From contig NZ_JAHQZR010000015.1 of NCBI RefSeq assembly GCF_019049105.1, positions 62,001 through 126,000 on the forward strand: 64,000 bases of DNA, given 5' to 3'. The notes below the pieces were generated by a model. It saw nothing but the letters and a program-made list of their open reading frames with translations, was not told the origin of the DNA and did not search any database. Each line of letters starts with the position of its first letter. Position 1 is the stretch's first letter. The position numbers were made by a program, and so were the translations under genes. The stretch comes from Leucobacter chinensis. GTDB taxonomy: Bacteria > Actinomycetota > Actinomycetes > Actinomycetales > Microbacteriaceae. Shown one piece after another: positions 1-64,000 of the stretch.

Positions 1-1
1 G

Positions 2-625
2 GCGAACGAGGGCACCGAGGTCGTGGCTCTCGCCCTCGCACCAGACGGATCAGTCGCGACCGTGCGCAAGGCTCTTGCGATGGGCGCCGGCAGCGCGATC
101 CACATCGCCGATGAGGCGCTCCTGGGCGCAGACGTGACGTTGACGGCAGAGGCGCTCTCGGCAGCGATCCGCCGTGCAGGGTTTGACCTCGTCATCGCGG
201 GCAACGTCTCGACCGACGGCGCGAGTGGCATGGTGCCAGCGGCAGTCGCCGAGAATCTTGGCGCGGCTTATCTCTCGGGCCTCTCATCGCTCGAAATTGC
301 CGATGGCAAGGTCAGCGGATCGCGCCCGGTTGACGGCGGAGTGCAGCGCGTGAGCGCCTCGCTTCCCGCGGTGGTGTCGATTACCGAGACGCTTCCCGAC
401 CCCCGCTTCCCGAACTTCAAGGGCATCATGGCGGCGAAGAAGAAGCCGCTTGAAACCCTCACACTGGCCGATCTCGAGGTCGCAGCAGACAACCCAGAGG
501 TTGCCCGCTCGATCATGCTCACGGTCGCTGAAAAGCCGCCTCGCGAGGCCGGCATCAAGATTACCGACGAGGGCGACGCGGGCGAGAAGCTCGCCGAGTT
601 CCTGGCCGAGAACCGACTGGTATAG
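2..625 (+). CDS. etfB: Electron transfer flavoprotein beta subunit, 5' end missing
   Basis: The reading frame is open from base 2, so the true start lies before the window and at least 207 residues are visible. The protein carries the EtfB pattern [13 protein letters not shown] followed by [10 protein letters not shown], and a later [19 protein letters not shown] stretch typical of the adenine-nucleotide-binding subunit. EtfB pairs with EtfA to take electrons from acyl-CoA and other flavin dehydrogenases and pass them to the membrane. etfA follows after 11 bases with its own GGGAG ribosome site, so the two are co-transcribed. The downstream membrane cytochrome suggests where the electrons go. 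The family call is firm; only the N-terminus is missing. Confidence 0.95.
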
Positions 626-636
626 GGAGCGTTACA

Positions 637-1605
637 ATGGCTGATTTTGCTCAGGACTCAATTCTCGTTCTCGCTGAGACGACCCCCTCGGGTGCGCTCG
701 CCAAGAGTGCGGCAGAACTCATCGGTGCCGCCTCACAGGTAGGCACCCCGGTTGCGCTTATCGTCGGTGACGCGGCTCACGCTGCGGCGCTCGCCGAGCT
801 CGGTGCTGTACAGGTGCTCGTAGCCGAGGCCCCGGAGGGTGCCCTCGGGGTTCCGCTCGTTGACGCACTTGCTCAGGCTGCCGATCTCGTGCAGCCCGAC
901 GCGATCGTGATTTCGCAGTCGGTCGACGGTCGTGACGCGGCTGCTCGCCTCGCGGTGCGCACGAAGCGCGCGATCTCGGTCGATGCGATCGGCATTGCCC
1001 GCGATGACCTCGGCGTTGTCGCCTCGCACTCGGTATACGGCGGTGCCTATAACACCACCTCGACGGCGACGTTTGGCGCACCGGTTGTGACGCTCCGTCA
1101 GGGTTCGGTCGATGCTCGCGCAGCAGCACAGACGCTCGTGCAAGAGACGCTCACGGTCAATGCTTCGGGCAAGCCTGCCGGGACGATCGAGTCGTTCGAA
1201 GAGGAGACCGCGGTGTCGTCTCGCCCAGAGCTGCTCGGGGCGGCAACGGTCGTTTCGGGCGGCCGCGGCCTCGGCTCGCAGGAACAGTTCTCGCTCGTTG
1301 AACAGCTCGCCGATCAGCTCGGTGCCGCCGTGGGCGCATCACGCGCCGCGGTCGACGCTGGCTGGGTGCCCCATACCTATCAGGTGGGGCAGACCGGTGT
1401 TTCGGTTTCGCCACAGCTGTACATCGCCCTCGGCATCTCGGGCGCCATTCAGCACCGCGCTGGCATGCAGACCGCGAAAACCATCGTTGCGATTAACAAA
1501 GACGCTGACGCACCCATCTTCGAGGTGGCAGACTTTGGCGTTGTTGGTGATCTCTTCGAGGTGGTGCCGCAGCTCATCGCCGCGCTTGAAGCACGAAAGA
1601 AGTAG
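637..1605 (+). CDS. etfA: Electron transfer flavoprotein alpha subunit
   Basis: A 322-residue EtfA of normal length. The C-terminal FAD-binding domain is clear: [13 protein letters not shown], then [34 protein letters not shown] and QHRAGM, ending in [19 protein letters not shown]. These are the family's FAD signature segments. It forms the heterodimer with EtfB and carries the redox FAD. The ATG sits six bases after GGGAG. The stop is separated by only two bases from the next gene, a membrane cytochrome b protein, which indicates tight translational coupling and a shared electron-transfer task. Confidence 0.96.
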
Positions 1606-1607
1606 CC

Positions 1608-3314
1608 ATGGCAACGTACACGGGCCAGGTGCGGCAAGGACTGCCGCGCACCCCTGGCGCAGAACCGTGGCCCGCGGGCGGAGTGTTGGCCACGACCGAG
1701 GCGACCGTTCAGGCCACCCCGGCACCGGTCGCTGACGCTCCCGTCGCGGCGCCCGCCCCGGCGCAAGCGGTGCAAGAAACGAACGCTCAGGCGCCCGTAG
1801 CGCAGCAGGCTCCCGAGCAGGAAGCCCCGGCCCAGTCGGTAGCCCCGGCCCCGCAGGCAGGCTCGGCTCAGGTATTGCGACAGGGCTTGCCCCGCGTCGC
1901 TGGTGGCGAACCTTGGCCGGCTGGTGGCACGCCCCCCGGCGCCGCTCCGGCGGCTGCCCCCACAGCGGCTCCTGTCGCAGCAGCACCAGCCGCAGAAGCG
2001 CCGGTAGCGACAGCGGCGGCCGAGGCGGCTCCCGCAGCAGCTACGCCGACCGCGGCTCCCGCTGCCGCTGCGACCGCTGCCCCCGCTGAGCTCAGGGAGG
2101 TCGCACTGCGTCGCGGCTTACCGCGAGTGGCAGGTGGCGAGCCGTGGCCGCCCGAGGGCGTCGCGCTGCAGGCGGTTCCGGTTGCTCCGGCGGCCCCAGC
2201 GGCAGCACCCGCCGCGCAGGCCCCGGCAGCGCAGCCCGCAGCCCCGGTCGCAGCACCAGCACCAGCCCCAGCGGCACAGGCTGAGCCCACTGTCCAGCCA
2301 GCGGCACAGGCGCAGCCCGCCGCCGCACAGGCCCAACCGGTGGCTCAGGCTCAGAAACCAGCCACGCAGCCGGCGGCCAAGGCGGCACCGGCCAAGCCAA
2401 AGCGCGAACCGGTCATGATCCGCGGCAAACAACTTGCCTGGTGGGTCAAGGTTGTCGTGCTCGGCGGTCTTGGCGCGATCGTCGCCGCTGCGATTCTCGT
2501 GCTCGCGGCGAGGGGCGTGACAACGCTTCCAGGGGTTCCCGAGTGGCTCGAGCGCTACCCGGGTGAGTACGAACTGCCCGAATCGAGCGAGCCTGGCTTC
2601 CCGGCATGGGCACGCTGGGGGCACTTCTTCAACATCTTCCTGATGGTGCTCATCATTCGCTCTGGTCTGCTCGTGCGCACGCAGCAGCAGCCGCCAGCCT
2701 TCTGGACGCCCAAGAAGGGCGGCAAGAAGATCAGCATCAACCTGTGGCTGCACACCTCGCTCGACATTCTGTGGATCGTGAACGGGCTCATCTTCGTGGT
2801 GCTGCTCTTCGCTTCGGGCCACTGGGTGCGCATCGTGCCGACGAGCTGGGAAGTGTTCCCGAACGCTGCCTCTTCGTTGCTGCAGTACATGACGCTCGAC
2901 TGGCCCGTCGAAAACGGCTGGGTCAACTACAACAGTCTGCAGCAGATCATGTACTTCCTCGTCGTGTTCGTTGCGTCGCCCATCGCCATCATTACCGGTG
3001 TGCGCATGAGCGAGTGGTGGCCGAAGGACGCCGAGAAGCTCAACAAGATGTTCCCGGCGCCGCTTGCTCGCGCCGTGCACTTCCCGACGATGCTCTTCTT
3101 TGTGCTCTTCATTCTCATTCACGTCTTTCTCGTCTTCGCGACGGGGGCGCTGCGCAACCTGAACCACATGTTTGCCGGCACCGACGTGGTTAACTGGACG
3201 GGCTTCTGGCTGTTTGCGCTTTCAATCGCGATTACGGTCGCGGGATGGTTCGCCTGCAAGCCGCTCGTGCTGGCCCCGATTGCCGGCGCGTTTGGCAAGG
3301 TCAGTAACCGCTAA
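1608..3314 (+). CDS. Membrane cytochrome b protein with three repeated arm motifs, ETF-linked
   Basis: This 568-residue protein has two parts. Residues 1-270 are an Ala/Pro/Gln-rich arm holding three copies of one motif, starting near residues 9, 91 and 168: RQGLPR..G.EPWPAGG, with the third copy RRGLPRVAGGEPWPPEG. Residues 270-568 form a membrane domain with about six helices. It has histidines in the contexts RWGHFFN, WLHTSLDILW, AVHFPTM and LIHVFLVF, which look like haem b ligands of the cytochrome b561/thiosulfate-reductase b class. It starts two bases after etfA, so it probably accepts electrons from ETF (inference) in place of a classical ETF-quinone oxidoreductase. The arm is low in complexity but keeps its frame and codon use. 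The exact partner and acceptor are unknown. Confidence 0.8.
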   Translation: MATYTGQVRQGLPRTPGAEPWPAGGVLATTEATVQATPAPVADAPVAAPAPAQAVQETNAQAPVAQQAPEQEAPAQSVAPAPQAGSAQVLRQGLPRVAGGEPWPAGGTPPGAAPAAAPTAAPVAAAPAAEAPVATAAAEAAPAAATPTAAPAAAATAAPAELREVALRRGLPRVAGGEPWPPEGVALQAVPVAPAAPAAAPAAQAPAAQPAAPVAAPAPAPAAQAEPTVQPAAQAQPAAAQAQPVAQAQKPATQPAAKAAPAKPKREPVMIRGKQLAWWVKVVVLGGLGAIVAAAILVLAARGVTTLPGVPEWLERYPGEYELPESSEPGFPAWARWGHFFNIFLMVLIIRSGLLVRTQQQPPAFWTPKKGGKKISINLWLHTSLDILWIVNGLIFVVLLFASGHWVRIVPTSWEVFPNAASSLLQYMTLDWPVENGWVNYNSLQQIMYFLVVFVASPIAIITGVRMSEWWPKDAEKLNKMFPAPLARAVHFPTMLFFVLFILIHVFLVFATGALRNLNHMFAGTDVVNWTGFWLFALSIAITVAGWFACKPLVLAPIAGAFGKVSNR

Positions 3315-3325
3315 ACGGGTTGCAC

Positions 3326-3365
3326 TGTACGGCCGCTCCCTCGTCGTGAGCGGAGCGGCTGTACA
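3326..3365 (+). terminator. Hairpin terminator after the etf operon
   Basis: A 14-bp stem (left arm TGTACGGCCGCTCC, right arm 3352-3365) with one G-U pair and a 12-base loop lies 11 bases after the cytochrome stop. There is no long U-tract, as is usual in high-GC actinobacteria. The right arm runs directly into the -10 box of the next gene. Confidence 0.7.
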
Positions 3366-3367
3366 CT
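3362..3367 (+). promoter_or_regulatory. -10 box for a leaderless transcript
   Basis: TACACT sits seven bases before the ATG at 3375 and no ribosome site precedes that ATG. The spacing predicts transcription starting at or next to the start codon. No convincing -35 is visible. Confidence 0.5.
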
Positions 3368-3374
3368 CAAACAC

Positions 3375-4856
3375 ATGACGACTAGCCGACGACCACCCTC
3401 TGCCCGCGCCGCCGTTGTCGGTTCTGGGCCGAACGGACTTGCCGCGGCCGTCACTCTCGCGAGGGCTGGGCTCGACGTGACCGTGTACGAAGCCGCCGAG
3501 ACGATCGGTGGCGGTACGAGAACGATGGAGGTCGTGCAGCCGGGGGTGCTGCATGACGTCTGCTCTGCGATTCACCCGATGGCGCTCGCCACGGGGTTCT
3601 TTCGTGAGTTCGAGCTCACGAAGCGCATGGGCTTTGCCGTTCCCGATGCCTCGTACGCGAACCCGCTTGATGGTGCAGCTGGTGACCGTGCCGCGATCGC
3701 CTACCGCGACCTGAATCGCACGGCAGCCGAACTCGGGCGCGACGGCGATGCTTACCGTAGGCTCTACGAGCCACTGTTGAAGCGGATCGACGGCGTGGTC
3801 GACTTTGCACTTGGTGGATCGATGCTGCGCCTGCCCACAAACCTTCTCGCGACGGTCGCGACTGGTCTGCGCACAGCGGAGCAGGGAACACCGTTGTGGA
3901 ACCTCAGGTTTCGCGAAGAGGCCGCTCCCGCGCTCATCTCTGGCGTCGCGGCCCACAGCATCGGCACAATGCCAAACCTCGCAACCGCCGCGGTTGGTGT
4001 CGTGCTCGGCACGCTCGGCCACGCGAGCGGCTGGCCGGTTCCCATTGGCGGATCGCAGCGCATCGCCGACGTGCTCGCCGCCGATCTGCTGGCTCACGGC
4101 GGGCGCATCGAAACGAGCGTCGCGATTGACGATATCGGGCAGCTTGACGGTTTTGAGACGGTTCTCTTCGACACCTCAGCCCGCGGCTTTGCGCGGATCG
4201 CAGCGAGGAAATTGCCTGAGCGATACCGGAGGTCGCTTGAGCGCTTTTCGTACGGCGATGGGGCGACGAAGGTTGACTTCGTGCTCGACGGCCCGATTCC
4301 CTGGAGCGATGAGCGGGTGCACGAGGCGCCGACCGTGCACCTCGGCGGTACTCGAGCGCAGGGGGCCCATGCCGAGGCGCAGGTAGCGAAGGGGCGTCAC
4401 CCCGGGCAACCGTACGTGTTGCTCGCGCAGCCTACGGCCTTCGACCCCGAACGTAACCCTGCTGGGGTGCACGCGGTGTGGAGCTACACGCACGTTCCCG
4501 CGGGCTCGAACGAAGACATGCGTGAGCGAGTGATCAGGCAGATCGAGCGCTTCGCCCCGGGATTCAGGGATCGAATCGTCGCTGTGAAGCAGACAACGGC
4601 CGATGAACTCAGCCGGTATAACCGTAATTACCACGGTGGTGACTTCAGTGCGGGTGCGGTCTCGCTGCCGCAACTTATTGCTAGGCCGACGCTTCAGGCG
4701 AAGCCGTGGCGCTCGCCCGTCGAAGGCCTGTATCTTGCCTCGTCTTCCACTCCGCCAGGCCCAGGAGTGCACGGGCTCTCTGGCTGGTATGCGGCGAAAG
4801 AGGCGCTTCGCGCACAGTATGGACTGCATGCGCCAGATCTTCGTTTCAAAGCCTAG
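3375..4856 (+). CDS. PYROXD2/phytoene desaturase-like FAD oxidoreductase
   Basis: A 493-residue flavoprotein. It opens with a Rossmann FAD site GSGPNGLAAAVTLARAGLDV and the acidic E of VYEAAE, followed by GGGTRT as in CrtI-type desaturases. The C-terminus has the second FAD segment SSSTPPGPGVHGLSGWYAA, which is typical of the PYROXD2/phytoene dehydrogenase-related group rather than true carotenoid desaturases. No crt genes are nearby, so a carotenoid role is unlikely. The start is chosen because the -10 box TACACT is seven bases upstream and no Shine-Dalgarno exists, which fits a leaderless mRNA. The substrate is unknown. Confidence 0.85.
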   Translation: MTTSRRPPSARAAVVGSGPNGLAAAVTLARAGLDVTVYEAAETIGGGTRTMEVVQPGVLHDVCSAIHPMALATGFFREFELTKRMGFAVPDASYANPLDGAAGDRAAIAYRDLNRTAAELGRDGDAYRRLYEPLLKRIDGVVDFALGGSMLRLPTNLLATVATGLRTAEQGTPLWNLRFREEAAPALISGVAAHSIGTMPNLATAAVGVVLGTLGHASGWPVPIGGSQRIADVLAADLLAHGGRIETSVAIDDIGQLDGFETVLFDTSARGFARIAARKLPERYRRSLERFSYGDGATKVDFVLDGPIPWSDERVHEAPTVHLGGTRAQGAHAEAQVAKGRHPGQPYVLLAQPTAFDPERNPAGVHAVWSYTHVPAGSNEDMRERVIRQIERFAPGFRDRIVAVKQTTADELSRYNRNYHGGDFSAGAVSLPQLIARPTLQAKPWRSPVEGLYLASSSTPPGPGVHGLSGWYAAKEALRAQYGLHAPDLRFKA

Positions 4857-4913
4857 TGTGAGGCGTGGTCGGGTAGCATTGTGGTACGCCAAAGGCCAAA
4901 CCTTGGGGGTATT

Positions 4914-5315
4914 ATGACCACTCAGCCACAGACTCCGAGACGCAAAACCTGGCAGCAAGCAGCTGTTCGCGACGCACTTGAACACGTCGAGGGGTTCGTC
5001 TCAGCGCAACAGCTGCACGCTGATTTGCGTGACCAGGGGTCGGCTATCGGTCTTGCGACGGTGTACCGCGCACTCTCGTCTCTTGTCGAATCGAGTGAAG
5101 CCGACACCATTCTTTCGCCCTCGGGCGAGACACTCTTCTTTGCCTGTGAGGTGAAGGGACACCACCACCACCTGATTTGCCGTAACTGCGGCCGTACCGA
5201 AGAGATCAACGCCCAAATTGTTGAAGACTGGTCACAGCGAGTGGCGCGTGAACACGGTTTTACCGAGCCGAGCCACGAGATCGATATCTTCGGGCTCTGC
5301 CAAGACTGCCAATAG
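4914..5315 (+). CDS. zur: Fur-family zinc uptake regulator
   Basis: A 133-residue Fur-family repressor. The winged helix carries SAIGLATVYRALSSLVES, which resembles actinobacterial Zur. Next come HHHH at 83-86 and two Cys pairs, CRNC (89, 92) and CQDC (129, 132), for the structural zinc. The HEIDIFGLCQDC ending also matches Zur better than FurA. I chose ATG 4914, with GGGGG six to ten bases upstream, over an in-frame GTG at 4881 that lacks a ribosome site. A -10 box TAGCAT lies at 4874-4879. Known Zur proteins repress zinc importers and zinc-free ribosomal proteins. The C- paralogues at 18.3-19.0 kb are candidate targets, but no Zur box is obvious there. Confidence 0.88.
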   Translation: MTTQPQTPRRKTWQQAAVRDALEHVEGFVSAQQLHADLRDQGSAIGLATVYRALSSLVESSEADTILSPSGETLFFACEVKGHHHHLICRNCGRTEEINAQIVEDWSQRVAREHGFTEPSHEIDIFGLCQDCQ

Positions 5316-5521
5316 CCGACACTTGGTGCTTATATCTGGCATTCGGCATGTGGAATACCAGGCCTGAGGTTGGTAACAATTGGGGCACGATGGTTGCCGC
5401 CATTTGTTGGTTATAGCGGCCCAAAACTCACTATGTGAGAGGGAAAGGTCGGGTGTATCCCGTAACCGTTATGCGGGTGTCATGGTTTGCAAGCACTCGC
5501 TATCGCGCGCACTATGAGGTT

Positions 5522-6301
5522 ATGACTAACGGCAACACAACGGCTGTGCGCGTAGTTTCAGAGCACGAGCCCCTGGTAATCATCAAGGACGTCAATAAAC
5601 ACTATGGCGACCTTCACGTCCTCAATAACATCAATACCACGGTGGGGCGTGGCGAGGTCGTTGTTGTGCTCGGCCCATCAGGCTCGGGTAAATCAACGCT
5701 GTGCCGAGCCATTAACCGTCTTGAGACGATCGACGATGGCGAGATCACGATTGACGGTATCCCGCTGCCTGCTGAAGGCAAGGAGCTCGCAAAGCTTCGT
5801 GCAGACGTTGGCATGGTCTTTCAGTCGTTCAACTTGTTTGCCCACAAGACGATTCTCGAAAACGTCACCCTTGGGCCGATCAAGGTGCGCGGCATGAAGA
5901 AGAAGGAAGCTGAAGAGCTGGCGATGCAGTTGCTCGAGCGCGTGGGCATCGCCAACCAGGCTGGCAAGCTCCCATCGCAGCTCTCGGGCGGGCAGCAGCA
6001 GCGCGCTGCGATTGCGCGTTCACTCGCGATGAACCCGAAGCTCATTCTTCTCGATGAACCTACGTCAGCGCTCGACCCCGAGATGATTAACGAGGTGCTC
6101 GACACGATGATCTCACTCGCCAACGAAGGTATGACGATGGTCGCCGTGACGCACGAGATGGGTTTCGCGCGCCGTGCAGCCGACCGCATTATTTTTATGG
6201 CCGATGGCCAGATCGTTGAAGAGGCGAAGCCAGAAGACTTCTTCACGAACCCACAAACCTCACGTGCCAAGGATTTTCTCTCGAAGATTCTGGGCCACTA
6301 G
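5522..6301 (+). CDS. gluA: Glutamate ABC transporter ATP-binding protein
   Basis: A polar-amino-acid ABC ATPase (GlnQ/GluA type) of 259 residues. Walker A is GPSGSGKST, the Q-loop is [12 protein letters not shown], the signature is LSGGQQQR, Walker B is [14 protein letters not shown], and the H-loop is VTHEMGFA. It is first in gluABCD. The frame is open further upstream, but homologues begin close to this ATG. The ribosome site GAGG is only two bases away, and a weak pair TTGCAA (5487) and CACTAT (5510) spaced 17 bases would make the mRNA nearly leaderless. The 206-base upstream spacer shows no other clear signal. Function is confident; the start is moderately so. Confidence 0.9.
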
Positions 6302-6366
6302 GGCTTACGAGGCCAAACGTGATTGCGCACCAGTAACCCGGTGCGTTTTGAGAAAGGAACGATGGT

Positions 6367-7233
6367 ATGAAGATCATGAAAAAGGCAGCGGTGCTCGTCG
6401 CCGCGGGAGCACTGTTGCTCACGGGTTGTTCAGCTGACAAGGGCGACAACGAGGAAGCGGGCCCGAAGCCCGAGGCCGTTGAGTTCGAAGCTGGTACAAC
6501 GATGGCCAAGCTGCAAGATGCTGGCAAGATTACCGTTGGCACCAAGTTTGATCAGCCCCTCTTCGGGCTGAAGGGCCTTGACAGCCCCGAAGGCTTCGAC
6601 ATTGAGATTGCCAAGATTGTTGCGGCTGAACTCGGTCTCGACCCCGAGAAAGACATCGAGTGGGTTGAAACCGTCTCGGCAAACCGCGAGCCGTTCATTG
6701 AAAACGGCAAGGTTGACATTGTGGTCGCGACCTACACGATTAACGACACTCGTAAAGAGGTCATCTCGTTCGCGGGACCGTACTACATCGCGGGTCAGGA
6801 CCTGCTCGTGCTCGCTGGCACCGACGACGTTAAGGGCATCGATGATGTGCTCGACAAGACGGTTTGCTCGGTAACGGGCTCGACCTCGCTTGAAAACCTC
6901 AAGACCGAGGGTGTGAAAGACACGATGGCGACCGAGACTTACTCGAACTGCCTCGAGCCGCTTCGCGCAGGCAAGGCCGCTGCGGTTTCGACCGACAACG
7001 TGATTCTCGCTGGTCTCGCCGACCAGAACCCCGGTGAGTTCGAGGTTGTTGAGAACCCCTTCACTGAAGAGCCGTACGGTATCGGGCTGAAGAAGGATGA
7101 CGAAGAGTTCCGCAACTTCATCAATGACACGCTTGAGAAGGCCTACGACGACGGCCGTTGGGCCAAGGCTTGGGAAAACACCGCGGGTGTCGTGCTGAGC
7201 ACGCCAACCCCGCCAGCGGTTGAGCGCTACTAG
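6367..7233 (+). CDS. gluB: Glutamate-binding lipoprotein of an ABC importer
   Basis: A 288-residue family-3 solute-binding lipoprotein. A signal peptide ends in the lipobox LLTGC with Cys 21, so it is anchored on the outer face of the membrane. The mature part shows LQDAGKITVGTKFDQPLFG and GFDIEIAKIVAAELG, then ANREPFIENGKVDIVVATYTI, which is characteristic of GluB/GlnH-type receptors. It lies between the ATPase and the two permeases, with AAAGGA before the start. A strong hairpin without a U-tract follows the stop and may keep this cistron's mRNA more abundant than that of the permeases. Confidence 0.93.
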   Translation: MKIMKKAAVLVAAGALLLTGCSADKGDNEEAGPKPEAVEFEAGTTMAKLQDAGKITVGTKFDQPLFGLKGLDSPEGFDIEIAKIVAAELGLDPEKDIEWVETVSANREPFIENGKVDIVVATYTINDTRKEVISFAGPYYIAGQDLLVLAGTDDVKGIDDVLDKTVCSVTGSTSLENLKTEGVKDTMATETYSNCLEPLRAGKAAAVSTDNVILAGLADQNPGEFEVVENPFTEEPYGIGLKKDDEEFRNFINDTLEKAYDDGRWAKAWENTAGVVLSTPTPPAVERY

Positions 7234-7249
7234 ACGGTCAACAACGTAC

Positions 7250-7275
7250 GGGGCGGAGGCTTAGGCCTCCGCCCC
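7250..7275 (+). promoter_or_regulatory. Intercistronic hairpin between gluB and gluC
   Basis: A perfect 11-bp stem (left arm GGGGCGGAGGC) closes a TTAG tetraloop. No U-tract follows, and the ribosome site for gluC starts only eight bases later. It is probably a 3'-end stabiliser or partial attenuator rather than a full terminator. Confidence 0.7.
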
Positions 7276-7297
7276 GATGCACGGAAGGAAAAACACA

Positions 7298-7948
7298 GTG
7301 GGTGTGCTTTTCGAAAATATCGATGCGGTGCTCGAGGGTTTCTTGATGACCCTGCGACTGCTGATCGTCGGGGGTGCCGGTGCCATGGTCATTGGGCTTC
7401 TCATTGCGGCGATGCGCATTTCGCCGGTGCCCTCGCTGCGGGTATTCGCGGCGGGCTACACAGAACTCGTTCGCAATGTGCCGCTAACGCTGATGTTCAT
7501 GTTCTTCGTGTTCGTCTTGCCGCTCATCGCGCCGAACCGGCCACCGTACGAGGTGCTCGCGATGATCGCACTCGCCATCTACACCTCGCCGTTTGTTGCC
7601 GAGGCACTTCGCAGCGGTATTAACGGTGTTCCCGTTGGGCAGGCTGAGGCATCACGGTCGATCGGTCTCACCTTTGGGCAGACGCTCACCATTGTGATTT
7701 TGCCGCAGGCGCTGCGCATGGTTGTGCCGCCGCTCATCAACGTGTTCATCGCTTTGACCAAGAACACGTCGGTTGCCGGTGGCTTTTTCGTGGTCGAACT
7801 CTTTGGCGTGGCGAGGCAGCTCACGAACAGTCACGGCAATGAGGTACTCGCGATTCTCGCGGGAGTCGCTGCGTTCTACCTGCTCATCACCGTTCCGCTC
7901 GGGCTGATCGCCGGGGCGATTGAAAAGAAGGTACAGGTGCTGCGATGA
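7298..7948 (+). CDS. gluC: Glutamate ABC transporter permease
   Basis: A 216-residue inner-membrane permease of the His/Glu/Gln family. About five helices are visible, and the EAA loop reads PVGQAEASRSIGLTFGQTLTIVILPQALR. I chose GTG 7298 because GGAAGGA lies eight bases upstream; an ATG 21 bases earlier overlaps that ribosome site. It forms the membrane channel with GluD and is energised by GluA. The next gene overlaps its stop by four bases, so the two permeases are made together. Confidence 0.92.
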   Translation: MGVLFENIDAVLEGFLMTLRLLIVGGAGAMVIGLLIAAMRISPVPSLRVFAAGYTELVRNVPLTLMFMFFVFVLPLIAPNRPPYEVLAMIALAIYTSPFVAEALRSGINGVPVGQAEASRSIGLTFGQTLTIVILPQALRMVVPPLINVFIALTKNTSVAGGFFVVELFGVARQLTNSHGNEVLAILAGVAAFYLLITVPLGLIAGAIEKKVQVLR

Positions 7949-8775
7949 CACAGGCAACAGTTCTCTATGACGCTCCTGGCCCGAAGGCGCTGAAGCGTTC
8001 ACGCCTCATTTCGATCGTGGGCGTGCTGCTCATCGTTGGCCTGCTTGCGTGGGTCGGCTGGCAGCTGTACCAGCCCCGCATCTCTGCCAACGGCGCTGAG
8101 ACCCCAGGCATGTTCGACCCGACGAGGTGGGACGTGCTTGCCGACGGTCGCGTGTGGCAGGTGCTCGGTCAGGGCGCGCTCAACACACTCCGAGCTGCAG
8201 CCGTCGCGACGATCGGCGCCCTCATCATCGGCGTACTCTTTGTTTTTGGCCGCATGGCCGATACGAAGTGGATCAGAATTCCCGTCACGATCGTACTCGA
8301 GTTTTTCAGGGGCATGCCCGTTCTGCTCATGATGCTTTTCATCCTGCTCGTCGCATCGACGACGTCGTTCATCGCGGTCGTTGTCGCGCTTGCGATTTAC
8401 AATGGCGCGATCATCGGCGAGGCGCTTCGTGCGGGCATCGTCTCGCTCAACAAGGGACAGCGTGAGGCTGGCCTCTCAGTTGGGCTCACCCCGACGGCGA
8501 CGCGCTTTCTCATTGAGTTTCCGCAGGCGTTCAAACAGATGTTGCCGATCATCATCGCGCAGATCGTGGTGCTCTTGAAAGATACCTCGCTCGGCTACAT
8601 CGTTGCCTACGACGAGCTGGCAAGACAGTCGAAGTTGCTCGAAACCTTCTTCGGCAACCGCTACATGTTTGCCTTCTGGGTTGTCGCGGTGGTTATTTAC
8701 CTTACGATCAACCTCACGGTTTCGTGGATCGGGCGCCGTACGGCACGCACGCTCGATGCGAAACGCGCAGGCTAG
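7945..8775 (+). CDS. gluD: Glutamate ABC transporter permease
   Basis: The second permease, 276 residues, starts at the ATGA overlap with gluC. It has an N-terminal helix (about 18-40), a long external segment, and then the permease core with the EAA loop NKGQREAGLSVGLTPTATRFLIEFPQAF. The longer N-terminal extension is normal for GluD compared with GluC. It ends tail to tail with the SGNH hydrolase, the two stop codons overlapping by four bases, and no separate terminator is visible. Confidence 0.92.
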   Translation: MTQATVLYDAPGPKALKRSRLISIVGVLLIVGLLAWVGWQLYQPRISANGAETPGMFDPTRWDVLADGRVWQVLGQGALNTLRAAAVATIGALIIGVLFVFGRMADTKWIRIPVTIVLEFFRGMPVLLMMLFILLVASTTSFIAVVVALAIYNGAIIGEALRAGIVSLNKGQREAGLSVGLTPTATRFLIEFPQAFKQMLPIIIAQIVVLLKDTSLGYIVAYDELARQSKLLETFFGNRYMFAFWVVAVVIYLTINLTVSWIGRRTARTLDAKRAG

Positions 8776-9554
8776 CGGGTGCGGGGAGGCACTTCGATCC
8801 ACTCGAGGTGCTTTCCCGTGCGCCCGTCGCCGCTTGAGCGGCCGGTGAGCCGGCGGCCGATCCACGGCAAAACGTGTTCGCGACCGTAGCGAAGGTTTTG
8901 CCGCAGGGTCGGCTTTGGCATTGGGGCGGCCACTGTCACCCAGTCGGCGGGTACGGGAAGTGAGAGCGTGCCGAGTACGTTGTGTGCGACCCGAGTGTGG
9001 CCCACGGGGCCTAAGTGTAACCGGTCGTGTGACCAGTACTGGCGGCCCGGTAACTCGGGGTCAGACCAATTGTCGGTATAAGCAATTTCAAGGTCGCCCG
9101 TGATGTCGCCGACCGCGGCCACGAGCGCGTCGCCCTTGGCTTTGACCGTGCCGCCACTCGGAATACCGCCTGTTGGGTTCGGTCCCGCGAGGAGCAGCGG
9201 TTGTACGCCGGCTTCCTGTACGCGTGACAGGGCGCCGCGGGTGCGCTCAAGAATCGACTCGAGATTCGTTCCGGGTCGGAGCATGTCGTTGCCGCCGCCA
9301 TTCACACTCAGCAGCGTTGGCTTGAGTGAGAGCGCCGGTTCGAGCTGTTCGTCAATGATGGCGTCGAGCAGACGGCCCCGCACGGCGAGGTTTGCATAGA
9401 GCACGGTCTTGCCCGTGGCGTCGGCCAAACCCTGCGCCACAAGATCGGCCCAACCGCGTAACGTGCCATCGGGGCGTTCGTCGCCCATGCCCTCGGTGAA
9501 ACTGTCGCCAATCGCCACGTACCGAATCGGGTGGCGCAGCTCAAACGCGCTCAT
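8772..9554 (-). CDS. SGNH/GDSL-family hydrolase
   Basis: A 260-residue SGNH esterase. Block I is VAIGDSFTEGMGD with the catalytic Ser, block III is LSVNGGGNDML with GxND, and the catalytic Asp/His lie in a late SHDRLHLGPVGHTRVA segment. No signal peptide or membrane helix is seen, so it is cytoplasmic. Family members hydrolyse esters or acyl groups; the substrate cannot be told. It starts without a ribosome site, seven bases after the -10 box TACAGT, so it is probably leaderless. Its stop overlaps that of gluD on the other strand. Confidence 0.85.
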   Translation of the reverse strand: MSAFELRHPIRYVAIGDSFTEGMGDERPDGTLRGWADLVAQGLADATGKTVLYANLAVRGRLLDAIIDEQLEPALSLKPTLLSVNGGGNDMLRPGTNLESILERTRGALSRVQEAGVQPLLLAGPNPTGGIPSGGTVKAKGDALVAAVGDITGDLEIAYTDNWSDPELPGRQYWSHDRLHLGPVGHTRVAHNVLGTLSLPVPADWVTVAAPMPKPTLRQNLRYGREHVLPWIGRRLTGRSSGDGRTGKHLEWIEVPPRTR

Positions 9555-9561
9555 AGGCTCT

Positions 9562-9567
9562 ACTGTA
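9562..9567 (-). promoter_or_regulatory. -10 box for a leaderless transcript
   Basis: On the minus strand TACAGT is followed by seven bases and the ATG of the SGNH hydrolase. There is no ribosome site between. Confidence 0.55.
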
Positions 9568-9593
9568 TCGCTCGTCGCGGCGAAAGTGGTGCG

Positions 9594-10475
9594 TCACCGC
9601 GCTTGGCCCCGTAGCGCAACCGCGGTCGCGGTGACAACGCAGGTGATGCCGGCGAGCTCGACGAAACTCATCGACTGGCCGAGCAACACAAACCCCGCGA
9701 GCGTCGCCATGACGGGTGAGAGGCTCATGAGCATCGCAAAGAGCGAGGTGGGCAGCTTGCGAATGGCGAGCTGCTCGATGCCGTAGGGAAGGGCAGAAGA
9801 GAGGAGCGCGACGACGAGGCCGAGTAGCAGCACGGTTGGGCTGAGAAAAGCGGAAAGGTCGTCGACCGTCATCATGAACGGGGTAATGCATACTGACGCA
9901 AAAAGCATTGCGATCGCGAGCCCGTCGGCCCCGCGAAAGAGCGAGGCGGTGGCGCGGGTGAAGACGATGTACCCGGCCCAGCTTGCGCCCGCGAGCAAGG
10001 CGAGGGCGACGCCGAGCGGATCGAGGCCCGCAGCCTCCGTTGCGCCCGGGCCAAACGGGAAGGCGCCGCTCACGAGCCACACGCCAATGCCCGCGACGAG
10101 CGCGAGAAACCAGCTTGAGAGCCTGCGCGCGAGTATGACCGCGAGCATGAGCGGACCGAGCATCTCGAAGGTCACGGCCGCGCCGAGTGGAATGCGGTCG
10201 AACGCGAGATAGATGAGCGTGTTCATCGAAGCGAGCGCAACGCCGAGGCCGGCCGCCGCGAGCAACGCTTTGCGGCTCAGCCCGCGAAGACGCGGCCTGA
10301 GCACCAAGAAGAGAATAGCGGTCGACATGAACAGTCGCAGTATGACGGTTCCGGTGGCGCCCACGTGAGGGAAGAGAAAGGTTGCGATACCCGCGCCAAA
10401 CTGCATCGAGAGCTGGCTCAGAATGACGAGCGCGAGCCCCGATGCCTGCGCGCGGGCGCCCTGCTCATGTGTCAT
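9594..10475 (-). CDS. EamA/RhtA-like amino acid exporter
   Basis: A 293-residue membrane protein with about ten helices in two EamA repeats (residues about 12-140 and 155-285). The sequences RLFMSTAILFLVLRPRLRGL and FDRIPLGAAVTFEMLGPLMLAVI resemble RhtA, the threonine/homoserine exporter, more than other DMT members. It probably exports an amino acid or related metabolite. It begins six bases after the -10 box TAACAT with no ribosome site, so it is likely leaderless. It runs divergently from the HTH-cupin regulator, sharing a 142-base spacer. Confidence 0.8.
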   Translation of the reverse strand: MTHEQGARAQASGLALVILSQLSMQFGAGIATFLFPHVGATGTVILRLFMSTAILFLVLRPRLRGLSRKALLAAAGLGVALASMNTLIYLAFDRIPLGAAVTFEMLGPLMLAVILARRLSSWFLALVAGIGVWLVSGAFPFGPGATEAAGLDPLGVALALLAGASWAGYIVFTRATASLFRGADGLAIAMLFASVCITPFMMTVDDLSAFLSPTVLLLGLVVALLSSALPYGIEQLAIRKLPTSLFAMLMSLSPVMATLAGFVLLGQSMSFVELAGITCVVTATAVALRGQAR

Positions 10476-10481
10476 AAGGCT

Positions 10482-10487
10482 ATGTTA
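10482..10487 (-). promoter_or_regulatory. -10 box for a leaderless transcript
   Basis: On the minus strand TAACAT is followed by six bases and the ATG of the RhtA-like exporter; no ribosome site lies between. Confidence 0.55.
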
Positions 10488-10571
10488 TCGGGCGTTTTGG
10501 GTGGGTATTCGGGGCCTGAGTAATGAAAGCCTTGAGTTTCTGCTGAACGTCTGTATGCTTATCAATACACC

Positions 10572-10593
10572 TATACTGAACACACTGTTCAGT
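10572..10593 (+). promoter_or_regulatory. -10 box overlapping a 19-bp operator-like dyad
   Basis: TATACT (10572-10577) is a good -10 box. It overlaps a perfect 8-3-8 inverted repeat, ACTGAACACACTGTTCAGT, at 10575-10593. A dimer bound there would block RNA polymerase, so this is probably the autoregulatory operator of the HTH-cupin gene that begins 25 bases later. No second copy was seen elsewhere in the window. Confidence 0.65.
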
Positions 10594-10617
10594 GGAGTCA
10601 ACGATGGAGTTCACCCA

Positions 10618-11265
10618 ATGCCATACGAGACGCCTCGCTCGTCGAATGCGACACCGCAAGACATTTCATCGAAAATGGGCGAGCGCATTGCGCAGTACCG
10701 CACGTTTCGAGGAATGAGCCTGCGCGCGCTTGCCGAGGCCGCGGGGCTTAGCTCGAGCTTTCTGAGCCAGCTTGAAAATGGGCGAACCAATGCGAGCGTC
10801 GCCTCACTGCACAAAATTGCTGATGCGCTGGGCGTTGCACTTGGGCAGTTGTTTGAAGACGGAAAAGTGCATACGACTGGTGTGTTGCGTGCAGAAGATC
10901 GGCCGACGCTACCCCTCGAAGGCGGCAAAAAGTATGTGATCTCCCGGCTGCCACTCAAAAATGTTGAAGTGTACGCCGGCGAATTTGCCCCGGGTGCAAC
11001 CACTGGGCCGCACGGCTACGTGCACGGTAATTCGCAAGAATTTTTTATCGTGACCGAGGGCACGATCATCTTTGAACTCGATGCTGAACGCTACGAGATG
11101 TCAAAAGGTGACTCGATTGAGTTCTTGAGCAGCGTGCCGCACCGTGCCGAAAACCTATCAACGGAAATGGCAGAGGTGATCTGGATTACCAGCCCACCCT
11201 CTCCCGACGAAGAGGAGGTAGCGTTCCACCGCATGGCAGCGGCGCCAGAGGCGCCGACAGAGTAA
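10618..11265 (+). CDS. HTH-cupin transcriptional regulator of the amine cluster
   Basis: A 215-residue regulator with an XRE-type helix-turn-helix (about 20-75: MGERIAQYRTFRGMSLRALAEAAGLSSSFLSQLENG) and a C-terminal cupin (about 125-205: PHGYVHGNSQEFFIVTEGTI). It resembles the PuuR/SutR architecture, in which the cupin senses a small metabolite. ATG 10618 is chosen because GGAG lies eight bases upstream; the open frame extends further but without a start signal. It heads a same-strand run of transport and amine-oxidase genes and has a 19-bp dyad over its promoter. I infer autoregulation and control of the cluster. Confidence 0.85.
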   Translation: MPYETPRSSNATPQDISSKMGERIAQYRTFRGMSLRALAEAAGLSSSFLSQLENGRTNASVASLHKIADALGVALGQLFEDGKVHTTGVLRAEDRPTLPLEGGKKYVISRLPLKNVEVYAGEFAPGATTGPHGYVHGNSQEFFIVTEGTIIFELDAERYEMSKGDSIEFLSSVPHRAENLSTEMAEVIWITSPPSPDEEEVAFHRMAAAPEAPTE

Positions 11266-11322
11266 CAACAGAGCGGCCCGAAGACGGGCAAAAATTACGA
11301 TCATCAAAGGAGATGCGTAGGG

Positions 11323-12447
11323 ATGAATAAGAACACCGTTAGAGGGTTGAAAGCCACAGCGATCATCGCTGGGATCGGCCTCCTTGCCGGATGCTCGGCC
11401 TCGGGCAACCAGGCAGTCGATATTGATCTAGGCTCGGGCCCGGCCGTCGCTGGCGAGGTGAAGCAGGACGCGCTCGATGGCGTTACGCTCACGTTCGTTT
11501 CATGGGGCGGCGTTTTCCAAGACGCGCAGAACGCTGCAATGGAGAGCTTTGAAGCTGATTCTGGGGTGCGGTTGCTCAGTGACGGGCCTACTGAATACTC
11601 GAAGGTTAAAGCACAGGTCGATAGTGCAAACGTGAACTGGGACGTGGTAGACGCCGATATCGTCTGGGCTGCTGCCCAGTGCGGCGAAGACGGCCTGTTT
11701 ATGGATCTCGACCTTTCGATCGTCGATATTTCGAACATTCAGAACCAGGAACTTGTCGGTGACTGCTTCGTACCGGCGATGCAGTACGGGTCGCTCTTTG
11801 TTTATAACACTGACAAGTATGACGACGAGCCACAGGGGTGGCAGGACTTCTTCGACGTCGAAAAATACCCCGGCAAACGCGCGATTAATGGTGAGCCCGG
11901 TGACGTTGGACCCGGAATTATTGAGGCGGCGCTGCTTGCTGACGGCGTGAAACCAGAAGACCTGTACCCGCTTGATGCCGAGCGGGCTCTTGCGAAGCTC
12001 GACACCATTCGCGACCACCTGATTTTCTGGACCACGGGTGCCGAGTCGCAACAGATGGTCGAGTCAGGCGAAGCCGACATGGTTCACATCTGGTCAGGTC
12101 GTGCTTACGGGGCGATTGAAAACGGAGCTCCCTACGCCCCGGTGTGGAACCAGGCCTTTGTGGTGAATGATGCGATTGGCGTGCCGAAGGGCGTCAAAAA
12201 CCCCAAAGCATCAATGGCATGGCTCAACTACTATCTCGGCGCGAAAGCACAAGAGATCATGGCTGAAGAGAGCTCGTACTCGCCGATTCACGCTGATGCG
12301 AAACCGAACTTTTCTGAGAATGCGAAGAAGTTTGACGTTGCACGCCCAGAAATTGCCGAGCAAATGGTGACGACTGACCCGCAATGGTGGGCAGACAACT
12401 TTGACGAGCAGGCTGAGCTCTGGGCCAACTGGTTGCAGCAAGGCTAA
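11323..12447 (+). CDS. PotD-like substrate-binding lipoprotein
   Basis: A 374-residue solute-binding lipoprotein with lipobox LLAGC and Cys 24. The mature start GVTLTFVSWGGVFQDAQ and the segment MQYGSLFVYNTDKYDDEPQ place it in the polyamine/PotD-like family. The DMVHIWSGRAYGAIENGAPY stretch is also typical. AAGGAG precedes the start. It is followed by two PotB/C-like permeases and a PotA-like ATPase, then amine oxidases, so the ligand is probably a polyamine or related amine. The ligand is inferred from context only. Confidence 0.88.
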   Translation: MNKNTVRGLKATAIIAGIGLLAGCSASGNQAVDIDLGSGPAVAGEVKQDALDGVTLTFVSWGGVFQDAQNAAMESFEADSGVRLLSDGPTEYSKVKAQVDSANVNWDVVDADIVWAAAQCGEDGLFMDLDLSIVDISNIQNQELVGDCFVPAMQYGSLFVYNTDKYDDEPQGWQDFFDVEKYPGKRAINGEPGDVGPGIIEAALLADGVKPEDLYPLDAERALAKLDTIRDHLIFWTTGAESQQMVESGEADMVHIWSGRAYGAIENGAPYAPVWNQAFVVNDAIGVPKGVKNPKASMAWLNYYLGAKAQEIMAEESSYSPIHADAKPNFSENAKKFDVARPEIAEQMVTTDPQWWADNFDEQAELWANWLQQG

Positions 12448-12467
12448 CGCGGTAAGGAAGCCTGAGC

Positions 12468-13349
12468 GTGACAACCACAAATATTCCGGTGGGACGCGCC
12501 GCTTCTGGCAAGCGGCGCGTCAAGGCCACCAACCTTCTGTTACTTCTGCCCGCCTATGCGCTCTTGATTGGTGTTTTTGCATACCCCTTGCTCGAGAGTG
12601 TTTGGCGAAGTTTTGCTGACCCGGAGCTTGGCCTCGACAACTATGCATGGGTATTCGGCAACGAGAACAACCTGCAGGTCATCGGTAGAACCTTCGCGAA
12701 TGCGTTTGGTGCGATGCTCATATGCCTGCTGCTCGCCTACCCTTATGCCTTTCTCATGACGATCGTGGGGCCCAAAGCAAGAACCGCACTCGTCGTTATT
12801 GCGTTGATTCCGTTCTGGACCTCACTGATGATTCGAACCTTCGCGTGGATCGTGTTGCTGCAGGATTCTGGCGTGATCAACGATCTGCTGGGCCTTATCG
12901 GAATTGGCCCGCTGCAGCTGATCCGCACTAATACCGGGGTCATGATCGGCTTGACACAGGTGCTGATGCCCTTCATGATTTTGCCGTTGTACGCCGTAAT
13001 GAGTGGCATCGACCAGCGGCTGGTGACCGCAGCTCGCTCGCTCGGCGCCCGACCCGCAGTGGCGTTTTTTCGGGTATTTGTGCCGCTTTCGCTTCCAGGC
13101 GTAGCAGCGGGAGGTCTGCTGGTGTTCATTCAGGCGCTCGGTTTTTACGTGACGCCGGCACTTCTCGGGTCGCCGTCAGACGGAATGCTCTCTCAGACGA
13201 TCTACACGCAGGTGAGCTCCCTGTTGAACTGGGGGCGCGGTGGCGCGCTGGGTGTTGTCTTGTTGTTGGGCACCCTGGTTATCCTGGGGCTCATCGGGAT
13301 TATTGCAAAGGCCGCAAATAAACGTGGCATGGCAGTAAAGGTGCTGTGA
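12468..13349 (+). CDS. PotB-like ABC transporter permease
   Basis: A 293-residue permease with six membrane helices. The first follows a short basic N-terminus (LLLLLPAYALLIGVFAYPLLESVWRSF), and the EAA-type loop is GIDQRLVTAARSLGARPAVAFFRVFVPLS. The start is GTG 12468 with AAGGAAG upstream. It is the first of the two membrane subunits of the PotABCD-type importer, and its stop overlaps the next start as TGATG. No odd features. Confidence 0.9.
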   Translation: MTTTNIPVGRAASGKRRVKATNLLLLLPAYALLIGVFAYPLLESVWRSFADPELGLDNYAWVFGNENNLQVIGRTFANAFGAMLICLLLAYPYAFLMTIVGPKARTALVVIALIPFWTSLMIRTFAWIVLLQDSGVINDLLGLIGIGPLQLIRTNTGVMIGLTQVLMPFMILPLYAVMSGIDQRLVTAARSLGARPAVAFFRVFVPLSLPGVAAGGLLVFIQALGFYVTPALLGSPSDGMLSQTIYTQVSSLLNWGRGGALGVVLLLGTLVILGLIGIIAKAANKRGMAVKVL

Positions 13350-14146
13350 TGCAAACATTGAAACCATTCACCCGAGTTGTTCTTTGGCTGCTCGCTGGAC
13401 TCGTTGCCTTGTGGCTTGTCGTTCCGACGCTCATCGTGATTCCACTGAGCTTTACCGACAAAGCGTCGCTCGTTTTCCCGCCAACCGGTTGGTCTTTGCG
13501 ATGGTACGAATCATTCTTTACGAACCAACAGTGGCTCAGTGCGCTTGGAAACTCGCTGCTTCTTGGAGTGCTTGTCGCGGTCGTTGCGACCGTGCTTGGC
13601 CTGCTTGCGGCAATGGCAATGCGCGGCATGGCGAACAAGAAAGCGGTTACGGGAATTACCGCGGGGCTTCTCGCCCCCATGATCGTACCTGGCGTTGTTC
13701 TAGCGATCGGAATCTATGCGGTGTTCTTGAAGCTTGGCTGGGTAGGAACGCTGCACGGTTTTCTCTTCGCACACACCGTGCTGGCTCTCCCGTTCACCGT
13801 GATTGCGATTACTGCCGGGTTTGCGGGCTTCGATGATCGGCTTGAACTCGCAGCGCGAAGTCTCGGCGCTTCGCCGGTGAAAACCTTCATGAAGGTGACA
13901 CTGCCGAACATCGTTCCTGGACTGGTATCGGGTGCGCTCTTCGCCTTTGTGACTTCTTTTGACGAGGTCATGATTTCGCTGTTCATCAAGAGTCCGTACT
14001 TGGAGACCCTGCCGGTGCTCATGTACGCGAGTGTGACTCGCGATACCGACCCCACGCTCGCGGCGGCAGCGACCGTCATTCTCATTATTACTACCGCGAT
14101 TGTTCTGCTGTCACTGTTGCTGGCAGGAAGGAAGAAAAATGCATAG
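13349..14146 (+). CDS. PotC-like ABC transporter permease
   Basis: The second membrane subunit, 265 residues, with six helices and the EAA loop DDRLELAARSLGASPVKTFMKVTLPNIVPG. I prefer ATG 13349, which overlaps the previous stop as TGATG; a GTG one codon earlier is possible. It pairs with the PotB-like protein. The downstream ATPase gene overlaps its end by eight bases, so stoichiometric expression by coupling is likely. Confidence 0.9.
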   Translation: MQTLKPFTRVVLWLLAGLVALWLVVPTLIVIPLSFTDKASLVFPPTGWSLRWYESFFTNQQWLSALGNSLLLGVLVAVVATVLGLLAAMAMRGMANKKAVTGITAGLLAPMIVPGVVLAIGIYAVFLKLGWVGTLHGFLFAHTVLALPFTVIAITAGFAGFDDRLELAARSLGASPVKTFMKVTLPNIVPGLVSGALFAFVTSFDEVMISLFIKSPYLETLPVLMYASVTRDTDPTLAAAATVILIITTAIVLLSLLLAGRKKNA

Positions 14147-15149
14147 CGTAACGAACGGTGCAGAGATCGAACTCGCCCGGCTGACCAAACACTACCCAAA
14201 GTCGGTGGCGCTTGATGATGTTTCTTTGACCGTGAAGCCAGGCGAGTTCATGACGTTCTTGGGCCCTTCGGGGTCTGGGAAAACGACGACACTGAACCTC
14301 ATCGCAGGGTTCACTGACATCACCTCTGGCAACGTTTTTATCGACGGTGATCTCGTAGACGATGTGCCCGTGCACAAGCGCGATCTCGGTATCGTGTTTC
14401 AGCACTATGCACTCTTCCCGCATCTCTCGGTGTTTGATAACGTCGCGTTCCCCCTGCAGCAGCGAAAGGTGAGCAAGCATGAGGTGCGCACACGGGTACT
14501 CGAATCACTGAAAACGGCCGGACTGGAAGGGTACGAATCGCGTTTTCCGAAGGAGCTCTCCGGGGGCCAACAGCAGCGAGTTGCGCTTGCGCGGGCCCTG
14601 GTGTTTGACCCGCGGGTGTTGCTGCTCGATGAACCCCTTGGCGCACTCGATAAAAAGCTTCGTGAACAGCTCCAGCTCGAGCTCCGGCGCGTGCACCGTG
14701 AGGTGGGTAGAACCTTTATCTTTGTCACTCATGACCAAGAAGAAGCGTTGACCCTCTCTGATCGAATTACCGTGTTCAATCAGGGGCGCGTTGAGCAGGT
14801 CGGGTCAGCGACCGAACTCTACGAGAAACCGGCGACCCGTTTCGTCGCTGAATTTATCGGCGAATCTACTGCGATCGTTGATGAGTCACGGAACAGAGTC
14901 ACCATTATTCGCCCAGAACGGGCTGTGCTCGTGGCCTCAGAAAGCGACGTTGCCCCTGGCAAACCATCGGTCGGGGTGATTGTTCGCCAGGCTATCTACC
15001 TCGGGGCAGGGTGGAAGTATGAGGTGATTTTGCCCGACGGGACTGCTGGGGTCGTTCGTACCGACCAGTCGTTGCCATGGTTAGTCGGCGAGAACGAGCG
15101 GGCCGTGCTGACGTGGGAGCCAGAAAAGGCCCCAGAGTTCGCCCTGTGA
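14139..15149 (+). CDS. PotA-like ABC transporter ATP-binding protein
   Basis: A 336-residue ATPase. Walker A is GPSGSGKTT, Q-loop VFQHYALFPHLS, signature [15 protein letters not shown], Walker B VLLLDEPLGALD and H-loop VTHDQEEALTLSD. Residues after about 240 form the TOBE regulatory domain of MalK/PotA-type proteins. ATG 14139 lies seven bases after GGAAGGA; an in-frame upstream ATG at 14100 is inside the permease gene and lacks a site. It supplies energy to the importer. Confidence 0.92.
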   Translation: MHSVTNGAEIELARLTKHYPKSVALDDVSLTVKPGEFMTFLGPSGSGKTTTLNLIAGFTDITSGNVFIDGDLVDDVPVHKRDLGIVFQHYALFPHLSVFDNVAFPLQQRKVSKHEVRTRVLESLKTAGLEGYESRFPKELSGGQQQRVALARALVFDPRVLLLDEPLGALDKKLREQLQLELRRVHREVGRTFIFVTHDQEEALTLSDRITVFNQGRVEQVGSATELYEKPATRFVAEFIGESTAIVDESRNRVTIIRPERAVLVASESDVAPGKPSVGVIVRQAIYLGAGWKYEVILPDGTAGVVRTDQSLPWLVGENERAVLTWEPEKAPEFAL

Positions 15150-15182
15150 ATCGATTCAACCAAGCGTGAAGAACGAAAGAAG

Positions 15183-16559
15183 ATGACAATGAAGAACGGC
15201 AACGTTTCACACTGGTGGGGGCAGGTTGGGCTCCCGACCCCGAGACCGGCACTTTCTGGCGATGCGAACGTTGATGTCGCGATCGTTGGCGCTGGTTACA
15301 CGGGGCTCTGGACAGCGTATTATCTGAAGAAGGCTGCCCCAGAACTCAACATCGCAATCATTGAGCAGCGTTTCGCGGGGTACGGGGCGTCTGGCCGTAA
15401 TGGTGGCTGGCTGACCAACGCGATCACCGGCGGGCGTGAGCAGTATGTGAAGTCACACGGTCGAGATGCCGCCGAACGCTTTCAGCGGGCCATGAACGAC
15501 ACCGTTGATGAGGTTATTCGCGTTGCGAAGCAAGAGGGTATCGACGCCGACATACTTAAGGGCGGCGAATTTAATGTTGCGTACACTCCTGCGCAAGAGG
15601 CACGCATCAGGGCCTTCGCCAAGAGTGAGCAAACGTGGAAGTCGGCTGACCTGCAGCTCTTAGAACGGGCGGAAGCGATGGCTAAGATTCGGGTCGAGCA
15701 CACGGCCGCGGCCGTTTGGCACCCGCATGCCGCCAGGATCCAGCCCGCGAAGCTCGTTTCGGGGCTGGCCCGTGTCGTTGAGAGTCTCGGGGTGACGATT
15801 TATGAGCAAACCACCGCTCTTGAGCTGCGACCCCGTGCCGTGGTTACTGACCACGGCACCGTGCGAGCTGAACATATCGTTCGAGCAACCGAGGGCTTTA
15901 CTGCAAACCTCAAGGGTTTGAAACGTCTGTGGCTGCCCATGAACTCGTCGCTCATCGCAACCGAGCCGCTCTCGCCGGCTGTGTGGGATGAATTGCGTTG
16001 GAACAAGGGGGAGGTGCTCGGAGACTTTGCCCACGTATATATGTACGCCCAGCGCACCGCTGACGACCGCATCGCGATAGGTGGCAGAGGGGTTCCATAT
16101 CGTTGGTCGTCAGGAACAGACTCTGATGGTGTTACGAACAACCGCACTGCCGAGACGCTCGCCGCGATCATGCACCGCTTCTTCCCCTCAACGCAGGGTG
16201 CCGAGGTCGAACACCTCTGGTCAGGAGTTCTCGGTGTGCCCCGTGACTGGGCCGCAACCGTCGGCATCGACAGAGCGACGGGTATTGCCTGGGGCGGTGG
16301 GTACGTGGGTACGGGAGTAACCACGACGAACCTTGCAGGGCGAACGATTGCCGACCTTATTCTTGAGCGCGACACCGACATTACGACCCTTCCGTGGGTT
16401 AACCACGTGGTGCGCAAGTGGGAACCTGAACCGCTTCGATGGCTCGCCACGAAGGGGCTTTACTTTGCCTATGGGGTGGCCGACTCGAGCGAGCTCAAGG
16501 GGCGCAAGACGACCTCGCCCATTGCGACCATCGCCGACGTGATCACCGGGCGTAGCTGA
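15183..16559 (+). CDS. FAD-dependent amine oxidoreductase (PuuB/OrdL-like)
   Basis: A 458-residue DAO-superfamily flavoenzyme. The FAD site is VAIVGAGYTGLWTAYYLKK, followed by GYGASGRNGGWL, which strongly recalls gamma-glutamylputrescine oxidase PuuB. The C-terminal FAD segment is GIAWGGGYVGTGVTTTNLAGR. It probably oxidises a secondary or primary amine imported by the preceding ABC system, releasing an aldehyde. No gamma-glutamylputrescine synthetase, aldehyde dehydrogenase or hydrolase is nearby, so the rest of a Puu pathway must lie elsewhere or the substrate differs. The 34-base spacer after the ATPase suggests the same operon. Confidence 0.83.
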   Translation: MTMKNGNVSHWWGQVGLPTPRPALSGDANVDVAIVGAGYTGLWTAYYLKKAAPELNIAIIEQRFAGYGASGRNGGWLTNAITGGREQYVKSHGRDAAERFQRAMNDTVDEVIRVAKQEGIDADILKGGEFNVAYTPAQEARIRAFAKSEQTWKSADLQLLERAEAMAKIRVEHTAAAVWHPHAARIQPAKLVSGLARVVESLGVTIYEQTTALELRPRAVVTDHGTVRAEHIVRATEGFTANLKGLKRLWLPMNSSLIATEPLSPAVWDELRWNKGEVLGDFAHVYMYAQRTADDRIAIGGRGVPYRWSSGTDSDGVTNNRTAETLAAIMHRFFPSTQGAEVEHLWSGVLGVPRDWAATVGIDRATGIAWGGGYVGTGVTTTNLAGRTIADLILERDTDITTLPWVNHVVRKWEPEPLRWLATKGLYFAYGVADSSELKGRKTTSPIATIADVITGRS

Positions 16560-16567
16560 CGCTCGTT

Positions 16568-16601
16568 GCCGCATGCGGCCGGGTTTATGGGCCGGTGCGG
16601 C
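16568..16601 (+). promoter_or_regulatory. Intercistronic hairpin before the cupin gene
   Basis: Stacked stems GCCGCA/TGCGGC and CGGCC/GGCCG with small internal loops close a nine-base loop. It lies nine bases after the oxidoreductase stop and no U-tract follows, so it probably modulates mRNA stability or read-through within the operon. Confidence 0.55.
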
Positions 16602-16633
16602 GGTATAAAAGACGAATCGAACAAAGGAGTATC

Positions 16634-16987
16634 GTGACACACAACACTCAGGGCCTGAACAGCACCGATACCGTTGCGCTTGGCGCACACGGGCCAAAAC
16701 CAACAGCGGTCACCGAAGGCCTCACCGAGGCCTCGCTGCCCATTTGGAGCGAGGGCAATATTTCTACGGGGCTTTGGGAATGCACCGAGGGTGCCTTCAC
16801 TGCGTTTCGTGACGGTTACACCGAAATATGCACCATCGTTTCTGGAAGCGTCACACTCGAAGCTGAGGGTGAGAAGCCGTGGCGCTTCGGGCCGGGCGAT
16901 GTCATCGTGATGCCGTCAGGGTGGAAGGGTACGTGGGTCGTGCACGAGCCGCTCCGCAAGCACTTCACGATCATTCAAGACGCGTGA
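16634..16987 (+). CDS. Small cupin protein (DUF861/EutQ-like)
   Basis: A 117-residue single-domain cupin starting at GTG 16634, four bases after AAAGGAG. The motif TAFRDGYTEICTIVSGSVTLEAEG, then WRFGPGDVIVMPSGWKGTWVVHE, fits the DUF861 cupin family that often sits beside amine or amino-acid oxidases. It has no DNA-binding domain, so it may be an accessory enzyme or ligand-binding protein. It lies between two flavin amine oxidases and six bases before the second, which argues for one shared pathway. Its biochemical role is unknown. Confidence 0.75.
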   Translation: MTHNTQGLNSTDTVALGAHGPKPTAVTEGLTEASLPIWSEGNISTGLWECTEGAFTAFRDGYTEICTIVSGSVTLEAEGEKPWRFGPGDVIVMPSGWKGTWVVHEPLRKHFTIIQDA

Positions 16988-16993
16988 CGTCTG

Positions 16994-18160
16994 ATGAGTG
17001 ATCGGGTCATTGTTGTTGGTGCTGGCGCCTGGGGGCTTCCGGCCGCGCTCGCGCTGCAAGACCGGGGCTACTCGGTAACGCTCATTGAACGCTTCGTGCC
17101 CGGAAACGCATTTGCGTCGAATGCCGGCTCGACGAGGCTGTGGCGTCTAGCCGACACGCAGGTGTGGCGGGCTCGGTCCATTCTTGAGACCGTGCCCGCC
17201 ATGCAGCGGCTGAGTGAACGGGTAGGTGAGCCGCTTTTTTCGCGAACCGGTTTAGTATGGCGAGACGATGTTTCGCTTGACTCTGTGACCACGGCCTTAC
17301 GCGCGATCGAGGTGCCGCACACGAGGGTGCTGGCAGAAGACGTGGGGGAGGTTTTTCCCGGTCTAATTCCTGACGGCCGCGACGCCATATACCTCGATGA
17401 TGCCGGTGTGGTTTTTGCCGACGTGCTCCTCCGCGAGACGCTGCGCTGTTTTACCGCTGCGGGAGGCACCTTCTTGCCAGCCGCTCGGGTTACTGAGGTC
17501 ACTGCATCGGCGGGAATCGCCTCGGTGCTCATCGACGGCATGACAAGGGTGCAGGCAGATCAGCTTCTGCTCGCGGCCGGGCCAGGAACGAGAGAACTCT
17601 TGCACGGTCTCGGTCTTGAATTGCCGTTACAGCCATACCTTGAACAACTGGTCTATTTTGGTGATGCATCGCAGCAACCGCCGGCGCCAGGGCTGCCGGG
17701 GCTGGTCGATTGCCCGAGGGCAGATGCCCCCGGCATGTATGCCATGTCGAACGGGGCAAAGGGGTACAAAATCGGTATTGATCGACCTCTGCGTGCTCTT
17801 CATGGTGCGACGCTTGGTGATGACCTTGGTCGTGACCCCTCTGCTGAGCGCACAAGGGAGTCGGTCGAGCGTATGCGAGCAACGATTGCGACGGTTGCCC
17901 CGCGGGTGCTTGACGTGCAGGTATGTACTTGGACCGACTCTGGTGACGGAGATTTTATTGTCGGCCGAGTTTCGCCAGAGGTGGTGGTCGCGTGTGGCGA
18001 CTCGGGCGAGGGCTTTAAATATGCCGCGTTTATGGGCGAGTATCTCGCAGATCTGGTCGGGGGAGGGCAGGGCAACGCTGAATATCAAGAGCACTGGTCG
18101 CCAGAGCGTTTTTCTCACGGCGTGCCTCGTGCAGAGTATGGGGCTATTGGGCGTCATTAG
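16994..18160 (+). CDS. Monomeric sarcosine oxidase-like flavoenzyme
   Basis: A 388-residue DAO-family enzyme resembling monomeric sarcosine oxidase/N-methyltryptophan oxidase. The FAD site is VIVVGAGAWGLPAALALQDRG. The segment QVCTWTDSGDGDFIVG holds Cys 311, at the place of the cysteine that binds FAD covalently in sarcosine oxidase. It is followed by VVACGDSGEGFKYAAFMGEYLADL, the family's second FAD segment. The likely role is oxidative N-demethylation or deamination of a small amine. It ends the amine cluster; the next genes are ribosomal. The exact substrate is unknown. Confidence 0.8.
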   Translation: MSDRVIVVGAGAWGLPAALALQDRGYSVTLIERFVPGNAFASNAGSTRLWRLADTQVWRARSILETVPAMQRLSERVGEPLFSRTGLVWRDDVSLDSVTTALRAIEVPHTRVLAEDVGEVFPGLIPDGRDAIYLDDAGVVFADVLLRETLRCFTAAGGTFLPAARVTEVTASAGIASVLIDGMTRVQADQLLLAAGPGTRELLHGLGLELPLQPYLEQLVYFGDASQQPPAPGLPGLVDCPRADAPGMYAMSNGAKGYKIGIDRPLRALHGATLGDDLGRDPSAERTRESVERMRATIATVAPRVLDVQVCTWTDSGDGDFIVGRVSPEVVVACGDSGEGFKYAAFMGEYLADLVGGGQGNAEYQEHWSPERFSHGVPRAEYGAIGRH

Positions 18161-18235
18161 AAGCGCTGTTGAATCCGGGCGTGTTTTCCCGTAGTCTTGT
18201 TGATTGGCTGTGTAGCTTCCACCTGCACACGCCGT

Positions 18236-18257
18236 GTATGGGGCAACCGCCTCATAC
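18236..18257 (+). promoter_or_regulatory. Leader hairpin upstream of rpmB
   Basis: A 9-bp stem (GTATGGGGC with GCCTCATAC, one G-U pair) closes an AACC loop, 60 bases before rpmB. It could end the amine operon or regulate the ribosomal genes. No U-tract follows. Confidence 0.45.
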
Positions 18258-18317
18258 GCCGACAAGAGATCTTGGGTGAGGCCGGCAACGGTCTCACGGT
18301 ATTCAAGGAGAATCATT

Positions 18318-18554
18318 ATGGCAGCAGTGTGCCAGGTGACGGGAGCCACTCCAGGCTTCGGTCACAGCATTTCGCACTCGCACCGTCGCACCAAGCGCCG
18401 GTTCGATCCGAACATTCAGAAGAAGTCTTACTTCGTGCCCTCACTCGGCCGCAAGGTAACCCTTACCCTGTCAACTCGGGGTATCAAGGTTGTTGACGCA
18501 CGCGGTATCGAGGCTGTGGTTGCAGATCTGCAGAAGCGTGGGGTGAAGCTCTAA
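18318..18554 (+). CDS. rpmB: Ribosomal protein L28, zinc-free form
   Basis: A 78-residue L28: MAAVCQVTG, then [24 protein letters not shown] and a normal C-terminus. It has only one cysteine (Cys 5), lacking the CXXC pairs of zinc-binding L28, so it is a C- form. The start has AAGGAG seven bases upstream; an in-frame ATG at 18234 would add 28 unrelated residues. It heads rpmB-rpmG-rpsN with overlapping or near-touching genes. In mycobacteria and streptomycetes such C- sets are often Zur-repressed, but here they may simply be the housekeeping copies. Confidence 0.95.
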
Positions 18555-18721
18555 TGGCTAAAGATAAAGACGTACGTCCGATTATTAAGCTGCGTTCGAC
18601 GGCAGGCACCGGGTTCACGTACGTGACCCGCAAGAACCGTCGCAACAACCCCGACCGCCTCGTGCTCAAGAAGTACGATCCGGTTATTCGCAAGCACGTT
18701 GAATTCCGAGAGGAGCGTTAA
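18554..18721 (+). CDS. rpmG: Ribosomal protein L33, zinc-free form
   Basis: A 55-residue L33 whose ATG shares a base with the rpmB stop (TAATG). The sequence [16 protein letters not shown] and [21 protein letters not shown] is standard L33, with no cysteine at all, hence the C- (zinc-free) form. It is a large-subunit protein near the E site. rpsN starts three bases after its stop, so the three genes are translated together. Confidence 0.95.
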
Positions 18722-18724
18722 TCC

Positions 18725-19030
18725 ATGGCGAAGAAAAGCATGATCGCTAAGAACAAGCAGCGCCAGGAAGTTGTTGCTCGCTACGCTGAGAAGCGCATCG
18801 AGCTCAAGAAAGCGCTCATCGATCCCAACGGAACCGACGAGAGCCGCGAGGCAGCTCGTCGTGGGCTCCAGAAGCTCCCCCGCAACGCGTCACCCGTACG
18901 CGTTCGCTCACGCGACGTCATCGACGGCCGCCCCCGTGGCGTGCTCACGAAGTACGGCATCAGCCGTGTTCGCTTCCGTGAGATGGCTCACCGTGGCGAG
19001 CTTCCCGGCATCACCAAGTCGAGCTGGTAA
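18725..19030 (+). CDS. rpsN: Ribosomal protein S14, long zinc-free form
   Basis: A 101-residue S14 of the long type without the CXXC...CXXC zinc site of the 61-residue form. It shows [17 protein letters not shown] at the N-terminus and [19 protein letters not shown] and [18 protein letters not shown] at the C-terminus. GAGGAG precedes the start. It is the last gene of the C- ribosomal set and is followed by a clear hairpin terminator. Whether another S14 exists in the genome cannot be judged here. Confidence 0.95.
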
Positions 19031-19052
19031 CAGCGAGTCTGAGACTTCATTC

Positions 19053-19084
19053 AAGAGGCGGATCCCTTCGGGGCTCCGCCTCTT
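19053..19084 (+). terminator. Terminator after rpsN
   Basis: A perfect 10-bp stem (AAGAGGCGGA with its complement at 19075-19084) closes a 12-base loop and is followed by GTGTTTT. This is the best rho-independent terminator in the window. Confidence 0.85.
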
Positions 19085-19440
19085 GTGTTTTGAGCACTGC
19101 CGCGGGTGCGACCCGGTAATCGATGGCAGGGTTTCGACCGGTGGCTGAGCGGGCATCGTGACCACCCGGATCCGCGGCATAGTATAGCCATGGATCGCCT
19201 GAAAAGGGCCAAAATTCGGGCGATTCTCGGTGATCTCATGCGCGTGTGAAGGCATGTGACGCAGAAGGGCGTCAGTTTTTGCGAAAGGCCGAGATTTTTG
19301 GCGAAATGTGGCATGTTTCAGCGAAATCTGGTGTAGATTCGTAGCGATCACTTGATCAGCCTCGTCATGTGCGAGGGAAACCAAGAAGAAACGTTAGGGC
19401 CCAAGAAGGCAGAAATGTCGGGCCCTTGGAAGGACAGAAA
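19085..19440 (+). other. Intergenic region upstream of hup
   Basis: This 356-base spacer has no credible gene. It is richer in A/T than its surroundings near 19270-19345, where GCGAAA recurs three times. A candidate -10 box TAGATT lies at 19334-19339 without a good -35. In the leader, two GGGCCC blocks about 23 bases apart can pair into a short hairpin just before the hup ribosome site AAGGA. Promoter placement is tentative. Confidence 0.4.
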
Positions 19441-19719
19441 ATGTCACTGAACAAGACTGAGCTTGTCGCTAAGGTTGCTGCCGAGACCGGCCAGAGCCAG
19501 GCTACCGTTTCGAGCGTGCTCGACGGCGTCTTCGCTGCTATCTCAGAGACCGTCGCTGATGGCGGCAAGGTTTCGATCCCCGGCTGGCTCTCATTCGAGG
19601 CTGTAGCAACCGCTGCACGCACCGGCCACAACCCCCGTACCGGCGAGAGCATCCAGATTCCTGCTGGCAAGCGCGTCAAGGTATCGGTTGGCTCGAAGCT
19701 CAAGGCTTCGGTCAAGTAA
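19441..19719 (+). CDS. hup: DNA-binding protein HU
   Basis: A 92-residue HU/IHF-fold protein: MSLNKTELVAKVAAETG, the dimer core LDGVFAAISETVADGGKVSIPG, and the DNA-binding arm AARTGHNPRTGESIQIPAGK. It lacks the long Lys/Ala-rich tail of mycobacterial HupB, so it resembles the short HU of Streptomyces HupA. GGAAGGA lies six bases before the ATG; the longer upstream frame has no homology. It is a nucleoid architectural protein with its own promoter region and an elaborate hairpin downstream. Confidence 0.96.
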   Translation: MSLNKTELVAKVAAETGQSQATVSSVLDGVFAAISETVADGGKVSIPGWLSFEAVATAARTGHNPRTGESIQIPAGKRVKVSVGSKLKASVK

Positions 19720-19740
19720 CACCGCTTCCTTTCACGAAGC

Positions 19741-19829
19741 GCCCCTGGAATATTCTGAAGTGGGCTCCGCCCGCGGCCTCGAAGCCGCACATGCCGGAGA
19801 TCATTTCAGAATGTTCTGGGGGCTTTTGT
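19741..19829 (+). terminator. Long nested hairpin after hup
   Basis: The outer arms 19741-19761 and 19803-19823 pair over 21 bp with only G-U wobbles as exceptions. Inside are CTCCG/CGGAG (19765-19769 with 19795-19799) and GCGGC/GCCGC (19773-19777 with 19784-19788). TTTTGTG follows the outer helix. It is unusually large for a terminator and keeps pairing through G-U changes, which suggests RNA-level selection. Confidence 0.75.
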
Positions 19830-19888
19830 GCTTCTTGAGCCGGGCCGCCCCCAGAGCGTTTCAAGCAGCCTGGCAGTAGTCTGGAAGG

Positions 19889-21883
19889 GTGCCAAGAAGT
19901 CTTCGGGTATTTGCCCCAGCTACCCTCATCATCGTGAGCGTCATCGCCTGCTTCGTCGGAATGCAGGTGGGTGGCGCGGGCGCTCCACGCCCAATGCTCG
20001 ATCCGGGCGACGTGGTACGGTACGCGGTACCGCTCGCGCGCATGCTCGTGAACCTCTCGGGTGGCGTGCTCATTGGCTCGCTGCTGCTCGCCGTGTGGGC
20101 GCTCAAAGGTGAGGGCGCCGAACTGCGCGCCGTGCTCGATCTCGCGGCGGGAGCCGCGGCAACGCTGACAGCTGCATCGACCGCGGCCTTCGTGTTCATG
20201 TACCTCGACATGACCGGCCAGGACTTCTCGTTCGACGAGAGCTTTGGCGCAAGTCTCGCTCAGTTCGCTACCGAGATTGACCTTGGTAGGCTCTGGGTGC
20301 TCATGATGTTGCTCGGGGCCATTTCAACGGTGATGTGCTTTGCCGTTCAAGACCGCCGTTGGGTACTCGCGGCTTTCGTTGTCTCGGTGCTGACGCTCTT
20401 CCCGCTCGCGCAGCAGGGCCATGCACAGGGAGCCGCTGGTCACGCGCAGGCGGTCAACACACTCTTCATTCACATGCTCGGAGCAGCGGTGTGGATCGGC
20501 GGCCTGGTCGCCCTCATCGTCGTCTCGCGGGTGGTCGATCGGCAGCGCATTCAGATCATCACCGAGCGCTACTCGTTCCTGGCCCTCTTCGCCTTTATCG
20601 CGGTGGCCCTCTCGGGCATCGTGAGCGCAATGTTGCGCATCGGCACCATGGAAGACCTGTTTGGTACCGGCTACGGTCTGGTCGTCATGCTGAAGACGGG
20701 CGCCATCGTCGCCCTCGGAATTTTTGGCGCGGTGCACCGCCTCATCATGATTCCCAAGATTGGCGCGAGCGATCGCGGCATGCGCGCCTTCGGTCAGGTC
20801 GTTGTCGTTGAACTCGCGGTCATGGGCATCGCGTCGGGTCTTGCCGCGGCGCTCGGGCGCACGCAAACGCCGGTTCCCATCGAGGCGGCCTCAGAGTCTG
20901 GCGGCGCGATTGGGCCTGCTGAGTGGCTCACGGGCGATCCGCTGCCTCCCGAGCTCACACCGATGGGCTACATCACGGGCTGGAAGTTTGACCTGCTCTG
21001 GACCCTGGTTCCGCTCTTCGGCGCCGTGCTGTACCTCGCGGGCGTGTGGGTGCTGCGCAAGCGCGGCGACAAGTGGCCGGTGGGCCGCACGATCTCGTGG
21101 TTGCTTGGCCTCGCGGTGCTCTTTTACACCACGAACGGAGCGCTGAACCTCTACGAGCGCTACCTCTTTAGCGTGCACATGCTCGGGCACATGATGCTCA
21201 CGATGCTCATTCCGCTGCTGCTTGTGCTCGCTGGCCCGGTGACGCTGCTCTTGCGCGCGGTTCCGAAGCGCCACGACGGCTCGTGGGGTGCACGTGAGTG
21301 GGTCATGTGGGCCATTCACACGCCGTGGTCGAAGTTCATCACGAACCCGGTTGTCGCGGCCGTCATCTTTGCCGGTTCGCTCTGGGTGTTCTACTTCTCG
21401 CCGATTCTTGGCTGGGCGATGCGCGAGCACCTCGGCCACCAGTGGATGATCATTCACTTCTTGATTTCGGGCTACCTTTTCGCGCTCGCGATGGTCGGCA
21501 TCGACCCTGTTCCGTACCGCTCGAGCTACCCGATTCGCCTCGTGATTCTCTTTGCGACGATGGCCTCGCACGCTTTCTTCGGCGTGACGATCATGTCGAT
21601 GAACACGATGATGCTGCCCGAGTGGTTCGGTGCGATGGGTCGAACGTGGGGCCTGCCGCCACTCGAAGACCAATCGCAGGGCGGATCGATCGCCTGGGGC
21701 ATCGGTGAGCTGCCGACCCTCGCGCTTGCCGTTGCCGTCGCGATTCTGTGGATGCGTGACGATGATCGCGTGCAGAAGCGTAAGGACCGCGCCGCCGACC
21801 GTTCAGGCGAGGCCGAGCTCCTCGCCTACAACGAGATGCTGCAGAAGCAGGCTGCCCGCGACGAGAAGATCACGCGCCCGTAA
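19889..21883 (+). CDS. CopD-CtaG fusion: copper/cytochrome oxidase assembly membrane protein
   Basis: A 664-residue polytopic membrane protein. The N-terminal half (to about 330) has helices like the CopD copper-import family. The C-terminal half (about 345-640) matches the CtaG_caa3 family, with conserved SVHMLGHMMLTMLIPLLLVLAGP and WMIIHFLISGYLFALAMVGIDP. Such fusions are common in actinobacteria and are thought to deliver copper for cytochrome c oxidase. The GTG start has GGAAGG almost touching it, so the start could be slightly downstream. The C-terminal tail is charged and cytoplasmic. Confidence 0.87.
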   Translation: MPRSLRVFAPATLIIVSVIACFVGMQVGGAGAPRPMLDPGDVVRYAVPLARMLVNLSGGVLIGSLLLAVWALKGEGAELRAVLDLAAGAAATLTAASTAAFVFMYLDMTGQDFSFDESFGASLAQFATEIDLGRLWVLMMLLGAISTVMCFAVQDRRWVLAAFVVSVLTLFPLAQQGHAQGAAGHAQAVNTLFIHMLGAAVWIGGLVALIVVSRVVDRQRIQIITERYSFLALFAFIAVALSGIVSAMLRIGTMEDLFGTGYGLVVMLKTGAIVALGIFGAVHRLIMIPKIGASDRGMRAFGQVVVVELAVMGIASGLAAALGRTQTPVPIEAASESGGAIGPAEWLTGDPLPPELTPMGYITGWKFDLLWTLVPLFGAVLYLAGVWVLRKRGDKWPVGRTISWLLGLAVLFYTTNGALNLYERYLFSVHMLGHMMLTMLIPLLLVLAGPVTLLLRAVPKRHDGSWGAREWVMWAIHTPWSKFITNPVVAAVIFAGSLWVFYFSPILGWAMREHLGHQWMIIHFLISGYLFALAMVGIDPVPYRSSYPIRLVILFATMASHAFFGVTIMSMNTMMLPEWFGAMGRTWGLPPLEDQSQGGSIAWGIGELPTLALAVAVAILWMRDDDRVQKRKDRAADRSGEAELLAYNEMLQKQAARDEKITRP

Positions 21884-21892
21884 CGCGCGTCG

Positions 21893-23908
21893 TTACAGCG
21901 CCGCGGCGACCTCGGTGCCCTCGCGAATGGCTCGCTTGGCATCGAGCTCGCCAGCGAGCTTTGCGCCGCCGATGAGGTGGTAGCTGCGGCCGAGTGCGTC
22001 GAGTTCGTGGGCGAGGGTGATGACCGACTCTTGGCCGGTGCACAGCACGACGGTGTCGGCCTCGATGAGCTGCTGCTCGCCCTCGACCGTGACGCGAATG
22101 CCCTCGGCGACGATCTCGTCGTACTGAACGCCGACCATGGTGCGCACGCCGCGGCGTTGCATTTCGGCCCGGTGGATCCAGCCCGTGGTGAGGCCGAGGC
22201 CGGCCCCCGCCTTGGTCGCTTTGCGCTGCAGCATCGTCACGGCGCGGGCGCTCTCGACGGCCTGCGGCTTGCCGACCGCGCCTGGAACGGTTGGGTCTTC
22301 GGTGATGCCCCAGCTCTCGCGAAAGGCTGCCGCGTCGAGGGCGTGCGAGGGCCCCTTCTGGGTGAGGAACTCTGCGGTGTCGAAGCCGATGCCGCCCGCG
22401 CCGAGAATCACGACGCGTTCGCCGGCGGTGTGCTCGCCGCGCAGCACCTGGGCGTACGAGGCGACGTGGGGCAGGTCGACGCCGGGCAGCGCGGGAATGC
22501 GCGGTGAGACGCCGGTCGCGATGATGACCTCGTCGAAGTTCTCAAGGTCGTTCGTGGTCGCTTGCGCGCCGAGCTTGACGGTGACGCCGTGCCGGTCGAG
22601 CTCGCCGAGGAAGTAGCGAATGGTTTCGGTGAATTCTTCTTTCCCGGGAATGCGCATGGCCATGTCGAACTGGCCGCCAACCGAGTCACGTGCCTCGAAG
22701 AGGGTCACGGCGAAGCCTCGTGATGCCGCCGAGGTAGCCGCGGCCATGCCCGCGACACCGCCGCCAACGACGGCGACGCTGCGCTTCGTTCGAGTGGGCA
22801 AGAGCACGAGCTCGGTCTCACGACCCGCTCTCGGGTTCACGAGGCACGAGGCGACCTTGCCGGCAAAAATATGGTCGAGGCAGGCCTGGTTGCAGGCGAT
22901 GCAGGTGTTGATGCGGTCGCCCTCACCGCGGGTTGCCTTGCCAGCGAACTCGGGGTCGGCGAGCAGGGGCCTCGCGAGCGCGACGAGGTCGGCGCGGCCG
23001 GCGCTGAGAATCTCTTCGGCAACCTCGGGGGTGTTGATGCGGTTCGTCGCGACGACGGGAATCGTGGCGACCGAGTGCAGCGCCTCGGTGAAGTCAATGA
23101 AGGCTGCGCGCGGAACGCTCGTGGCGATCGTCGGAACGCGCGCCTCATGCCAGCCGATGCCGGTGACGAACATGTCGACGCCGAGCGGCTCGAGCTGCTG
23201 GGCGAGCTCGAGCGTCTCGCCAACGCTCATGCCGTGCGGCACGAGGTCGGCGACCGAGATACGGTACGAGAGCAGCGCATCTGGGCCGAGGGCCGAGCGC
23301 ACCTGCTCGGTGACGGCGAGAGCGAAGGCGCGCCGCTTCTCAGAGGTGCCGCCCCACTCGTCATCACGCTGGTTGGTCGCGGGCGAGCAAAACTCGTTGA
23401 TGAGGTAGCCCTCTGAGCCCATGACCTCGACACCGTCGTAGCCGGCCTCGAGCGCAAGCTTCGCCGCCTCGCCGAACGCGACGATGGTGCTCTCGATTTC
23501 TTCGGCCGTCATGGCGCGGGGTGAGAAGCAGTTGATGGGCGCCTGCAGCGCCGAGGGAGCAACGAGATCGGGGTGGGTCGAATAGCGCCCGCCGTGCAGG
23601 AGCTGCATGATGATGTGGCCGCCGGCCTCGTGCACCGCGTCGGTCACGAGCCGGTGCTTCTCGACGTCTTGCTCAGAGGTCATGGTGGCACCGCCCTGCG
23701 TCAGCGCACCCGCCTCATTGGGCCCGATGCCGCCCGTGACGATGAGAGAGGTACCGCCGCGCACGCGTTCGGCATAGAAAGCAGCCATGCGTTCGAATCC
23801 CTGCGGATGTTCTTCGAGGCCCAGGTGCATCGACCCCATGACCGTGCGGTTGGGCAGGGTGATATTGCCGATCGTAACCGGCGAACTGAGGTGTGGGTAG
23901 GCGCTCAT
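21893..23908 (-). CDS. fadH: 2,4-dienoyl-CoA reductase, FadH type
   Basis: A 671-residue three-cofactor enzyme. An FMN-binding TIM barrel of the old yellow enzyme family (1-330) is followed by a 4Fe-4S site with Cys 336, 339, 343 and 355 (CIACNQAC, then SC). After it comes an FAD/NADPH module with VAVVGGGVAGMAAATSAASRG and VVILGAGGIGFDTAEFL. Spacing and length match E. coli FadH, which removes double bonds during oxidation of unsaturated fatty acids. Related enzymes act on trimethylamine or other substrates, so the substrate is likely but not proven. It may use the same acyl-CoA oxidation electron flow as ETF at the window start. Confidence 0.88.
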   Translation of the reverse strand: MSAYPHLSSPVTIGNITLPNRTVMGSMHLGLEEHPQGFERMAAFYAERVRGGTSLIVTGGIGPNEAGALTQGGATMTSEQDVEKHRLVTDAVHEAGGHIIMQLLHGGRYSTHPDLVAPSALQAPINCFSPRAMTAEEIESTIVAFGEAAKLALEAGYDGVEVMGSEGYLINEFCSPATNQRDDEWGGTSEKRRAFALAVTEQVRSALGPDALLSYRISVADLVPHGMSVGETLELAQQLEPLGVDMFVTGIGWHEARVPTIATSVPRAAFIDFTEALHSVATIPVVATNRINTPEVAEEILSAGRADLVALARPLLADPEFAGKATRGEGDRINTCIACNQACLDHIFAGKVASCLVNPRAGRETELVLLPTRTKRSVAVVGGGVAGMAAATSAASRGFAVTLFEARDSVGGQFDMAMRIPGKEEFTETIRYFLGELDRHGVTVKLGAQATTNDLENFDEVIIATGVSPRIPALPGVDLPHVASYAQVLRGEHTAGERVVILGAGGIGFDTAEFLTQKGPSHALDAAAFRESWGITEDPTVPGAVGKPQAVESARAVTMLQRKATKAGAGLGLTTGWIHRAEMQRRGVRTMVGVQYDEIVAEGIRVTVEGEQQLIEADTVVLCTGQESVITLAHELDALGRSYHLIGGAKLAGELDAKRAIREGTEVAAAL

Positions 23909-23998
23909 GCGATGACCTCTCTGTCGGGGCTCTAGCTGAGCCGATCATAACAAGGGCCTACGACAAACCTCGATTCGTGTGGTGGGTATCGACAACCG

Positions 23999-24580
23999 CT
24001 AGGCTGATCCGCTCCACGCCGCTGGAATCAGCGTCCAGACGAGCTCTGCACCCTCTTCGTGTGCCCGCCAGGTGTGGGGCTCACGCCCGTTGAATGAGAG
24101 AGTGTCGCCCGCCTGCATCTCGACCTCGTGTGAGGCGAAGGTGACGGTGACCCGCCCCGTGACGACGTGCATCATTTCGAGCTCGCTTGAGATCGTGTAG
24201 AGGCGTTCACCGCCGTGGGCGTGTGGCTCGGCGGTTGAGCGGATCATCTGTGCGCGGTTTTCTTCGCGGCCCGAGATGAGGCGTTCGACCACGTTTTGCC
24301 CACCGAGGTTGATGAGGGGCGCGGTGTCGAGCTTTACGAGTGTCGTCTTCGTCTCGGTGAAGAGCTCGCCGACGGGCACCGAGAGCACCTGGCACAACTG
24401 CACGAGCGTCGTGATCGAGGGCGAGGTCGAGTCATTCTCGACGCGGCTGATGAAGCTCTTCGAAAGCCCGGTCGCGGTCGCGAGCTGCTCGATCGTCATG
24501 TGCTGGGCATTGCGTGCCGAGCGCAGTTTTGCGCCGATGCGAAGCTCGGTGTCGCTCGCGTGGGCGTGGATCGATCGCAT
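23999..24580 (-). CDS. HTH-cupin transcriptional regulator of the ureohydrolase operon
   Basis: A 193-residue XRE-cupin regulator: HTH at about 10-70 (IGAKLRSARNAQHMTIEQLATATGLSKSFISRVEND) and a cupin at about 110-190 (VTGRVTVTFASHEVEMQAGD, then FNGREPHTW). ATG 24580 is chosen because AGGAGG lies four bases upstream and a -10 box TAGAAT is just beyond; the longer open frame lacks any start signal. It diverges from the ureohydrolase gene, with a 12-bp palindrome between them, so it most likely controls that operon. It is a different lineage from the 10.6 kb regulator. Confidence 0.85.
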   Translation of the reverse strand: MRSIHAHASDTELRIGAKLRSARNAQHMTIEQLATATGLSKSFISRVENDSTSPSITTLVQLCQVLSVPVGELFTETKTTLVKLDTAPLINLGGQNVVERLISGREENRAQMIRSTAEPHAHGGERLYTISSELEMMHVVTGRVTVTFASHEVEMQAGDTLSFNGREPHTWRAHEEGAELVWTLIPAAWSGSA

Positions 24581-24639
24581 GCTTCCTCCTGGGTCTCCCC
24601 TTATTCTATGGGTCTTCTGCGCGGCTGACGTTGCGCGCA

Positions 24640-24670
24640 TTGCAAGGATGGTGTTTACTGTTAGGTAACA
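24640..24670 (+). promoter_or_regulatory. Promoter and palindromic operator before the ureohydrolase operon
   Basis: TTGCAA (24640) and TAGGTA (24662) are spaced 16 bases. The -10 lies within TGTTAGGTAACA (24659-24670), a palindrome of 5-bp arms with a GG centre. This is a plausible binding site for the divergent HTH-cupin regulator. Confidence 0.5.
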
Positions 24671-24709
24671 AAAGTTTCGTATTGAGAACTCTTGAAGAAA
24701 GGTGACACC

Positions 24710-25675
24710 GTGGTTCCAGAACAGAACGTCGGCCCCGTCGACGCGAGCAAAACCCCGCGCTACGCTGGCTTCGCAACGTACGCGAAATTGCCCCGTATCG
24801 ATGAGGTAGAAAAGACCGACATCGCTATCGTTGGCGTGCCCTTCGATACTGGTGTGAGCTTTCGCCCCGGCGCTCGCTTCGGCCCGACTCACGTGCGTGA
24901 GATCTCGCGGCTGATCCGCCCCTATAACCCGGCTCAGGACGCGTCACCGTTCGAGCTCGTGCAGGTCGCCGACGCTGGCGACATCGTCGCGAACCCCTTC
25001 AACCTCGACGAGGCCGTGACGCAGATCGAGGAGGCAGCAAACGAGCTGCACGAGAGCGTTGAAAAGATCGTCACCATTGGTGGTGACCACACGATCGCTC
25101 TGCCGCTGCTGCGTTCATCGTACAAGCAGCATGGCCCGGTCGTTGTGCTGCACTTCGACGCGCACCTCGACACGTGGGATACCTACTTTGGGGCTCCCAC
25201 GACGCACGGTACCCCGTTTCGTCGCGCATCAGAAGAAGGCCTCATCGACATGGAGTCGAGCATGCACTTCGGCATTCGCGGCCCCCTGTACAGCAAGAAA
25301 GACCTCGAAGATGACACGATGCTCGGCTTCAGCGTCATCACGAGCGAGTACGTCGAAGAGAACGGCATTCAGGCGGCGATCGACCGCATGCGCGCCCGCA
25401 TTGGCGACAAGCCCCTCTACATCTCGATCGACATCGACGTGCTCGACCCCTCGCACGCCCCCGGCACCGGAACGCCAGAGGCTGGTGGCCTGACGAGCCG
25501 CGAGCTGCTGCGCGCCCTGCGCGGCATCGCCGACCTCAACATTGTTGGCGCCGACGTCGTCGAGGTAGCCCCTGCATACGACCACGCCCAGGTGACCGCC
25601 GTCGCCGCAAGCCATGTTGTGTACGAGCTCGTCACCGCGATGGCCCGCCGCACGGCAGCCGAGCGCGACGCGTAA
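24710..25675 (+). CDS. Agmatinase-family ureohydrolase
   Basis: A 321-residue ureohydrolase. Metal-binding motifs are [19 protein letters not shown] and [19 protein letters not shown], with [14 protein letters not shown] typical of the SpeB clade. It hydrolyses a guanidino compound to urea and an amine, but agmatine, guanidinobutyrate and other guanidines cannot be told apart by eye. GTG 24710 is chosen with AAAGGTG five bases upstream; the TTG 18 bases earlier overlaps that site. It heads an operon with an NTF2-like protein, an NCS1 permease and a cyclase-family hydrolase, an unusual partner set for simple agmatine use. Confidence 0.85.
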
Positions 25676-25689
25676 CCAACACCATCAGC

Positions 25690-25719
25690 TGTGGGCGTGC
25701 CGAATGCGGTGCGCCCACA
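25690..25719 (+). promoter_or_regulatory. Intercistronic hairpin after the ureohydrolase gene
   Basis: An 8-bp stem (TGTGGGCG with CGCCCACA), a symmetric TG/TG internal loop and a CCG/CGG inner stem close an AATG loop. There is no U-tract. It resembles the other intercistronic hairpins of this window. Confidence 0.6.
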
Positions 25720-25758
25720 CCCATGTTTCGCCCACCCTCCAGAGTCAACGGAGACACC

Positions 25759-26178
25759 ATGACAGACCAGCCCTTCCGCACCCCGACCGAGGCCGAGGTG
25801 CTTCACGCGTCGGCCGATATCGTCGCCGCTTTCGAAGCGACCGACACCGAGCGCTACTTTGCCGCGTTTGCCCCCGAGACCTCATTTATCTTTCACCCTG
25901 AGCCCGCGAGGCTCGACACCCGCGCCGACTACGAAGCGTTGTGGGCGAGCTGGATCGAGGGCGGCTGGCGCGTTGTGAGCTGCGCCTCGAGCAAGCCACT
26001 CGTCACGACCTATCCTGGCGGTGCGGTCTTCTCGCACGTCGTCGACACGACCGTCTTTGCTGACGGTGCCGAAGAGAGCTACACCGAGCAAGAGACCATC
26101 GTGTTTCGTGTCGAGGGCGATGGACTCATCGCCGTGCACGAGCACCTTTCGGCATACACCGGGGAGGCAAGCGCGTGA
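25759..26178 (+). CDS. NTF2-like small protein
   Basis: A 139-residue protein of the NTF2/SnoaL/DUF4440 fold: EVLHASADIVAAFEATDTERYFAAFAPETSFIFHPEP, then DYEALWASWIEGGWRVVSC and a late FRVEGDGLIAVHEHLSAYTGE. These proteins are often small hydrolases, isomerases or ligand-binding accessory proteins. CGGAG lies six bases before the ATG. The next gene's GTG overlaps its stop, so it is coupled to the NCS1 permease. No catalytic residue can be assigned. Confidence 0.75.
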   Translation: MTDQPFRTPTEAEVLHASADIVAAFEATDTERYFAAFAPETSFIFHPEPARLDTRADYEALWASWIEGGWRVVSCASSKPLVTTYPGGAVFSHVVDTTVFADGAEESYTEQETIVFRVEGDGLIAVHEHLSAYTGEASA

Positions 26179-27566
26179 ACATTTACCGCCGCCTCGAAAC
26201 CTACCTTCAGGCCAATAACGACGACGCCGGGCCCGCACGCGGAACCCTCTCGATGGGCCGCATTGGCATGATCTGGCTCGCGGCGAACCTCGTCGTGACC
26301 ACGCTGCTCACGGGCACGCTCTTCGTGCCGGGCGTCTCGTTTGGCACCGCCTTCTCGATGATTCTCACGGGCACGCTCGTCGGCATGATCGTGCTCACCC
26401 TCATCGGCAACATCGGCACCCGCACCGGCCTGCCCACCATGGCCGCAACCCGCGGTGCTTTTGGCCTTCGCGGATCGCTGCTGCCGGTCGCAGCGAACGT
26501 CATCATTCTCATGGGCTGGAGCTGGGTGCAGGCGATGCTCGCGGGCGTCACGGTCAACTTCTTGGTCGCCGAGCTCACCGGCTTCTCGAACCCCATTCTC
26601 TTCTCGGTGCTCTGCCAGAGCCTCGTGGTGTGCCTCGCGATCTTCGGCCACGAGGGCATCGCGAAGGTTGAGCCGTGGATGGCGTTGCTCATTCTCGCGA
26701 TCATGGGCTACGTGTTTTACACGGCCTTCTCTACCTTCTCGCTCGGTGAATACCAGGCGATCCCCGTCGATGAGAGCCTCGGCCTCAGCGGCATCACGGT
26801 GCTCGATATCGTCATCTCGACCGCGATCTCGTGGACGGTGCTGTCGGCCGACTTCAACCGCCTCGCGCGCAACTCGAAGGCCGGCATGATCGGCTCGGGC
26901 ATCGGCTACACGCTGTCAACGGTGTGCGCCATGACGCTCGGCCTCGTCGCCTTCAGCTACGTCATCCTCTCGGGCAAAGACGCGGCCGAGTTCGACCCGA
27001 CCGTCATCGTGGGCAGCTTCGGTGCGCCACTCGCACTCGTGATCTTCTTCTCGGTCATGGCAACGAACACGATGGTCGTCTACGGCATGGTCACCTCGGT
27101 CATCAACGCCCGCCCGCAGCTGCGTCTGAAGTTCTTGCCCACCGCGCTCGTGCTCGGCGGAACCTCGATCGCGGGCTCAACCCTGCTCGGTCTGCTCGAC
27201 CACTTCACCGACTTCCTGACGATGATCGGCGCTTTCTTCGTGCCCGTCTTCGCCATCATGATCGTTGACTACTACCTGATCAAGCGCCGCTCGTACATGC
27301 ACGACATCCTTCGCGACTCGGGCGGCCGCTACTGGTACACCCGCGGCGTCAACTGGGTCGCGGTTGGCGTGTGGATCGTCGGAGCAGGCGCGTCGTACCT
27401 GCTCACCTACGTCTGGCCAAGCCCCATCGGCGCGACCATTCCCGCCTTCGTCGTCTCGTTCTTGCTCTACCTCGTGCTGAGCCTCTCGACGAGGGCGCGG
27501 TTTGCGGGTACCGATAAGGGACACCTCGGCGAGACCGTGAGCATCCCGACGCTTGCCGACGAGTAG
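26175..27566 (+). CDS. NCS1-family nucleobase/hydantoin-type permease
   Basis: A 463-residue transporter with twelve predicted helices. The early segment RGTLSMGRIGMIWLAANLVVTTLLTGTLF and TGLPTMAATRGAFGLRGSLLP are typical of the cytosine/purine (CodB-like) branch of NCS1, as is FLTMIGAFFVPVFAIMIVDYYLIKRR. It is a cation-coupled importer of a nitrogen heterocycle or related compound. It starts at a GTGA overlap with the NTF2-like gene. Because it is co-transcribed with a ureohydrolase and an amidohydrolase, its substrate may be a cyclic or guanidino-bearing compound; this is inference. Confidence 0.85.
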   Translation: MNIYRRLETYLQANNDDAGPARGTLSMGRIGMIWLAANLVVTTLLTGTLFVPGVSFGTAFSMILTGTLVGMIVLTLIGNIGTRTGLPTMAATRGAFGLRGSLLPVAANVIILMGWSWVQAMLAGVTVNFLVAELTGFSNPILFSVLCQSLVVCLAIFGHEGIAKVEPWMALLILAIMGYVFYTAFSTFSLGEYQAIPVDESLGLSGITVLDIVISTAISWTVLSADFNRLARNSKAGMIGSGIGYTLSTVCAMTLGLVAFSYVILSGKDAAEFDPTVIVGSFGAPLALVIFFSVMATNTMVVYGMVTSVINARPQLRLKFLPTALVLGGTSIAGSTLLGLLDHFTDFLTMIGAFFVPVFAIMIVDYYLIKRRSYMHDILRDSGGRYWYTRGVNWVAVGVWIVGAGASYLLTYVWPSPIGATIPAFVVSFLLYLVLSLSTRARFAGTDKGHLGETVSIPTLADE

Positions 27567-27957
27567 GGGCGGGGTGGGGCGGGGCGTCCCGTCATGGTCG
27601 GCCCGTCGTCGTCCCGTCGTCGCGGTCGTCGGCCCGGCGCCGCTTGCCTCCGGGCCGGTGGCCGGGGCTGATCCGCTGCGGCGGGTGGGGCCTCGCGGGT
27701 GCGGCGCTTCGGCGCTGTCGCGTTTCGGGGCTGCCGAGCCTCCGCTCCGCCCCCGTGTTTGCAGAGCTCGCGTTCACTTGACGAAAAGCAGGGTGTTTCT
27801 TCGAAAACACCCTGCTTTTCGTCAAGTAGCGGCCAAAACGATGTTCTCGAGGGCGGATCGGCCCAGAACGCACGCCGCCGCGCGAGTCTCGCGGGGGGCG
27901 GGCCCGCGCTCGCCCCGGCCCGCCCTCCCACACAGCATGCAATGAAAGGATCAGTAC
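27567..27957. other. Very GC-rich 391-base spacer
   Basis: No credible gene lies here. The first half is extremely G/C-rich, with short CCCGTCGTCG-like repeats and small hairpins such as GGCGC-TTCG-GCGC. The middle holds a 23-bp perfect inverted repeat, and a further CGCGAG/CTCGCG dyad lies near 27890. The ribosome site AAAGG for the next gene is at the end. Composition differs from the flanking genes, and the short frames crossing it look non-coding. Confidence 0.6.
27776..27827. repeat. 23-bp perfect inverted repeat with TTCG-type loop
   Basis: The arms 27776-27798 and 27805-27827 are exact reverse complements around the six-base loop CTTCGA. The stem begins ACTTGACGAAAAGCAGG. It is far more A/T-rich than the surrounding spacer. 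It may be a bidirectional terminator or a dispersed palindromic element. Confidence 0.85.
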
Positions 27958-28581
27958 ATGATCGACCTCAGCCACGAACTGCGTACCGCGATGCCCGTGT
28001 ACCCGGGTGACCCCGAGGTGTCGATTGCCGACGCCCTCACGCTCGAGCGTGACGGGGTGGCCGTGAGCGAGCTGCACCTCGGCAGCCACAGTGGAACCCA
28101 CCTTGACGCCCCCTCACACACCGTTGCGGGCGTGCGCACCCTCGCCGAGGTTTCGCTTGACGAGCTCGTTGGCGAGGCGCTCGTCATTCACGCCGAGGGG
28201 GTTGCCGTGGCAGGCCGGGCGCTGACCGCGGGCGAGCTGGGGCTCGGTGCGCTCACCGAGGTTCCGCGCATCGTCGCGATCGCGACGGGCTGGCACCGAT
28301 ACTTCGGCACGCCCGCGTACCTCGAGCACCCCTTCGTTGACGAAGCAGCGGCCGAGAGGCTCTGGGAGCTCGGCATGCGCGTGCTCGTCGTCGATACGCT
28401 GAGCCCTGACCAGACCCCGTCGGCTGACTTCCCGGTGCACGCGGTCGTGCTCGGGCAAGACGGCCTCATCGTCGAGAACGCGCGCGGCCTCGACTCGCTT
28501 GGCGACCGGGAACGCCTCGGCATCTTTCCGCTGCGTCTCGGTGCCGTCGACGGGGCACCGGTGCGCGCGGTCGCGTTTTGA
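27958..28581 (+). CDS. Cyclase-family (kynurenine formamidase-like) hydrolase
   Basis: A 207-residue metal-dependent hydrolase of the cyclase/KynB family, with MIDLSHELRTAMPVYPGDP and the metal motif HSGTHLDAPSH. A later GWHRYFGTPAYLEHPFVDEAAAERL and VDTLSPDQT are also family features. It cleaves an amide or formamide bond in known relatives. No kynurenine genes are nearby; it follows the NCS1 permease across the GC-rich spacer, so it may belong to that catabolic unit or be independently expressed. ATG 27958 has AAAGGA upstream. Confidence 0.82.
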   Translation: MIDLSHELRTAMPVYPGDPEVSIADALTLERDGVAVSELHLGSHSGTHLDAPSHTVAGVRTLAEVSLDELVGEALVIHAEGVAVAGRALTAGELGLGALTEVPRIVAIATGWHRYFGTPAYLEHPFVDEAAAERLWELGMRVLVVDTLSPDQTPSADFPVHAVVLGQDGLIVENARGLDSLGDRERLGIFPLRLGAVDGAPVRAVAF

Positions 28582-28621
28582 TGTGAGTCGAGTAGCGTTA
28601 GGTTGGAAGATGGAGGGCGGC

Positions 28622-29053
28622 ATGCGTCAGCGTATAACCATGGCGGTTCTGTTGGCTGCCGTTCCCATTGCCGCTCTCGGCGTATTCTTTGCTTTGATCG
28701 GACGGGTTGTAGCGGCGCTCTCGTGCGTTGCATATCTGTGTATTGTGGCTGGTGGCGTCTGGTCGCTCGCTCGGGCTGCAGCACGGTTTCAGGAACGCTT
28801 GGCCTCTGACCCTGCCTCGATCAGCGACGATACGCTGGGGATTTCGAAACCGTTCACAACCTCTGAAAAAGTTGGGTATGGCGCCACCGCGATGGCGTAT
28901 GCTGCAGCGTTTATCGCGACCGGGGTCACCGGAGACTGGTACTGGGCGGGCATCGTGTGCGCCGTAACGCTTGCCTCGATTGCAGTTGACACGGTCCAGG
29001 TTCAACGGGGTAAACCGTTTGATCTGCGCACGACCATTGACATGTTGCTCTAG
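28622..29053 (+). CDS. Small membrane protein of unknown function
   Basis: I do not recognise this 143-residue protein. It has two helices near the N-terminus (about 5-50) and two more at about 80-120, with a polar loop FQERLASDPASISDDTLG between and a short cytoplasmic tail ending DLRTTIDMLL. ATG 28622 has GGAGGG five bases upstream; ATG 28610 is an alternative. A TAGCGT box lies at 28593-28598. The helix pattern resembles small actinobacterial integral membrane proteins. It stands alone between the cyclase and dcd. Confidence 0.65.
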   Translation: MRQRITMAVLLAAVPIAALGVFFALIGRVVAALSCVAYLCIVAGGVWSLARAAARFQERLASDPASISDDTLGISKPFTTSEKVGYGATAMAYAAAFIATGVTGDWYWAGIVCAVTLASIAVDTVQVQRGKPFDLRTTIDMLL

Positions 29054-29112
29054 GCAGCTTGTGAGAGGTCTTACTCGGGCCCGCGGCCCGTCAGCTCCCG
29101 TCAGCGCCCGCG

Positions 29113-29718
29113 TCAGTTTCCGTTAGCCCCCGCGTCGGTCACGGTGACGTCGGTGCGGTGAAAGTTGAGGTACGAGCGCGAGGCGGTCGGGCCCTTCTGG
29201 CCGAGGTAGCGAGAGTGGGTGGCGCCGGCGCCGTAGGGGTTCTCAGCCTCTGACGAGAGCTTGAAGAAGCACAGCTGGCCGATCTTCATGCCGGGCCAGA
29301 GGCGAATGGGCAGCGTCGCCATGTTCGAGAGCTCGAGGGTGACGTGACCGTCAAAGCCGGGGTCGATAAAGCCCGCGGTTGAGTGGGTGAGAAGTCCCAG
29401 TCGGCCGAGCGAGCTCTTGCCCTCGAGGCGTGCGGCGATATCGTCGGGCAGTGTGACCTGTTCGTAGGTCGAGGCGAGCACGAACTCGCCCGGATGAAGG
29501 ATGAACCCCTCGTCTGGGTCTACTTCGACGAGCTGCGTGAGCTCGGGCTGCTCTTGCGAGGGGTCGATCACCGCGTACTTGTGATTATTGAAGAGCCTGA
29601 AGTAGCGGTCGATGCGCACGTCGATGCTCGCGGGCTGCACCATTGATACGTCGCTCGGGGTGAGCGCGATGCGGCCAGACGCGAGCTCTGCCTTGATGTC
29701 ACGATCTGAAAGAAGCAC
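29113..29718 (-). CDS. dcd: dCTP deaminase
   Basis: A 201-residue Dcd: [21 protein letters not shown] at the start, [19 protein letters not shown], the nucleotide site [34 protein letters not shown], and a C-terminal GQLCFFKL and [11 protein letters not shown] lid. Known actinobacterial Dcd proteins can convert dCTP directly to dUMP, providing dTTP precursors. It starts at GTG six bases after the -10 box TAAGAT, with no ribosome site, so it is leaderless. It faces away from the GlxA-type regulator. Confidence 0.95.
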
Positions 29719-29724
29719 GTTGTA

Positions 29725-29730
29725 ATCTTA
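29725..29730 (-). promoter_or_regulatory. -10 box of leaderless dcd
   Basis: On the minus strand TAAGAT is followed by six bases and the GTG start of dcd. There is no Shine-Dalgarno sequence. Confidence 0.6.
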
Positions 29731-29793
29731 GCGTTTCGCGGGTTGCGCCGCTTGGGTGTGTGAATCTGGCGGGTGGAGCGTGCAACCTCGACC

Positions 29794-29865
29794 AGCATGA
29801 GTACCCTTGAACGCCCCAGCACGAGTACCCTTCAACGCCCCAGCACGGGTACTCTCGAAGAGGGG
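29794..29865. repeat. Three tandem 24-bp units before a GlxA-type regulator
   Basis: Units begin at 29794, 29818 and 29842. The first two differ at only two positions and share GAGTACCC; the third carries GGGTACTC, its reverse complement. They thus form both direct and inverted repeats, ending 37 bases before the regulator's start, as expected for an operator array. Confidence 0.75.
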
Positions 29866-29901
29866 TAGTGAATGGGCATGCTCTGAGAGTGAGAAGAAAC
29901 A

Positions 29902-30858
29902 ATGATGGTCGGTGAACGGCAAATGCACAGGGTCGCGATCGTGGTTTCTGAGGGTTCGAAAGCGGTTGACGTTGCGGTCCCGGCACAGGTGTTTTCGACG
30001 CGGGCTAGCATGCCTTATGAGGTGCGCGTGTGCACGGCGGTACCCGGGGCTGTGCAGGGGGCTGACGGTCTCAGCTATACGGTCACGCACGGTCTTGAAG
30101 CGCTTGAGTGGGCCGAAACCATTTTTGTGCCGGGCTTTGGCGCCCCTGACACGGTACGTCCTGGAGTAGGGCTCGTCGAAGCGGTGCGCAGGGCGAGCGA
30201 ACGGGGAGCCCGCATCGCGGCGATCTCGACCGGCGCTTTCGTGCTCGCCGAAGCCGGACTGCTTGATGGAAAGCGGGCAACCACGCACTGGCACTATTCG
30301 GGTGTTTTCGCCGAGCGTTACCCAGAGGTCGACACTCGTGAGAACGTTTTGTTTGTTGACGAGGGTGTTGTGCTGACATCGGCGGGGGGTGCGGCGGGGC
30401 TCGACCTGTGCCTGCATATCTTGCGTGCCGACCTCGGGGTGAGCGCCTCGAACCACGCGGCCAGACGGGTTATCGCACCCCCGTACCGCAGCGGTGGCCA
30501 AGCCCAGCTCATCGAGCGTAGCGTACCCGACGCGAGGGGTGAACAGTTTGCTGCGACGAGGCAGTGGGCACTCGAACGGCTCAGCGACCCCCTTACGGTC
30601 GGGCAGCTCGCGGCACATGCCCACGTAACCGAGCGTACGTTCGCGCGAAAGTTTCTCGCCGAGACCGGGTACACACCCATGCAGTGGATCATGCGCGCCC
30701 GAGTCGACCGTGCCCGTGAATTGCTCGAAGCGAGTGAACATCAGGTTGACCAGATTGCTGGTGAAGCCGGGTTTGGAACTCCCGCGAGCATGCGTGCCCA
30801 CTTTAAACGAGTGCTCGGGATGACCCCGCTTGAGTATCGATACTTGTTTACGGGGTAG
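29902..30858 (+). CDS. GlxA-type AraC-family regulator with DJ-1/PfpI domain
   Basis: A 318-residue regulator. Residues about 8-190 form a DJ-1/PfpI-like sensor (VAIVVSEGSKAVDVAVPAQVFS, then IAAISTGAFVLAEAGLLDGKRATTHW). Residues about 215-318 hold an AraC double HTH (LAAHAHVTERTFARKFLAETGYTPMQWIMRARVDRARELLE and IAGEAGFGTPASMRAHFKRVLGMTPLEYR). ATG 29902 or 29905 is preferred, with ATG 29923 possible. Similar proteins sense small nitrogen compounds or aldehydes. Tandem 24-bp repeats upstream suggest autoregulation. Targets may include the GAPDH gene downstream. Confidence 0.85.
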   Translation: MMVGERQMHRVAIVVSEGSKAVDVAVPAQVFSTRASMPYEVRVCTAVPGAVQGADGLSYTVTHGLEALEWAETIFVPGFGAPDTVRPGVGLVEAVRRASERGARIAAISTGAFVLAEAGLLDGKRATTHWHYSGVFAERYPEVDTRENVLFVDEGVVLTSAGGAAGLDLCLHILRADLGVSASNHAARRVIAPPYRSGGQAQLIERSVPDARGEQFAATRQWALERLSDPLTVGQLAAHAHVTERTFARKFLAETGYTPMQWIMRARVDRARELLEASEHQVDQIAGEAGFGTPASMRAHFKRVLGMTPLEYRYLFTG

Positions 30859-30876
30859 CTGAGACCACGCTGTCTG

Positions 30877-30893
30877 CAAACTGCGCAAGTTTG
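30877..30893 (+). promoter_or_regulatory. Inverted repeat between regulator and GAPDH gene
   Basis: CAAACT-N5-AGTTTG is a perfect 6-5-6 dyad, 18 bases after the regulator stop and 100 bases before gap. It could be an operator or a weak terminator; no U-tract follows. Confidence 0.45.
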
Positions 30894-30993
30894 TCTGTGT
30901 GAGACCTGCCGCTTCTCGGTGAACGCCACGATCATGGGTTATGAAGGCTGAGAACACCCGGCCCATCACACCGTGCAAGGACGAAGGAGTGTC

Positions 30994-32019
30994 ATGGTAC
31001 GCATTGCAATTAATGGTTTTGGCAGAATTGGGCGCGGCATGCTGCGGGCCTGGCTCGCGCGTGAAGAGCTCGGGCAGGCGATCGAGGTTGTCGCGGTGAA
31101 CGACCTGATGCCGGCTGAGACGCTTGCCTGGCTGCTTCGTGCTGACAGCGTGTATGGCATGCTTGGCGAGCCGGTGAGCGTTGAGGGCGACGACGTATTG
31201 CGGGTTGCTGGCCACGAGATCACGTTGCTTGCCGAGCGTGACCCCGCCAAGCTCCCTTGGCGCGACCTAGACATTGATGTGGTGCTTGAGTCGACAGGGT
31301 TCTTCACGAAGGCCGAGGCCGCGAGGGCTCACCTGCGTGCCGGGGCCCAGCACGTGCTCGTGAGCGCGCCATCGAAGGGCGCCGACGCGACCATTGTGAT
31401 GGGGGTGAACGACGAAACGCTTCGGGGCCGGCAGGCAACGATCGTCTCGAACGGCTCGTGCACGACGAACGCCATCGCTCCGATCGCGCGGGTACTGCAC
31501 GATCTCGCGACGATCGAGCAGGGCATGATGACAACGGTTCACGCCTACACCGGTGATCAGATGCTCGTTGACGGCCCACACTCTGATCTGCGCCGGGCGC
31601 GAGCAGCCGGTCTCAATCTCGTGCCCACCTCGACGGGTGCTGCTCGCGCGATCGGGTCTGTGATTCCCGAGCTTGACGGAAAACTTTCGGGCGACGCGAT
31701 CCGCGTTCCTGTTGCCAGCGGATCACTCATTGAACTCACGGCGCACGTCTCGCGCGAGGTGAGCGTTGAAGAGGTGGTCGCGGCCTATGCCGAGGCTGAG
31801 CAGGCGAGGCTCGAAGGGATCTTGGCGGTATCGCATGATCCGCTCGTCTCGTCTGACATCGTGGGTGACCCGCACTCGGTGGTGATTGACGCGGGGCTCG
31901 TTCGCCAGGTGGGCAATCACGTTAAAGTCGTCGGGTGGTACGACAATGAGTGGGGTTTCTCGAACCGCATGCTTGAGACGGCTCTCGCTATCGCAGAGGT
32001 GGCGAAGAACGGGGCCTAA
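30994..32019 (+). CDS. gap: Glyceraldehyde-3-phosphate dehydrogenase, accessory type
   Basis: A 341-residue GAPDH. The NAD site is VRIAINGFGRIGRG, with the Asp of VAVNDL favouring NAD over NADP. The catalytic motif is NGSCTTN (Cys 156) instead of the usual NASCTTN, and the end is VVGWYDNEWGFSNRM. AAGGAG lies before ATG 30994. No pgk or tpi is adjacent, so this is probably not the central glycolytic copy. It runs convergently towards a cluster that ends in KDPG aldolase, whose product is glyceraldehyde-3-phosphate, suggesting a catabolic partner role. Erythrose-4-phosphate dehydrogenase activity cannot be excluded. Confidence 0.87.
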   Translation: MVRIAINGFGRIGRGMLRAWLAREELGQAIEVVAVNDLMPAETLAWLLRADSVYGMLGEPVSVEGDDVLRVAGHEITLLAERDPAKLPWRDLDIDVVLESTGFFTKAEAARAHLRAGAQHVLVSAPSKGADATIVMGVNDETLRGRQATIVSNGSCTTNAIAPIARVLHDLATIEQGMMTTVHAYTGDQMLVDGPHSDLRRARAAGLNLVPTSTGAARAIGSVIPELDGKLSGDAIRVPVASGSLIELTAHVSREVSVEEVVAAYAEAEQARLEGILAVSHDPLVSSDIVGDPHSVVIDAGLVRQVGNHVKVVGWYDNEWGFSNRMLETALAIAEVAKNGA

Positions 32020-32031
32020 AGGCCCAGGGCC

Positions 32032-32439
32032 CTACCCCGAGATCACCGCGAGGGCGTCGATTTCGACGAGCATTTCGGGGTGGGGCAACCCGGTAAAGAC
32101 CGTCGTGCGACAGGGCAGCTGGCCTCCCGGCACATGCTTGGAGACGAACTCGCCATAGGCGTCGTTCATGCGTGCGAAGAGTGACTGGTCGGTGAGGTAC
32201 ACGCGAAACATGAGCACGTCTTCGACCCCGGCGCCTCCCGCCTCGAGAATCGCTCGCACGTTTTCGAGGGTGCGCATCGTTTGGGCATAGACATCGCCAG
32301 CAGCGATATAGGTGTTTGTTTCTGGGTCCATGGGCCCCTGGCCCGAGACCTGCAGCATGTTACCTTTGCGAAGGCCCTGCGAAAAAACGTGCGCCGGGGC
32401 CGGTGCCTGGTCGGTCAAGATAACTGATGTTGTCGCCAA
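32032..32439 (-). CDS. RidA-family enamine/imine deaminase
   Basis: A 135-residue RidA/YjgF protein: SQGLRKGNMLQVSGQGPMDPETN, then TLENVRAILEAGGAGVEDVLMFRVYLTD and GGQLPCRTTVFTGLPHPEMLVEIDALA. The Arg in PCRT and the Glu in VEID are the family's active-site residues. RidA hydrolyses reactive enamines released by PLP-dependent dehydratases. The start is TTG at 32439, six bases after AGGAG; the longer open frame has no homology. It is the last gene of the minus-strand cluster with a PLP ammonia-lyase two genes upstream, exactly the expected partner. Confidence 0.87.
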   Translation of the reverse strand: MATTSVILTDQAPAPAHVFSQGLRKGNMLQVSGQGPMDPETNTYIAAGDVYAQTMRTLENVRAILEAGGAGVEDVLMFRVYLTDQSLFARMNDAYGEFVSKHVPGGQLPCRTTVFTGLPHPEMLVEIDALAVISG

Positions 32440-32497
32440 AATAATCTCCTCTGATCGTGGACAAACTGAAAATAGAGCGCTCGAGGCACCCCTGTGC

Positions 32498-33451
32498 TTA
32501 GCGTAAAATATCGCGGTGTTCGGCGCCGAGCTCGTCGAGAGTGGGAAGCCCCTCCCAATCGCCAACGACGGTGACCGAGTGGGCGGCGACGAGTCCCGCA
32601 AAGTCGAGGCATTCTTGGGGCCCGAGACTCGTCAAGAGGCCATGAATGTATCCCGCTGCGAAGGCATCGCCGGCACCGACCGGGTCGCATTCGGTCACCT
32701 CGGTAAGGTGCTGCGTGTATACGGTGCCGTTCAGCGCAATTGCGCCCTCGGCGCCCCGTTTGATGATGACCTGTGAGGGGCCGAGTGCTGCCACCTCACG
32801 TGCCACGGCAACGTCATCGATGTCGGTGACGGGGTGGCCGAGAAGCACTGCTGCCTCGTCGGTCGTTGCAAAGACCACGTCTGCCGATGCGGTGAGCTTG
32901 CGAAGCACCGGTGTCGCGACGTCTTCAGACCAGAGTGAGGCGCGGTAATTCAGGTCGAGCGTTACTGTGACCCCGGCCTGTCGTGCGACTGCCGCAGCCG
33001 CTAATACGGTTTCGAGCGGCCCGGGCCCTAAGGCGGCAGTAATGCCCGTGAGGTGCAGTACTCGCGCTGAAACGATATCGGCAACGGGAAGGTCAGCGGG
33101 CGTGAGGCTCGCGCCAGCGCTGCCTGACCTTGCATACTGCACGGCAGTTCGGCCGAGGCCCTTGGGGCCCCTCACCATGATGCCGGTGTGCGAGGGGCCA
33201 AAGAGTGACGGGGTCGTGACTCCTTCTGCGGTGAGCTCGCGATTGATGAACTCGCCGAGTTCGTCATCCCCGAGCCTGCCCACCCAGGTGACTCGGTGAC
33301 CGAGGCGAGCGAGGCCTATCGCAACGTTTGATTCGGCTCCTCCGAATGACAGGTGAAAAGGTGGGCGCGATGAGATCGGTCGCCCAGAGGGTGGGAAGAA
33401 AAGGCCCATCGATTCGCCGATGGTGACGACCTCGGGGTGTGCGTGGGTCAT
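32498..33451 (-). CDS. kdgK: 2-keto-3-deoxygluconate kinase (PfkB family)
   Basis: A 317-residue ribokinase-family sugar kinase. N-terminal VVTIGESMGLFFPP and FHLSFGGAESNVAIGLARLGH are typical of KDG kinases, and the catalytic motif is ECDPVGAGDAFAAGY. It would convert 2-keto-3-deoxygluconate to KDPG. The KDPG aldolase gene lies at 43.9 kb in the same island, which supports this substrate over fructose or ribose. Its ATG overlaps the stop of the PLP-enzyme gene by four bases, so the two are coupled. Specificity is inferred from sequence and context. Confidence 0.85.
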   Translation of the reverse strand: MTHAHPEVVTIGESMGLFFPPSGRPISSRPPFHLSFGGAESNVAIGLARLGHRVTWVGRLGDDELGEFINRELTAEGVTTPSLFGPSHTGIMVRGPKGLGRTAVQYARSGSAGASLTPADLPVADIVSARVLHLTGITAALGPGPLETVLAAAAVARQAGVTVTLDLNYRASLWSEDVATPVLRKLTASADVVFATTDEAAVLLGHPVTDIDDVAVAREVAALGPSQVIIKRGAEGAIALNGTVYTQHLTEVTECDPVGAGDAFAAGYIHGLLTSLGPQECLDFAGLVAAHSVTVVGDWEGLPTLDELGAEHRDILR

Positions 33452-34710
33452 GAGAAGTACATCCGAATCAGGTCGCGAACCGTGTGACGCTCATCGACGA
33501 GCGGCACGAGGCTCCAGCGGTCGAGCGTTGTGCAGGGGTGTGAGATGCCGAGCTCGACGAGGTCGCCGACCCGGGGTGCTGTCGTGTCGTTAAACTGCGC
33601 GGGGTCGAAGCTGATGAATGCATGCTGGTCGGCGAGTTCGGTGACCGTCGCATTCATACCACGCGGTGAAGAGCCGTCTCGCAGCCGGGTTGAAAGCACA
33701 CCGGGTAGCCCTTGGTCGAAGCCAACATCACGTCGACCGCACAGTACCAGCGCAAAGCCGGGCTCGGGAATGCTGATGATGGGGGCCCATACTCGAATTG
33801 CGGCGAGAAATTTAGGGGTTTCTGCCTTGCCTCGAGAAAGAGGCGTGAGCCCCTCATAAAAACCGCTGTCGTGTGTGAGGTAAGCACCGCTGCGCAGCAC
33901 AACGTGGTCGGCGGGAAAGGAAGCCTGCTCGAGCCCGTCAAGCGCCTCGGCAAAATACGCGCTACCCCCGATGCTCACGATTGCGTCGGAGGGCAAGAGG
34001 CCTGCCGCCTTGAGACGGTGAACATTCTCTCCGAGTTCACGAGCGAAACTCAACACGCGCTCGGCCGCCGCCTCGCTGTCTGGGCCGCCTAGGGTGCCCT
34101 CGTACGCGGCGACACCAGCGATACGCACCCCCGGTGTTACCGCTGCCTTCGCTGCGAGTGCTTCGAGCGCGGCGAAGCCACGGGTCCCGGTGCGGCCGCC
34201 TGCATGACCGACCTCGAGAAGAACCTCGATTGGTCGAGAGGTGGCTTCACCCGCTGGCGCGGCGAGGAGTTCGAGACCCTCGACCGAGTCGGCGTAGACG
34301 AAGCATGAGAAGGTCTCGTCTTGGGCGAGCTCGGTACGTAACCAAGCGATTGCGCCCGGCTCGACGAGTTGGTTTGCGAGCAAGAGGCGTTGAAAACCAA
34401 AAGATCGGTATACACGCAGTTGAGTGGGGGTAGCGGCGGTGATCGCCCAGGCACCAGCCGCCATCTGTGCTTCGGCAAGCTGCGGCGACATTGCCGTCTT
34501 GCCGTGGGGTGCGAAGCGAATGCCACGTGCCCGTACGTAGCGCATCATTGCTTCGATATTGTGCTCGATAGCCTGTTGGTCAAGACTGAGCTGCGGAAAA
34601 TCACGGTTTTCATCAAAGAGCGATGAACCAATGAGATCTTGCGGGTTTGCCTCGGCGTTGAGAGCGGGACCGAGCCCCTTGGTGAGGCTGAGCGATAACG
34701 GTGGAATCAT
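33448..34710 (-). CDS. PLP enzyme of the D-serine dehydratase-like/D-glucosaminate ammonia-lyase type
   Basis: A 420-residue fold-type III (alanine racemase-like) protein. The PLP lysine is in RFAPHGKTAMSP, followed by ITAATPTQLRVYRSFGFQRLLLANQL and a C-terminal metal/active-site region ISHPCTTLDRW. Family members dehydrate or deaminate D-serine, D-threonine or other D-configured amino acids. Being coupled to KDG kinase by a four-base overlap and near KDPG aldolase and RidA, it may act as a D-glucosaminate ammonia-lyase giving 2-keto-3-deoxygluconate and ammonia. That specific call is inference; the family is clear. Confidence 0.8.
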   Translation of the reverse strand: MIPPLSLSLTKGLGPALNAEANPQDLIGSSLFDENRDFPQLSLDQQAIEHNIEAMMRYVRARGIRFAPHGKTAMSPQLAEAQMAAGAWAITAATPTQLRVYRSFGFQRLLLANQLVEPGAIAWLRTELAQDETFSCFVYADSVEGLELLAAPAGEATSRPIEVLLEVGHAGGRTGTRGFAALEALAAKAAVTPGVRIAGVAAYEGTLGGPDSEAAAERVLSFARELGENVHRLKAAGLLPSDAIVSIGGSAYFAEALDGLEQASFPADHVVLRSGAYLTHDSGFYEGLTPLSRGKAETPKFLAAIRVWAPIISIPEPGFALVLCGRRDVGFDQGLPGVLSTRLRDGSSPRGMNATVTELADQHAFISFDPAQFNDTTAPRVGDLVELGISHPCTTLDRWSLVPLVDERHTVRDLIRMYFS

Positions 34711-35516
34711 TGGGAGCTCTTTCCTTCGTGAATGATGGCGCCCAATCGACGAGAAATCTCACGGGCGGTGTGTGTAACAAGTGGCACGAGCTCAGGCACT
34801 CGGGTGCTCGGCACGCGGGTGACCGGCCCTGAGACGCTCAGCGCATGAGAGCACTCACCGCTTGCATCAAAAACTGGCGCTGCGACGCAACGAATACCCT
34901 CTTCGTTCTCGACGTCGTCGATAGCCCACCCCTGCTCACGAACACGCGCGAGCTCTTGGCGAAGCTCACGCTCGTTGGTGATCGTTGTTGAGGTTCGGGC
35001 GGGCATCCCTGCGGCGAGCACTGATGCTATGGCCTCTTCGCTCGCGTGCGCGAGAATGCATTTGCCAACGCTGGTCGAATACATCGGTTGGGTGTTGCCG
35101 ATGCGTGAGAACATGCGCACTGCGTGGGGGCTATCGACCTTGTCGATATACACCACGTGGGGCGTTGCCGAACGCACAAAGTGCACCGTCTCGGCCGTTT
35201 CTGCGCTCAACTCGACGAGCAACTGGTGCATGTCTTTGCTCGGTTGTACCCCGGCCAGGTAGGTTTGCCCGAGACGCGCGGTTTGCCAGCTGAGCCGGTA
35301 GGCGCCCGAGACGGGCACCTGCTCGACGAACGACATCTCAACGAGGGGCTGTAAGAGCCTCGTGACCGTGCTTTTGTTCAGGTCGAGTGCTGCAGCAACC
35401 TGCGTAATGGTTTGGCCCTCACCGTGAACGTCATCGCCGAGGTGCTGCAAAATCGAGAGTGCGCGCCTCAGCGATGCCGAATTGTTTCGGGGTGCCTGTG
35501 CGGGGGTGGGGTTCAT
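34707..35516 (-). CDS. IclR-family regulator of the catabolic island
   Basis: A 269-residue IclR protein. The winged helix spans about 10-75 (LRRALSILQHLGDDVHGEGQTITQVAAALDLNKSTVTRLLQPL), and the effector domain follows with YIDKVDSPHAVRMFSRIGNTQPMYSTSVGKCILAH. Its stop overlaps the PLP-enzyme start and its start overlaps the deacylase stop, so the five minus-strand genes form one tight operon. It probably binds the paired dyads at 37202-37232 and represses both arms until an intermediate such as KDG or KDPG appears (inference). Confidence 0.9.
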   Translation of the reverse strand: MNPTPAQAPRNNSASLRRALSILQHLGDDVHGEGQTITQVAAALDLNKSTVTRLLQPLVEMSFVEQVPVSGAYRLSWQTARLGQTYLAGVQPSKDMHQLLVELSAETAETVHFVRSATPHVVYIDKVDSPHAVRMFSRIGNTQPMYSTSVGKCILAHASEEAIASVLAAGMPARTSTTITNERELRQELARVREQGWAIDDVENEEGIRCVAAPVFDASGECSHALSVSGPVTRVPSTRVPELVPLVTHTAREISRRLGAIIHEGKSSQ

Positions 35517-37126
35517 AACGCTCTTCTCCTGCTCGAACGACGAATGGCTCGACCGGGAGTGAATTGCGTGAGCTTTCCCCCCGAGAGAGCACTCGTGCCA
35601 GTAACGGTTACTTCCATCATGCCGTGAGCAGGCAGGGTTGGGCTCTCATACGTTGCGGCATCATTCAGACTTTCTGGGTCAACGAGAACGAAGTCGGCAA
35701 CTGAACCTATTTCGGCTCGGCCACGGTTACCAAACCCAAAGCGATCAGCTGCGCGGTGAGAAAGGTGGTCGGCCGCATCGGCCCAATTCCAGTCTTTCCA
35801 ATCGATGACGTGGCGGCGCAGCATCCGAGCGAAGCTGCCCCAGCCGCGGGGGTGCGGGTGGCTTCCGAGATAAATGCCGTCGCTGCCGCCCATGTGCGCT
35901 TCGTGGTTTGCAATCGTGCGAAGGTTCTCGCTGTCGTGGTTTGCCGCGTGATTAACGACAGCGCCGACGCCGAGCTCGGTCGCGACGAGCATCTCGCAGA
36001 TCGTCTCAGCGGTCGAGAGCCCTGCTTTTTCAGCTATGTCCCCGAGACGCTTTCCCTCGGCCCAGGCCCAGTCGCGGTGTGCGGCAACCGAGACGGTGAG
36101 CTTCTCGTAGAGGGGCTCGATCGTTGGGAACCAATCGGCTATGAGCGCGGCACGTTGAGAGCGGTCGGCAAGGGCATCAAGCGTACGCTGAGGCCCTCCT
36201 TGCTGCAGCTCGGGTGGCAGCGCGAGCATCGCAAGAATGGTGTTGCCCCGGTGGTACGGGTACGAGTCGAAGGTGATGTCAACCCCGTCGTGTCGTGCCT
36301 GATCGATGATTGGTAGGGCGATATCAGCGGGTGCGTGTAGGTGTGAGATGTGCAGGGGTGCGCCGCTTACTTTCGCAAGATCAATGCACTCGCCAAGGCC
36401 GCCCGGTGCAGCAAGCTCGTAGCCACGAACATGGGCCACGAGGGGTACTTGCTCTTCGGCCGCAATCGAAGCGTAGGTCGCGAGCTCTTTCGGGTCGGCG
36501 AAGCCCCCTGGCACATATTCGAGACCGAGTGAAATGCCCACGGCGCCCTCGGTGAGTGCGTCACGAACGAGCTGCGCGGCCTCGTCGCGCTGCCGTTCGG
36601 TGAGGGGGTCTTGTGCAAACCCGGTCACAGCGCTGCGCACTGTGCCGGCTGGAACGAGCATGGCCGCGTTGAGTCGTGTCGCACGAGAAAAATGTGAGAG
36701 TACATTGGCAATGCTCATGCCGTTTTCGTAACCAAGGGGCAGGGGGCCGTTGATCGCTGAAAAGTATCGTTCGTTGAGCGGCGCCGATTCGGGCGTTGTT
36801 GGTGCAAAGGAAACGCCGTCTTGGCCTATCACGACGCCGGTCACGCCCTGGCGCAGCAGGCCGTGCTCGACCTCATCACGGTGTAGGGCACCTTCAGCAT
36901 GACTGTGCGCGTCAATGAAGCCCGGCATGGCAACGCGACCATCGGCTTCAATCACGTGCGTCGAAGCGCTTGACGTGGCATGGAGCGTGGGGCTGTTCGC
37001 GGGCAGGATTTCAGTTACGACACCATTCGTCACAACAACGGTTGCGGTTTCGAGCAGCGCAGAACCACGCTTTGGAAAGCGGGCATTGCGAATGATGAGG
37101 GTTTCTGGTGCCTGCGAATTCGTCAC
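35513..37126 (-). CDS. N-acyl-D-amino-acid deacylase-family amidohydrolase
   Basis: A 537-residue amidohydrolase-superfamily protein. The metal motif is PGFIDAHSHAEGAL, with further His in HVRGYELAAPGG and HISHLHAPAD, and an Asp in HMGGSDGIYLG. It matches D-aminoacylase-type enzymes, yet the position of the metal-bridging Cys (GNCG in characterised members) reads GQDG. This hints at a different metal site or subfamily. GTG 37126 is chosen with a weak GAAAGAGA upstream; the longer frame has no homology. It starts the minus-strand operon and probably deacylates the imported substrate. Confidence 0.82.
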   Translation of the reverse strand: MTNSQAPETLIIRNARFPKRGSALLETATVVVTNGVVTEILPANSPTLHATSSASTHVIEADGRVAMPGFIDAHSHAEGALHRDEVEHGLLRQGVTGVVIGQDGVSFAPTTPESAPLNERYFSAINGPLPLGYENGMSIANVLSHFSRATRLNAAMLVPAGTVRSAVTGFAQDPLTERQRDEAAQLVRDALTEGAVGISLGLEYVPGGFADPKELATYASIAAEEQVPLVAHVRGYELAAPGGLGECIDLAKVSGAPLHISHLHAPADIALPIIDQARHDGVDITFDSYPYHRGNTILAMLALPPELQQGGPQRTLDALADRSQRAALIADWFPTIEPLYEKLTVSVAAHRDWAWAEGKRLGDIAEKAGLSTAETICEMLVATELGVGAVVNHAANHDSENLRTIANHEAHMGGSDGIYLGSHPHPRGWGSFARMLRRHVIDWKDWNWADAADHLSHRAADRFGFGNRGRAEIGSVADFVLVDPESLNDAATYESPTLPAHGMMEVTVTGTSALSGGKLTQFTPGRAIRRSSRRRAL

Positions 37127-37201
37127 AGAGATCTCTTTCGAATGGGTGTCGAGAACGGCGGTGTCGTCGTGTGATTTAACTGTGCCACATCTCATATTTT
37201 T

Positions 37202-37250
37202 TTGCAATGCAAACTCCGATGTTGCAATGCACAAATTTTCCTGATAGTTT
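37202..37250 (+). promoter_or_regulatory. Divergent promoter with two 11-bp IclR-type dyads
   Basis: TTGCAATGCAA (37202-37212) is a perfect 5-1-5 dyad. TTGCAATGCAC (37222-37232) is a second copy with one end base changed, 20 bp away, so both face the same side of the helix. The second overlaps the -35 box TTGCAA (37222), which is spaced 17 bases from TAGTTT (37245), the promoter for the importer genes. Binding would repress it. Confidence 0.7.
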
Positions 37251-37311
37251 CCCAACAAGTCACATGACTTCAGCTTCCCAACCAACCGCTTCCAATGACG
37301 GAAGGAAACCC

Positions 37312-38856
37312 ATGTCAGCCTTACACCGTTCGCTGCGCTCGACACTTGTCGCGGGTATCGGCATCACAAGTCTTGCCCTACTCACCGCTTGCAGCCCTCC
37401 AGACACCGGGAATGGCCGAGGGGGTGAAGGCGACGGGGGTTCTACGCGACTCACGGTCGCCGAAACAACCGCGCCATCAACCCTCGATCCGCAGCGCTCC
37501 GGGCTTTTTGCCGATCGCTTTGCTTGGCAACTGAGCTACGAATGCCTCATGTCAACCACGGCCGAGGGCGAAGTGAAGCCGGGGCTTGCAACCGAGTACA
37601 CGCTCTCTGACGACCGCACCGAGTACACGTTTACGCTTCGCGAAGGGGTAACCTTTCACAACGGCGACTCACTCGATGCCGACGATGTGGTGTACAGCTT
37701 CGAACGGCTCTCAGAGAGCCCAGACCGCTTCGACACCGAACTCTTTCCAACGCTTTCACACGTCGAAAAGGTTGACGACATGAACGTGAAGTTCGTGCTC
37801 GATAGTCCCGACGCTGGGTTCGTGAACAACATGGGCAACCCGCTTGTATGGGGTTGCTCGATCATGAGCGCTTCGTCGGCCGATGACAACCTCGCGACGC
37901 AAATGATCGGCACGGGCCCGTGGGCACAGACCGCGTACGAGCCTGAAACGAGCCTCACCTTCGAACGCAACGATGAATACTGGGGCGAGAAGACCAAGGC
38001 AGAAGAGCTCTCGCTGCTGTACATTCCCAATATGGGCACGCAGGTGAGCAACCTCAAAGCCGGCAACGTCGACATTATCTTCCCTGATCAGGGGTCAGTC
38101 GAAGAGCTGAAGGGTGACGGTTTCACCGTCGATAACGTTCATACCGACTCGACAATCTTCTTGCAGATCAACAACACGAAGGCGCCCTTCGACGACGAGC
38201 GCGTGCTGAAGGCCATGGCGCTGGCGTTCGACCGCCAGGAGCTTGCCGACCAGGCATACGGCGGCGCCGCTCAACCGAGTGGTTACCTGCCACCGAGCCT
38301 GGCGTGGGCGCCGAAGGTGAGCGACCTGCCAAACCACACGCAAGATAGCGAGCGTGCAAAAGAACTGCTCGCCGAGGCTGGCCACGCAGATGGTCTCGAT
38401 CTCAGTCTTATCTATATCAACGGTTATGACCCGGGAACAAACGACCTGCTTGCAATTATGCAAAAGCAGCTTGGCGACGCAGGGTTTAACGTGACGCTTG
38501 AGCCGCTTGAAGCCGCGGTGTGGAGCGCGACCCGTGGCGATCTCGGGGTGTATGAGCTGAGCTGGAACGCGCAGTCGTACTACGCAAACCCATACCAGTA
38601 CGTTGCCCCTGTTCCCGGCCGCCAGGGCGAGGTCCCAGCGTCGCTGCAAACCCTCATCGATGAGGCATGGAACGCTGCGAGCGAAGAGGAATACCAGAGC
38701 GCTTTGAGCGCCGTGGCGACCCACGAAGCCGAGATCGTGTACCCCACGATAACGCTGCTGGCACGTGACATGTTTGTCGCCTACGAGGCGGGCGTACAGG
38801 GAATCGACATTCCCTCCAGCCAGAGCCGTACCTTCCTTTCACAGGTCACCAAATAG
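37312..38856 (+). CDS. Dpp/Opp-type substrate-binding lipoprotein
   Basis: A 514-residue family-5 solute-binding lipoprotein with lipobox LLTAC and Cys 27. It shows TLDPQRSGLFADRFAWQLSYECLM, EYTFTLREGVTFHNGDSLDADDVVYSFERL and DERVLKAMALAFDRQELADQAYGG, all family hallmarks. ATG 37312 follows GGAAGGA; an upstream in-frame ATG lies within the promoter. Such receptors bind peptides, but also amino sugars, opines and glycosides. Given the deacylase and KDG enzymes, the ligand may be an N-acyl amino-sugar acid or D-amino conjugate. Confidence 0.88.
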   Translation: MSALHRSLRSTLVAGIGITSLALLTACSPPDTGNGRGGEGDGGSTRLTVAETTAPSTLDPQRSGLFADRFAWQLSYECLMSTTAEGEVKPGLATEYTLSDDRTEYTFTLREGVTFHNGDSLDADDVVYSFERLSESPDRFDTELFPTLSHVEKVDDMNVKFVLDSPDAGFVNNMGNPLVWGCSIMSASSADDNLATQMIGTGPWAQTAYEPETSLTFERNDEYWGEKTKAEELSLLYIPNMGTQVSNLKAGNVDIIFPDQGSVEELKGDGFTVDNVHTDSTIFLQINNTKAPFDDERVLKAMALAFDRQELADQAYGGAAQPSGYLPPSLAWAPKVSDLPNHTQDSERAKELLAEAGHADGLDLSLIYINGYDPGTNDLLAIMQKQLGDAGFNVTLEPLEAAVWSATRGDLGVYELSWNAQSYYANPYQYVAPVPGRQGEVPASLQTLIDEAWNAASEEEYQSALSAVATHEAEIVYPTITLLARDMFVAYEAGVQGIDIPSSQSRTFLSQVTK

Positions 38857-38862
38857 CACGCT

Positions 38863-38893
38863 CCGTGGGCCGGGCGCCATGCCCGGCCCACGG
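38863..38893 (+). promoter_or_regulatory. Intercistronic hairpin after the substrate-binding gene
   Basis: A perfect 13-bp stem (left arm CCGTGGGCCGGGC) closes a five-base GCCAT loop. No U-tract follows, and the ATPase gene begins 15 bases later. It is probably a stabiliser that keeps the receptor mRNA abundant. Confidence 0.75.
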
Positions 38894-38907
38894 TAGAAAG
38901 GCTTCGC

Positions 38908-39714
38908 ATGCTAGAACTCAAAAACGTATCGGTCACGTACCGTGCCGGTAAACGGCCAGCCGTATCGAATATTTCGCTGACGGTAGCCGAGGGTGAGCGA
39001 CTGGGCATCGTTGGTGAATCGGGCTCAGGTAAGAGCACCCTCACCTCAGCTATTCTGCACGCCCTGCCACAGGGGTCACGAGTCGACGGTGAAATTACGT
39101 TTCAGGGCCGTGAGATCAGCTCGCTCGGTGAGTCACAGTTTCGCGCGCTTCGCAGTGTCGAGATCGCGCGCATTCCGCAGGACCCGCTCGCAAGTTTGAG
39201 CCCCGTGTTGCGTGTTGGCGACCAGGTGAGGCATGTGATTCAGGCGCACCGCTCGGTGTCAAAACGAGACTGCATTCCGCTCATTGAAGAAGCCCTCGCC
39301 GAGGTCGGTATTCCAGAGCCGCACATCAAACGCCGTGCGTTTCCGCACGAGCTTTCTGGTGGCATGCGACAGCGAGTGCTCATCGCGATGTCGCTGGTCA
39401 ACGAACCAACGCTTCTCATCGCCGACGAGCCCAGGACAGCACTTGACGTGACCGTGCAGGCACAAATTCTTGACCTCATTCAGCGCGAACTCGATACGAG
39501 AGGCATGTCGATGGTGCTCATCACCCACGACATCGGTGTCGTCACCGAGGTGTGCGACCGAATTATCGTCATGAGGCACGGCCAAATCGTTGAAGACGGG
39601 TCGACCGAAGAGCTTTTGCGCAACCCTTCGCACCCTTACACGAAACAGCTCTTTGCCGCGGCTCGTATGCAAGGGGCCACGACAGAATCAACAGGGCAGG
39701 TGAAAACACCATGA
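38908..39714 (+). CDS. DppD-like ABC transporter ATP-binding protein
   Basis: A 268-residue ATPase: Walker A GESGSGKST, Q-loop IPQDPLASLSPVL, signature ELSGGMRQRVLIAMSL, Walker B LLIADEPRTALDVT and H-loop LITHDIGVV. The GMRQR signature and LDVTVQAQILDL segment mark the Opp/Dpp family. Note PRTALD where most members read PTTALD. It overlaps the next ATPase by four bases (ATGA). The usual C-terminal oligopeptide extension is short. Confidence 0.9.
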   Translation: MLELKNVSVTYRAGKRPAVSNISLTVAEGERLGIVGESGSGKSTLTSAILHALPQGSRVDGEITFQGREISSLGESQFRALRSVEIARIPQDPLASLSPVLRVGDQVRHVIQAHRSVSKRDCIPLIEEALAEVGIPEPHIKRRAFPHELSGGMRQRVLIAMSLVNEPTLLIADEPRTALDVTVQAQILDLIQRELDTRGMSMVLITHDIGVVTEVCDRIIVMRHGQIVEDGSTEELLRNPSHPYTKQLFAAARMQGATTESTGQVKTP

Positions 39715-40703
39715 CCAACTCCCGCGCGTATGCGCTTGAAGCAACCGGCATTGAACGCCGCTTCGCTCTTCCGCAAGACAAACTCTTTGCGCCCAAACGC
39801 TTTTTGCACGCTGTCGACGGCATCGATGTTCGAGTTCGCGAGGGCGAAACTCTCGGGGTCGTTGGCGAGTCAGGGTGCGGAAAATCGACGCTCGGCCGGG
39901 TTCTCATCGGCCTTGATAAGGCCGATGCCGGAACCATTGCCTGGGGCGGATCGCCAGCTGCTGCCCACACCGGCGCCGTGCAGGCCGTTTTTCAAGACCC
40001 GTCGAGCGCGCTCAACCCGAGACGCTCGGTGGGCGACTCGATCGCTGAAGCGCTACCAAAGCTGTCGCAGCGTGCACGCAACGATCGTGTCGCTGAGCTC
40101 ATGGGGCTCGTTGATCTCGATGAACAACTCATGCACCGTTACCCGCACGAACTCTCGGGAGGTCAGCAGCAGCGCGTGTGCATTGCTCGTGCGATTGCTT
40201 CTGACCCCACACTCATCTTGCTTGATGAGGCGGTGAGTTCGCTTGACGCGTCGTTGCAAATGCAGGTCATCGAGTTGCTGCGTGAGCTGCAGGAACGCAC
40301 CGGTGCAGCCTTCATCTTTATTTCGCACGATCTGCGAGCGGTGAGGGGTGTGAGTGACTGGATCGCGGTGATGTACCTTGGCCAGATCGTCGAACTTGCG
40401 CCAGCTGACGAGTTCGACGATCAGTTGCGCCACCCGTATTCGGTCGCCCTTCGCTCGGCCGAGCCGAGCATTCCTGGCGATCCCTTCGTGGCCGAGCGCA
40501 TCATTCTCGAGGGAGACCCGCCGAGTGCAGTCGACCTACCCGTGGGGTGCCGTTTTGCGTCGCGCTGCCCGGTTGCACAGAAGCGCTGCTTCGAAGAAGC
40601 ACCCCCGCTTGAAAGCGATGATGCGGGCCGGGCAATTCGATGCCATTTTCCTGGCAGCCTGCAACTGACACGAAGGCACGAGAAAGAGAGCCAGCAGCCA
40701 TGA
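39711..40703 (+). CDS. DppF-like ABC transporter ATP-binding protein
   Basis: A 330-residue second ATPase with Walker A GESGCGKST, Q-loop VFQDPSSALNPRR, signature [16 protein letters not shown], Walker B LILLDEAVSSLDAS and H-loop ISHDLRAV. The C-terminal region CRFASRCPVAQKRCFEEAPPL is the cysteine-bearing oligopeptide/dipeptide transporter extension, which in related proteins holds an iron-sulfur site. It starts and ends in four-base overlaps with its neighbours. Confidence 0.9.
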   Translation: MTNSRAYALEATGIERRFALPQDKLFAPKRFLHAVDGIDVRVREGETLGVVGESGCGKSTLGRVLIGLDKADAGTIAWGGSPAAAHTGAVQAVFQDPSSALNPRRSVGDSIAEALPKLSQRARNDRVAELMGLVDLDEQLMHRYPHELSGGQQQRVCIARAIASDPTLILLDEAVSSLDASLQMQVIELLRELQERTGAAFIFISHDLRAVRGVSDWIAVMYLGQIVELAPADEFDDQLRHPYSVALRSAEPSIPGDPFVAERIILEGDPPSAVDLPVGCRFASRCPVAQKRCFEEAPPLESDDAGRAIRCHFPGSLQLTRRHEKESQQP

Positions 40704-41647
40704 CGAAATATATTTTGGGGCGCGTTCTCGCCTCGCTCGGCGTGGTGTTTGTCTTGAGCTTGCTCATCTTCTTCGCTGGGCGCGGCCTTGTTGACGGGAG
40801 CCCCGCTCATGTGATTGCGGGATCACAGGCCTCACCTGAACGCATTGCACAGATCGAGCACGAGCTCGGCTTCGATCGTCCGATCATCGTGCAATACGGT
40901 GAGTGGCTGTGGGGCGTCGTGCGAGGTGACTTTGGCACTTCTCCCGTCACTGGGTTACAAACCATAGAGGTGTTGCAGCAGCAAATTCCCGTATCGTTTG
41001 AGCTTGCAGCGTTGAGCCTGCTCGTCGCGATCGTGCTGGGCGTGCCGCTCGGTGTCATCGCGGCCAAACGTGCTGGCAGTGCCATCGACGTTGGTATTCG
41101 TGTGCCGATGATCTTGCTCTTTGCCATTCCTGGCTTCATCACCGCTACCATCACCATTATTCTGGCGACGAACTACTTTACGAACCTTTACTCGCCAACG
41201 TACATTCGTTTTGAGCAAAGCCCGCTCGGAAATCTCCAAACGATGATTCTGCCAGCGCTCGGCGTCGGTATTCCTACCGCACCTCTCGTGATGCAAATGA
41301 CCCGAGCGTCGATGATCGAGGTGCTGCACCAGCCCTTCGTGGCTGCCGCTCGCGTGAATGGTCTTTCAAACCGTCTCGTCACGTATGGCTATGCGTTGCG
41401 GGCCTCGCTGCCACCAATCTTGACCTTTATCGGGTTCACCTTTGGCGCGCTCATCGGCGGTCTGCTCATCGTTGAACAAATCTTCAGCCTGCCCGGGCTC
41501 GGACGAGGCATTCTGCAGTCGATCAGCACGCGTGACTTTGTGCAGCTCAACGCGCAGGCAATTGTGCTCGCGGGTTCATTCATTCTTGCCAACCTCGTCG
41601 TTGACTTGCTCGTGCCCGCTCTCGACCGAAGGATCGCGAGAAAATGA
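40700..41647 (+). CDS. DppB-like ABC transporter permease
   Basis: A 315-residue permease. The N-terminus MTKYILGRVLASLGVVFVLSLLIFF, the periplasmic segment LGFDRPIIVQYGEWLWGVVRGDFG, and the EAA loop EVLHQPFVAAARVNGLSNRLVTYGYALRASL are typical of DppB. ATG 40700 overlaps the DppF stop, whereas an upstream in-frame ATG at 40640 lies deep inside that gene. Six helices are expected. Confidence 0.92.
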   Translation: MTKYILGRVLASLGVVFVLSLLIFFAGRGLVDGSPAHVIAGSQASPERIAQIEHELGFDRPIIVQYGEWLWGVVRGDFGTSPVTGLQTIEVLQQQIPVSFELAALSLLVAIVLGVPLGVIAAKRAGSAIDVGIRVPMILLFAIPGFITATITIILATNYFTNLYSPTYIRFEQSPLGNLQTMILPALGVGIPTAPLVMQMTRASMIEVLHQPFVAAARVNGLSNRLVTYGYALRASLPPILTFIGFTFGALIGGLLIVEQIFSLPGLGRGILQSISTRDFVQLNAQAIVLAGSFILANLVVDLLVPALDRRIARK

Positions 41648-42513
41648 CCACTGAACTCACCGCCACAATCGTCAATACCTTGCCTGAACGGGCGAAGCGC
41701 AAGCTACCATCGCCCGTTGGCCTCGTCGCTTTTAGCGTCATTGGCCTCTTTATCCTGTTCGCGGTCATTGGCCCATGGGTTGTTCCTTACCCGCCGAACG
41801 AACTCAATGTCGGCGAGCGGTTGCTGCGGCCTTCGGGCGAGTTTCTCTTCGGCACCGATGCGCTCGGCAGAGACCAATTGTCGCGTGTGCTTACCGCGAT
41901 ACGGCCTGCGGTTATCGCGGCCTTCGCTGCGACCGGGTTCGCTCTCATTCTCGGTACCCTGCTGGGCATAGCAGCGGGCTTTTGGGGCGGGAAAGTCGAT
42001 AGCATCGTCTCGAGAATCATTGACTTTCTCTTTGCCATTCCCGAGTACCTGCTCGCCATTCTCGTGCTTGCCATTCTTGGCCGAGGCCTTATGAACGCGG
42101 CTATCGCGATCGGTATCGTGTTCATTCCTCGTTTCGCGAGAACCGTTCGTAGCGCGACGCAAGAGGTAATGAGCCGCAACTACATTAGTGCCGCTAAGCT
42201 CTGTGGGCGCAGCGAGATGAGCATCATGGCGAGACACGTGCTGCCAAACATCACGTCGCCGCTCATCGTCATCTCGGCCATCAATCTCTCGATGTCTTCT
42301 GGAGCTTATGCAGCGCTGAGTTTTCTTGGCTTCGGTGTGCGGCCTCCAGATCCTGACTTCGGCTCGATGATCTCTGACTCGTTGCAGTACATCGGGAGCG
42401 ACGCATGGCTCATCGTGCCTCCAGCCGCGGTGTTTGTCATCTTTATTCTCGCGATTAACCTCGCCGGTGATGCGATTCGTGACTTACTCGACCCCAAATC
42501 TCAGAAAGCGTGA
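41644..42513 (+). CDS. DppC-like ABC transporter permease
   Basis: A 289-residue permease with an N-terminal helix at about 23-46, then FLFGTDALGRDQLSRVLTAIRPAV, typical of DppC, and the EAA loop TQEVMSRNYISAAKLCGRSEMSIMARHVLPNI. It completes the importer with the two ATPases, DppB-like subunit and receptor. The four-base overlap with DppB indicates coupling. The gene order (receptor, two ATPases, two permeases) differs from the usual permease-first Dpp order. Confidence 0.92.
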   Translation: MTTELTATIVNTLPERAKRKLPSPVGLVAFSVIGLFILFAVIGPWVVPYPPNELNVGERLLRPSGEFLFGTDALGRDQLSRVLTAIRPAVIAAFAATGFALILGTLLGIAAGFWGGKVDSIVSRIIDFLFAIPEYLLAILVLAILGRGLMNAAIAIGIVFIPRFARTVRSATQEVMSRNYISAAKLCGRSEMSIMARHVLPNITSPLIVISAINLSMSSGAYAALSFLGFGVRPPDPDFGSMISDSLQYIGSDAWLIVPPAAVFVIFILAINLAGDAIRDLLDPKSQKA

Positions 42514-42522
42514 CCCCATCTC

Positions 42523-43899
42523 ATGAAGTACGAAATGCACTCATCACCCAGCGACATTCAGGCTCTAATTGAGAGCCGAGCTGCCGAGCTACTCGAGCGC
42601 CATCAGGTACCCGGGGTTGGTATCGGGCTGCGCGTCGGCGATGAAACCGTAACGCTGGGAGTGGGGGTTACGAATCTTGAGCACCCCCTGCCCGTGACCG
42701 GTGACACGATTTTTCAAGTTGGGTCAATATCAAAAACATTTGTGGGCGTGGTTGCGGCACAACTCGTTAATGAGGGAATGCTCGACATTGATAAACCTGT
42801 TGCGCCGCTGCTCGCTGACCTCGGGCCGCTAGATCGTCGCATCACAATGCGGCACCTGCTCACACACTCTGCCGGTATTGACGCCCAGTACATGATCGGC
42901 AATGCCAGGCAACTGCTCGCTCACGGGGCCGACGACAGCATTCAGGCTTCGATCGCTCACTTCGCCTCAGATGTGCCCATGTTTGCGCCCGGAACGAACT
43001 ATTCGTACTCGGGGCCTGGTTTTATGGTTGCGGGTGCCGTGATCGAGCGCCTCACCGGAAAGCCGTGGCATGAGGTGTTGCAAGAGCGCGTGCTTGATCC
43101 GGCTTCAATGGGGCGTACCTTCACCCGCGCCGACCAAGCCATCACGCATCGCGTTGCCGCCCCGCATGATATTACTGACGGGGTAGCGCGCATCGCGAGA
43201 AACGAGGGCTGGCAACTTGGCTGGCAGCTGCCAGGGTGGGATGTTCCGGGCGGTGGTGTTTTGAGCACCCCGGCTGAGCTGCTCTCGTACGTTGAATTTG
43301 CTCTCGAACAAGACGCCCAAACGCAATGGTCGACCACGCTGCAGCAGGGGCACGAGCCGAGGCTCGCAATAGGGTATGCGTGGATGAAGAGTGAAAAGCG
43401 TGGCCTCCAAACGCTCGGGCATGACGGCCTGACAATCGGTTACGCAAGTAGGCTCACGGTGCTGCCAGAAGCCGATGTTGCAATCGTGTTGCTCAGTAAC
43501 TCAGTGAAGGGCAAGCCGCTGGTGCGGGAGCTTGAACAGCTGATTCTTGACGGGCTTTTCGGCCCAGAAGAAGCACCGCACATTCCCGACTTCGAGCCAG
43601 AGCGCTACGCCTTTCTCGAGGGGCTGTATGACTGCGGGTTCTATGGGCAGGTCGATTTGCGCATTCGCGCAGACCGAAGCGGCTTCGAACTCATCTCGCT
43701 ACCTGCGAACCGTCAAGATGGCTCGTTCACGATCGATCCGCTCTCAAGCCCGATCCTGCTGCCCGTTGCCGACGGAGTGCTCTCGGCCGAGCCACGCAGC
43801 AGCGACCCCGATCACTGGGTACCGTACATTGTTGATGAGTCAGGTGAAGCTATTGCACTGAGAATTGGGTCGAGAATAGCGAAAAAGGTGGCGTCATGA
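42523..43899 (+). CDS. Class C beta-lactamase-like serine hydrolase
   Basis: A 458-residue serine hydrolase of the beta-lactamase/D-Ala-D-Ala carboxypeptidase fold. SxxK is SISK at 68-71 (FQVGSISKTF), the second motif reads YSYSGPG, and a HDG-type third motif is present (TLGHDGLTIGY). Residues after about 345 form a separate C-terminal domain. There is no signal peptide, so it acts in the cytoplasm. Relatives include D-aminopeptidases and esterases. Within this island it may split an imported D-amino or acyl conjugate. It follows the permease by nine bases. Confidence 0.8.
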   Translation: MKYEMHSSPSDIQALIESRAAELLERHQVPGVGIGLRVGDETVTLGVGVTNLEHPLPVTGDTIFQVGSISKTFVGVVAAQLVNEGMLDIDKPVAPLLADLGPLDRRITMRHLLTHSAGIDAQYMIGNARQLLAHGADDSIQASIAHFASDVPMFAPGTNYSYSGPGFMVAGAVIERLTGKPWHEVLQERVLDPASMGRTFTRADQAITHRVAAPHDITDGVARIARNEGWQLGWQLPGWDVPGGGVLSTPAELLSYVEFALEQDAQTQWSTTLQQGHEPRLAIGYAWMKSEKRGLQTLGHDGLTIGYASRLTVLPEADVAIVLLSNSVKGKPLVRELEQLILDGLFGPEEAPHIPDFEPERYAFLEGLYDCGFYGQVDLRIRADRSGFELISLPANRQDGSFTIDPLSSPILLPVADGVLSAEPRSSDPDHWVPYIVDESGEAIALRIGSRIAKKVAS

Positions 43900-44549
43900 C
43901 CGCCCGACACCGGACACTTCAACAGATTTCAGGCCACGGTATTATCGCCGTGGTTCGAGCTTCGACATCGCAGCGAGCACTCTTCGCCTCTCGGGTACTC
44001 ATCGAATCTGGCATTCGTGCAATTGAGGTAACCTATACCGTTCCTGACGCGAGCGGGGTCATCTCTGAGTTGCGAGACGAGTACGGGGCCGAAGCGGTGA
44101 TTGGGGCGGGCACCCTCACGAGCGTCGCGAACGTAGACAACGCAATCTCTGCCGGAGCCCAGTTTCTCGTCTCGCCCGGGCACAGCACCGCGGTCACGGC
44201 CGCGGCAGTCGAGAGCGAGGTGCTCACGATGATCGGTGCGTTTACCGCGAGTGAGGTGATGGCTGTGCTCGATGCCGGAGCCGATATTGTGAAGTTCTTT
44301 CCCGGTGGCCTGGCCGGCCCCGCGGGCATTCGTGCACTGGCTGGCCCCTTTCCAGATGCCAAAATTGTGCCGACGGGAGGGGTTTCCCCCGCGAACCTCG
44401 GCGACTGGTTTTCGGCTGGTGCGGTGGCCGTGGGCGCAGGCAGCGACCTCGCTCCGAGTGCAGCGGTTGAGCAGGGCGATGCGGCAGTACTGCAAGCGCG
44501 AGCAACCTCCTTTACTGAGGCGCTCGCGCGAGCACGCGGGCAAGCCTAG
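43896..44549 (+). CDS. eda: KDPG/KHG aldolase
   Basis: A 217-residue class I aldolase: GIIAVVRAST, SGIRAIEVTYTVPDAS, the catalytic Glu region AVIGAGTLTSV, QFLVSPGHST, and the Schiff-base Lys in DAGADIVKFFPGGLAGP, then PTGGVSPANLGDWF. It splits 2-keto-3-deoxy-6-phosphogluconate into pyruvate and glyceraldehyde-3-phosphate. It overlaps the serine hydrolase by four bases and closes the plus-strand operon. Its partner KDG kinase is in the divergent arm. It ends 16 bases from the convergent ABC exporter with no visible hairpin. Confidence 0.93.
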   Translation: MTARHRTLQQISGHGIIAVVRASTSQRALFASRVLIESGIRAIEVTYTVPDASGVISELRDEYGAEAVIGAGTLTSVANVDNAISAGAQFLVSPGHSTAVTAAAVESEVLTMIGAFTASEVMAVLDAGADIVKFFPGGLAGPAGIRALAGPFPDAKIVPTGGVSPANLGDWFSAGAVAVGAGSDLAPSAAVEQGDAAVLQARATSFTEALARARGQA

Positions 44550-44564
44550 GCTCCGGTCGCGTCC

Positions 44565-46544
44565 TTACTCGGCGTCGGCCGGCACGAGCAGCTGGTGCTG
44601 CGCGAGTTCGCGGTACAGGGGCACCTGCTCGACAAGTTCGGCGTGGGTGCCCTGGCCGATGACCTCGCCGCCGTCGAGCACGACGATGAGGTCTGAGTCA
44701 ACCACGGTCGAGAGCCGGTGCGCGATCACGACGAGCGTGCGCCCGGTCGCGACCGAGTCGAGGGCCTCGCGCATGAGGCGCTCGTTGACGCCGTCGAGCG
44801 ATGCGGTCGATTCGTCGAGCAGCAGAATGGGCGGAGCCGTGAGCAGCGCGCGCGCAATCGCGAGGCGCTGCTTCTCGCCGCCCGAAAGCATGATGCCGTC
44901 TTCGCCGACCTGGGTGTCGAGCCCCTGCGAACCGTCGCGGGTGAGAATGGTGCCGAGGTTCACGGCCTCGAGCACCCGGGTGCAGGCCGCGTCGCTCGCA
45001 TCAGGTGCTCCGATGAGTAGGTTCTCGCGCAGGGTTCCGGCGAGAATGGGGGTGTCTTGCTCGACGTAGCCGATCTGCGCGCGAAGGGCCTTTCGGTCGA
45101 GCGCGCGAAGGTCGGTTCCGTGCAGCGACAGCGAGCCCTCATCGGGGTCGTAGAAGCGCTCGATGAGGCCGAGCACGGTCGACTTGCCGGCACCAGACGG
45201 GCCTACGAGCGCAACGCGTGCTCCCCGCGGCACCGCGAAGGTCACGCCCTTGAGCACGCGGGTTTCGACGATCTCGGCCGGTGCGGCCTCGTAGTCACGC
45301 ATTGCGCGCCGGCCAGAACCCTCTGGCACATCGCTGAGCTTGAACGGTGCGGCCGATCGGTAGGTGAAGTGTACGTTGTCGAGCGCGATCGCCGGCACGT
45401 CACCGCTCGTGGGCACCTCGAGCGGCACGATGCGCCCCTCGGGAGTCGCGGCCGCGATCTCGGCGTCGTGCTCGGTCTCGGTGCTGAGCCGAGTGATCTC
45501 TTGAATACGGCCGAGCGCGCCGAGCGCCTGGTTTGCCGCATTGATGGCGCCGAAGGCGAGGCCGAGCGGCTGCACGAGCATGAAGAGAAAAATGAGAAAG
45601 ACGACGAGGCTCGAGATTTCGAGCGTTCCCGTCGCGACGCGGTAGCCACCAGCGCCGAGCACGGCGAGAAATGAGACCTGCAGCGCGATAAACGAGACCG
45701 GAACGATGAACGCCGAGATGCGCGCGACCTTGAGGCCGTAGCCGTAGGCCGACTCGGCCTGCTCGGTGATCGTCGCTGCCTCGCGCTCGGTCGCGCCGGC
45801 CGCGCGAATGGTGCGGATCGACGAGATAGCGCGATCCACACTCGCCGCGAGGTCGCCCACCTTTTCCTGTGAACGGGCAACGGCGGGGCCGATGCGTGAG
45901 CCGAGCGCGAGTACGAGTAGCAGGGCAACGAGCAGCACCCCGAAGGTGATTGCAAAGAGCACGGGGTCGATGATGAGCATCGCGATGAGTGCGCCAATAA
46001 ACATGAGGGCGCCGCCCACGACCTCGACGAGCCCCTGGGTGAGCACCGCTCGCAGGAGCGTCGTGTCAGAGCCGATGCGTGAGACGAGGTCGCCCGTGCG
46101 GCGCTGATCGAACTCGCTAATGGGCAGGTGCAAAATCTTGGCTATGAGCGTGCGGCGGCTCGAGAGCACAACGCCCTCACCCATGCGCTGCAATAGGTAG
46201 TGCTGCGTGCTGTTGAAGAGGGCCGAGAAGAGCACGAGTACGACGATGCCCCAGATGAGCCAACCGAGCGGCTCTGCGTCGCCCACCCGCGTGATGACCT
46301 GGCCAACGATGAGTGGCTGTGCAAGCGAGGTGATCGCCCCGAGCAAGCTCAGCACAATGATGACGGTGAGCAGCGCTTTCTGCTCAAAGAGATACGGCAA
46401 AAGCTCGCCAAGGGTCGCTCTCGGGCCCTTGGGTGCGGCGCCTTCACGACCGCGTTTTCGGCCGGGGCGCGAACTGCGTTTCTTGGTCCCTGCGGGGGGA
46501 GCGGTGGACAGCGCGGCATTGCTTATATCGGGGGCGTCGTTCAC
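44565..46544 (-). CDS. ABC exporter, fused membrane and ATPase domains
   Basis: A 659-residue half-type exporter. A basic N-terminus (KKRSSRPGRKRGREG) is followed by six helices (about 50-340) and an ATPase domain with Walker A GPSGAGKST, signature LSGGEKQRLAIARAL, Walker B ILLLDESTASLDG and H-loop VIAHRLSTV. An extra 25-residue segment lies after the first strand of the ATPase. It resembles MsbA/LmrA-type drug or lipid exporters. GTG 46544 is chosen because the -10 box TAGCGT lies seven bases upstream and no ribosome site is present. The substrate is unknown. Confidence 0.87.
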   Translation of the reverse strand: MNDAPDISNAALSTAPPAGTKKRSSRPGRKRGREGAAPKGPRATLGELLPYLFEQKALLTVIIVLSLLGAITSLAQPLIVGQVITRVGDAEPLGWLIWGIVVLVLFSALFNSTQHYLLQRMGEGVVLSSRRTLIAKILHLPISEFDQRRTGDLVSRIGSDTTLLRAVLTQGLVEVVGGALMFIGALIAMLIIDPVLFAITFGVLLVALLLVLALGSRIGPAVARSQEKVGDLAASVDRAISSIRTIRAAGATEREAATITEQAESAYGYGLKVARISAFIVPVSFIALQVSFLAVLGAGGYRVATGTLEISSLVVFLIFLFMLVQPLGLAFGAINAANQALGALGRIQEITRLSTETEHDAEIAAATPEGRIVPLEVPTSGDVPAIALDNVHFTYRSAAPFKLSDVPEGSGRRAMRDYEAAPAEIVETRVLKGVTFAVPRGARVALVGPSGAGKSTVLGLIERFYDPDEGSLSLHGTDLRALDRKALRAQIGYVEQDTPILAGTLRENLLIGAPDASDAACTRVLEAVNLGTILTRDGSQGLDTQVGEDGIMLSGGEKQRLAIARALLTAPPILLLDESTASLDGVNERLMREALDSVATGRTLVVIAHRLSTVVDSDLIVVLDGGEVIGQGTHAELVEQVPLYRELAQHQLLVPADAE

Positions 46545-46551
46545 TCTCGCT

Positions 46552-46557
46552 ACGCTA
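46552..46557 (-). promoter_or_regulatory. -10 box of a leaderless ABC exporter gene
   Basis: On the minus strand TAGCGT is followed by seven bases and GTG 46544. The same TAGCGT box precedes the start at 59455. Confidence 0.5.
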
Positions 46558-46746
46558 CCCCATCTGCCTGCAATAGATCTGATGTGCGGCTCCGTGGCCG
46601 GGGTGAAAATGCGCGGTCTCGGGTCTCTTGGAAGGCCAGATTGCTGTGTTAGTGTGCACAGAGAATACGGGCGCCCCGCGCCAGGGAGACGACGGAGTCG
46701 AGTGACCGCTGTGCGGTGTGCTGCGGCCTGAAGGATGGTTGAGTGA

Positions 46747-47331
46747 ATGACTGAAAACGCTGAGAGCCTTGAAGCGTGGGCCGGCGGCCTCTTTACTGAG
46801 GGCAGCGTGCGGCTTCGGCAGTTTCGGGAGAGCGACACTGAGAAGCTCAGCGAGTGGTGGCGCGAACCGTCGGTGACGCTCATGCAAACCGACCGTATGC
46901 CCGTCGGCGATGACGCCACGCTCACCGAGATGTTTCTCATGTGGAACAAGAATGACACGCCTTCGGCGTGCGGCTACTCGCTCATCAATCACGAGGGAGA
47001 GTTCGTTGGTCACGTTTCACTCTGGGGCGTGACCCCGCCCACGATGATTGCCACGCTCGCGGTGATCGTGGGCCCCGAGCACCAGGGCAACGGCCACGGC
47101 CGTGACGCGGTTCTAGCCGCACTGCGCATCGCCTTTGAAGAGATGGGGGTCAACAAGGTCGAGTTGCAGGTGTGGCACTTCAATACTCGCGCCCGTCGGC
47201 TCTACGCCTCGCTCGGCTTCGTTGAAGAGGGAGTACGCCGAGCGGCGGTCTACCACCGCTCGGCGTTTCACGACCAGGTACTCATGGGCATGTTGCGCGA
47301 CGAGTACCTGGCAATGGCGGCTCGTCGCTAG
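46747..47331 (+). CDS. GNAT-family acetyltransferase
   Basis: A 194-residue GNAT of the RimJ/RimL-like type. VRLRQFRESDTEKLSEWWREP begins the fold, the acetyl-CoA loop is VIVGPEHQGNGHGRDAVLAALRIAF, and NKVELQVWHFNTRARRLYASLGFVEEGVRRAAVYHRSAFHDQVLMGML is the usual C-terminal block. It probably acetylates an amino group on a small molecule or protein N-terminus. It converges with ribH, sharing four bases of coding end. AAGGA lies rather far upstream (12 bases). Confidence 0.85.
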   Translation: MTENAESLEAWAGGLFTEGSVRLRQFRESDTEKLSEWWREPSVTLMQTDRMPVGDDATLTEMFLMWNKNDTPSACGYSLINHEGEFVGHVSLWGVTPPTMIATLAVIVGPEHQGNGHGRDAVLAALRIAFEEMGVNKVELQVWHFNTRARRLYASLGFVEEGVRRAAVYHRSAFHDQVLMGMLRDEYLAMAARR

Positions 47332-47798
47332 CCGCGCAGCTGCGACACGAGCAGCGCCGTGTTGAGCGCGGCCTCAGCGGCCTCCTGGCCCTTTGACTCC
47401 TGCGACCCGGGCAGCCCCGAGCGTTGGAACGCCTGTTCGTCGGTATCGACGGTGAGCACCCCAAAGCCAACGGCCTTGCCCGTGTCGAGGGCAACGCGGG
47501 TGAGCCCGTCGGTCACCGCGTTGCACACGTAGTCGAAGTGCGGGGTTCCGCCGCGCACGATGACGCCGAGGCAAACGACCGCGTCGAACTCACCGGCGAG
47601 GGCCGCCTGAGCGGCGACCGGAAGCTCGAAGGCGCCGGCAACGCGGTGCAGCTCGAACTCGGCGCCCGCGCTCTGCAGTGTGCTGCAGGCTCCCTCGATA
47701 AGCCCGTTCATGATTTCTTCGTGCCAGCTGCCTGCGAGCACGGCGACGCGAAGGCCCTCTGCCTCGATCGCGAGTGATGGGGCTCCTGAACCCGCCAT
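47328..47798 (-). CDS. ribH: 6,7-dimethyl-8-ribityllumazine synthase
   Basis: A 156-residue lumazine synthase: VAVLAGSWHEEIMNGLIEGA, the substrate site VAGAFELPVAAQAAL, VCLGVIVRGGTPHFDYVCNAVTDGLTRVALDTGKAVGFGVLTVDTDEQA with the catalytic His in PHFDY. It condenses the pyrimidine from the RibD branch with the RibBA product. It is last in ribD-ribE-ribBA-ribH, with AGGAGG before its ATG and a GC hairpin between it and ribBA. Confidence 0.96.
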   Translation of the reverse strand: MAGSGAPSLAIEAEGLRVAVLAGSWHEEIMNGLIEGACSTLQSAGAEFELHRVAGAFELPVAAQAALAGEFDAVVCLGVIVRGGTPHFDYVCNAVTDGLTRVALDTGKAVGFGVLTVDTDEQAFQRSGLPGSQESKGQEAAEAALNTALLVSQLRG

Positions 47799-47833
47799 GG
47801 TGATCCTCCTGAAAGTCGTTTCGATGTGAATGC

Positions 47834-47859
47834 GCCGGGCCCCGCGGAAGGGGCCCGGC
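47834..47859 (-). promoter_or_regulatory. Intercistronic hairpin between ribBA and ribH
   Basis: A perfect 10-bp stem (GCCGGGCCCC with its complement) closes a six-base loop. No U-tract follows and ribH has its own strong ribosome site, so this is probably an mRNA stabiliser or partial attenuator. Confidence 0.65.
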
Positions 47860-47865
47860 AGAGTA

Positions 47866-49182
47866 CTATTCGGCGGCCGAGTTCGTGACCGGGGCGCCAG
47901 CGGCTGATCCGCCTCCTGCTACGGCCGATGCCTCGGCAACCGCGACGTCGGCAGGCAGCGTGTGGCCCATGCGGTCGCGCTTGACGCTCAGGTAGGCGGC
48001 GTTGCTATCGGTCACGCCGACCACGAGCGGCACCTGCTCGGCCACGGTGATGCCGCGAGCGCTCAGCTGCTCGACCTTGTCGGGGTTGTTCGTGAGCAAA
48101 CGCACGCTCGAGATGCCGAGATCGGTCAAGATGTCGGCAGCCGCGGTGTAGTCGCGCGAGTCGGCGGGGAGGCCGAGCTGAATGTTCGCGTCGAGGGTGT
48201 CGATGCCCTGCTCCTGCAGTTGGTAGGCGCGAAGCTTGTTCGCGAGCCCGATGCCGCGGCCCTCCTGGCCTCGCAGGTACACGACGACGCCACCCTCGGC
48301 TGCGATGAGGTTGAGCGCGGCGTCGAGCTGGGGGCCGCACTCGCATTTGAGTGAGCCGAAGGCCTCGCCCGTGATGCACTCCGAGTGCACGCGCACGAGC
48401 ACCGAGTCGGCGCTGAAGTCGGTCTTGGGCGACACGAGTGCGACGTGGTCGATGCCGTAGGTGCGGTCGCGGTAGGCGCGCATGTGCAGGTCGCCGTGCG
48501 TCGTGGGCACGAGCGTGTCAGCGCGAAGGCTCACGCGACGGGGGCTCTTCACGCACTCGGTTGACCCTTGAGGGTCGTGCTCGTTGAGGTAGGCGATGAG
48601 CTGCTCGATCGTGATGACCGGAACCCCGGCGCTCGCCGAGAGCTCTTTGAGCGCGGGGAGGCGCATCATCTCGCCGTCGTCGGCAACGACCTCACCAATC
48701 ATCGCGACGGGCGAGAGACCGGCGAGCTTCATGAGCTCAACGGCTGCCTCGGTGTGGCCGTCGCGCTCGCGCACACCGCCGTCAACAGCGCGCAGCGGCA
48801 AAATGTGGCCGGGGCGGTTGACATCGGTGGGAACCGAATTCGGGTCAGCGAGAATGCGCAGCGTCGTGGCGCGGTCGCCTGCGCTGATGCCGGTCGTAAC
48901 GCCGTGGGCCGCGTCGACCGTGACGGTGTAAGCGGTCGTGCGCACGTCTTCGTTGCGCTTCACCATCATGGGCAGATCCATGCGGTCGGCAATCTCGTTG
49001 GTCATCGGTGCGCACAGGAGCCCGCTCGAGTACTTCACCGACCACGCGACCCACTCCTGGGTTGCGAGCTCGGCCGAGAGAATGAAGTCGCCCTCGTTCT
49101 CGCGGTTCTCGTTGTCGGCGACAATGACGGGCTTGCCCAGCTTGATCGCATTGATGGCCTCTTCGATGGTTGACAGGCTCAT
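47866..49182 (-). CDS. ribBA: Bifunctional DHBP synthase/GTP cyclohydrolase II
   Basis: A 438-residue fusion. Residues 1-205 are 3,4-dihydroxy-2-butanone-4-phosphate synthase (VIVADNENRENEGDFILSAE, RPGHILPLRAVDGGVRERDGHTEAAVELMKLAG). Residues about 215-405 are GTP cyclohydrolase II, with the zinc Cys in SECITGEAFGSLKCECGPQ and YLRGQEGRGIGLANKLRAYQLQEQG. A short Ala/Gly-rich tail ends the protein. It makes both riboflavin precursors. Its ATG overlaps the ribE stop by four bases. Confidence 0.96.
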   Translation of the reverse strand: MSLSTIEEAINAIKLGKPVIVADNENRENEGDFILSAELATQEWVAWSVKYSSGLLCAPMTNEIADRMDLPMMVKRNEDVRTTAYTVTVDAAHGVTTGISAGDRATTLRILADPNSVPTDVNRPGHILPLRAVDGGVRERDGHTEAAVELMKLAGLSPVAMIGEVVADDGEMMRLPALKELSASAGVPVITIEQLIAYLNEHDPQGSTECVKSPRRVSLRADTLVPTTHGDLHMRAYRDRTYGIDHVALVSPKTDFSADSVLVRVHSECITGEAFGSLKCECGPQLDAALNLIAAEGGVVVYLRGQEGRGIGLANKLRAYQLQEQGIDTLDANIQLGLPADSRDYTAAADILTDLGISSVRLLTNNPDKVEQLSARGITVAEQVPLVVGVTDSNAAYLSVKRDRMGHTLPADVAVAEASAVAGGGSAAGAPVTNSAAE

Positions 49183-49841
49183 GAGCGGTTCCCTTCGGTG
49201 GTGGTATCGGTGCCCGCGGCTGCCGCGGCGGAGTTGTTGGTAAAGGCGAGCATGCGTGAAACGTGCCGCGCGATAATGTCGGTTTCGATATTGACCTCGT
49301 CGCCGGGGGCGAGTGCGCCAAGCGTTGTGGCCGTGAGGGTCTCGGGAATGAGTGATACCTCAAACCACTGCTCGGCCTCGCCCGGCCCCGAGATCTCTGA
49401 GACGGTGAGCGAGACCCCCGAGACGGTGACCGAGCCCTTGTCGACGAGCAGCGCAGCGAGCTCGCGGTCGAGCGCAAAACGCAGCACGCGCCAATGCTCG
49501 CCCGGGGTCACCGAGACGAGTGTTGCCACGCCGTCGACGTGCCCCTGCACGATGTGGCCGCCGAGCCGAGTGTCGACACGGGCCGCGCGTTCGAGATTGA
49601 CGCGACTGCCGACCTCGAACCCACCGAGCGTCGACATCTTGAGCGTCTGCGCCATGACGTCGGCGGTGAACGACGAATCGGTCTGTTCAATCACGGTGAG
49701 GCACACGCCCGACACCTGAATTGAATCGCCGTGGCTCGCGTCAGAAACCACCTTCGGCCCACGCACCGTGATGCGCATCGCCTCGGTTTGCGGTTCGATA
49801 GCGGTGATCTCACCAATCTCTTCGATGAGTCCTGTAAACAC
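49179..49841 (-). CDS. ribE: Riboflavin synthase alpha chain
   Basis: A 220-residue riboflavin synthase with two lumazine-binding repeats. The N-terminus FTGLIEEIGEI, GDSIQVSGVCLTVIE, then GRVNLERAARVDTRLGGHIVQGHVDGVA (first repeat) and DKGSVTVSGVSLTVSEI (second repeat) are the hallmarks. The start is GTG 49841, which shares a base with the ribD stop (TAGTG). It dismutates two lumazines to riboflavin. The C-terminal Ala/Thr-rich tail is slightly long. Confidence 0.95.
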   Translation of the reverse strand: MFTGLIEEIGEITAIEPQTEAMRITVRGPKVVSDASHGDSIQVSGVCLTVIEQTDSSFTADVMAQTLKMSTLGGFEVGSRVNLERAARVDTRLGGHIVQGHVDGVATLVSVTPGEHWRVLRFALDRELAALLVDKGSVTVSGVSLTVSEISGPGEAEQWFEVSLIPETLTATTLGALAPGDEVNIETDIIARHVSRMLAFTNNSAAAAAGTDTTTEGNRS

Positions 49842-50962
49842 TACAGATCACTTCCTCTGTTTTCGGGTATCGCGGTCACGAGCAGGTCGTCGCCTAAGCG
49901 AGTAACCCCCGTTACCGTGAGGTGTAACGCATCGGTGATGCTTGAAATTCCAAGTTCTTGAATGGCGACGCGCTCGCCGCCGAGCAGCTTCGGCGCGAGG
50001 TACACGTGCAGCTCGTCAACGAGGCCCGCGGCGAGCAGCGAGCTCACGAGCGTCGGCCCGCCCTCGACGTAGAGCGTGCGAATGCCCGAGGCCCCGAGCG
50101 TCGCGAGATCGGCGGTGAGATCATCGCCCGTGAGGCGGATCGGTGCCCCGCTCACCTGACCCTGCAACGCGGGGTGCCTGCGAATCGCGGCACCGGCCGG
50201 GACCTCCCGGTGGCCGAAGACGACGGGAAAGGGCTGCAGCGAAGCTTCGACGAGGAGCTCACCCGAGGCATCGCGGGCGGTGAGCGAGGGGTCGTCGGCG
50301 TAGAGCGTTCCCGTCGCGACAGCAATGGCGTCGGCTAAGGCGCGTTCGGCGTGCACGTGTTCGCGGGCTGCGGGCCCGGTGATCCACTGGCTTGTTCCGT
50401 CGGCAGCTGCCGCGCGGCCATCGAGCGTTTGGGCCCACTTCGCGATGACGTGGGGCCTTGCGACGGGCTCACCGTCACGCTTCGTGTGCTGCTGCCTGGC
50501 GAGCCAACCCGCGAGCAGGGTGCGAGCCTCGGCCTCGCATACGCCAGAGATCACCTCGACGCCAGCCTCGCGGAGCCGTTCGGCTCCTCCGCTTGACTGC
50601 TGGCCCGGGTCGGGCAGTGCGTGCACGACGTGTCCAATACCGGCCTCGATGAGAGCGAGCGCGCAGGGGCCAGTGTGGCCCGTGTGGTTGCAGGGTTCGA
50701 GCGTCACGACTGCCGTGAGCTCTTTCGCGTGGTCGGCCCACTCTGCCGGGAGGTGCGCGAGCGCGTCAGTCTCGGCGTGCATGGTGCCGACGCCGCGGTG
50801 CCAGCCCTCGGCCACGACACGAAAGTCTGGGGCGGGCGAAAGAATGACGCACCCAACCTGCGGGTTCACGGTGTCGCTCGGGCCACGCCTCGCGATCGTG
50901 AGCGCACGACGCATTGCCTCTTCGAGCGCCTCGCGGCGTGCGGCCTGCGGGTCTTGCTGCAT
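49841..50962 (-). CDS. ribD: Bifunctional pyrimidine deaminase/reductase
   Basis: A 373-residue RibD. The N-terminal deaminase has VGCVILSP, zinc ligands HAETDAL and TLEPCNHTGHTGPC; the C-terminal reductase shows VIAKWAQTLDGRAAAADGTSQWITG and SGIRTLYVEGGPTLVSSLLAAGLVDELHVYLAPKLLGG. ATG 50962 is preferred because AGAGG lies five bases upstream and that site sits inside a regulatory hairpin; GTG 51004 would be an alternative. It is first in the operon behind an FMN riboswitch. Confidence 0.94.
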   Translation of the reverse strand: MQQDPQAARREALEEAMRRALTIARRGPSDTVNPQVGCVILSPAPDFRVVAEGWHRGVGTMHAETDALAHLPAEWADHAKELTAVVTLEPCNHTGHTGPCALALIEAGIGHVVHALPDPGQQSSGGAERLREAGVEVISGVCEAEARTLLAGWLARQQHTKRDGEPVARPHVIAKWAQTLDGRAAAADGTSQWITGPAAREHVHAERALADAIAVATGTLYADDPSLTARDASGELLVEASLQPFPVVFGHREVPAGAAIRRHPALQGQVSGAPIRLTGDDLTADLATLGASGIRTLYVEGGPTLVSSLLAAGLVDELHVYLAPKLLGGERVAIQELGISSITDALHLTVTGVTRLGDDLLVTAIPENRGSDL

Positions 50963-50995
50963 CTGAACCTCTGGGTACGGTTGGCCGGGGTTCAG
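50963..50995 (-). promoter_or_regulatory. Hairpin hiding the ribD ribosome site
   Basis: CTGAACC (minus strand, from 50995) pairs exactly with GGTTCAG (to 50963), enclosing the AGAGG ribosome site of ribD. It lies between the FMN aptamer and the start codon, as expected for a translational OFF hairpin. Confidence 0.7.
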
Positions 50996-51029
50996 ACGGC
51001 TCACCCGAGTACGGCAAAGCTATCGCCTG

Positions 51030-51167
51030 CGTGCACCCTCTCATCCGGACTAGAGCGAAAACGCTCATCACCGTCGGTTCTGGAATTGCACCAGATCTGC
51101 CAGATCGAATGACCCAGCTCGCGGACTCTCACCGCCGGTTCGGATTCTCACCGACCCCGGAAGCACG
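51030..51167 (-). ncRNA. FMN riboswitch (RFN element)
   Basis: On the minus strand the RFN consensus is clear. It has GGGGTCGGTGAGAATCCG, then CCGGCGGTGAGAGTCCGCGAG, then a late ACCGACGGTGATGAG and AGTCCGGATGAGAGGG. The closing stem P1 is CGTGC (51167-51163) with GCACG (51034-51030). It binds FMN and, in known operons of this kind, shuts off riboflavin synthesis. Here the downstream hairpin suggests control of translation. Confidence 0.95.
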
Positions 51168-51173
51168 ATTCAC

Positions 51174-51179
51174 ATCATA
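51174..51179 (-). promoter_or_regulatory. -10 box of the riboflavin operon
   Basis: TATGAT on the minus strand ends seven bases before the first base of riboswitch stem P1, which matches a transcript starting at the aptamer. The -35 is weak. Confidence 0.55.
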
Positions 51180-51273
51180 CTCCCGAATGCTGACAGCCGT
51201 CGAGCGCGAGACCTACTGTGACTCGACGAGCACAGGGATTGCGCTTTGCGGCGCCTGTTCACCAAGGGTTTCA

Positions 51274-51302
51274 TTGCTTGGGCGTCACGTGCTGGCTAGG
51301 CT
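51274..51302 (+). promoter_or_regulatory. Promoter of the LPXTG nucleotidase gene
   Basis: TTGCTT and TAGGCT are spaced exactly 17 bases, giving a leader of about 80 bases with an AAGGAG site before the ATG. This is one of the better sigma-70-type promoters in the window. Confidence 0.6.
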
Positions 51303-51387
51303 CAAAAGAGTGTGGCCGTCTTAGGGCCCTCGCGCCAGGTGTGCCGCACAACTCGAACGCCACATATCGCGAAGGAGATTACCAACG

Positions 51388-53694
51388 ATGCTGACTACAC
51401 AGAGCGAAACGGGGGCGGGGGCGGTCAGAGCCGGAGCCCTCGTGACACGGGAGCGCGACCGCAAGCGCCACACAGGCCTGGTTGCGGTCGCGGCCATTGC
51501 GTCGCTCGCGTTCACGGGAGTGGCAGCGAGCCCAGTGTTCGCGGCCGAGGAGCCGGCCGAAACGGTCTCGATTAACGTCGTCACCATTAACGATTTTCAC
51601 GGCCGTATCGAGGCTGATGGTGCCTCGGCTGGCGCGGCTGTGCTCGCTGGTGCCGTGCAAGAGGTGCGCGATAGTAACCCCAACACGGTCTTCGCCGCTG
51701 CGGGCGACCTCATCGGCGCGACAACCTTTACCTCGTTTATTCAGCAGGACAACCCCACGATTGATGCGTTGAACGCCGCCGGGCTCGAGGTCAGCGCTGC
51801 TGGCAACCACGAGTTCGACCAGGGCTGGGCCGATCTGCGCGATCGCGTGGTCAACCGTGCCGACTGGGAGTACCTCTCGTCAAACGTGTTCCTCACCGAC
51901 ACCGGTGAGACCGCCCTTGAATCACACTGGGTCAAGGAGTTTGACGGGGTTCGCGTGGGCTTTATCGGTGCAGTGACCGAAGATCTTGCCTCGATGCTGC
52001 CGCCCGCGGGAATGGATGGTATTGAGGTGCGCAGCATCGTTGACTCGGTTAACGCGGCCGCTGCCGAACTGACCGATGGCGATGACAGCAATGGCGAGGC
52101 CGACGTGATTGTGCTGCTTGTGCACGAGGGTGCCGAGACGACGGCACTGTCGAGCATCACCCCAGACTCACCCCTCGGCGAAATTGCCTACGGCGTGAAC
52201 GGTGATATCGACGCGATTGTCTCAGCGCACACCCACCTCGTGTACAACCACGAGATTGAAGGTCGCCTTGTCGTCTCGGCCGGGCAGTACGGTGAAAATT
52301 TTGGGCTCATGTCGCTCGAGGTTGACCCAGAGAGCAAAGAACTCGTTTCGATCGACTATGAGAACAAGCCGCTCACCGATGGCGCGGGCGGGCCGTTGTA
52401 CGCCGCCGTGCCGAGTGTAGCCGAGCTCGTCGATGAGGCCACCGAGCAATCGGCAGAGCTGGGCAAGCAGCCGGTGGGTAAAGTGACTGGCGACTTCAAC
52501 CGTGCGCGCAAGGCCGACGGTACCTCAGAACACCGTGGTGGCGAATCAACGATCGGTAACTTTGTGGCCGATGTACAGGTGGCAACCACCGGCGCCGAGA
52601 TGGCGTTCATTAACCCGGGTGGCATTCGTACCGATATTCGCTTTGCGGGAAGCCCGATGGGTGAGGGCGACGGTGTCGTGACCTACCGCGAGGCGGCTGA
52701 GGTGCAGCCCTTCGCCAACACGATGAACACCCTTACCCTCACGGGCGAGCAGATCAAGAGCATTCTCGAAGAGCAGTGGCAGCCAGAGGGGGCGAGTCGC
52801 CCCTTCCTGAAGCTCGGCGTTTCGAAGGGCTTTACCTACACGTACGATCCCGAGGCCGCTCAGGGAGAGCACATCACCTCGGTCACCTTCAATGGCGCGC
52901 CACTCGACCCCACTGCCGAGTACATCGTCGCGGCCAACTCGTTTCTTGCTGCCGGTGGCGACAACTTCGTGACGTTTGCTGAGGGCACGAACGTGGCTGA
53001 CACCGGCGTCGTAGACATGACCTCGATGGTTGACTGGTTCAAGGAATTTGAGACCGCGACCCCTGATTACGCGCAACGTGCGGTCGGTGTGCAGGTGAGT
53101 GAGCCCTCGGGCGAACAGTTTGTTCCGGGTGAAACGGTGACGGTGCAACTCTCATCGCTCGCTTTCACGACAAACGAGCCCGCCCCTGGCGATGTTTCGG
53201 TTGAGCTCGATGGTCAGACCCTCGCGACGGTTCCAGTCTCTGTCGAATGGCCTGCAGATGAGAAAGATCCTGAGCATGCCTACGACGAACTCGGCAAGGC
53301 CACGGTCAGCTTTGAGCTGCCGAGCGATGCTTCGGGCACCGAGACGCTCACGTTCACGGTTGCTGAGACGGGCACGACCTTCGCGGTTGAGCTCGCTGTC
53401 ACAGAGAGCACTGACGGTGGCACCGATGGTGGCACTGACGGCGGGACTGAGGGCGGTACCGACGGTGAAGCTGACGGCGGTGTCGATGGCGCTACTGACG
53501 GTGGCCCCAGCGCGATCGATGATGGTGCTGGCAAACACACCGATTCGGGGCGTGACGCGCTGCCGAACACCGGTGGCGAGTTGCAACTCGGCTGGGTAGC
53601 TGCCGCTGCCGTGGTGCTCTCGCTGGGTCTTGCCCTCGTGCTCACTCGCAGGCGCTCGGCTGCGGGCTTTGCGCTTGGCGGTGACGACCACTAG
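51388..53694 (+). CDS. LPXTG-anchored 5'-nucleotidase/metallophosphatase
   Basis: A 768-residue secreted enzyme. A long signal peptide ends near Ala 54; the metallophosphatase domain has INDFHGRIE, AAGDLIG, GNHEFDQGW and SAHTHLVYNH. The 5'-nucleotidase C-terminal domain (about 360-545) shows EHRGGESTIGNFVADVQ and INPGGIRTDI, with AANSFLAAGGDNFVTF. A Gly/Thr/Asp repeat spacer (GGTD units, about 675-705) precedes the sortase signal LPNTG at 725-729, a hydrophobic helix and RRR. It probably frees nucleosides and phosphate at the cell wall. Confidence 0.93.
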   Translation: MLTTQSETGAGAVRAGALVTRERDRKRHTGLVAVAAIASLAFTGVAASPVFAAEEPAETVSINVVTINDFHGRIEADGASAGAAVLAGAVQEVRDSNPNTVFAAAGDLIGATTFTSFIQQDNPTIDALNAAGLEVSAAGNHEFDQGWADLRDRVVNRADWEYLSSNVFLTDTGETALESHWVKEFDGVRVGFIGAVTEDLASMLPPAGMDGIEVRSIVDSVNAAAAELTDGDDSNGEADVIVLLVHEGAETTALSSITPDSPLGEIAYGVNGDIDAIVSAHTHLVYNHEIEGRLVVSAGQYGENFGLMSLEVDPESKELVSIDYENKPLTDGAGGPLYAAVPSVAELVDEATEQSAELGKQPVGKVTGDFNRARKADGTSEHRGGESTIGNFVADVQVATTGAEMAFINPGGIRTDIRFAGSPMGEGDGVVTYREAAEVQPFANTMNTLTLTGEQIKSILEEQWQPEGASRPFLKLGVSKGFTYTYDPEAAQGEHITSVTFNGAPLDPTAEYIVAANSFLAAGGDNFVTFAEGTNVADTGVVDMTSMVDWFKEFETATPDYAQRAVGVQVSEPSGEQFVPGETVTVQLSSLAFTTNEPAPGDVSVELDGQTLATVPVSVEWPADEKDPEHAYDELGKATVSFELPSDASGTETLTFTVAETGTTFAVELAVTESTDGGTDGGTDGGTEGGTDGEADGGVDGATDGGPSAIDDGAGKHTDSGRDALPNTGGELQLGWVAAAAVVLSLGLALVLTRRRSAAGFALGGDDH

Positions 53695-53715
53695 CCGTTC
53701 AAGACGCTATGACGC

Positions 53716-53745
53716 GTGGCCGGGTCCCGGGGAGGGCCCGGCCAC
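53716..53745. terminator. Bidirectional hairpin between convergent genes
   Basis: A 12-bp stem (left arm GTGGCCGGGTCC, one G-U pair) closes a six-base loop. It lies 22 bases after the nucleotidase and 19 bases after the end of the facing small gene, so it can serve both. Confidence 0.7.
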
Positions 53746-53763
53746 ACTGCGTTGTGGCAATGG

Positions 53764-54000
53764 TTACTGATCGCCGATGTTCTTGTCGATGGTGTCGCGC
53801 ACCTGCTGCACTTTGTCGGCGTGCTTGCCGCCCGTCACCTTGTTCGCGAGGTCAGCGGCTCCATCGAGAAACTTGTCGCTGATTTCTTCAGCCTTCTCGC
53901 TCTTCAAAGCGTCTTCGATCTTGTCGGCGTTGGCCTTGGCGAAATCGCTAACCTTGCCTGCTGCTTCACTCGCCTTTTTGCTCAGATCGTCAATGTCCAT
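53764..54000 (-). CDS. MT0933-like antitoxin-family small protein
   Basis: A 78-residue, highly charged, helix-forming protein: MDIDDLSKKASEAAGKVSDFAKANADKIEDALKSEKAEEISDKFLDGAADLANKVTGGKHADKVQQVRDTIDKNIGDQ in outline, of which FLDGAADLANKVTGGKHADK matches the MT0933 antitoxin family (Rv0909 type). AAAGGAG precedes the ATG. No toxin gene of the Rv0910 SRPBCC type is adjacent, so it is either an orphan or serves another role such as stress adaptation. Confidence 0.78.
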   Translation of the reverse strand: MDIDDLSKKASEAAGKVSDFAKANADKIEDALKSEKAEEISDKFLDGAADLANKVTGGKHADKVQQVRDTIDKNIGDQ

Positions 54001-54068
54001 GGTGGGCTCCTTTCGTGAGGCACAACTGGCCTACACCTGTATTATCAGCCACCACGGGACGAAGCGCC

Positions 54069-54192
54069 ATCACTGATGTGATCTGCCGTGAATGGTGGAA
54101 TGTGGCGTGAATATTCAGGGGCCGCAGGTAGACTATCGACTGGACGCCACATGACGCCCGGCCAGGAATCACGGTGGCCGCAGGCCGCCGTG
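54069..54192 (+). promoter_or_regulatory. Upstream region of the alcohol dehydrogenase gene
   Basis: The spacer holds ATCAC-N4-GTGAT (54069-54082), the perfect palindrome TGAATATTCA (54108-54117), a possible -10 TAGACT (54128) and a leader hairpin with CACGG/CCGTG arms (54170-54192). The two dyads are operator candidates; none is proven. Confidence 0.35.
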
Positions 54193-54215
54193 CAGTCAGC
54201 AGAAATGAGGACGCA

Positions 54216-55250
54216 ATGCGCGCTGTTACATACGTGAAAAACAATACGGTCGAGCTGCTCGAGAAGCCGGTTCCCGAGATTCAACCCGACGAGGTGCTGC
54301 TCAAGGTCGGAGGGGCGGGGCTGTGCCACTCCGACATCACTATCATCGCAATGGGCGACGATAACCCACTCATTGGCAGCACCCTAGGCCACGAGGTCGC
54401 CGGCACCGTTGAGAAGCTCGGCGAAGACGTGCAGGGCTGGAATGCTGGCGACGCCGCGATCGTTTCGCTCGTGCTCGGCTGTGGCCAGTGCCGCGAGTGC
54501 CTCGCTGGCCGGGACAACCAGTGTGAGGTCGTGAGCCCGCGCGGTGCCCTCGCTCCACTCTCACCCGGTATCGGCACTGCCGGCGGCATGGCCGACTACA
54601 TCGCGGTGAAGGCACGCCACCTTGACCCGATTGGCGACCTTGACCCCGTGCTTGCTGCGCCGCTCGCCGATGCTGCGCTGACCCCGATGCACGCGATCAA
54701 CACGGTGCGTGACCGACTCACGGGCGACGCAACCGTGGTGGTGCTGGGGCTCGGTGGGCTTGGCCACATGGGCCTGCAGATTCTGCTCGCCACGACCGGT
54801 GCGCGTGTCATCGCTCTCGATACCGACCCGCAAAAGCTGCAGTTTGCCGAGAAGCACGGTGCCGTCGCGATCAAGAGCGACGCCGAGGCGCCCAAGAAGA
54901 TTCTTGAGCTGACGGGAGGCGTTGGGGCCGACGTTGTCATCGACTTCGTTGGCGTGCAGCCCACGATCGATACCGCCATTGCGGTGGTTCGTGGCGGTGG
55001 CGCGATTCGTTTCGTCGGTCTCGGCGGCGGCTCGTTCTCGTACATCGCGGGTGCGAACGACCTGCCCTGGGGCGTGAACATTGAGCGTGCCTATGGCGGC
55101 ACCCGCTCTGACATGCGCCAGGTCGTGGCGCTTGCTCAGGCCGGAAAGATTGGCGTTGAGGTCACGCGCTTCCCACTCGACGATGCCGTAAAGGCGTTCG
55201 ATGAGCTGCACGAGGGCAAGGTGCAGGGCCGCATCGTTCTCGTTCCATAA
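54216..55250 (+). CDS. Zinc-dependent alcohol dehydrogenase
   Basis: A 344-residue medium-chain dehydrogenase. Catalytic zinc ligands are Cys in GLCHSD and His-Glu in GHEVAG; the structural zinc loop is CGQCRECLAGRDNQC. The NAD fold shows VVLGLGGLGHMGLQIL with acidic D in IALDTDPQ, favouring NAD. It resembles AdhA/ARR-type enzymes acting on primary or aromatic alcohols. ATG 54216 has GAGGA upstream, while an earlier in-frame start lies in the leader hairpin. It stands alone, followed by a terminator. Confidence 0.9.
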   Translation: MRAVTYVKNNTVELLEKPVPEIQPDEVLLKVGGAGLCHSDITIIAMGDDNPLIGSTLGHEVAGTVEKLGEDVQGWNAGDAAIVSLVLGCGQCRECLAGRDNQCEVVSPRGALAPLSPGIGTAGGMADYIAVKARHLDPIGDLDPVLAAPLADAALTPMHAINTVRDRLTGDATVVVLGLGGLGHMGLQILLATTGARVIALDTDPQKLQFAEKHGAVAIKSDAEAPKKILELTGGVGADVVIDFVGVQPTIDTAIAVVRGGGAIRFVGLGGGSFSYIAGANDLPWGVNIERAYGGTRSDMRQVVALAQAGKIGVEVTRFPLDDAVKAFDELHEGKVQGRIVLVP

Positions 55251-55264
55251 CTACGTGCGCCATG

Positions 55265-55306
55265 AGGGGTCGGGCTGCTTTTCGGGCGGCCCGGCCCCTC
55301 TGCTTT
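55265..55306 (+). terminator. Terminator after the alcohol dehydrogenase
   Basis: An 11-bp stem (left arm AGGGGTCGGGC, one G-U pair) is followed by CTGCTTTT. The 14-base sequence CTGCTTTTCGGGCG occurs twice, once in the loop (55275) and once just after the stem (55300). Confidence 0.65.
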
Positions 55307-55332
55307 TCGGGCGCCTCTGGCACAATCGAGGC

Positions 55333-56154
55333 ATGACACACGATGCTTTGCTTCAGGTCGCCGTGCTCGGCTACGGCGCGATCGGTTCTCGCGTTGCCAG
55401 AGCCATTGCTAGCGGATCGACGCCGGGCGCCCGCCTTGCGGGCGTGATCGTGCGTGATCACGTCACCCCGGGGCAGGGCAAGGCCGCTGCAGATGGTCTC
55501 GCCGAGCTGAGCCTCGCTGAGGCGCTTGAGCGTGCCGACCTCGTCGTGGAGTGCGCCGGTGGTCCGGCTGTGCGTGAGGTGGGCCCGGCTGTCGTCGGTG
55601 CGGGGAAGGATCTGCTCGTTGTCTCGGTTGGCGCTGTCGCCGACGAGGCGCTGCGGATGAAACTCGTCGAGGGCGGCCCTGGGCGCACCTTTTTCAGTAC
55701 CGGCGCGATTGGTGGGCTTGACCTGCTCGCGGCGGCTGCGGTCGGAGGTGGCCTTGACGAGGCGACGATCACCTCGCGTAAGCTGCCAGGCTCGGTTGTG
55801 CAGCCGTGGATGTCGGCCGATGAGGCTGATGCCCTGCGGGCGGCGACCGAACCCACGACGGTGTTCGAGGGCAGTGTCGCCGAGGCGATCGAGCGGTTTC
55901 CGAAATCGCTCAATGTCGCGGTTGCCCTCGCGCAGGCGACGGGCCTGTGGGGTGGGGTGCGGGTGCGTCTTGTCGGCGACCCCGCGGCTGAGTTGACGAA
56001 GCACGAGATTCACGCCTCTGGCAGTTCTGGTGAGTATGCCTTTTCGGTCTTGAATCACCCGCTGGCCGAGAACCCGGCTTCGAGTGCCGTGGTTTCGCAG
56101 GCGCTATTGAAGGGTGTTGCCGCGCTCGCGCGCCCTTCTGGGACGATGATATAG
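55333..56154 (+). CDS. Aspartate dehydrogenase-like protein
   Basis: A 273-residue NAD(P) oxidoreductase of the aspartate dehydrogenase (NadX/DUF108) family. It has VAVLGYGAIGSRVARAIASG, a catalytic region FSTGAIGGLDLLAAA, FPKSLNVAVALAQATG, then GDPAAELTKHEIHASGSSGEYAFSVLNHPLAENPASS. Members oxidise aspartate or reductively aminate oxaloacetate, feeding NAD synthesis, but some act in other pathways. No nadA or nadC is adjacent. The ATG has no good ribosome site, and CACAAT six bases upstream may make it leaderless. Confidence 0.82.
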   Translation: MTHDALLQVAVLGYGAIGSRVARAIASGSTPGARLAGVIVRDHVTPGQGKAAADGLAELSLAEALERADLVVECAGGPAVREVGPAVVGAGKDLLVVSVGAVADEALRMKLVEGGPGRTFFSTGAIGGLDLLAAAAVGGGLDEATITSRKLPGSVVQPWMSADEADALRAATEPTTVFEGSVAEAIERFPKSLNVAVALAQATGLWGGVRVRLVGDPAAELTKHEIHASGSSGEYAFSVLNHPLAENPASSAVVSQALLKGVAALARPSGTMI

Positions 56155-56158
56155 CGAA

Positions 56159-56192
56159 GGCCGGCCGGCATTTATGAAACGCCCGACCGGCC
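56159..56192. terminator. Bidirectional hairpin between convergent genes
   Basis: GGCCGGCCGGC pairs with 56181-56192, with one wobble or mismatch and one bulged base, and GCGA/TCGC flanks extend it. It lies between the ends of the aspartate dehydrogenase-like gene and trpS. Confidence 0.6.
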
Positions 56193-56208
56193 CTCGCTTC
56201 AAGGCGCG

Positions 56209-57210
56209 TTAGCGGCGCAGAATGCCCATGGCGTCGTAGACGCGGTCGAGGGTCGCCTGGGCAACCTCGTTCGCACGGTCGGCGGCGCCGAGCAGCAGTC
56301 GGTCGAGTTCGGCCGGGTCTGAGAGCAGTTCTTCGGTGCGCTGTTTCACGGGGGTGAAGGTGTCGCCAACAACCTCTGCGACGGCTTTCTTGAGGTCGCC
56401 GTAGCCGCGGCCCTCGAACTCGGTCTCGAGCGATTCGATGGTGCGGTTGCCGAGCACCTGGTAAATGGTGAGCAGGTTCGAGACGCCGGGCTTTGCTTCG
56501 CGGTCGAAGCGAATCGTCATGTCGTCGTCGGTGACGGCGCGCATGACCTTCTTCTGGTTGGCCTTCGGCTCGTCGAGCACCTTGAGCAGGCCGCCCTCGG
56601 TGTCGGCCGACTTCGACATCTTCGCCGTCGGGTTTTGTAGGTCGAAGATCTTCGCGGTTTCCTTCTGAATCTGTGCGCGTGGCACGACGAAGGTGTCGCC
56701 AAAGCGTGAGTTGAAGCGTTGCGCGAGGTCGCGGGTGAGCTCGACGTGCTGGCGCTGGTCTTCGCCCACGGGCACGACCTCGGCGTCGTAGAGCAGAATG
56801 TCGGCGGCCATGAGCATGGGGTAGGTGAAGAGCCCCACCGATGAGGTGTCGGCCCCATAGCGCTGCGACTTGTCTTTGAACTGGGTCATGCGGCTTGCCT
56901 CACCGAAACCGGTGAGGGTGTTGAGCACCCAGGCGAGTTCGGCGTGAGCCGACACGTGTGACTGCACGAAGAGCGTCGATTTTTGCGGATCGATTCCCGC
57001 GGCGATGTACTGCGCGGCAGTTGCGCGGGTGCGCTGGGCGAGTTCAGCGGGGTCTTGCGGAACCGTGATGGCGTGCAGGTTGACGACGCAGAAGAATGCA
57101 TCGAAGTCTTCTTGCATCTGGGTCCACTGGCTCAGCGCACCGATGTAGTTGCCGAGGTGTAGTGAGTCGCTTGAGGGCTGCATGCCCGAAAAAAGGATGG
57201 GTTTTGACAT
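56209..57210 (-). CDS. trpS: Tryptophanyl-tRNA synthetase
   Basis: A 333-residue class I synthetase. The HIGH-type motif is [12 protein letters not shown], the KMSKS motif is [13 protein letters not shown], and [39 protein letters not shown] is the tryptophan/ATP pocket. Length is standard for bacterial TrpS. AGGAA precedes the ATG. It lies 89 bases downstream of xth on the same strand, an arrangement often seen in actinobacteria. Confidence 0.97.
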
Positions 57211-57299
57211 GGTTCCTGAATCGTTTCATCGCGCGGGGCTGGGCGGTTCGTTGCCCGGGAGCCGCGCGTACGGGGTGAAATGGTGCTTGGGGGCGTCGG

Positions 57300-58169
57300 C
57301 TAAATGGTGTAGTCGACAACCACGGGAGCGTGATCGGACCATCGCTCGTCGTAGCTCGCTGCGCGGTCAACGACGTAGTGCGCGACCTTTGCGCCGAGCT
57401 CGGGCGTCACGACGTGGTAGTCGATGCGCCAGCCGGTGTCGTTGTCGAAGGCCTGCCCGCGGTTTGACCACCAGGTGTACGGGCCCTCGACCTCGCCGGC
57501 AAAGGTACGGCCGACATCGACCCAGCCGTGGCCGAGGCCAACGGAGTCGTCGACGCCCGTGACCTCTGCGCCACGCTCGCCGAAGAAGCGGTCGAAGTAG
57601 GCGCGCTCGCGAGGGAGGAAGCCGCTCTTCTTGCGGTTGCCCCGCCAGTTCTTAATGTCGAGCTCGCGGTGCCCCACGTTGAGGTCGCCAACAACGGCGA
57701 CGAGCCCTGAGCTCGGCCCCTCAGCGCCAGCAAGCTCATCGAGACGTACGCCGAAGGCGTCGAGCATGGCCCACTTTGCCTCCTGCTTCGGGGTGTCGAC
57801 CTCGCCCGAGTGCATGTAGCAGCTTACGACCGTGACGGGGGTGCCGTCGACGTCGAAGTCGGCCTCGAGCCAGCGGCCCGATGACTGGATTGACTCCTGT
57901 GCGTCGGCTGCGCCAAGGCCCACCCGGTGAGCGATGGAAGGGTTGCGGCTCGCGATGGCGACGCCCGCGCGGCCCTTGATGTCGCAGGGCTCGTGAAGCC
58001 AGTGCCAACCTGCGTTGCCGAGAAACTCTTGAACGTGCTCGTCTTGTGCCCGAACTTCTTGCAGCGCGAGCACGTCGACGCCGCGTTCATCGAGCCATTC
58101 GCCCATACCCTTACGGTAGGCGGCACGAATGCCGTTGACATTCACAGAAGCAACACGAAAATTGGCCAT
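57300..58169 (-). CDS. xth: Exodeoxyribonuclease III
   Basis: A 289-residue EEP nuclease of the XthA type. It has ASVNVNGIRAAYRKGMGEWL, ALQEVRAQ with the metal Glu, HSGEVDTPKQEAKWAML, GDLNVGHRELDIKN, and the C-terminal WRIDYHVVTPEL and YDERWSDHAPVVVDY with the catalytic Asp-His. It repairs abasic sites and oxidised 3' ends. It starts six bases after the -10 box TACAAT with no ribosome site, so it is leaderless. trpS follows on the same strand. Confidence 0.95.
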   Translation of the reverse strand: MANFRVASVNVNGIRAAYRKGMGEWLDERGVDVLALQEVRAQDEHVQEFLGNAGWHWLHEPCDIKGRAGVAIASRNPSIAHRVGLGAADAQESIQSSGRWLEADFDVDGTPVTVVSCYMHSGEVDTPKQEAKWAMLDAFGVRLDELAGAEGPSSGLVAVVGDLNVGHRELDIKNWRGNRKKSGFLPRERAYFDRFFGERGAEVTGVDDSVGLGHGWVDVGRTFAGEVEGPYTWWSNRGQAFDNDTGWRIDYHVVTPELGAKVAHYVVDRAASYDERWSDHAPVVVDYTI

Positions 58170-58175
58170 GCGACT

Positions 58176-58181
58176 ATTGTA
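58176..58181 (-). promoter_or_regulatory. -10 box of leaderless xth
   Basis: On the minus strand TACAAT, close to consensus, is followed by six bases and the xth ATG. No ribosome site exists between. Confidence 0.65.
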
Positions 58182-58278
58182 CGCCGTGCCACCGACAATG
58201 GGGCGCCGATGTGCGCGGGTACGCTAGAGGCAAGAGCGTGGCTCGGCCACGCACCGCAGCACGGGCGAGGGAGCAGCA

Positions 58279-59412
58279 GTGGCCTACAGTGATATTGACG
58301 GCGGTGTTGCCGCGGTGTTCATGCGCGGGGGCACGAGCAAGGGACTCATCGTGCACGAGCGCGACCTCCCGCCCGCGGGCGACGAACGTGACGCTCTGCT
58401 CATGCGTCTCATGGGCACGCCCGATCCACTGCAAATTGACGGCATGGGCGGGGCTGCCTCAAGTACCTCCAAAGTGATGGTGGTGAGCGCCGCGGGGCAA
58501 GACGGAGTGATCGAGTACTCCTTCGGGCAGGTGGGCATTGCGCAGCCGGTGGTCGATTGGAGAGGCAATTGCGGCAACCTGAGCTTTGCCGTTGCGGCCT
58601 TCGCGGTTGATTCCGGGCTCAGTCCCGTTGATGATGGCGCGACCGAAACGACCGTGCGGCTGCGCAACACGAATACCGGCGTGCGCATTGATGCCGAGGT
58701 TGCGGTGCGCCGGGCAAGGGCCGCGCGAGACGGAGACACCGTGATTGCCGGGGTCCCAGGAACCGCGGCTCCCATCACCATGCGCTATCTCGAACCGGGC
58801 GGTGCCGTGACCGGTGCTCTGCTGCCGCTCGTCTCGGCGCAAACGATGTTCACGGTTGCGACCTCGAGCGGTGAGCTGCGCGTGCGGGGCACGCTCGTTG
58901 ACGCCACGAACCCGTACCTCTTCGTAGCGCGAGATGCGGTGCCGGGCGCTCATCGCGCCCCCGCGGAGCTGAGGGGCGACGAGACGTTTCTTGCCGTCAT
59001 CGAGCGGTTGCGTGCGGCAGCGGCGGTCGCGCTCGGGGTCGCTTCATCGCTCGAGGCAGCCCGAATCGAGGCTCCCGTCACGCCGCGCATCGTGCTCGTT
59101 GGCCCGCCCAAAGAGAGTGCAGAGGCTGATCTCGAGACGCTCACGATATCGATGCAGCAGGTGCACCGTGGCATTCCCATGACCGCGGCCATGGCGCTCG
59201 CCGCCGCCAGGGGCATCGCCGGAAGCATCGTGCACGACCTCGTGGGCGACGCCCCAGCGAACGGTGCGACCGTCATCGCCCACCCGCTCGGCACCGTGCG
59301 CGTTGTTGCCGAGCACGCTGAGCGCGCCGATGGAACCGTTCACGTCGTTTCGGTCGGCGTTACCGGCACGACGCGCACGCTCATGGCAGGAATGGTGTAT
59401 CCCGCTCCATAG
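58279..59412 (+). CDS. PrpF-family isomerase/tautomerase
   Basis: A 377-residue PrpF/DUF453 protein: VFMRGGTSKGLIVHERDLP, DPLQIDGMGGAASSTSKVMVVS, then VDWRGNCGNLSFAVAAFAVDSG and HRGIPMTAAMALAAARGIAGSIVHDL. Family members isomerise aconitate-like acids, such as PrpF in the methylcitrate cycle and GalD/4-oxalomesaconate tautomerase. No prp or gal genes are adjacent, so the substrate is open. GTG 58279 has AGGGAG nearby upstream. Confidence 0.87.
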   Translation: MAYSDIDGGVAAVFMRGGTSKGLIVHERDLPPAGDERDALLMRLMGTPDPLQIDGMGGAASSTSKVMVVSAAGQDGVIEYSFGQVGIAQPVVDWRGNCGNLSFAVAAFAVDSGLSPVDDGATETTVRLRNTNTGVRIDAEVAVRRARAARDGDTVIAGVPGTAAPITMRYLEPGGAVTGALLPLVSAQTMFTVATSSGELRVRGTLVDATNPYLFVARDAVPGAHRAPAELRGDETFLAVIERLRAAAAVALGVASSLEAARIEAPVTPRIVLVGPPKESAEADLETLTISMQQVHRGIPMTAAMALAAARGIAGSIVHDLVGDAPANGATVIAHPLGTVRVVAEHAERADGTVHVVSVGVTGTTRTLMAGMVYPAP

Positions 59413-59442
59413 GTGGGGCTAGTGCCAAAACCGAGGCTGCCG

Positions 59443-59448
59443 TAGCGT
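59443..59448 (+). promoter_or_regulatory. -10 box of a leaderless membrane protein gene
   Basis: TAGCGT is followed by six bases and the ATG at 59455. No ribosome site is present. Confidence 0.5.
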
Positions 59449-59454
59449 TGAGCC

Positions 59455-60441
59455 ATGCATGATGAAACCGAGGGCTATTCTTTAGCCGACAGCTCTGACG
59501 CGACGTCGCCCGCGGGCGGGGCTGAGCCTCGTGAGCCGCTTCTCAGACGCCTGTGGTGGTGGCTCACAACGGGGCAGACGAGGCGACGTAGTTATGCGTT
59601 CGGGTACGTGCGTAAGCCAGGAGTGTTTAAGCGCCTTCTTGGTGCGTGGCGAATCATCATGGGGCGCCGCAGCATGCAACCGGTGCCGATGCTCTACCTC
59701 GTGGTCATCGTGCTTGGCCTCATCGTGGGGTTCGCGCTGCAGTTCACCCTCGACTTTGCGTGGTATATCGCTCCGCTCGTGTTCTTCGTGCTGGTATGGG
59801 GCTTTTTCTTTTCGACGATCTGGTGGGGCAACCGTGCTGGCCGCGAGACGTTGCGTGAAGACCTCATGTGGCAGCTATCTCCCGAGCGGGGCATGCGTAT
59901 GCGCAGAGAGCGCATCTCGCGGCAACTCCGCGATTCAGCGCTTCGCTTCTTTCGCTTCGCCGGCGAGAGCTTCAGCTACTCGGTGATGTCGCTTCAAAGC
60001 TCGAGCGGCGTCTTGGACTCTGTCGCGCTGCGGTGCGTGAGCCCCGAGCAGCTCGAACGCGAGCGTATCAGTGGGCCTGACGAAGAGCTCGATGACGTCT
60101 GGATTGTGCAGGTGATGCCGCGAGAGTCGCTGGCCGCTGACGATGAAGATGCTGTTCCTCAGAGCGAGCTGGCCTATCTTGTCGAAGACTGCGTCGAGCA
60201 GAGCATCGATACCGAAGAATGGCAACCGATGACCTTTGACCTTGACGGTCACTCGGTCGATGGTTGGTCGGTCAGCAACGAACGCTGTATTGGTGCATAC
60301 TGCGCCTTTGGCGAGCAGTGGATCATCGCGCTCTACAGCCCAGCCCCAGCGACCGAGCGCGCTCCCGGCCCGCTGCAAGAGCGTATCGAGCTCTGTGAGA
60401 TCACAGACCGCGAGATGTTGGTCGCCGAACTTGCGCGGTGA
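59455..60441 (+). CDS. Uncharacterised two-helix membrane protein
   Basis: I do not recognise this 328-residue protein. An acidic N-terminus (1-30) is followed by a basic, Trp-rich stretch RRLWWWLTTGQTRRR, two membrane helices at about 78-98 and 101-124, and a basic region GMRMRRERISRQLR. A 190-residue soluble domain follows (YLVEDCVEQSIDTEEWQPMTFDLDGHSVDGW). It is leaderless by its TAGCGT box. It converges with the large membrane protein gene, only 39 bases apart. The topology suggests a cytoplasmic sensor-like domain attached to the membrane, but this is speculative. Confidence 0.65.
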   Translation: MHDETEGYSLADSSDATSPAGGAEPREPLLRRLWWWLTTGQTRRRSYAFGYVRKPGVFKRLLGAWRIIMGRRSMQPVPMLYLVVIVLGLIVGFALQFTLDFAWYIAPLVFFVLVWGFFFSTIWWGNRAGRETLREDLMWQLSPERGMRMRRERISRQLRDSALRFFRFAGESFSYSVMSLQSSSGVLDSVALRCVSPEQLERERISGPDEELDDVWIVQVMPRESLAADDEDAVPQSELAYLVEDCVEQSIDTEEWQPMTFDLDGHSVDGWSVSNERCIGAYCAFGEQWIIALYSPAPATERAPGPLQERIELCEITDREMLVAELAR

Positions 60442-60480
60442 CGCACATGGCAGAGCAAGCACGTCACCGCATTGTGCAGA

Positions 60481-63159
60481 TTAGCCCCAGAATGAGGTGC
60501 TCGCCGAGACGTCATCGATGATGACCTTGCCGTCAACGACCGAGTAACTGCCCCTCATCGAAACCTTTGTTTCTTCGAGGTCGTAGTCGCTCCACTCGGT
60601 ACTGTTGCGTTGAGTCTTGACCGTGCCCGGCTCTGTCTCGAATGATGAGAAGTCGAAGGTTTCAAAACCGCCCGGCAGGGTGCCGAGTTCGAGCACTGCG
60701 AGCTCGGTGTTCTGCACGATGTACGGGCAGTAGCTCTCCATGTTCGTTGGAATCGTGACGCACTTCGTGAACTCATCATTCACGAGGGCAAGCACGGCTT
60801 TCTGGAGGCTTTCGCTGGCGGCTGCCTCGAAGGTGACCGAGACCGGCTCAGCATTGTGCGGATCGGCCGAGAGCGTCTGCTGCGGCATGACCGTCACCGT
60901 GACGGTTTCGAATTCGGTGTATTCACTGTTCGGAATGCTGAAGGTGTACTCGCCGGGGTACAGGTAAGCCTCAACGACGTGGCGCTCATCCCAGCCCTCG
61001 GAGGCGGTGCTCGGCCCCACCTTGACCGTGGTGTCGCCCACCTCGAGGGTGTCGAACTCGAAGGGAGCCTCGAACCGAACGCTCTGCACGAGTGGGGCGG
61101 TGACCTTCCAATTGTGCAGCAGGCCGAACGAGTTCGCTCCACGCTCTGCTTCAAGGAAGACGGTCTGGCGCTCGCCGTCGATGCTGAGCTCGGCCTCGAC
61201 GAGAGCGTGTTTGGCGTCACCTGAGAGTGAGTCATCGGTGTTGCGCACGTTCACGACCTCTATTTTGTGGTCGGCTGCGTTAAACACCTCAGCGGTGAGC
61301 AGCCCGCGCTCAGCATTGCGCACCCCGGGATCAACGGCCGAGGTAGCAGCATCGAGTTTGCCCTTTGCGATGAGTGAGAGGTAATGGTCGACAGCAGTTT
61401 CTGGCCCCCGGCTCCCGTTGAGAATCTTGACGGTGACGAGTCCCGCCACGAGTGCGACAACTACCGCGACTACCGTCACGAGTACCGCGATGATGCCGCG
61501 CTTTTTCTGCGGGCTGAGCGGTGCCCGCTCTGGCAGTGGGAGCGCTTGTGGCTGCGGCTGCACGAGCCCTGCCAGGCTGGCTGGTTGGGCTACGGTACCA
61601 GCATCAGTCACGTTGCCCTCAGCGCCCTCAGTGGGCATGCTGCCCTCGTCGAGTGCGCCGCTTTCGATGATCGGGGCGGTCTCGGCAGTCGGGGTTTCGG
61701 GGCCAGCCGGTGCGGTGTGATCCGCGATGGAATCGTTCGCTACGAGCGCCGCTGTGATGGGATCAGTGCTCTTAGCTGACGTGCTCTCTGCCGACGTGCT
61801 CTCTGCGGGTGCGGATTCTGCCGGCTGGGGCTCGACCCGCGTGGGTTTGACCGGCTCGGCGGGTTCTGCCTGTGCGGGCTGAGGCTGCACAGGCTCGGGC
61901 TGTGCTGCTGCGGGCTGAGCCGCAGCTGCGGGTTCGCCCGATAGCCAACGGTTCACCGTGATCTGCGGCGCGAAGAAGAAGAGCAGCTTGGGGTTTGCGA
62001 GGTAGGCCCAGCGCGGGGCGAACTCGGCGAGGGTGCTCACCAATAATGCGATGGCAGCGGTGCTGAAAGGTACCCACCAGGTCACCGTCATCGTGATGGT
62101 TACGGTGCCGTAACTTCCCATGCTCGCCGCCGTGCGAATGGGCAACACGGCGAGCACGATCACGAGCCAGATGATGGTCGCCCCGACGGGCAAACGCCAC
62201 AAGAGGTCAGCCCGAAACTGGGCGGCACGGGGGCGGCGCAGGCCAACGGCGATGGCAGCCGCGATGATGCTGAGCACGGCGAACAGGAAGACGCACACGG
62301 CGAGCCAGGGCGAGAGGTTCCACGGCATGAGCAGCTCTGCAGAGGTGAACGGCACCTCGGCGGTGAAGCCGCCGAGGTAGCCCATGCTGATGAGGCCAAG
62401 CAGAAGGTTCCCGAGGAAGGGAATGAGGGCGAGGCTCGTTGCGAAGGTCTGTTTGATGGCCACGAGTACGACGGCAACGAGCAACAGCGGTGCAAAGACC
62501 GTGAAGGTCGCGGCGAAGAAGGCGCGGGTCTCAGTGATGAGTGGCCGTGCGAGGAAGGCGGTGATGGGGCTTGCCTCGCGGGTGCGTTCGCGAGTGACAA
62601 AGAGGGTCACCGCGACGATGCACCAGAGGGTGGCAAAGATCGCGAAAGGCTTTCCGTGTAGCTCTCCCTCGGCAACGTTCGTGCTGCCAGGCTGCAGCCC
62701 GATGAACCCGAACACGAGCATGAATACGAGCCCGATGACCGCGCCCTCGATGCCAGCGCGCAAAGCCGAGAGCGTGAGCGTTGGTGCGATCGCATCGTGC
62801 GCGATGCGGCGTTTGGCAACGAGTGCCGTGCCTACCACGATTGCCGCGAGGGTCGTCAGCGAGAAGATGCTCAGCGAGAACGAGCCTTCGAGGCTAAACA
62901 CCGAGACGCCGAAACTTCCGTTTCCGGCCCAGCCATAGCCCAGGAGCCCGGCGGTGACGCACGCGAACAGTGAGAGAAGCGTGCCAAGCCCGGCAGTAGA
63001 GAGCGCACTCGAGGCCATCAACGCGATGACGACGAACAGGGCCATGACGGCCGCAACGCCGAACACTACGGCCGCGGTGAGTGCAAGCGTCGTGAGCGCG
63101 GGTTTACCGAGGAGGCCCTTCAGGTAGTTCGCGGTCACCGGTTCAGGGGTGGTCGTCAT
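60481..63159 (-). CDS. Large multi-domain membrane protein of unknown function
   Basis: An 892-residue protein I cannot place in a named family. Residues about 20-430 hold some ten membrane helices. A Pro/Ala/Glu-rich linker (430-555, with repeats like AESAPAESTSAEST) leads to a further helix at about 565-590 (GIIAVLVTVVAVVVALVAGL). An extracytoplasmic region follows: VDHYLSLIAKGKLDAATSAVDPGV resembles DUF4878/lumazine-like stress domains, and later beta-rich segments carry VTVMPQQTLSAD. There is no enzyme motif. It may be an envelope-assembly or stress protein. It lies divergent from the GntR gene. Confidence 0.7.
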   Translation of the reverse strand: MTTTPEPVTANYLKGLLGKPALTTLALTAAVVFGVAAVMALFVVIALMASSALSTAGLGTLLSLFACVTAGLLGYGWAGNGSFGVSVFSLEGSFSLSIFSLTTLAAIVVGTALVAKRRIAHDAIAPTLTLSALRAGIEGAVIGLVFMLVFGFIGLQPGSTNVAEGELHGKPFAIFATLWCIVAVTLFVTRERTREASPITAFLARPLITETRAFFAATFTVFAPLLLVAVVLVAIKQTFATSLALIPFLGNLLLGLISMGYLGGFTAEVPFTSAELLMPWNLSPWLAVCVFLFAVLSIIAAAIAVGLRRPRAAQFRADLLWRLPVGATIIWLVIVLAVLPIRTAASMGSYGTVTITMTVTWWVPFSTAAIALLVSTLAEFAPRWAYLANPKLLFFFAPQITVNRWLSGEPAAAAQPAAAQPEPVQPQPAQAEPAEPVKPTRVEPQPAESAPAESTSAESTSAKSTDPITAALVANDSIADHTAPAGPETPTAETAPIIESGALDEGSMPTEGAEGNVTDAGTVAQPASLAGLVQPQPQALPLPERAPLSPQKKRGIIAVLVTVVAVVVALVAGLVTVKILNGSRGPETAVDHYLSLIAKGKLDAATSAVDPGVRNAERGLLTAEVFNAADHKIEVVNVRNTDDSLSGDAKHALVEAELSIDGERQTVFLEAERGANSFGLLHNWKVTAPLVQSVRFEAPFEFDTLEVGDTTVKVGPSTASEGWDERHVVEAYLYPGEYTFSIPNSEYTEFETVTVTVMPQQTLSADPHNAEPVSVTFEAAASESLQKAVLALVNDEFTKCVTIPTNMESYCPYIVQNTELAVLELGTLPGGFETFDFSSFETEPGTVKTQRNSTEWSDYDLEETKVSMRGSYSVVDGKVIIDDVSASTSFWG

Positions 63160-63366
63160 TGCGCTCCTGCTGTGCTGTGAGAGGGATATCGGGACGGGCT
63201 GTGCAGAAGCGAGGCTAACACAGCGAGTGCGACACGTGTTGTTCGAATGTGGGCAGAAACGCTCCCACTAAGATGAACAGAGATACTGAAGAACAGTGAT
63301 CGGTGAAAACGGGGGCGTTCTGTACGGGCGCTGCGATCGCAACCGAGACCCACGGGAGGCTACACA

Positions 63367-64000
63367 ATGACCGAGGTTGAGCCAACCCCGCAGGACATCT
63401 TTTCTGACCCGGTCATGGGCGGGCTGCTCGCGAAGCTGAAGAACATGCAGCTCGGTGAGAAGATTCCGAGTGAGCGGCTGCTCTCTGAAGAGTTTGGGGT
63501 GAGCCGCGCCACACTTCGTGAGCGCATGGGCAAGCTCGAGTCGCTTGGGGTGCTCGAGCGACGCGACCGATCTGGCACGTTTTACACGGGCATTAAAGCC
63601 GAGACCGTGAGTGATGTCGTCTTTCTTGGCCTGATGTCGTCAGAAATGAGCATCGAGTCGCTCATTTCCTTTCGGCACGCGCTTGAGCGGCAAGCGGCCG
63701 TTGAGGCTTGCCGGGCCAAAGATCACATGAACATTGCGCGCATGCTCGTTGCGCTTGAACAAATGGATGCGGTCGATGACCCGCAAGCGCTCAAAGCGGC
63801 CGACCTTGAATTTCACGACGCCTTAATTGCGAGTAGCCAGTCGAATGTGCTGATCTTCTTCGCGAAGGTGATGCACGTGGTGATGGTGAAAACGATTGAG
63901 TATGACGCACTTGACGACGACGTCGTAACGATGCGGCGTGTGCACCGAGATATTTGCGACGCTATTGTTGCTCAAGACGAGGCTCGAGCTTCGCAGGTTG
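63367..64000 (+). CDS. FadR-type GntR regulator, 3' end missing
   Basis: The frame runs from ATG 63367 past the window end, giving 211 residues. The winged helix shows MQLGEKIPSERLLSEEFGVS, then RATLRERMGKLESLGVLERRDRSGTF. The C-terminal FCD effector domain follows, with FRHALERQAAVEACR, AADLEFHDALIASSQ and a late HRDICDAIVAQDEARA. The metal or acid-binding Asp and His residues of FCD domains are present (D of ADLEFHD, H of VHRD). GGGAGG lies seven bases upstream. Members control organic-acid or sugar-acid use. The target operon lies beyond the window. Confidence 0.9.
   Translation, partial: MTEVEPTPQDIFSDPVMGGLLAKLKNMQLGEKIPSERLLSEEFGVSRATLRERMGKLESLGVLERRDRSGTFYTGIKAETVSDVVFLGLMSSEMSIESLISFRHALERQAAVEACRAKDHMNIARMLVALEQMDAVDDPQALKAADLEFHDALIASSQSNVLIFFAKVMHVVMVKTIEYDALDDDVVTMRRVHRDICDAIVAQDEARASQV

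Follow-up and report, generated by a model that had tools for sequence, protein, structure and literature searches.

The window, by which we mean the whole 64-kb stretch of DNA that was analysed, holds two sets of genes that diverge from a short gap, a left arm that includes the regulator and a right arm that includes an importer. Operon limits were drawn from gene order and strand, and several starts were placed by eye.

32032-32601, minus strand: RidA-family protein (Pfam Ribonuc_L-PSP, residues 64-187); the true start is probably downstream of the listed ORF start
32498-33451, minus strand: PfkB-family kinase, probably a 2-keto-3-deoxygluconate kinase (Pfam PfkB)
33448-34710, minus strand: fold-type III PLP enzyme, D-serine/D-threonine dehydratase-like (Pfam D-ser_dehydrat, Ala_racemase_N; PDB 3gwq)
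34707-35516, minus strand: IclR-family regulator, second gene of the left arm and presumed binder (Pfam IclR_C and HTH_IclR)
35513-37126, minus strand: amidohydrolase / D-aminoacylase-like deacylase, first gene of the left arm (Pfam Amidohydro_3; GTG start by eye)
37127-37311, no strand: divergent intergenic gap, 185 bp, 45% GC
37200-37214, no strand: predicted IclR site 1, TTTTGCAATGCAAAC, dyad core 37202-37212, one mismatch to TTNTGCANTGCANAA
37208-37226, no strand: everted pair of inner half-sites, TGCAAAC-N5-TGTTGCA, centred at 37217 and so 10 bp from each dyad centre
37220-37234, no strand: predicted IclR site 2, TGTTGCAATGCACAA, dyad core 37222-37232, one mismatch to TTNTGCANTGCANAA
37222-37248, plus strand: tentative importer promoter (TTGCAA, 15 bp, GATAGT), read by eye without consensus-scan support
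37312-38856, plus strand: SBP_bac_5 lipoprotein, first gene of the right arm (Pfam; start by eye from RBS and lipobox)
38908-40703, plus strand: two ABC ATPases, 38908-39714 and 39711-40703 (Pfam ABC_tran)
40640-42513, plus strand: two permeases, ORFs 40640-41647 and 41644-42513 (Pfam BPD_transp_1)
42523-43899, plus strand: beta-lactamase-fold hydrolase (Pfam Beta-lactamase)
43896-44549, plus strand: KDPG aldolase (Pfam Aldolase; NCBIfam eda above cut-off)

The presence of an IclR gene in the operon, claimed in the initial annotation, is borne out by Pfam matches above cut-off to PF09339 (N-terminal HTH) and PF01614 (C-terminal effector domain). By PDB sequence comparison the relatives of the deacylase include N-acyl-D-glutamate deacylase, D-aminoacylases and PpOngB (9kb1), and the PLP enzyme matches D-serine deaminase (3gwq). 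The top NCBIfam model of the PfkB kinase is KDG/KDGal kinase, at a score under the model cut-off.

The dyad pair in the divergent gap

The two 11-mers reported in the initial annotation are in place, TTGCAATGCAA at 37202-37212 and TTGCAATGCAC at 37222-37232, the former being a perfect palindrome about one centre base and the latter a palindrome with one mismatch. Their centres, 37207 and 37227, are separated by 20 bp or ~1.9 turns, as the proposed helical phasing had it, and they lie mid-gap: the left start is 81 and 101 bp away, the right start 105 and 85 bp. The second dyad had also been said to cover the -35 element of the importer promoter. A candidate can be read there by eye (TTGCAA at 37222-37227, a 15-bp spacer and GATAGT at 37243-37248), but a promoter consensus scan of 36800-37600 found none on either strand.

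Chance was assessed with 20,000 dinucleotide shuffles of 37127-37311, taking as a near-palindrome pair one with at most one difference between its copies. Such a pair at 18-22 bp appeared in one shuffle and at any distance in 28, and a 10-mer direct repeat at 18-22 bp in 16, whereas one perfect 11-bp palindrome appeared in 4,357; given the counts of 1 and 4,357, the pair is significant and a single dyad is not. The 64-kb window has no second palindrome pair of this kind at 18-22 bp spacing, and the looser tandem TTGCANTGCA-N4-14-TTGCANTGCA has a single occurrence in the 2.94-Mb genome. TTGCANTGCAA with up to two mismatches is not enriched across the window (27 seen, 24.5 expected). Two exact copies of the 11-mer are found elsewhere in the same genome, apparently within coding sequence as judged by eye, and the own-genome near matches C11 and C20, which were compared with the cluster's proteins only, gave no match. 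The pair is real and non-random. It is very improbable that the dyads are a functionless chance pair or the relic of a local duplication: they do form a 10-bp direct repeat, as duplication would leave, and both are imperfect against the consensus, but this is opposed by the single occurrence among the shuffles and by palindromes of the same type at the promoters of related loci.

Palindromes beside related IclR genes

The deacylase is common: at E 1e-60 or below, 62 of 398 genomes of the family have it, and its orthologues often adjoin IclR, PLP-enzyme, kinase and aldolase relatives. The expectation that the dyad would recur before orthologous clusters held when clusters with related regulators were compared: TTGCANTGCAA itself, to one mismatch, is almost absent, but the TTNTGCANTGCANAA type is present, to one mismatch, at 18 of 24 chosen related-IclR loci outside the window (442 kb) and at 0 of 47 other loci (895 kb). 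The scarcity of TTGCANTGCAA at deacylase clusters was considered as a refutation and dropped, because most such clusters have a more distant IclR (~30-36% identical); restricting the comparison to closer IclR relatives resolves it. The distant-IclR clusters have another three-box arrangement, TGCAA-N6-TTGCA-N5-TGCA, recognised by eye and present by pattern in 10 of the 73 rows of the IclR tree. It is seen at L203, L204, L206, L212, L222, L004, L007 and others, in many cases between divergent PLP-enzyme/kinase genes.

These counts are of loci that are not phylogenetically independent, with relatives chosen by HTH sequence after a first site scan, and with TTY widened to TTN after the f35 loci had been seen. 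The 47 other loci are made up of 26 clusters with another or no nearby IclR, 14 deacylase-relative contigs and seven loci (L188, L194-L199) with IclR proteins 36-41% identical that were judged to be of other clades; with these seven counted as relatives, the figures become 18 of 31 and 0 of 40. Together with the window the relatives make 25 loci from 14 genera, from which L298, L299 and L274 were kept out for their lower profile scores (L298 and L299 have no site to one mismatch). Among the 4,096 possible XXNXXXX half-sites, scored as exact one-base-centred palindromes, TTNTGCA ranks first, at 12 of the 25 loci and in 7 of the 14 genera, followed by a runner-up at 5 loci in 4 genera. With up to one mismatch the TTNTGCA palindrome is found at 19 of the 25 loci, window included, the exceptions being L180 and L182 (both degenerate), L187, L193, L228 and L229. 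Since GC-rich patterns equal or exceed TTNTGCA in the unnormalised one-mismatch count, permutations of the same letters were used as the control, and the other 119 permutations reach a mean of 0.05 of 25 loci and a maximum of 2.

Genome-wide, exact TTNTGCANTGCANAA occurs 12 times among 21 chosen genomes, nine of which have it; eight of the 12 sites are at the IclR loci, and the reversed pattern gives none in all 21; the window genome has no exact TTNTGCANTGCANAA. The TTY form, to one mismatch, gives 12 sites in 7 of 16 genomes, with 7 sites in 3 of 16 for its reversed control. Four exact TTNTGCANTGCANAA sites lie off IclR loci: one near a luciferase-like gene in G960, one at a pro-kumamolisin gene in G651, and two whose tested neighbouring ORFs are without a Pfam match. 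From these neighbours, the four sites do not extend the regulon.

The sites have comparable settings in several groups. Promoters of the clusters of genus g32 (IclR 37-40% identical) carry TTCTGCATTGCAGAA or variants; TTYTGCANTGCARAA is exact in four of the seven clusters, and in the genomes of those four the cluster promoter is the sole TTYTGCANTGCARAA match to one mismatch. In G705 a 15-mer identical to site 1 of the window lies on the operon's strand before an SBP-permease-permease-GH20-IclR operon, and in G651 TTTTGCAGGGCAAAA lies ~660 bp ahead of a reading frame for GH20, after which comes IclR. At L191 the genes downstream of the site are GH20 (Pfam), amidohydrolase, IclR and PLP enzyme, and L190 shares this flank. 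A profile, A1, built from 16 such related IclR proteins has matches in 27 of 384 genomes of the class, among them that of the window. Nine of its ten f35 hits, scoring 358-378 bits, were retrieved with their DNA still unread: TTGTGCANTGCACAA is exact in eight of these nine loci and has one mismatch in the ninth. The window-derived core TGCANTGCA alone is in eight of the nine, a count that, like that by tree fork below, is less open to bias. The f35 loci have TGCACAA as their half-site, which is also the right half of site 2 in the window. Six of the nine (L276, L278, L279, L281, L282, L283) have the site ahead of an amidohydrolase gene and then IclR; in L275 it precedes SBP, permease, permease and IclR (Pfam), and in L277 and L280 a lipoprotein-like start (by eye). 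The tenth hit, L299 of G945, scores 225 bits, lacks the site and lies in another tree fork.

L001, from Microbacterium esteraromaticum, has the closest deacylase (59%) and PLP enzyme (63%), alongside RidA; within its 17.6 kb there is no IclR, kinase or aldolase match and no site, and the best IclR match in that genome is 33%, a joint absence that speaks for the assignment of the sites to IclR. L193 has the palindromes GCGTGCACTGCACGC and TCGTGCAGTGCACGA at ~8800-9400, 62 bp apart and with 4 and 2 mismatches to the consensus, before a lipoprotein start that seemingly continues straight into sequence resembling permeases, which would suit a partial deletion of the operon.

Elsewhere, palindromes of this type accompany related IclR genes. 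Since such palindromes precede related-IclR clusters in other bacteria, the dyads are very probably sites of the cluster's own IclR. Palindromes alone name no protein, and seven weaker IclR relatives are encoded elsewhere in the genome, but the way in which the palindrome tracks related IclR genes (present at 18 of 24 loci and at none of the 47) makes it improbable that a regulator encoded elsewhere binds the dyads. A second site 20 bp away was not found in the relatives, the 18 other loci having one site each to one mismatch; two such sites at 20 bp are peculiar to the window, so that conservation does not extend to the tandem.

Regulator tree and box lattice

The IclR tree has 73 rows, IclR frames outside 200-340 aa and alignments of less than ~140 residues being left out (L218 is such a row). 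Its forks are a grouping that was not chosen by the analyst. The site is found on 20 rows, namely 18 of the 23 rows of one fork (SH-aLRT 94) versus two of the 50 other rows, which are the window and L289 of clade f38. The site is missing from a fork of 25 rows, to which the 10 rows with the other operator type all belong. The window protein, on a long and poorly placed branch, falls outside the fork of 23; its kinship to that fork is drawn from identity (34-50%, tblastn) and from the operator.

The 14 loci of f38 (L284-L297), which lie beside aldolase and kinase relatives, were counted apart from the 25. One of them has the site to one mismatch, and in all 14 the best match (1-3 mismatches) falls between -30 and 0 relative to the predicted start of IclR. 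Their three-box sites, CACAA-N5-TTGTGCA-N-AGCGCAA, follow a fixed pattern in 11 of 14 loci; they have the same half TTGTGC plus an extra everted box, CACAA-N5-TTGTG, with successive palindrome centres 10 bp apart. A position at the IclR start is consistent with autoregulation. The everted inner pair of the window has the spacing of the everted pair of these f38 sites, and the window half-sites fall on a 10-bp lattice of the f38 type, with dyad centres 20 bp apart and the everted inner pair midway.

Proposed switch, pathway and known systems

We consider it highly probable that the dyads are a tandem operator of the cluster's IclR, the dimers of which would repress both divergent arms until an intermediate is bound. 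The observation of the dyads and their predicted assignment to IclR are well supported, and repression of both arms is likely. Two IclR dimers, probably joined in a tetramer, would sit on one face of the DNA at the centres 37207 and 37227 and when bound would block RNA polymerase at both divergent promoters; a pathway intermediate would then bind IclR and lift the block, the inducer being a sugar acid such as KDG, KDPG or N-acetyl-glucosaminate. IclR binding, cooperativity, repression of both arms and sugar-acid induction are here what we infer. Some IclR proteins activate (PcaU, PobR), no convincing promoter is recognisable by eye for the left arm, and related loci with inspected flanks mostly have one site before one operon. 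It could thus be that IclR binds the dyads but activates, or that it governs one arm, with the second constitutive or otherwise regulated. We regard this as unlikely, if not negligibly so, given the mid-gap position of the pair and the products of both arms, which suit one pathway.

The pathway is best compared with the ong cluster of Pseudoalteromonas, which serves catabolism of the oxidised-chitin monomer GlcNAc1A and in which OngB, OngC and KdgK convert N-acetyl-glucosaminate to KDG and KDG-6-phosphate (PMC9537276). Like that cluster, the window has deacetylase-like, fold-type III PLP, RidA and sugar kinase genes with a transcriptional regulator; it adds a KDPG aldolase. The regulator and uptake systems differ, the ong repressor OngR being of the MurR/RpiR family and its inner-membrane protein of the SSS type (PMC9537276), where the window has an IclR protein and an Opp-type ABC importer. 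An ong-type gene set (deacylase, PLP dehydratase, KDG kinase and KDPG aldolase) is together in the window at the level of families. The probable substrate of the cluster is N-acetyl-glucosaminate or an amino-sugar acid like it, which we treat as a lead and not a result.

The metal site of OngB is of subtype V, Cys/His/His (PMC12017989). By motif position, as opposed to residue-by-residue alignment, the window deacylase has GQDG at the place expected for the OngB-type Cys and so is not filed as OngB. In the window deacylase and its orthologues, GQDG stands where OngB and D-aminoacylases have the metal-binding Cys; the GQDG-S pattern is found in 34 of 45 orthologous deacylase loci and GQDG is visible in six more, five being not resolved, which suggests a subtype that binds its metal through a different ligand. 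Neither LPMO_10 nor GH20 has a match in the window genome, and these absences, together with a deacylase lacking the Cys motif, counted against a full chitin-oxidation role for the window cluster. GH20 genes do lie beside related IclR genes in L189, L191 and L192, and these loci would agree with chito-oligosaccharide use.

A more comprehensive reading can be put forward tentatively, as one that we hold possible but somewhat doubtful. The window would hold a four-box operator, in which two three-box IclR sites overlap on a single 10-bp lattice and share an everted inner pair, and at which one tetramer serves the divergent promoter. Its regulator would belong to an undescribed actinobacterial IclR subfamily for the use of amino-sugar acids (oxidised chitin), and a second IclR subfamily would act on the same pathway in other Microbacteriaceae through TGCAA-N6-TTGCA-N5-TGCA. 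A regulator-operator pair with a defined consensus can be used to seek the regulon of this IclR subfamily, and would allow an amino-sugar-acid pathway of actinobacteria to be placed under a local switch. The one-, three- and four-box sites among related proteins are material for testing how IclR dimers pair on DNA.

A search of the open-licence literature, judged by title and the start of the abstract, found no paper on such a regulator or operator. The best-scoring NCBIfam models for the window IclR are KdgR and BhcR, and its top PDB match, 1ysp, is likewise KdgR; however, it scores 167 and 192 bits where the curated cut-offs are 275 and 350, and is therefore assigned to neither. The kind of switch, an IclR protein with a tandem operator, is already known. 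Suvorova and Gelfand 2021 record tandem IclR sites 18-22 bp apart, in 94 of 181 IclR orthologous groups, as well as three-box sites (PMC8222616), and their supplementary tables may already list the TTNTGCANTGCANAA group. The general statement in the initial annotation that IclR proteins use paired sites is documented by this 18-22 bp pairing, within which the window centres fall. TTNTGCANTGCANAA departs from the consensus of that study in having T where YCRY has C. In other respects the window operator resembles those operators (PMC8222616): its palindromes have approximately the WTT-11-AAW geometry with one centre base, its boxes alternate in direction, and its 20-bp tandem is within the 18-22 bp range.
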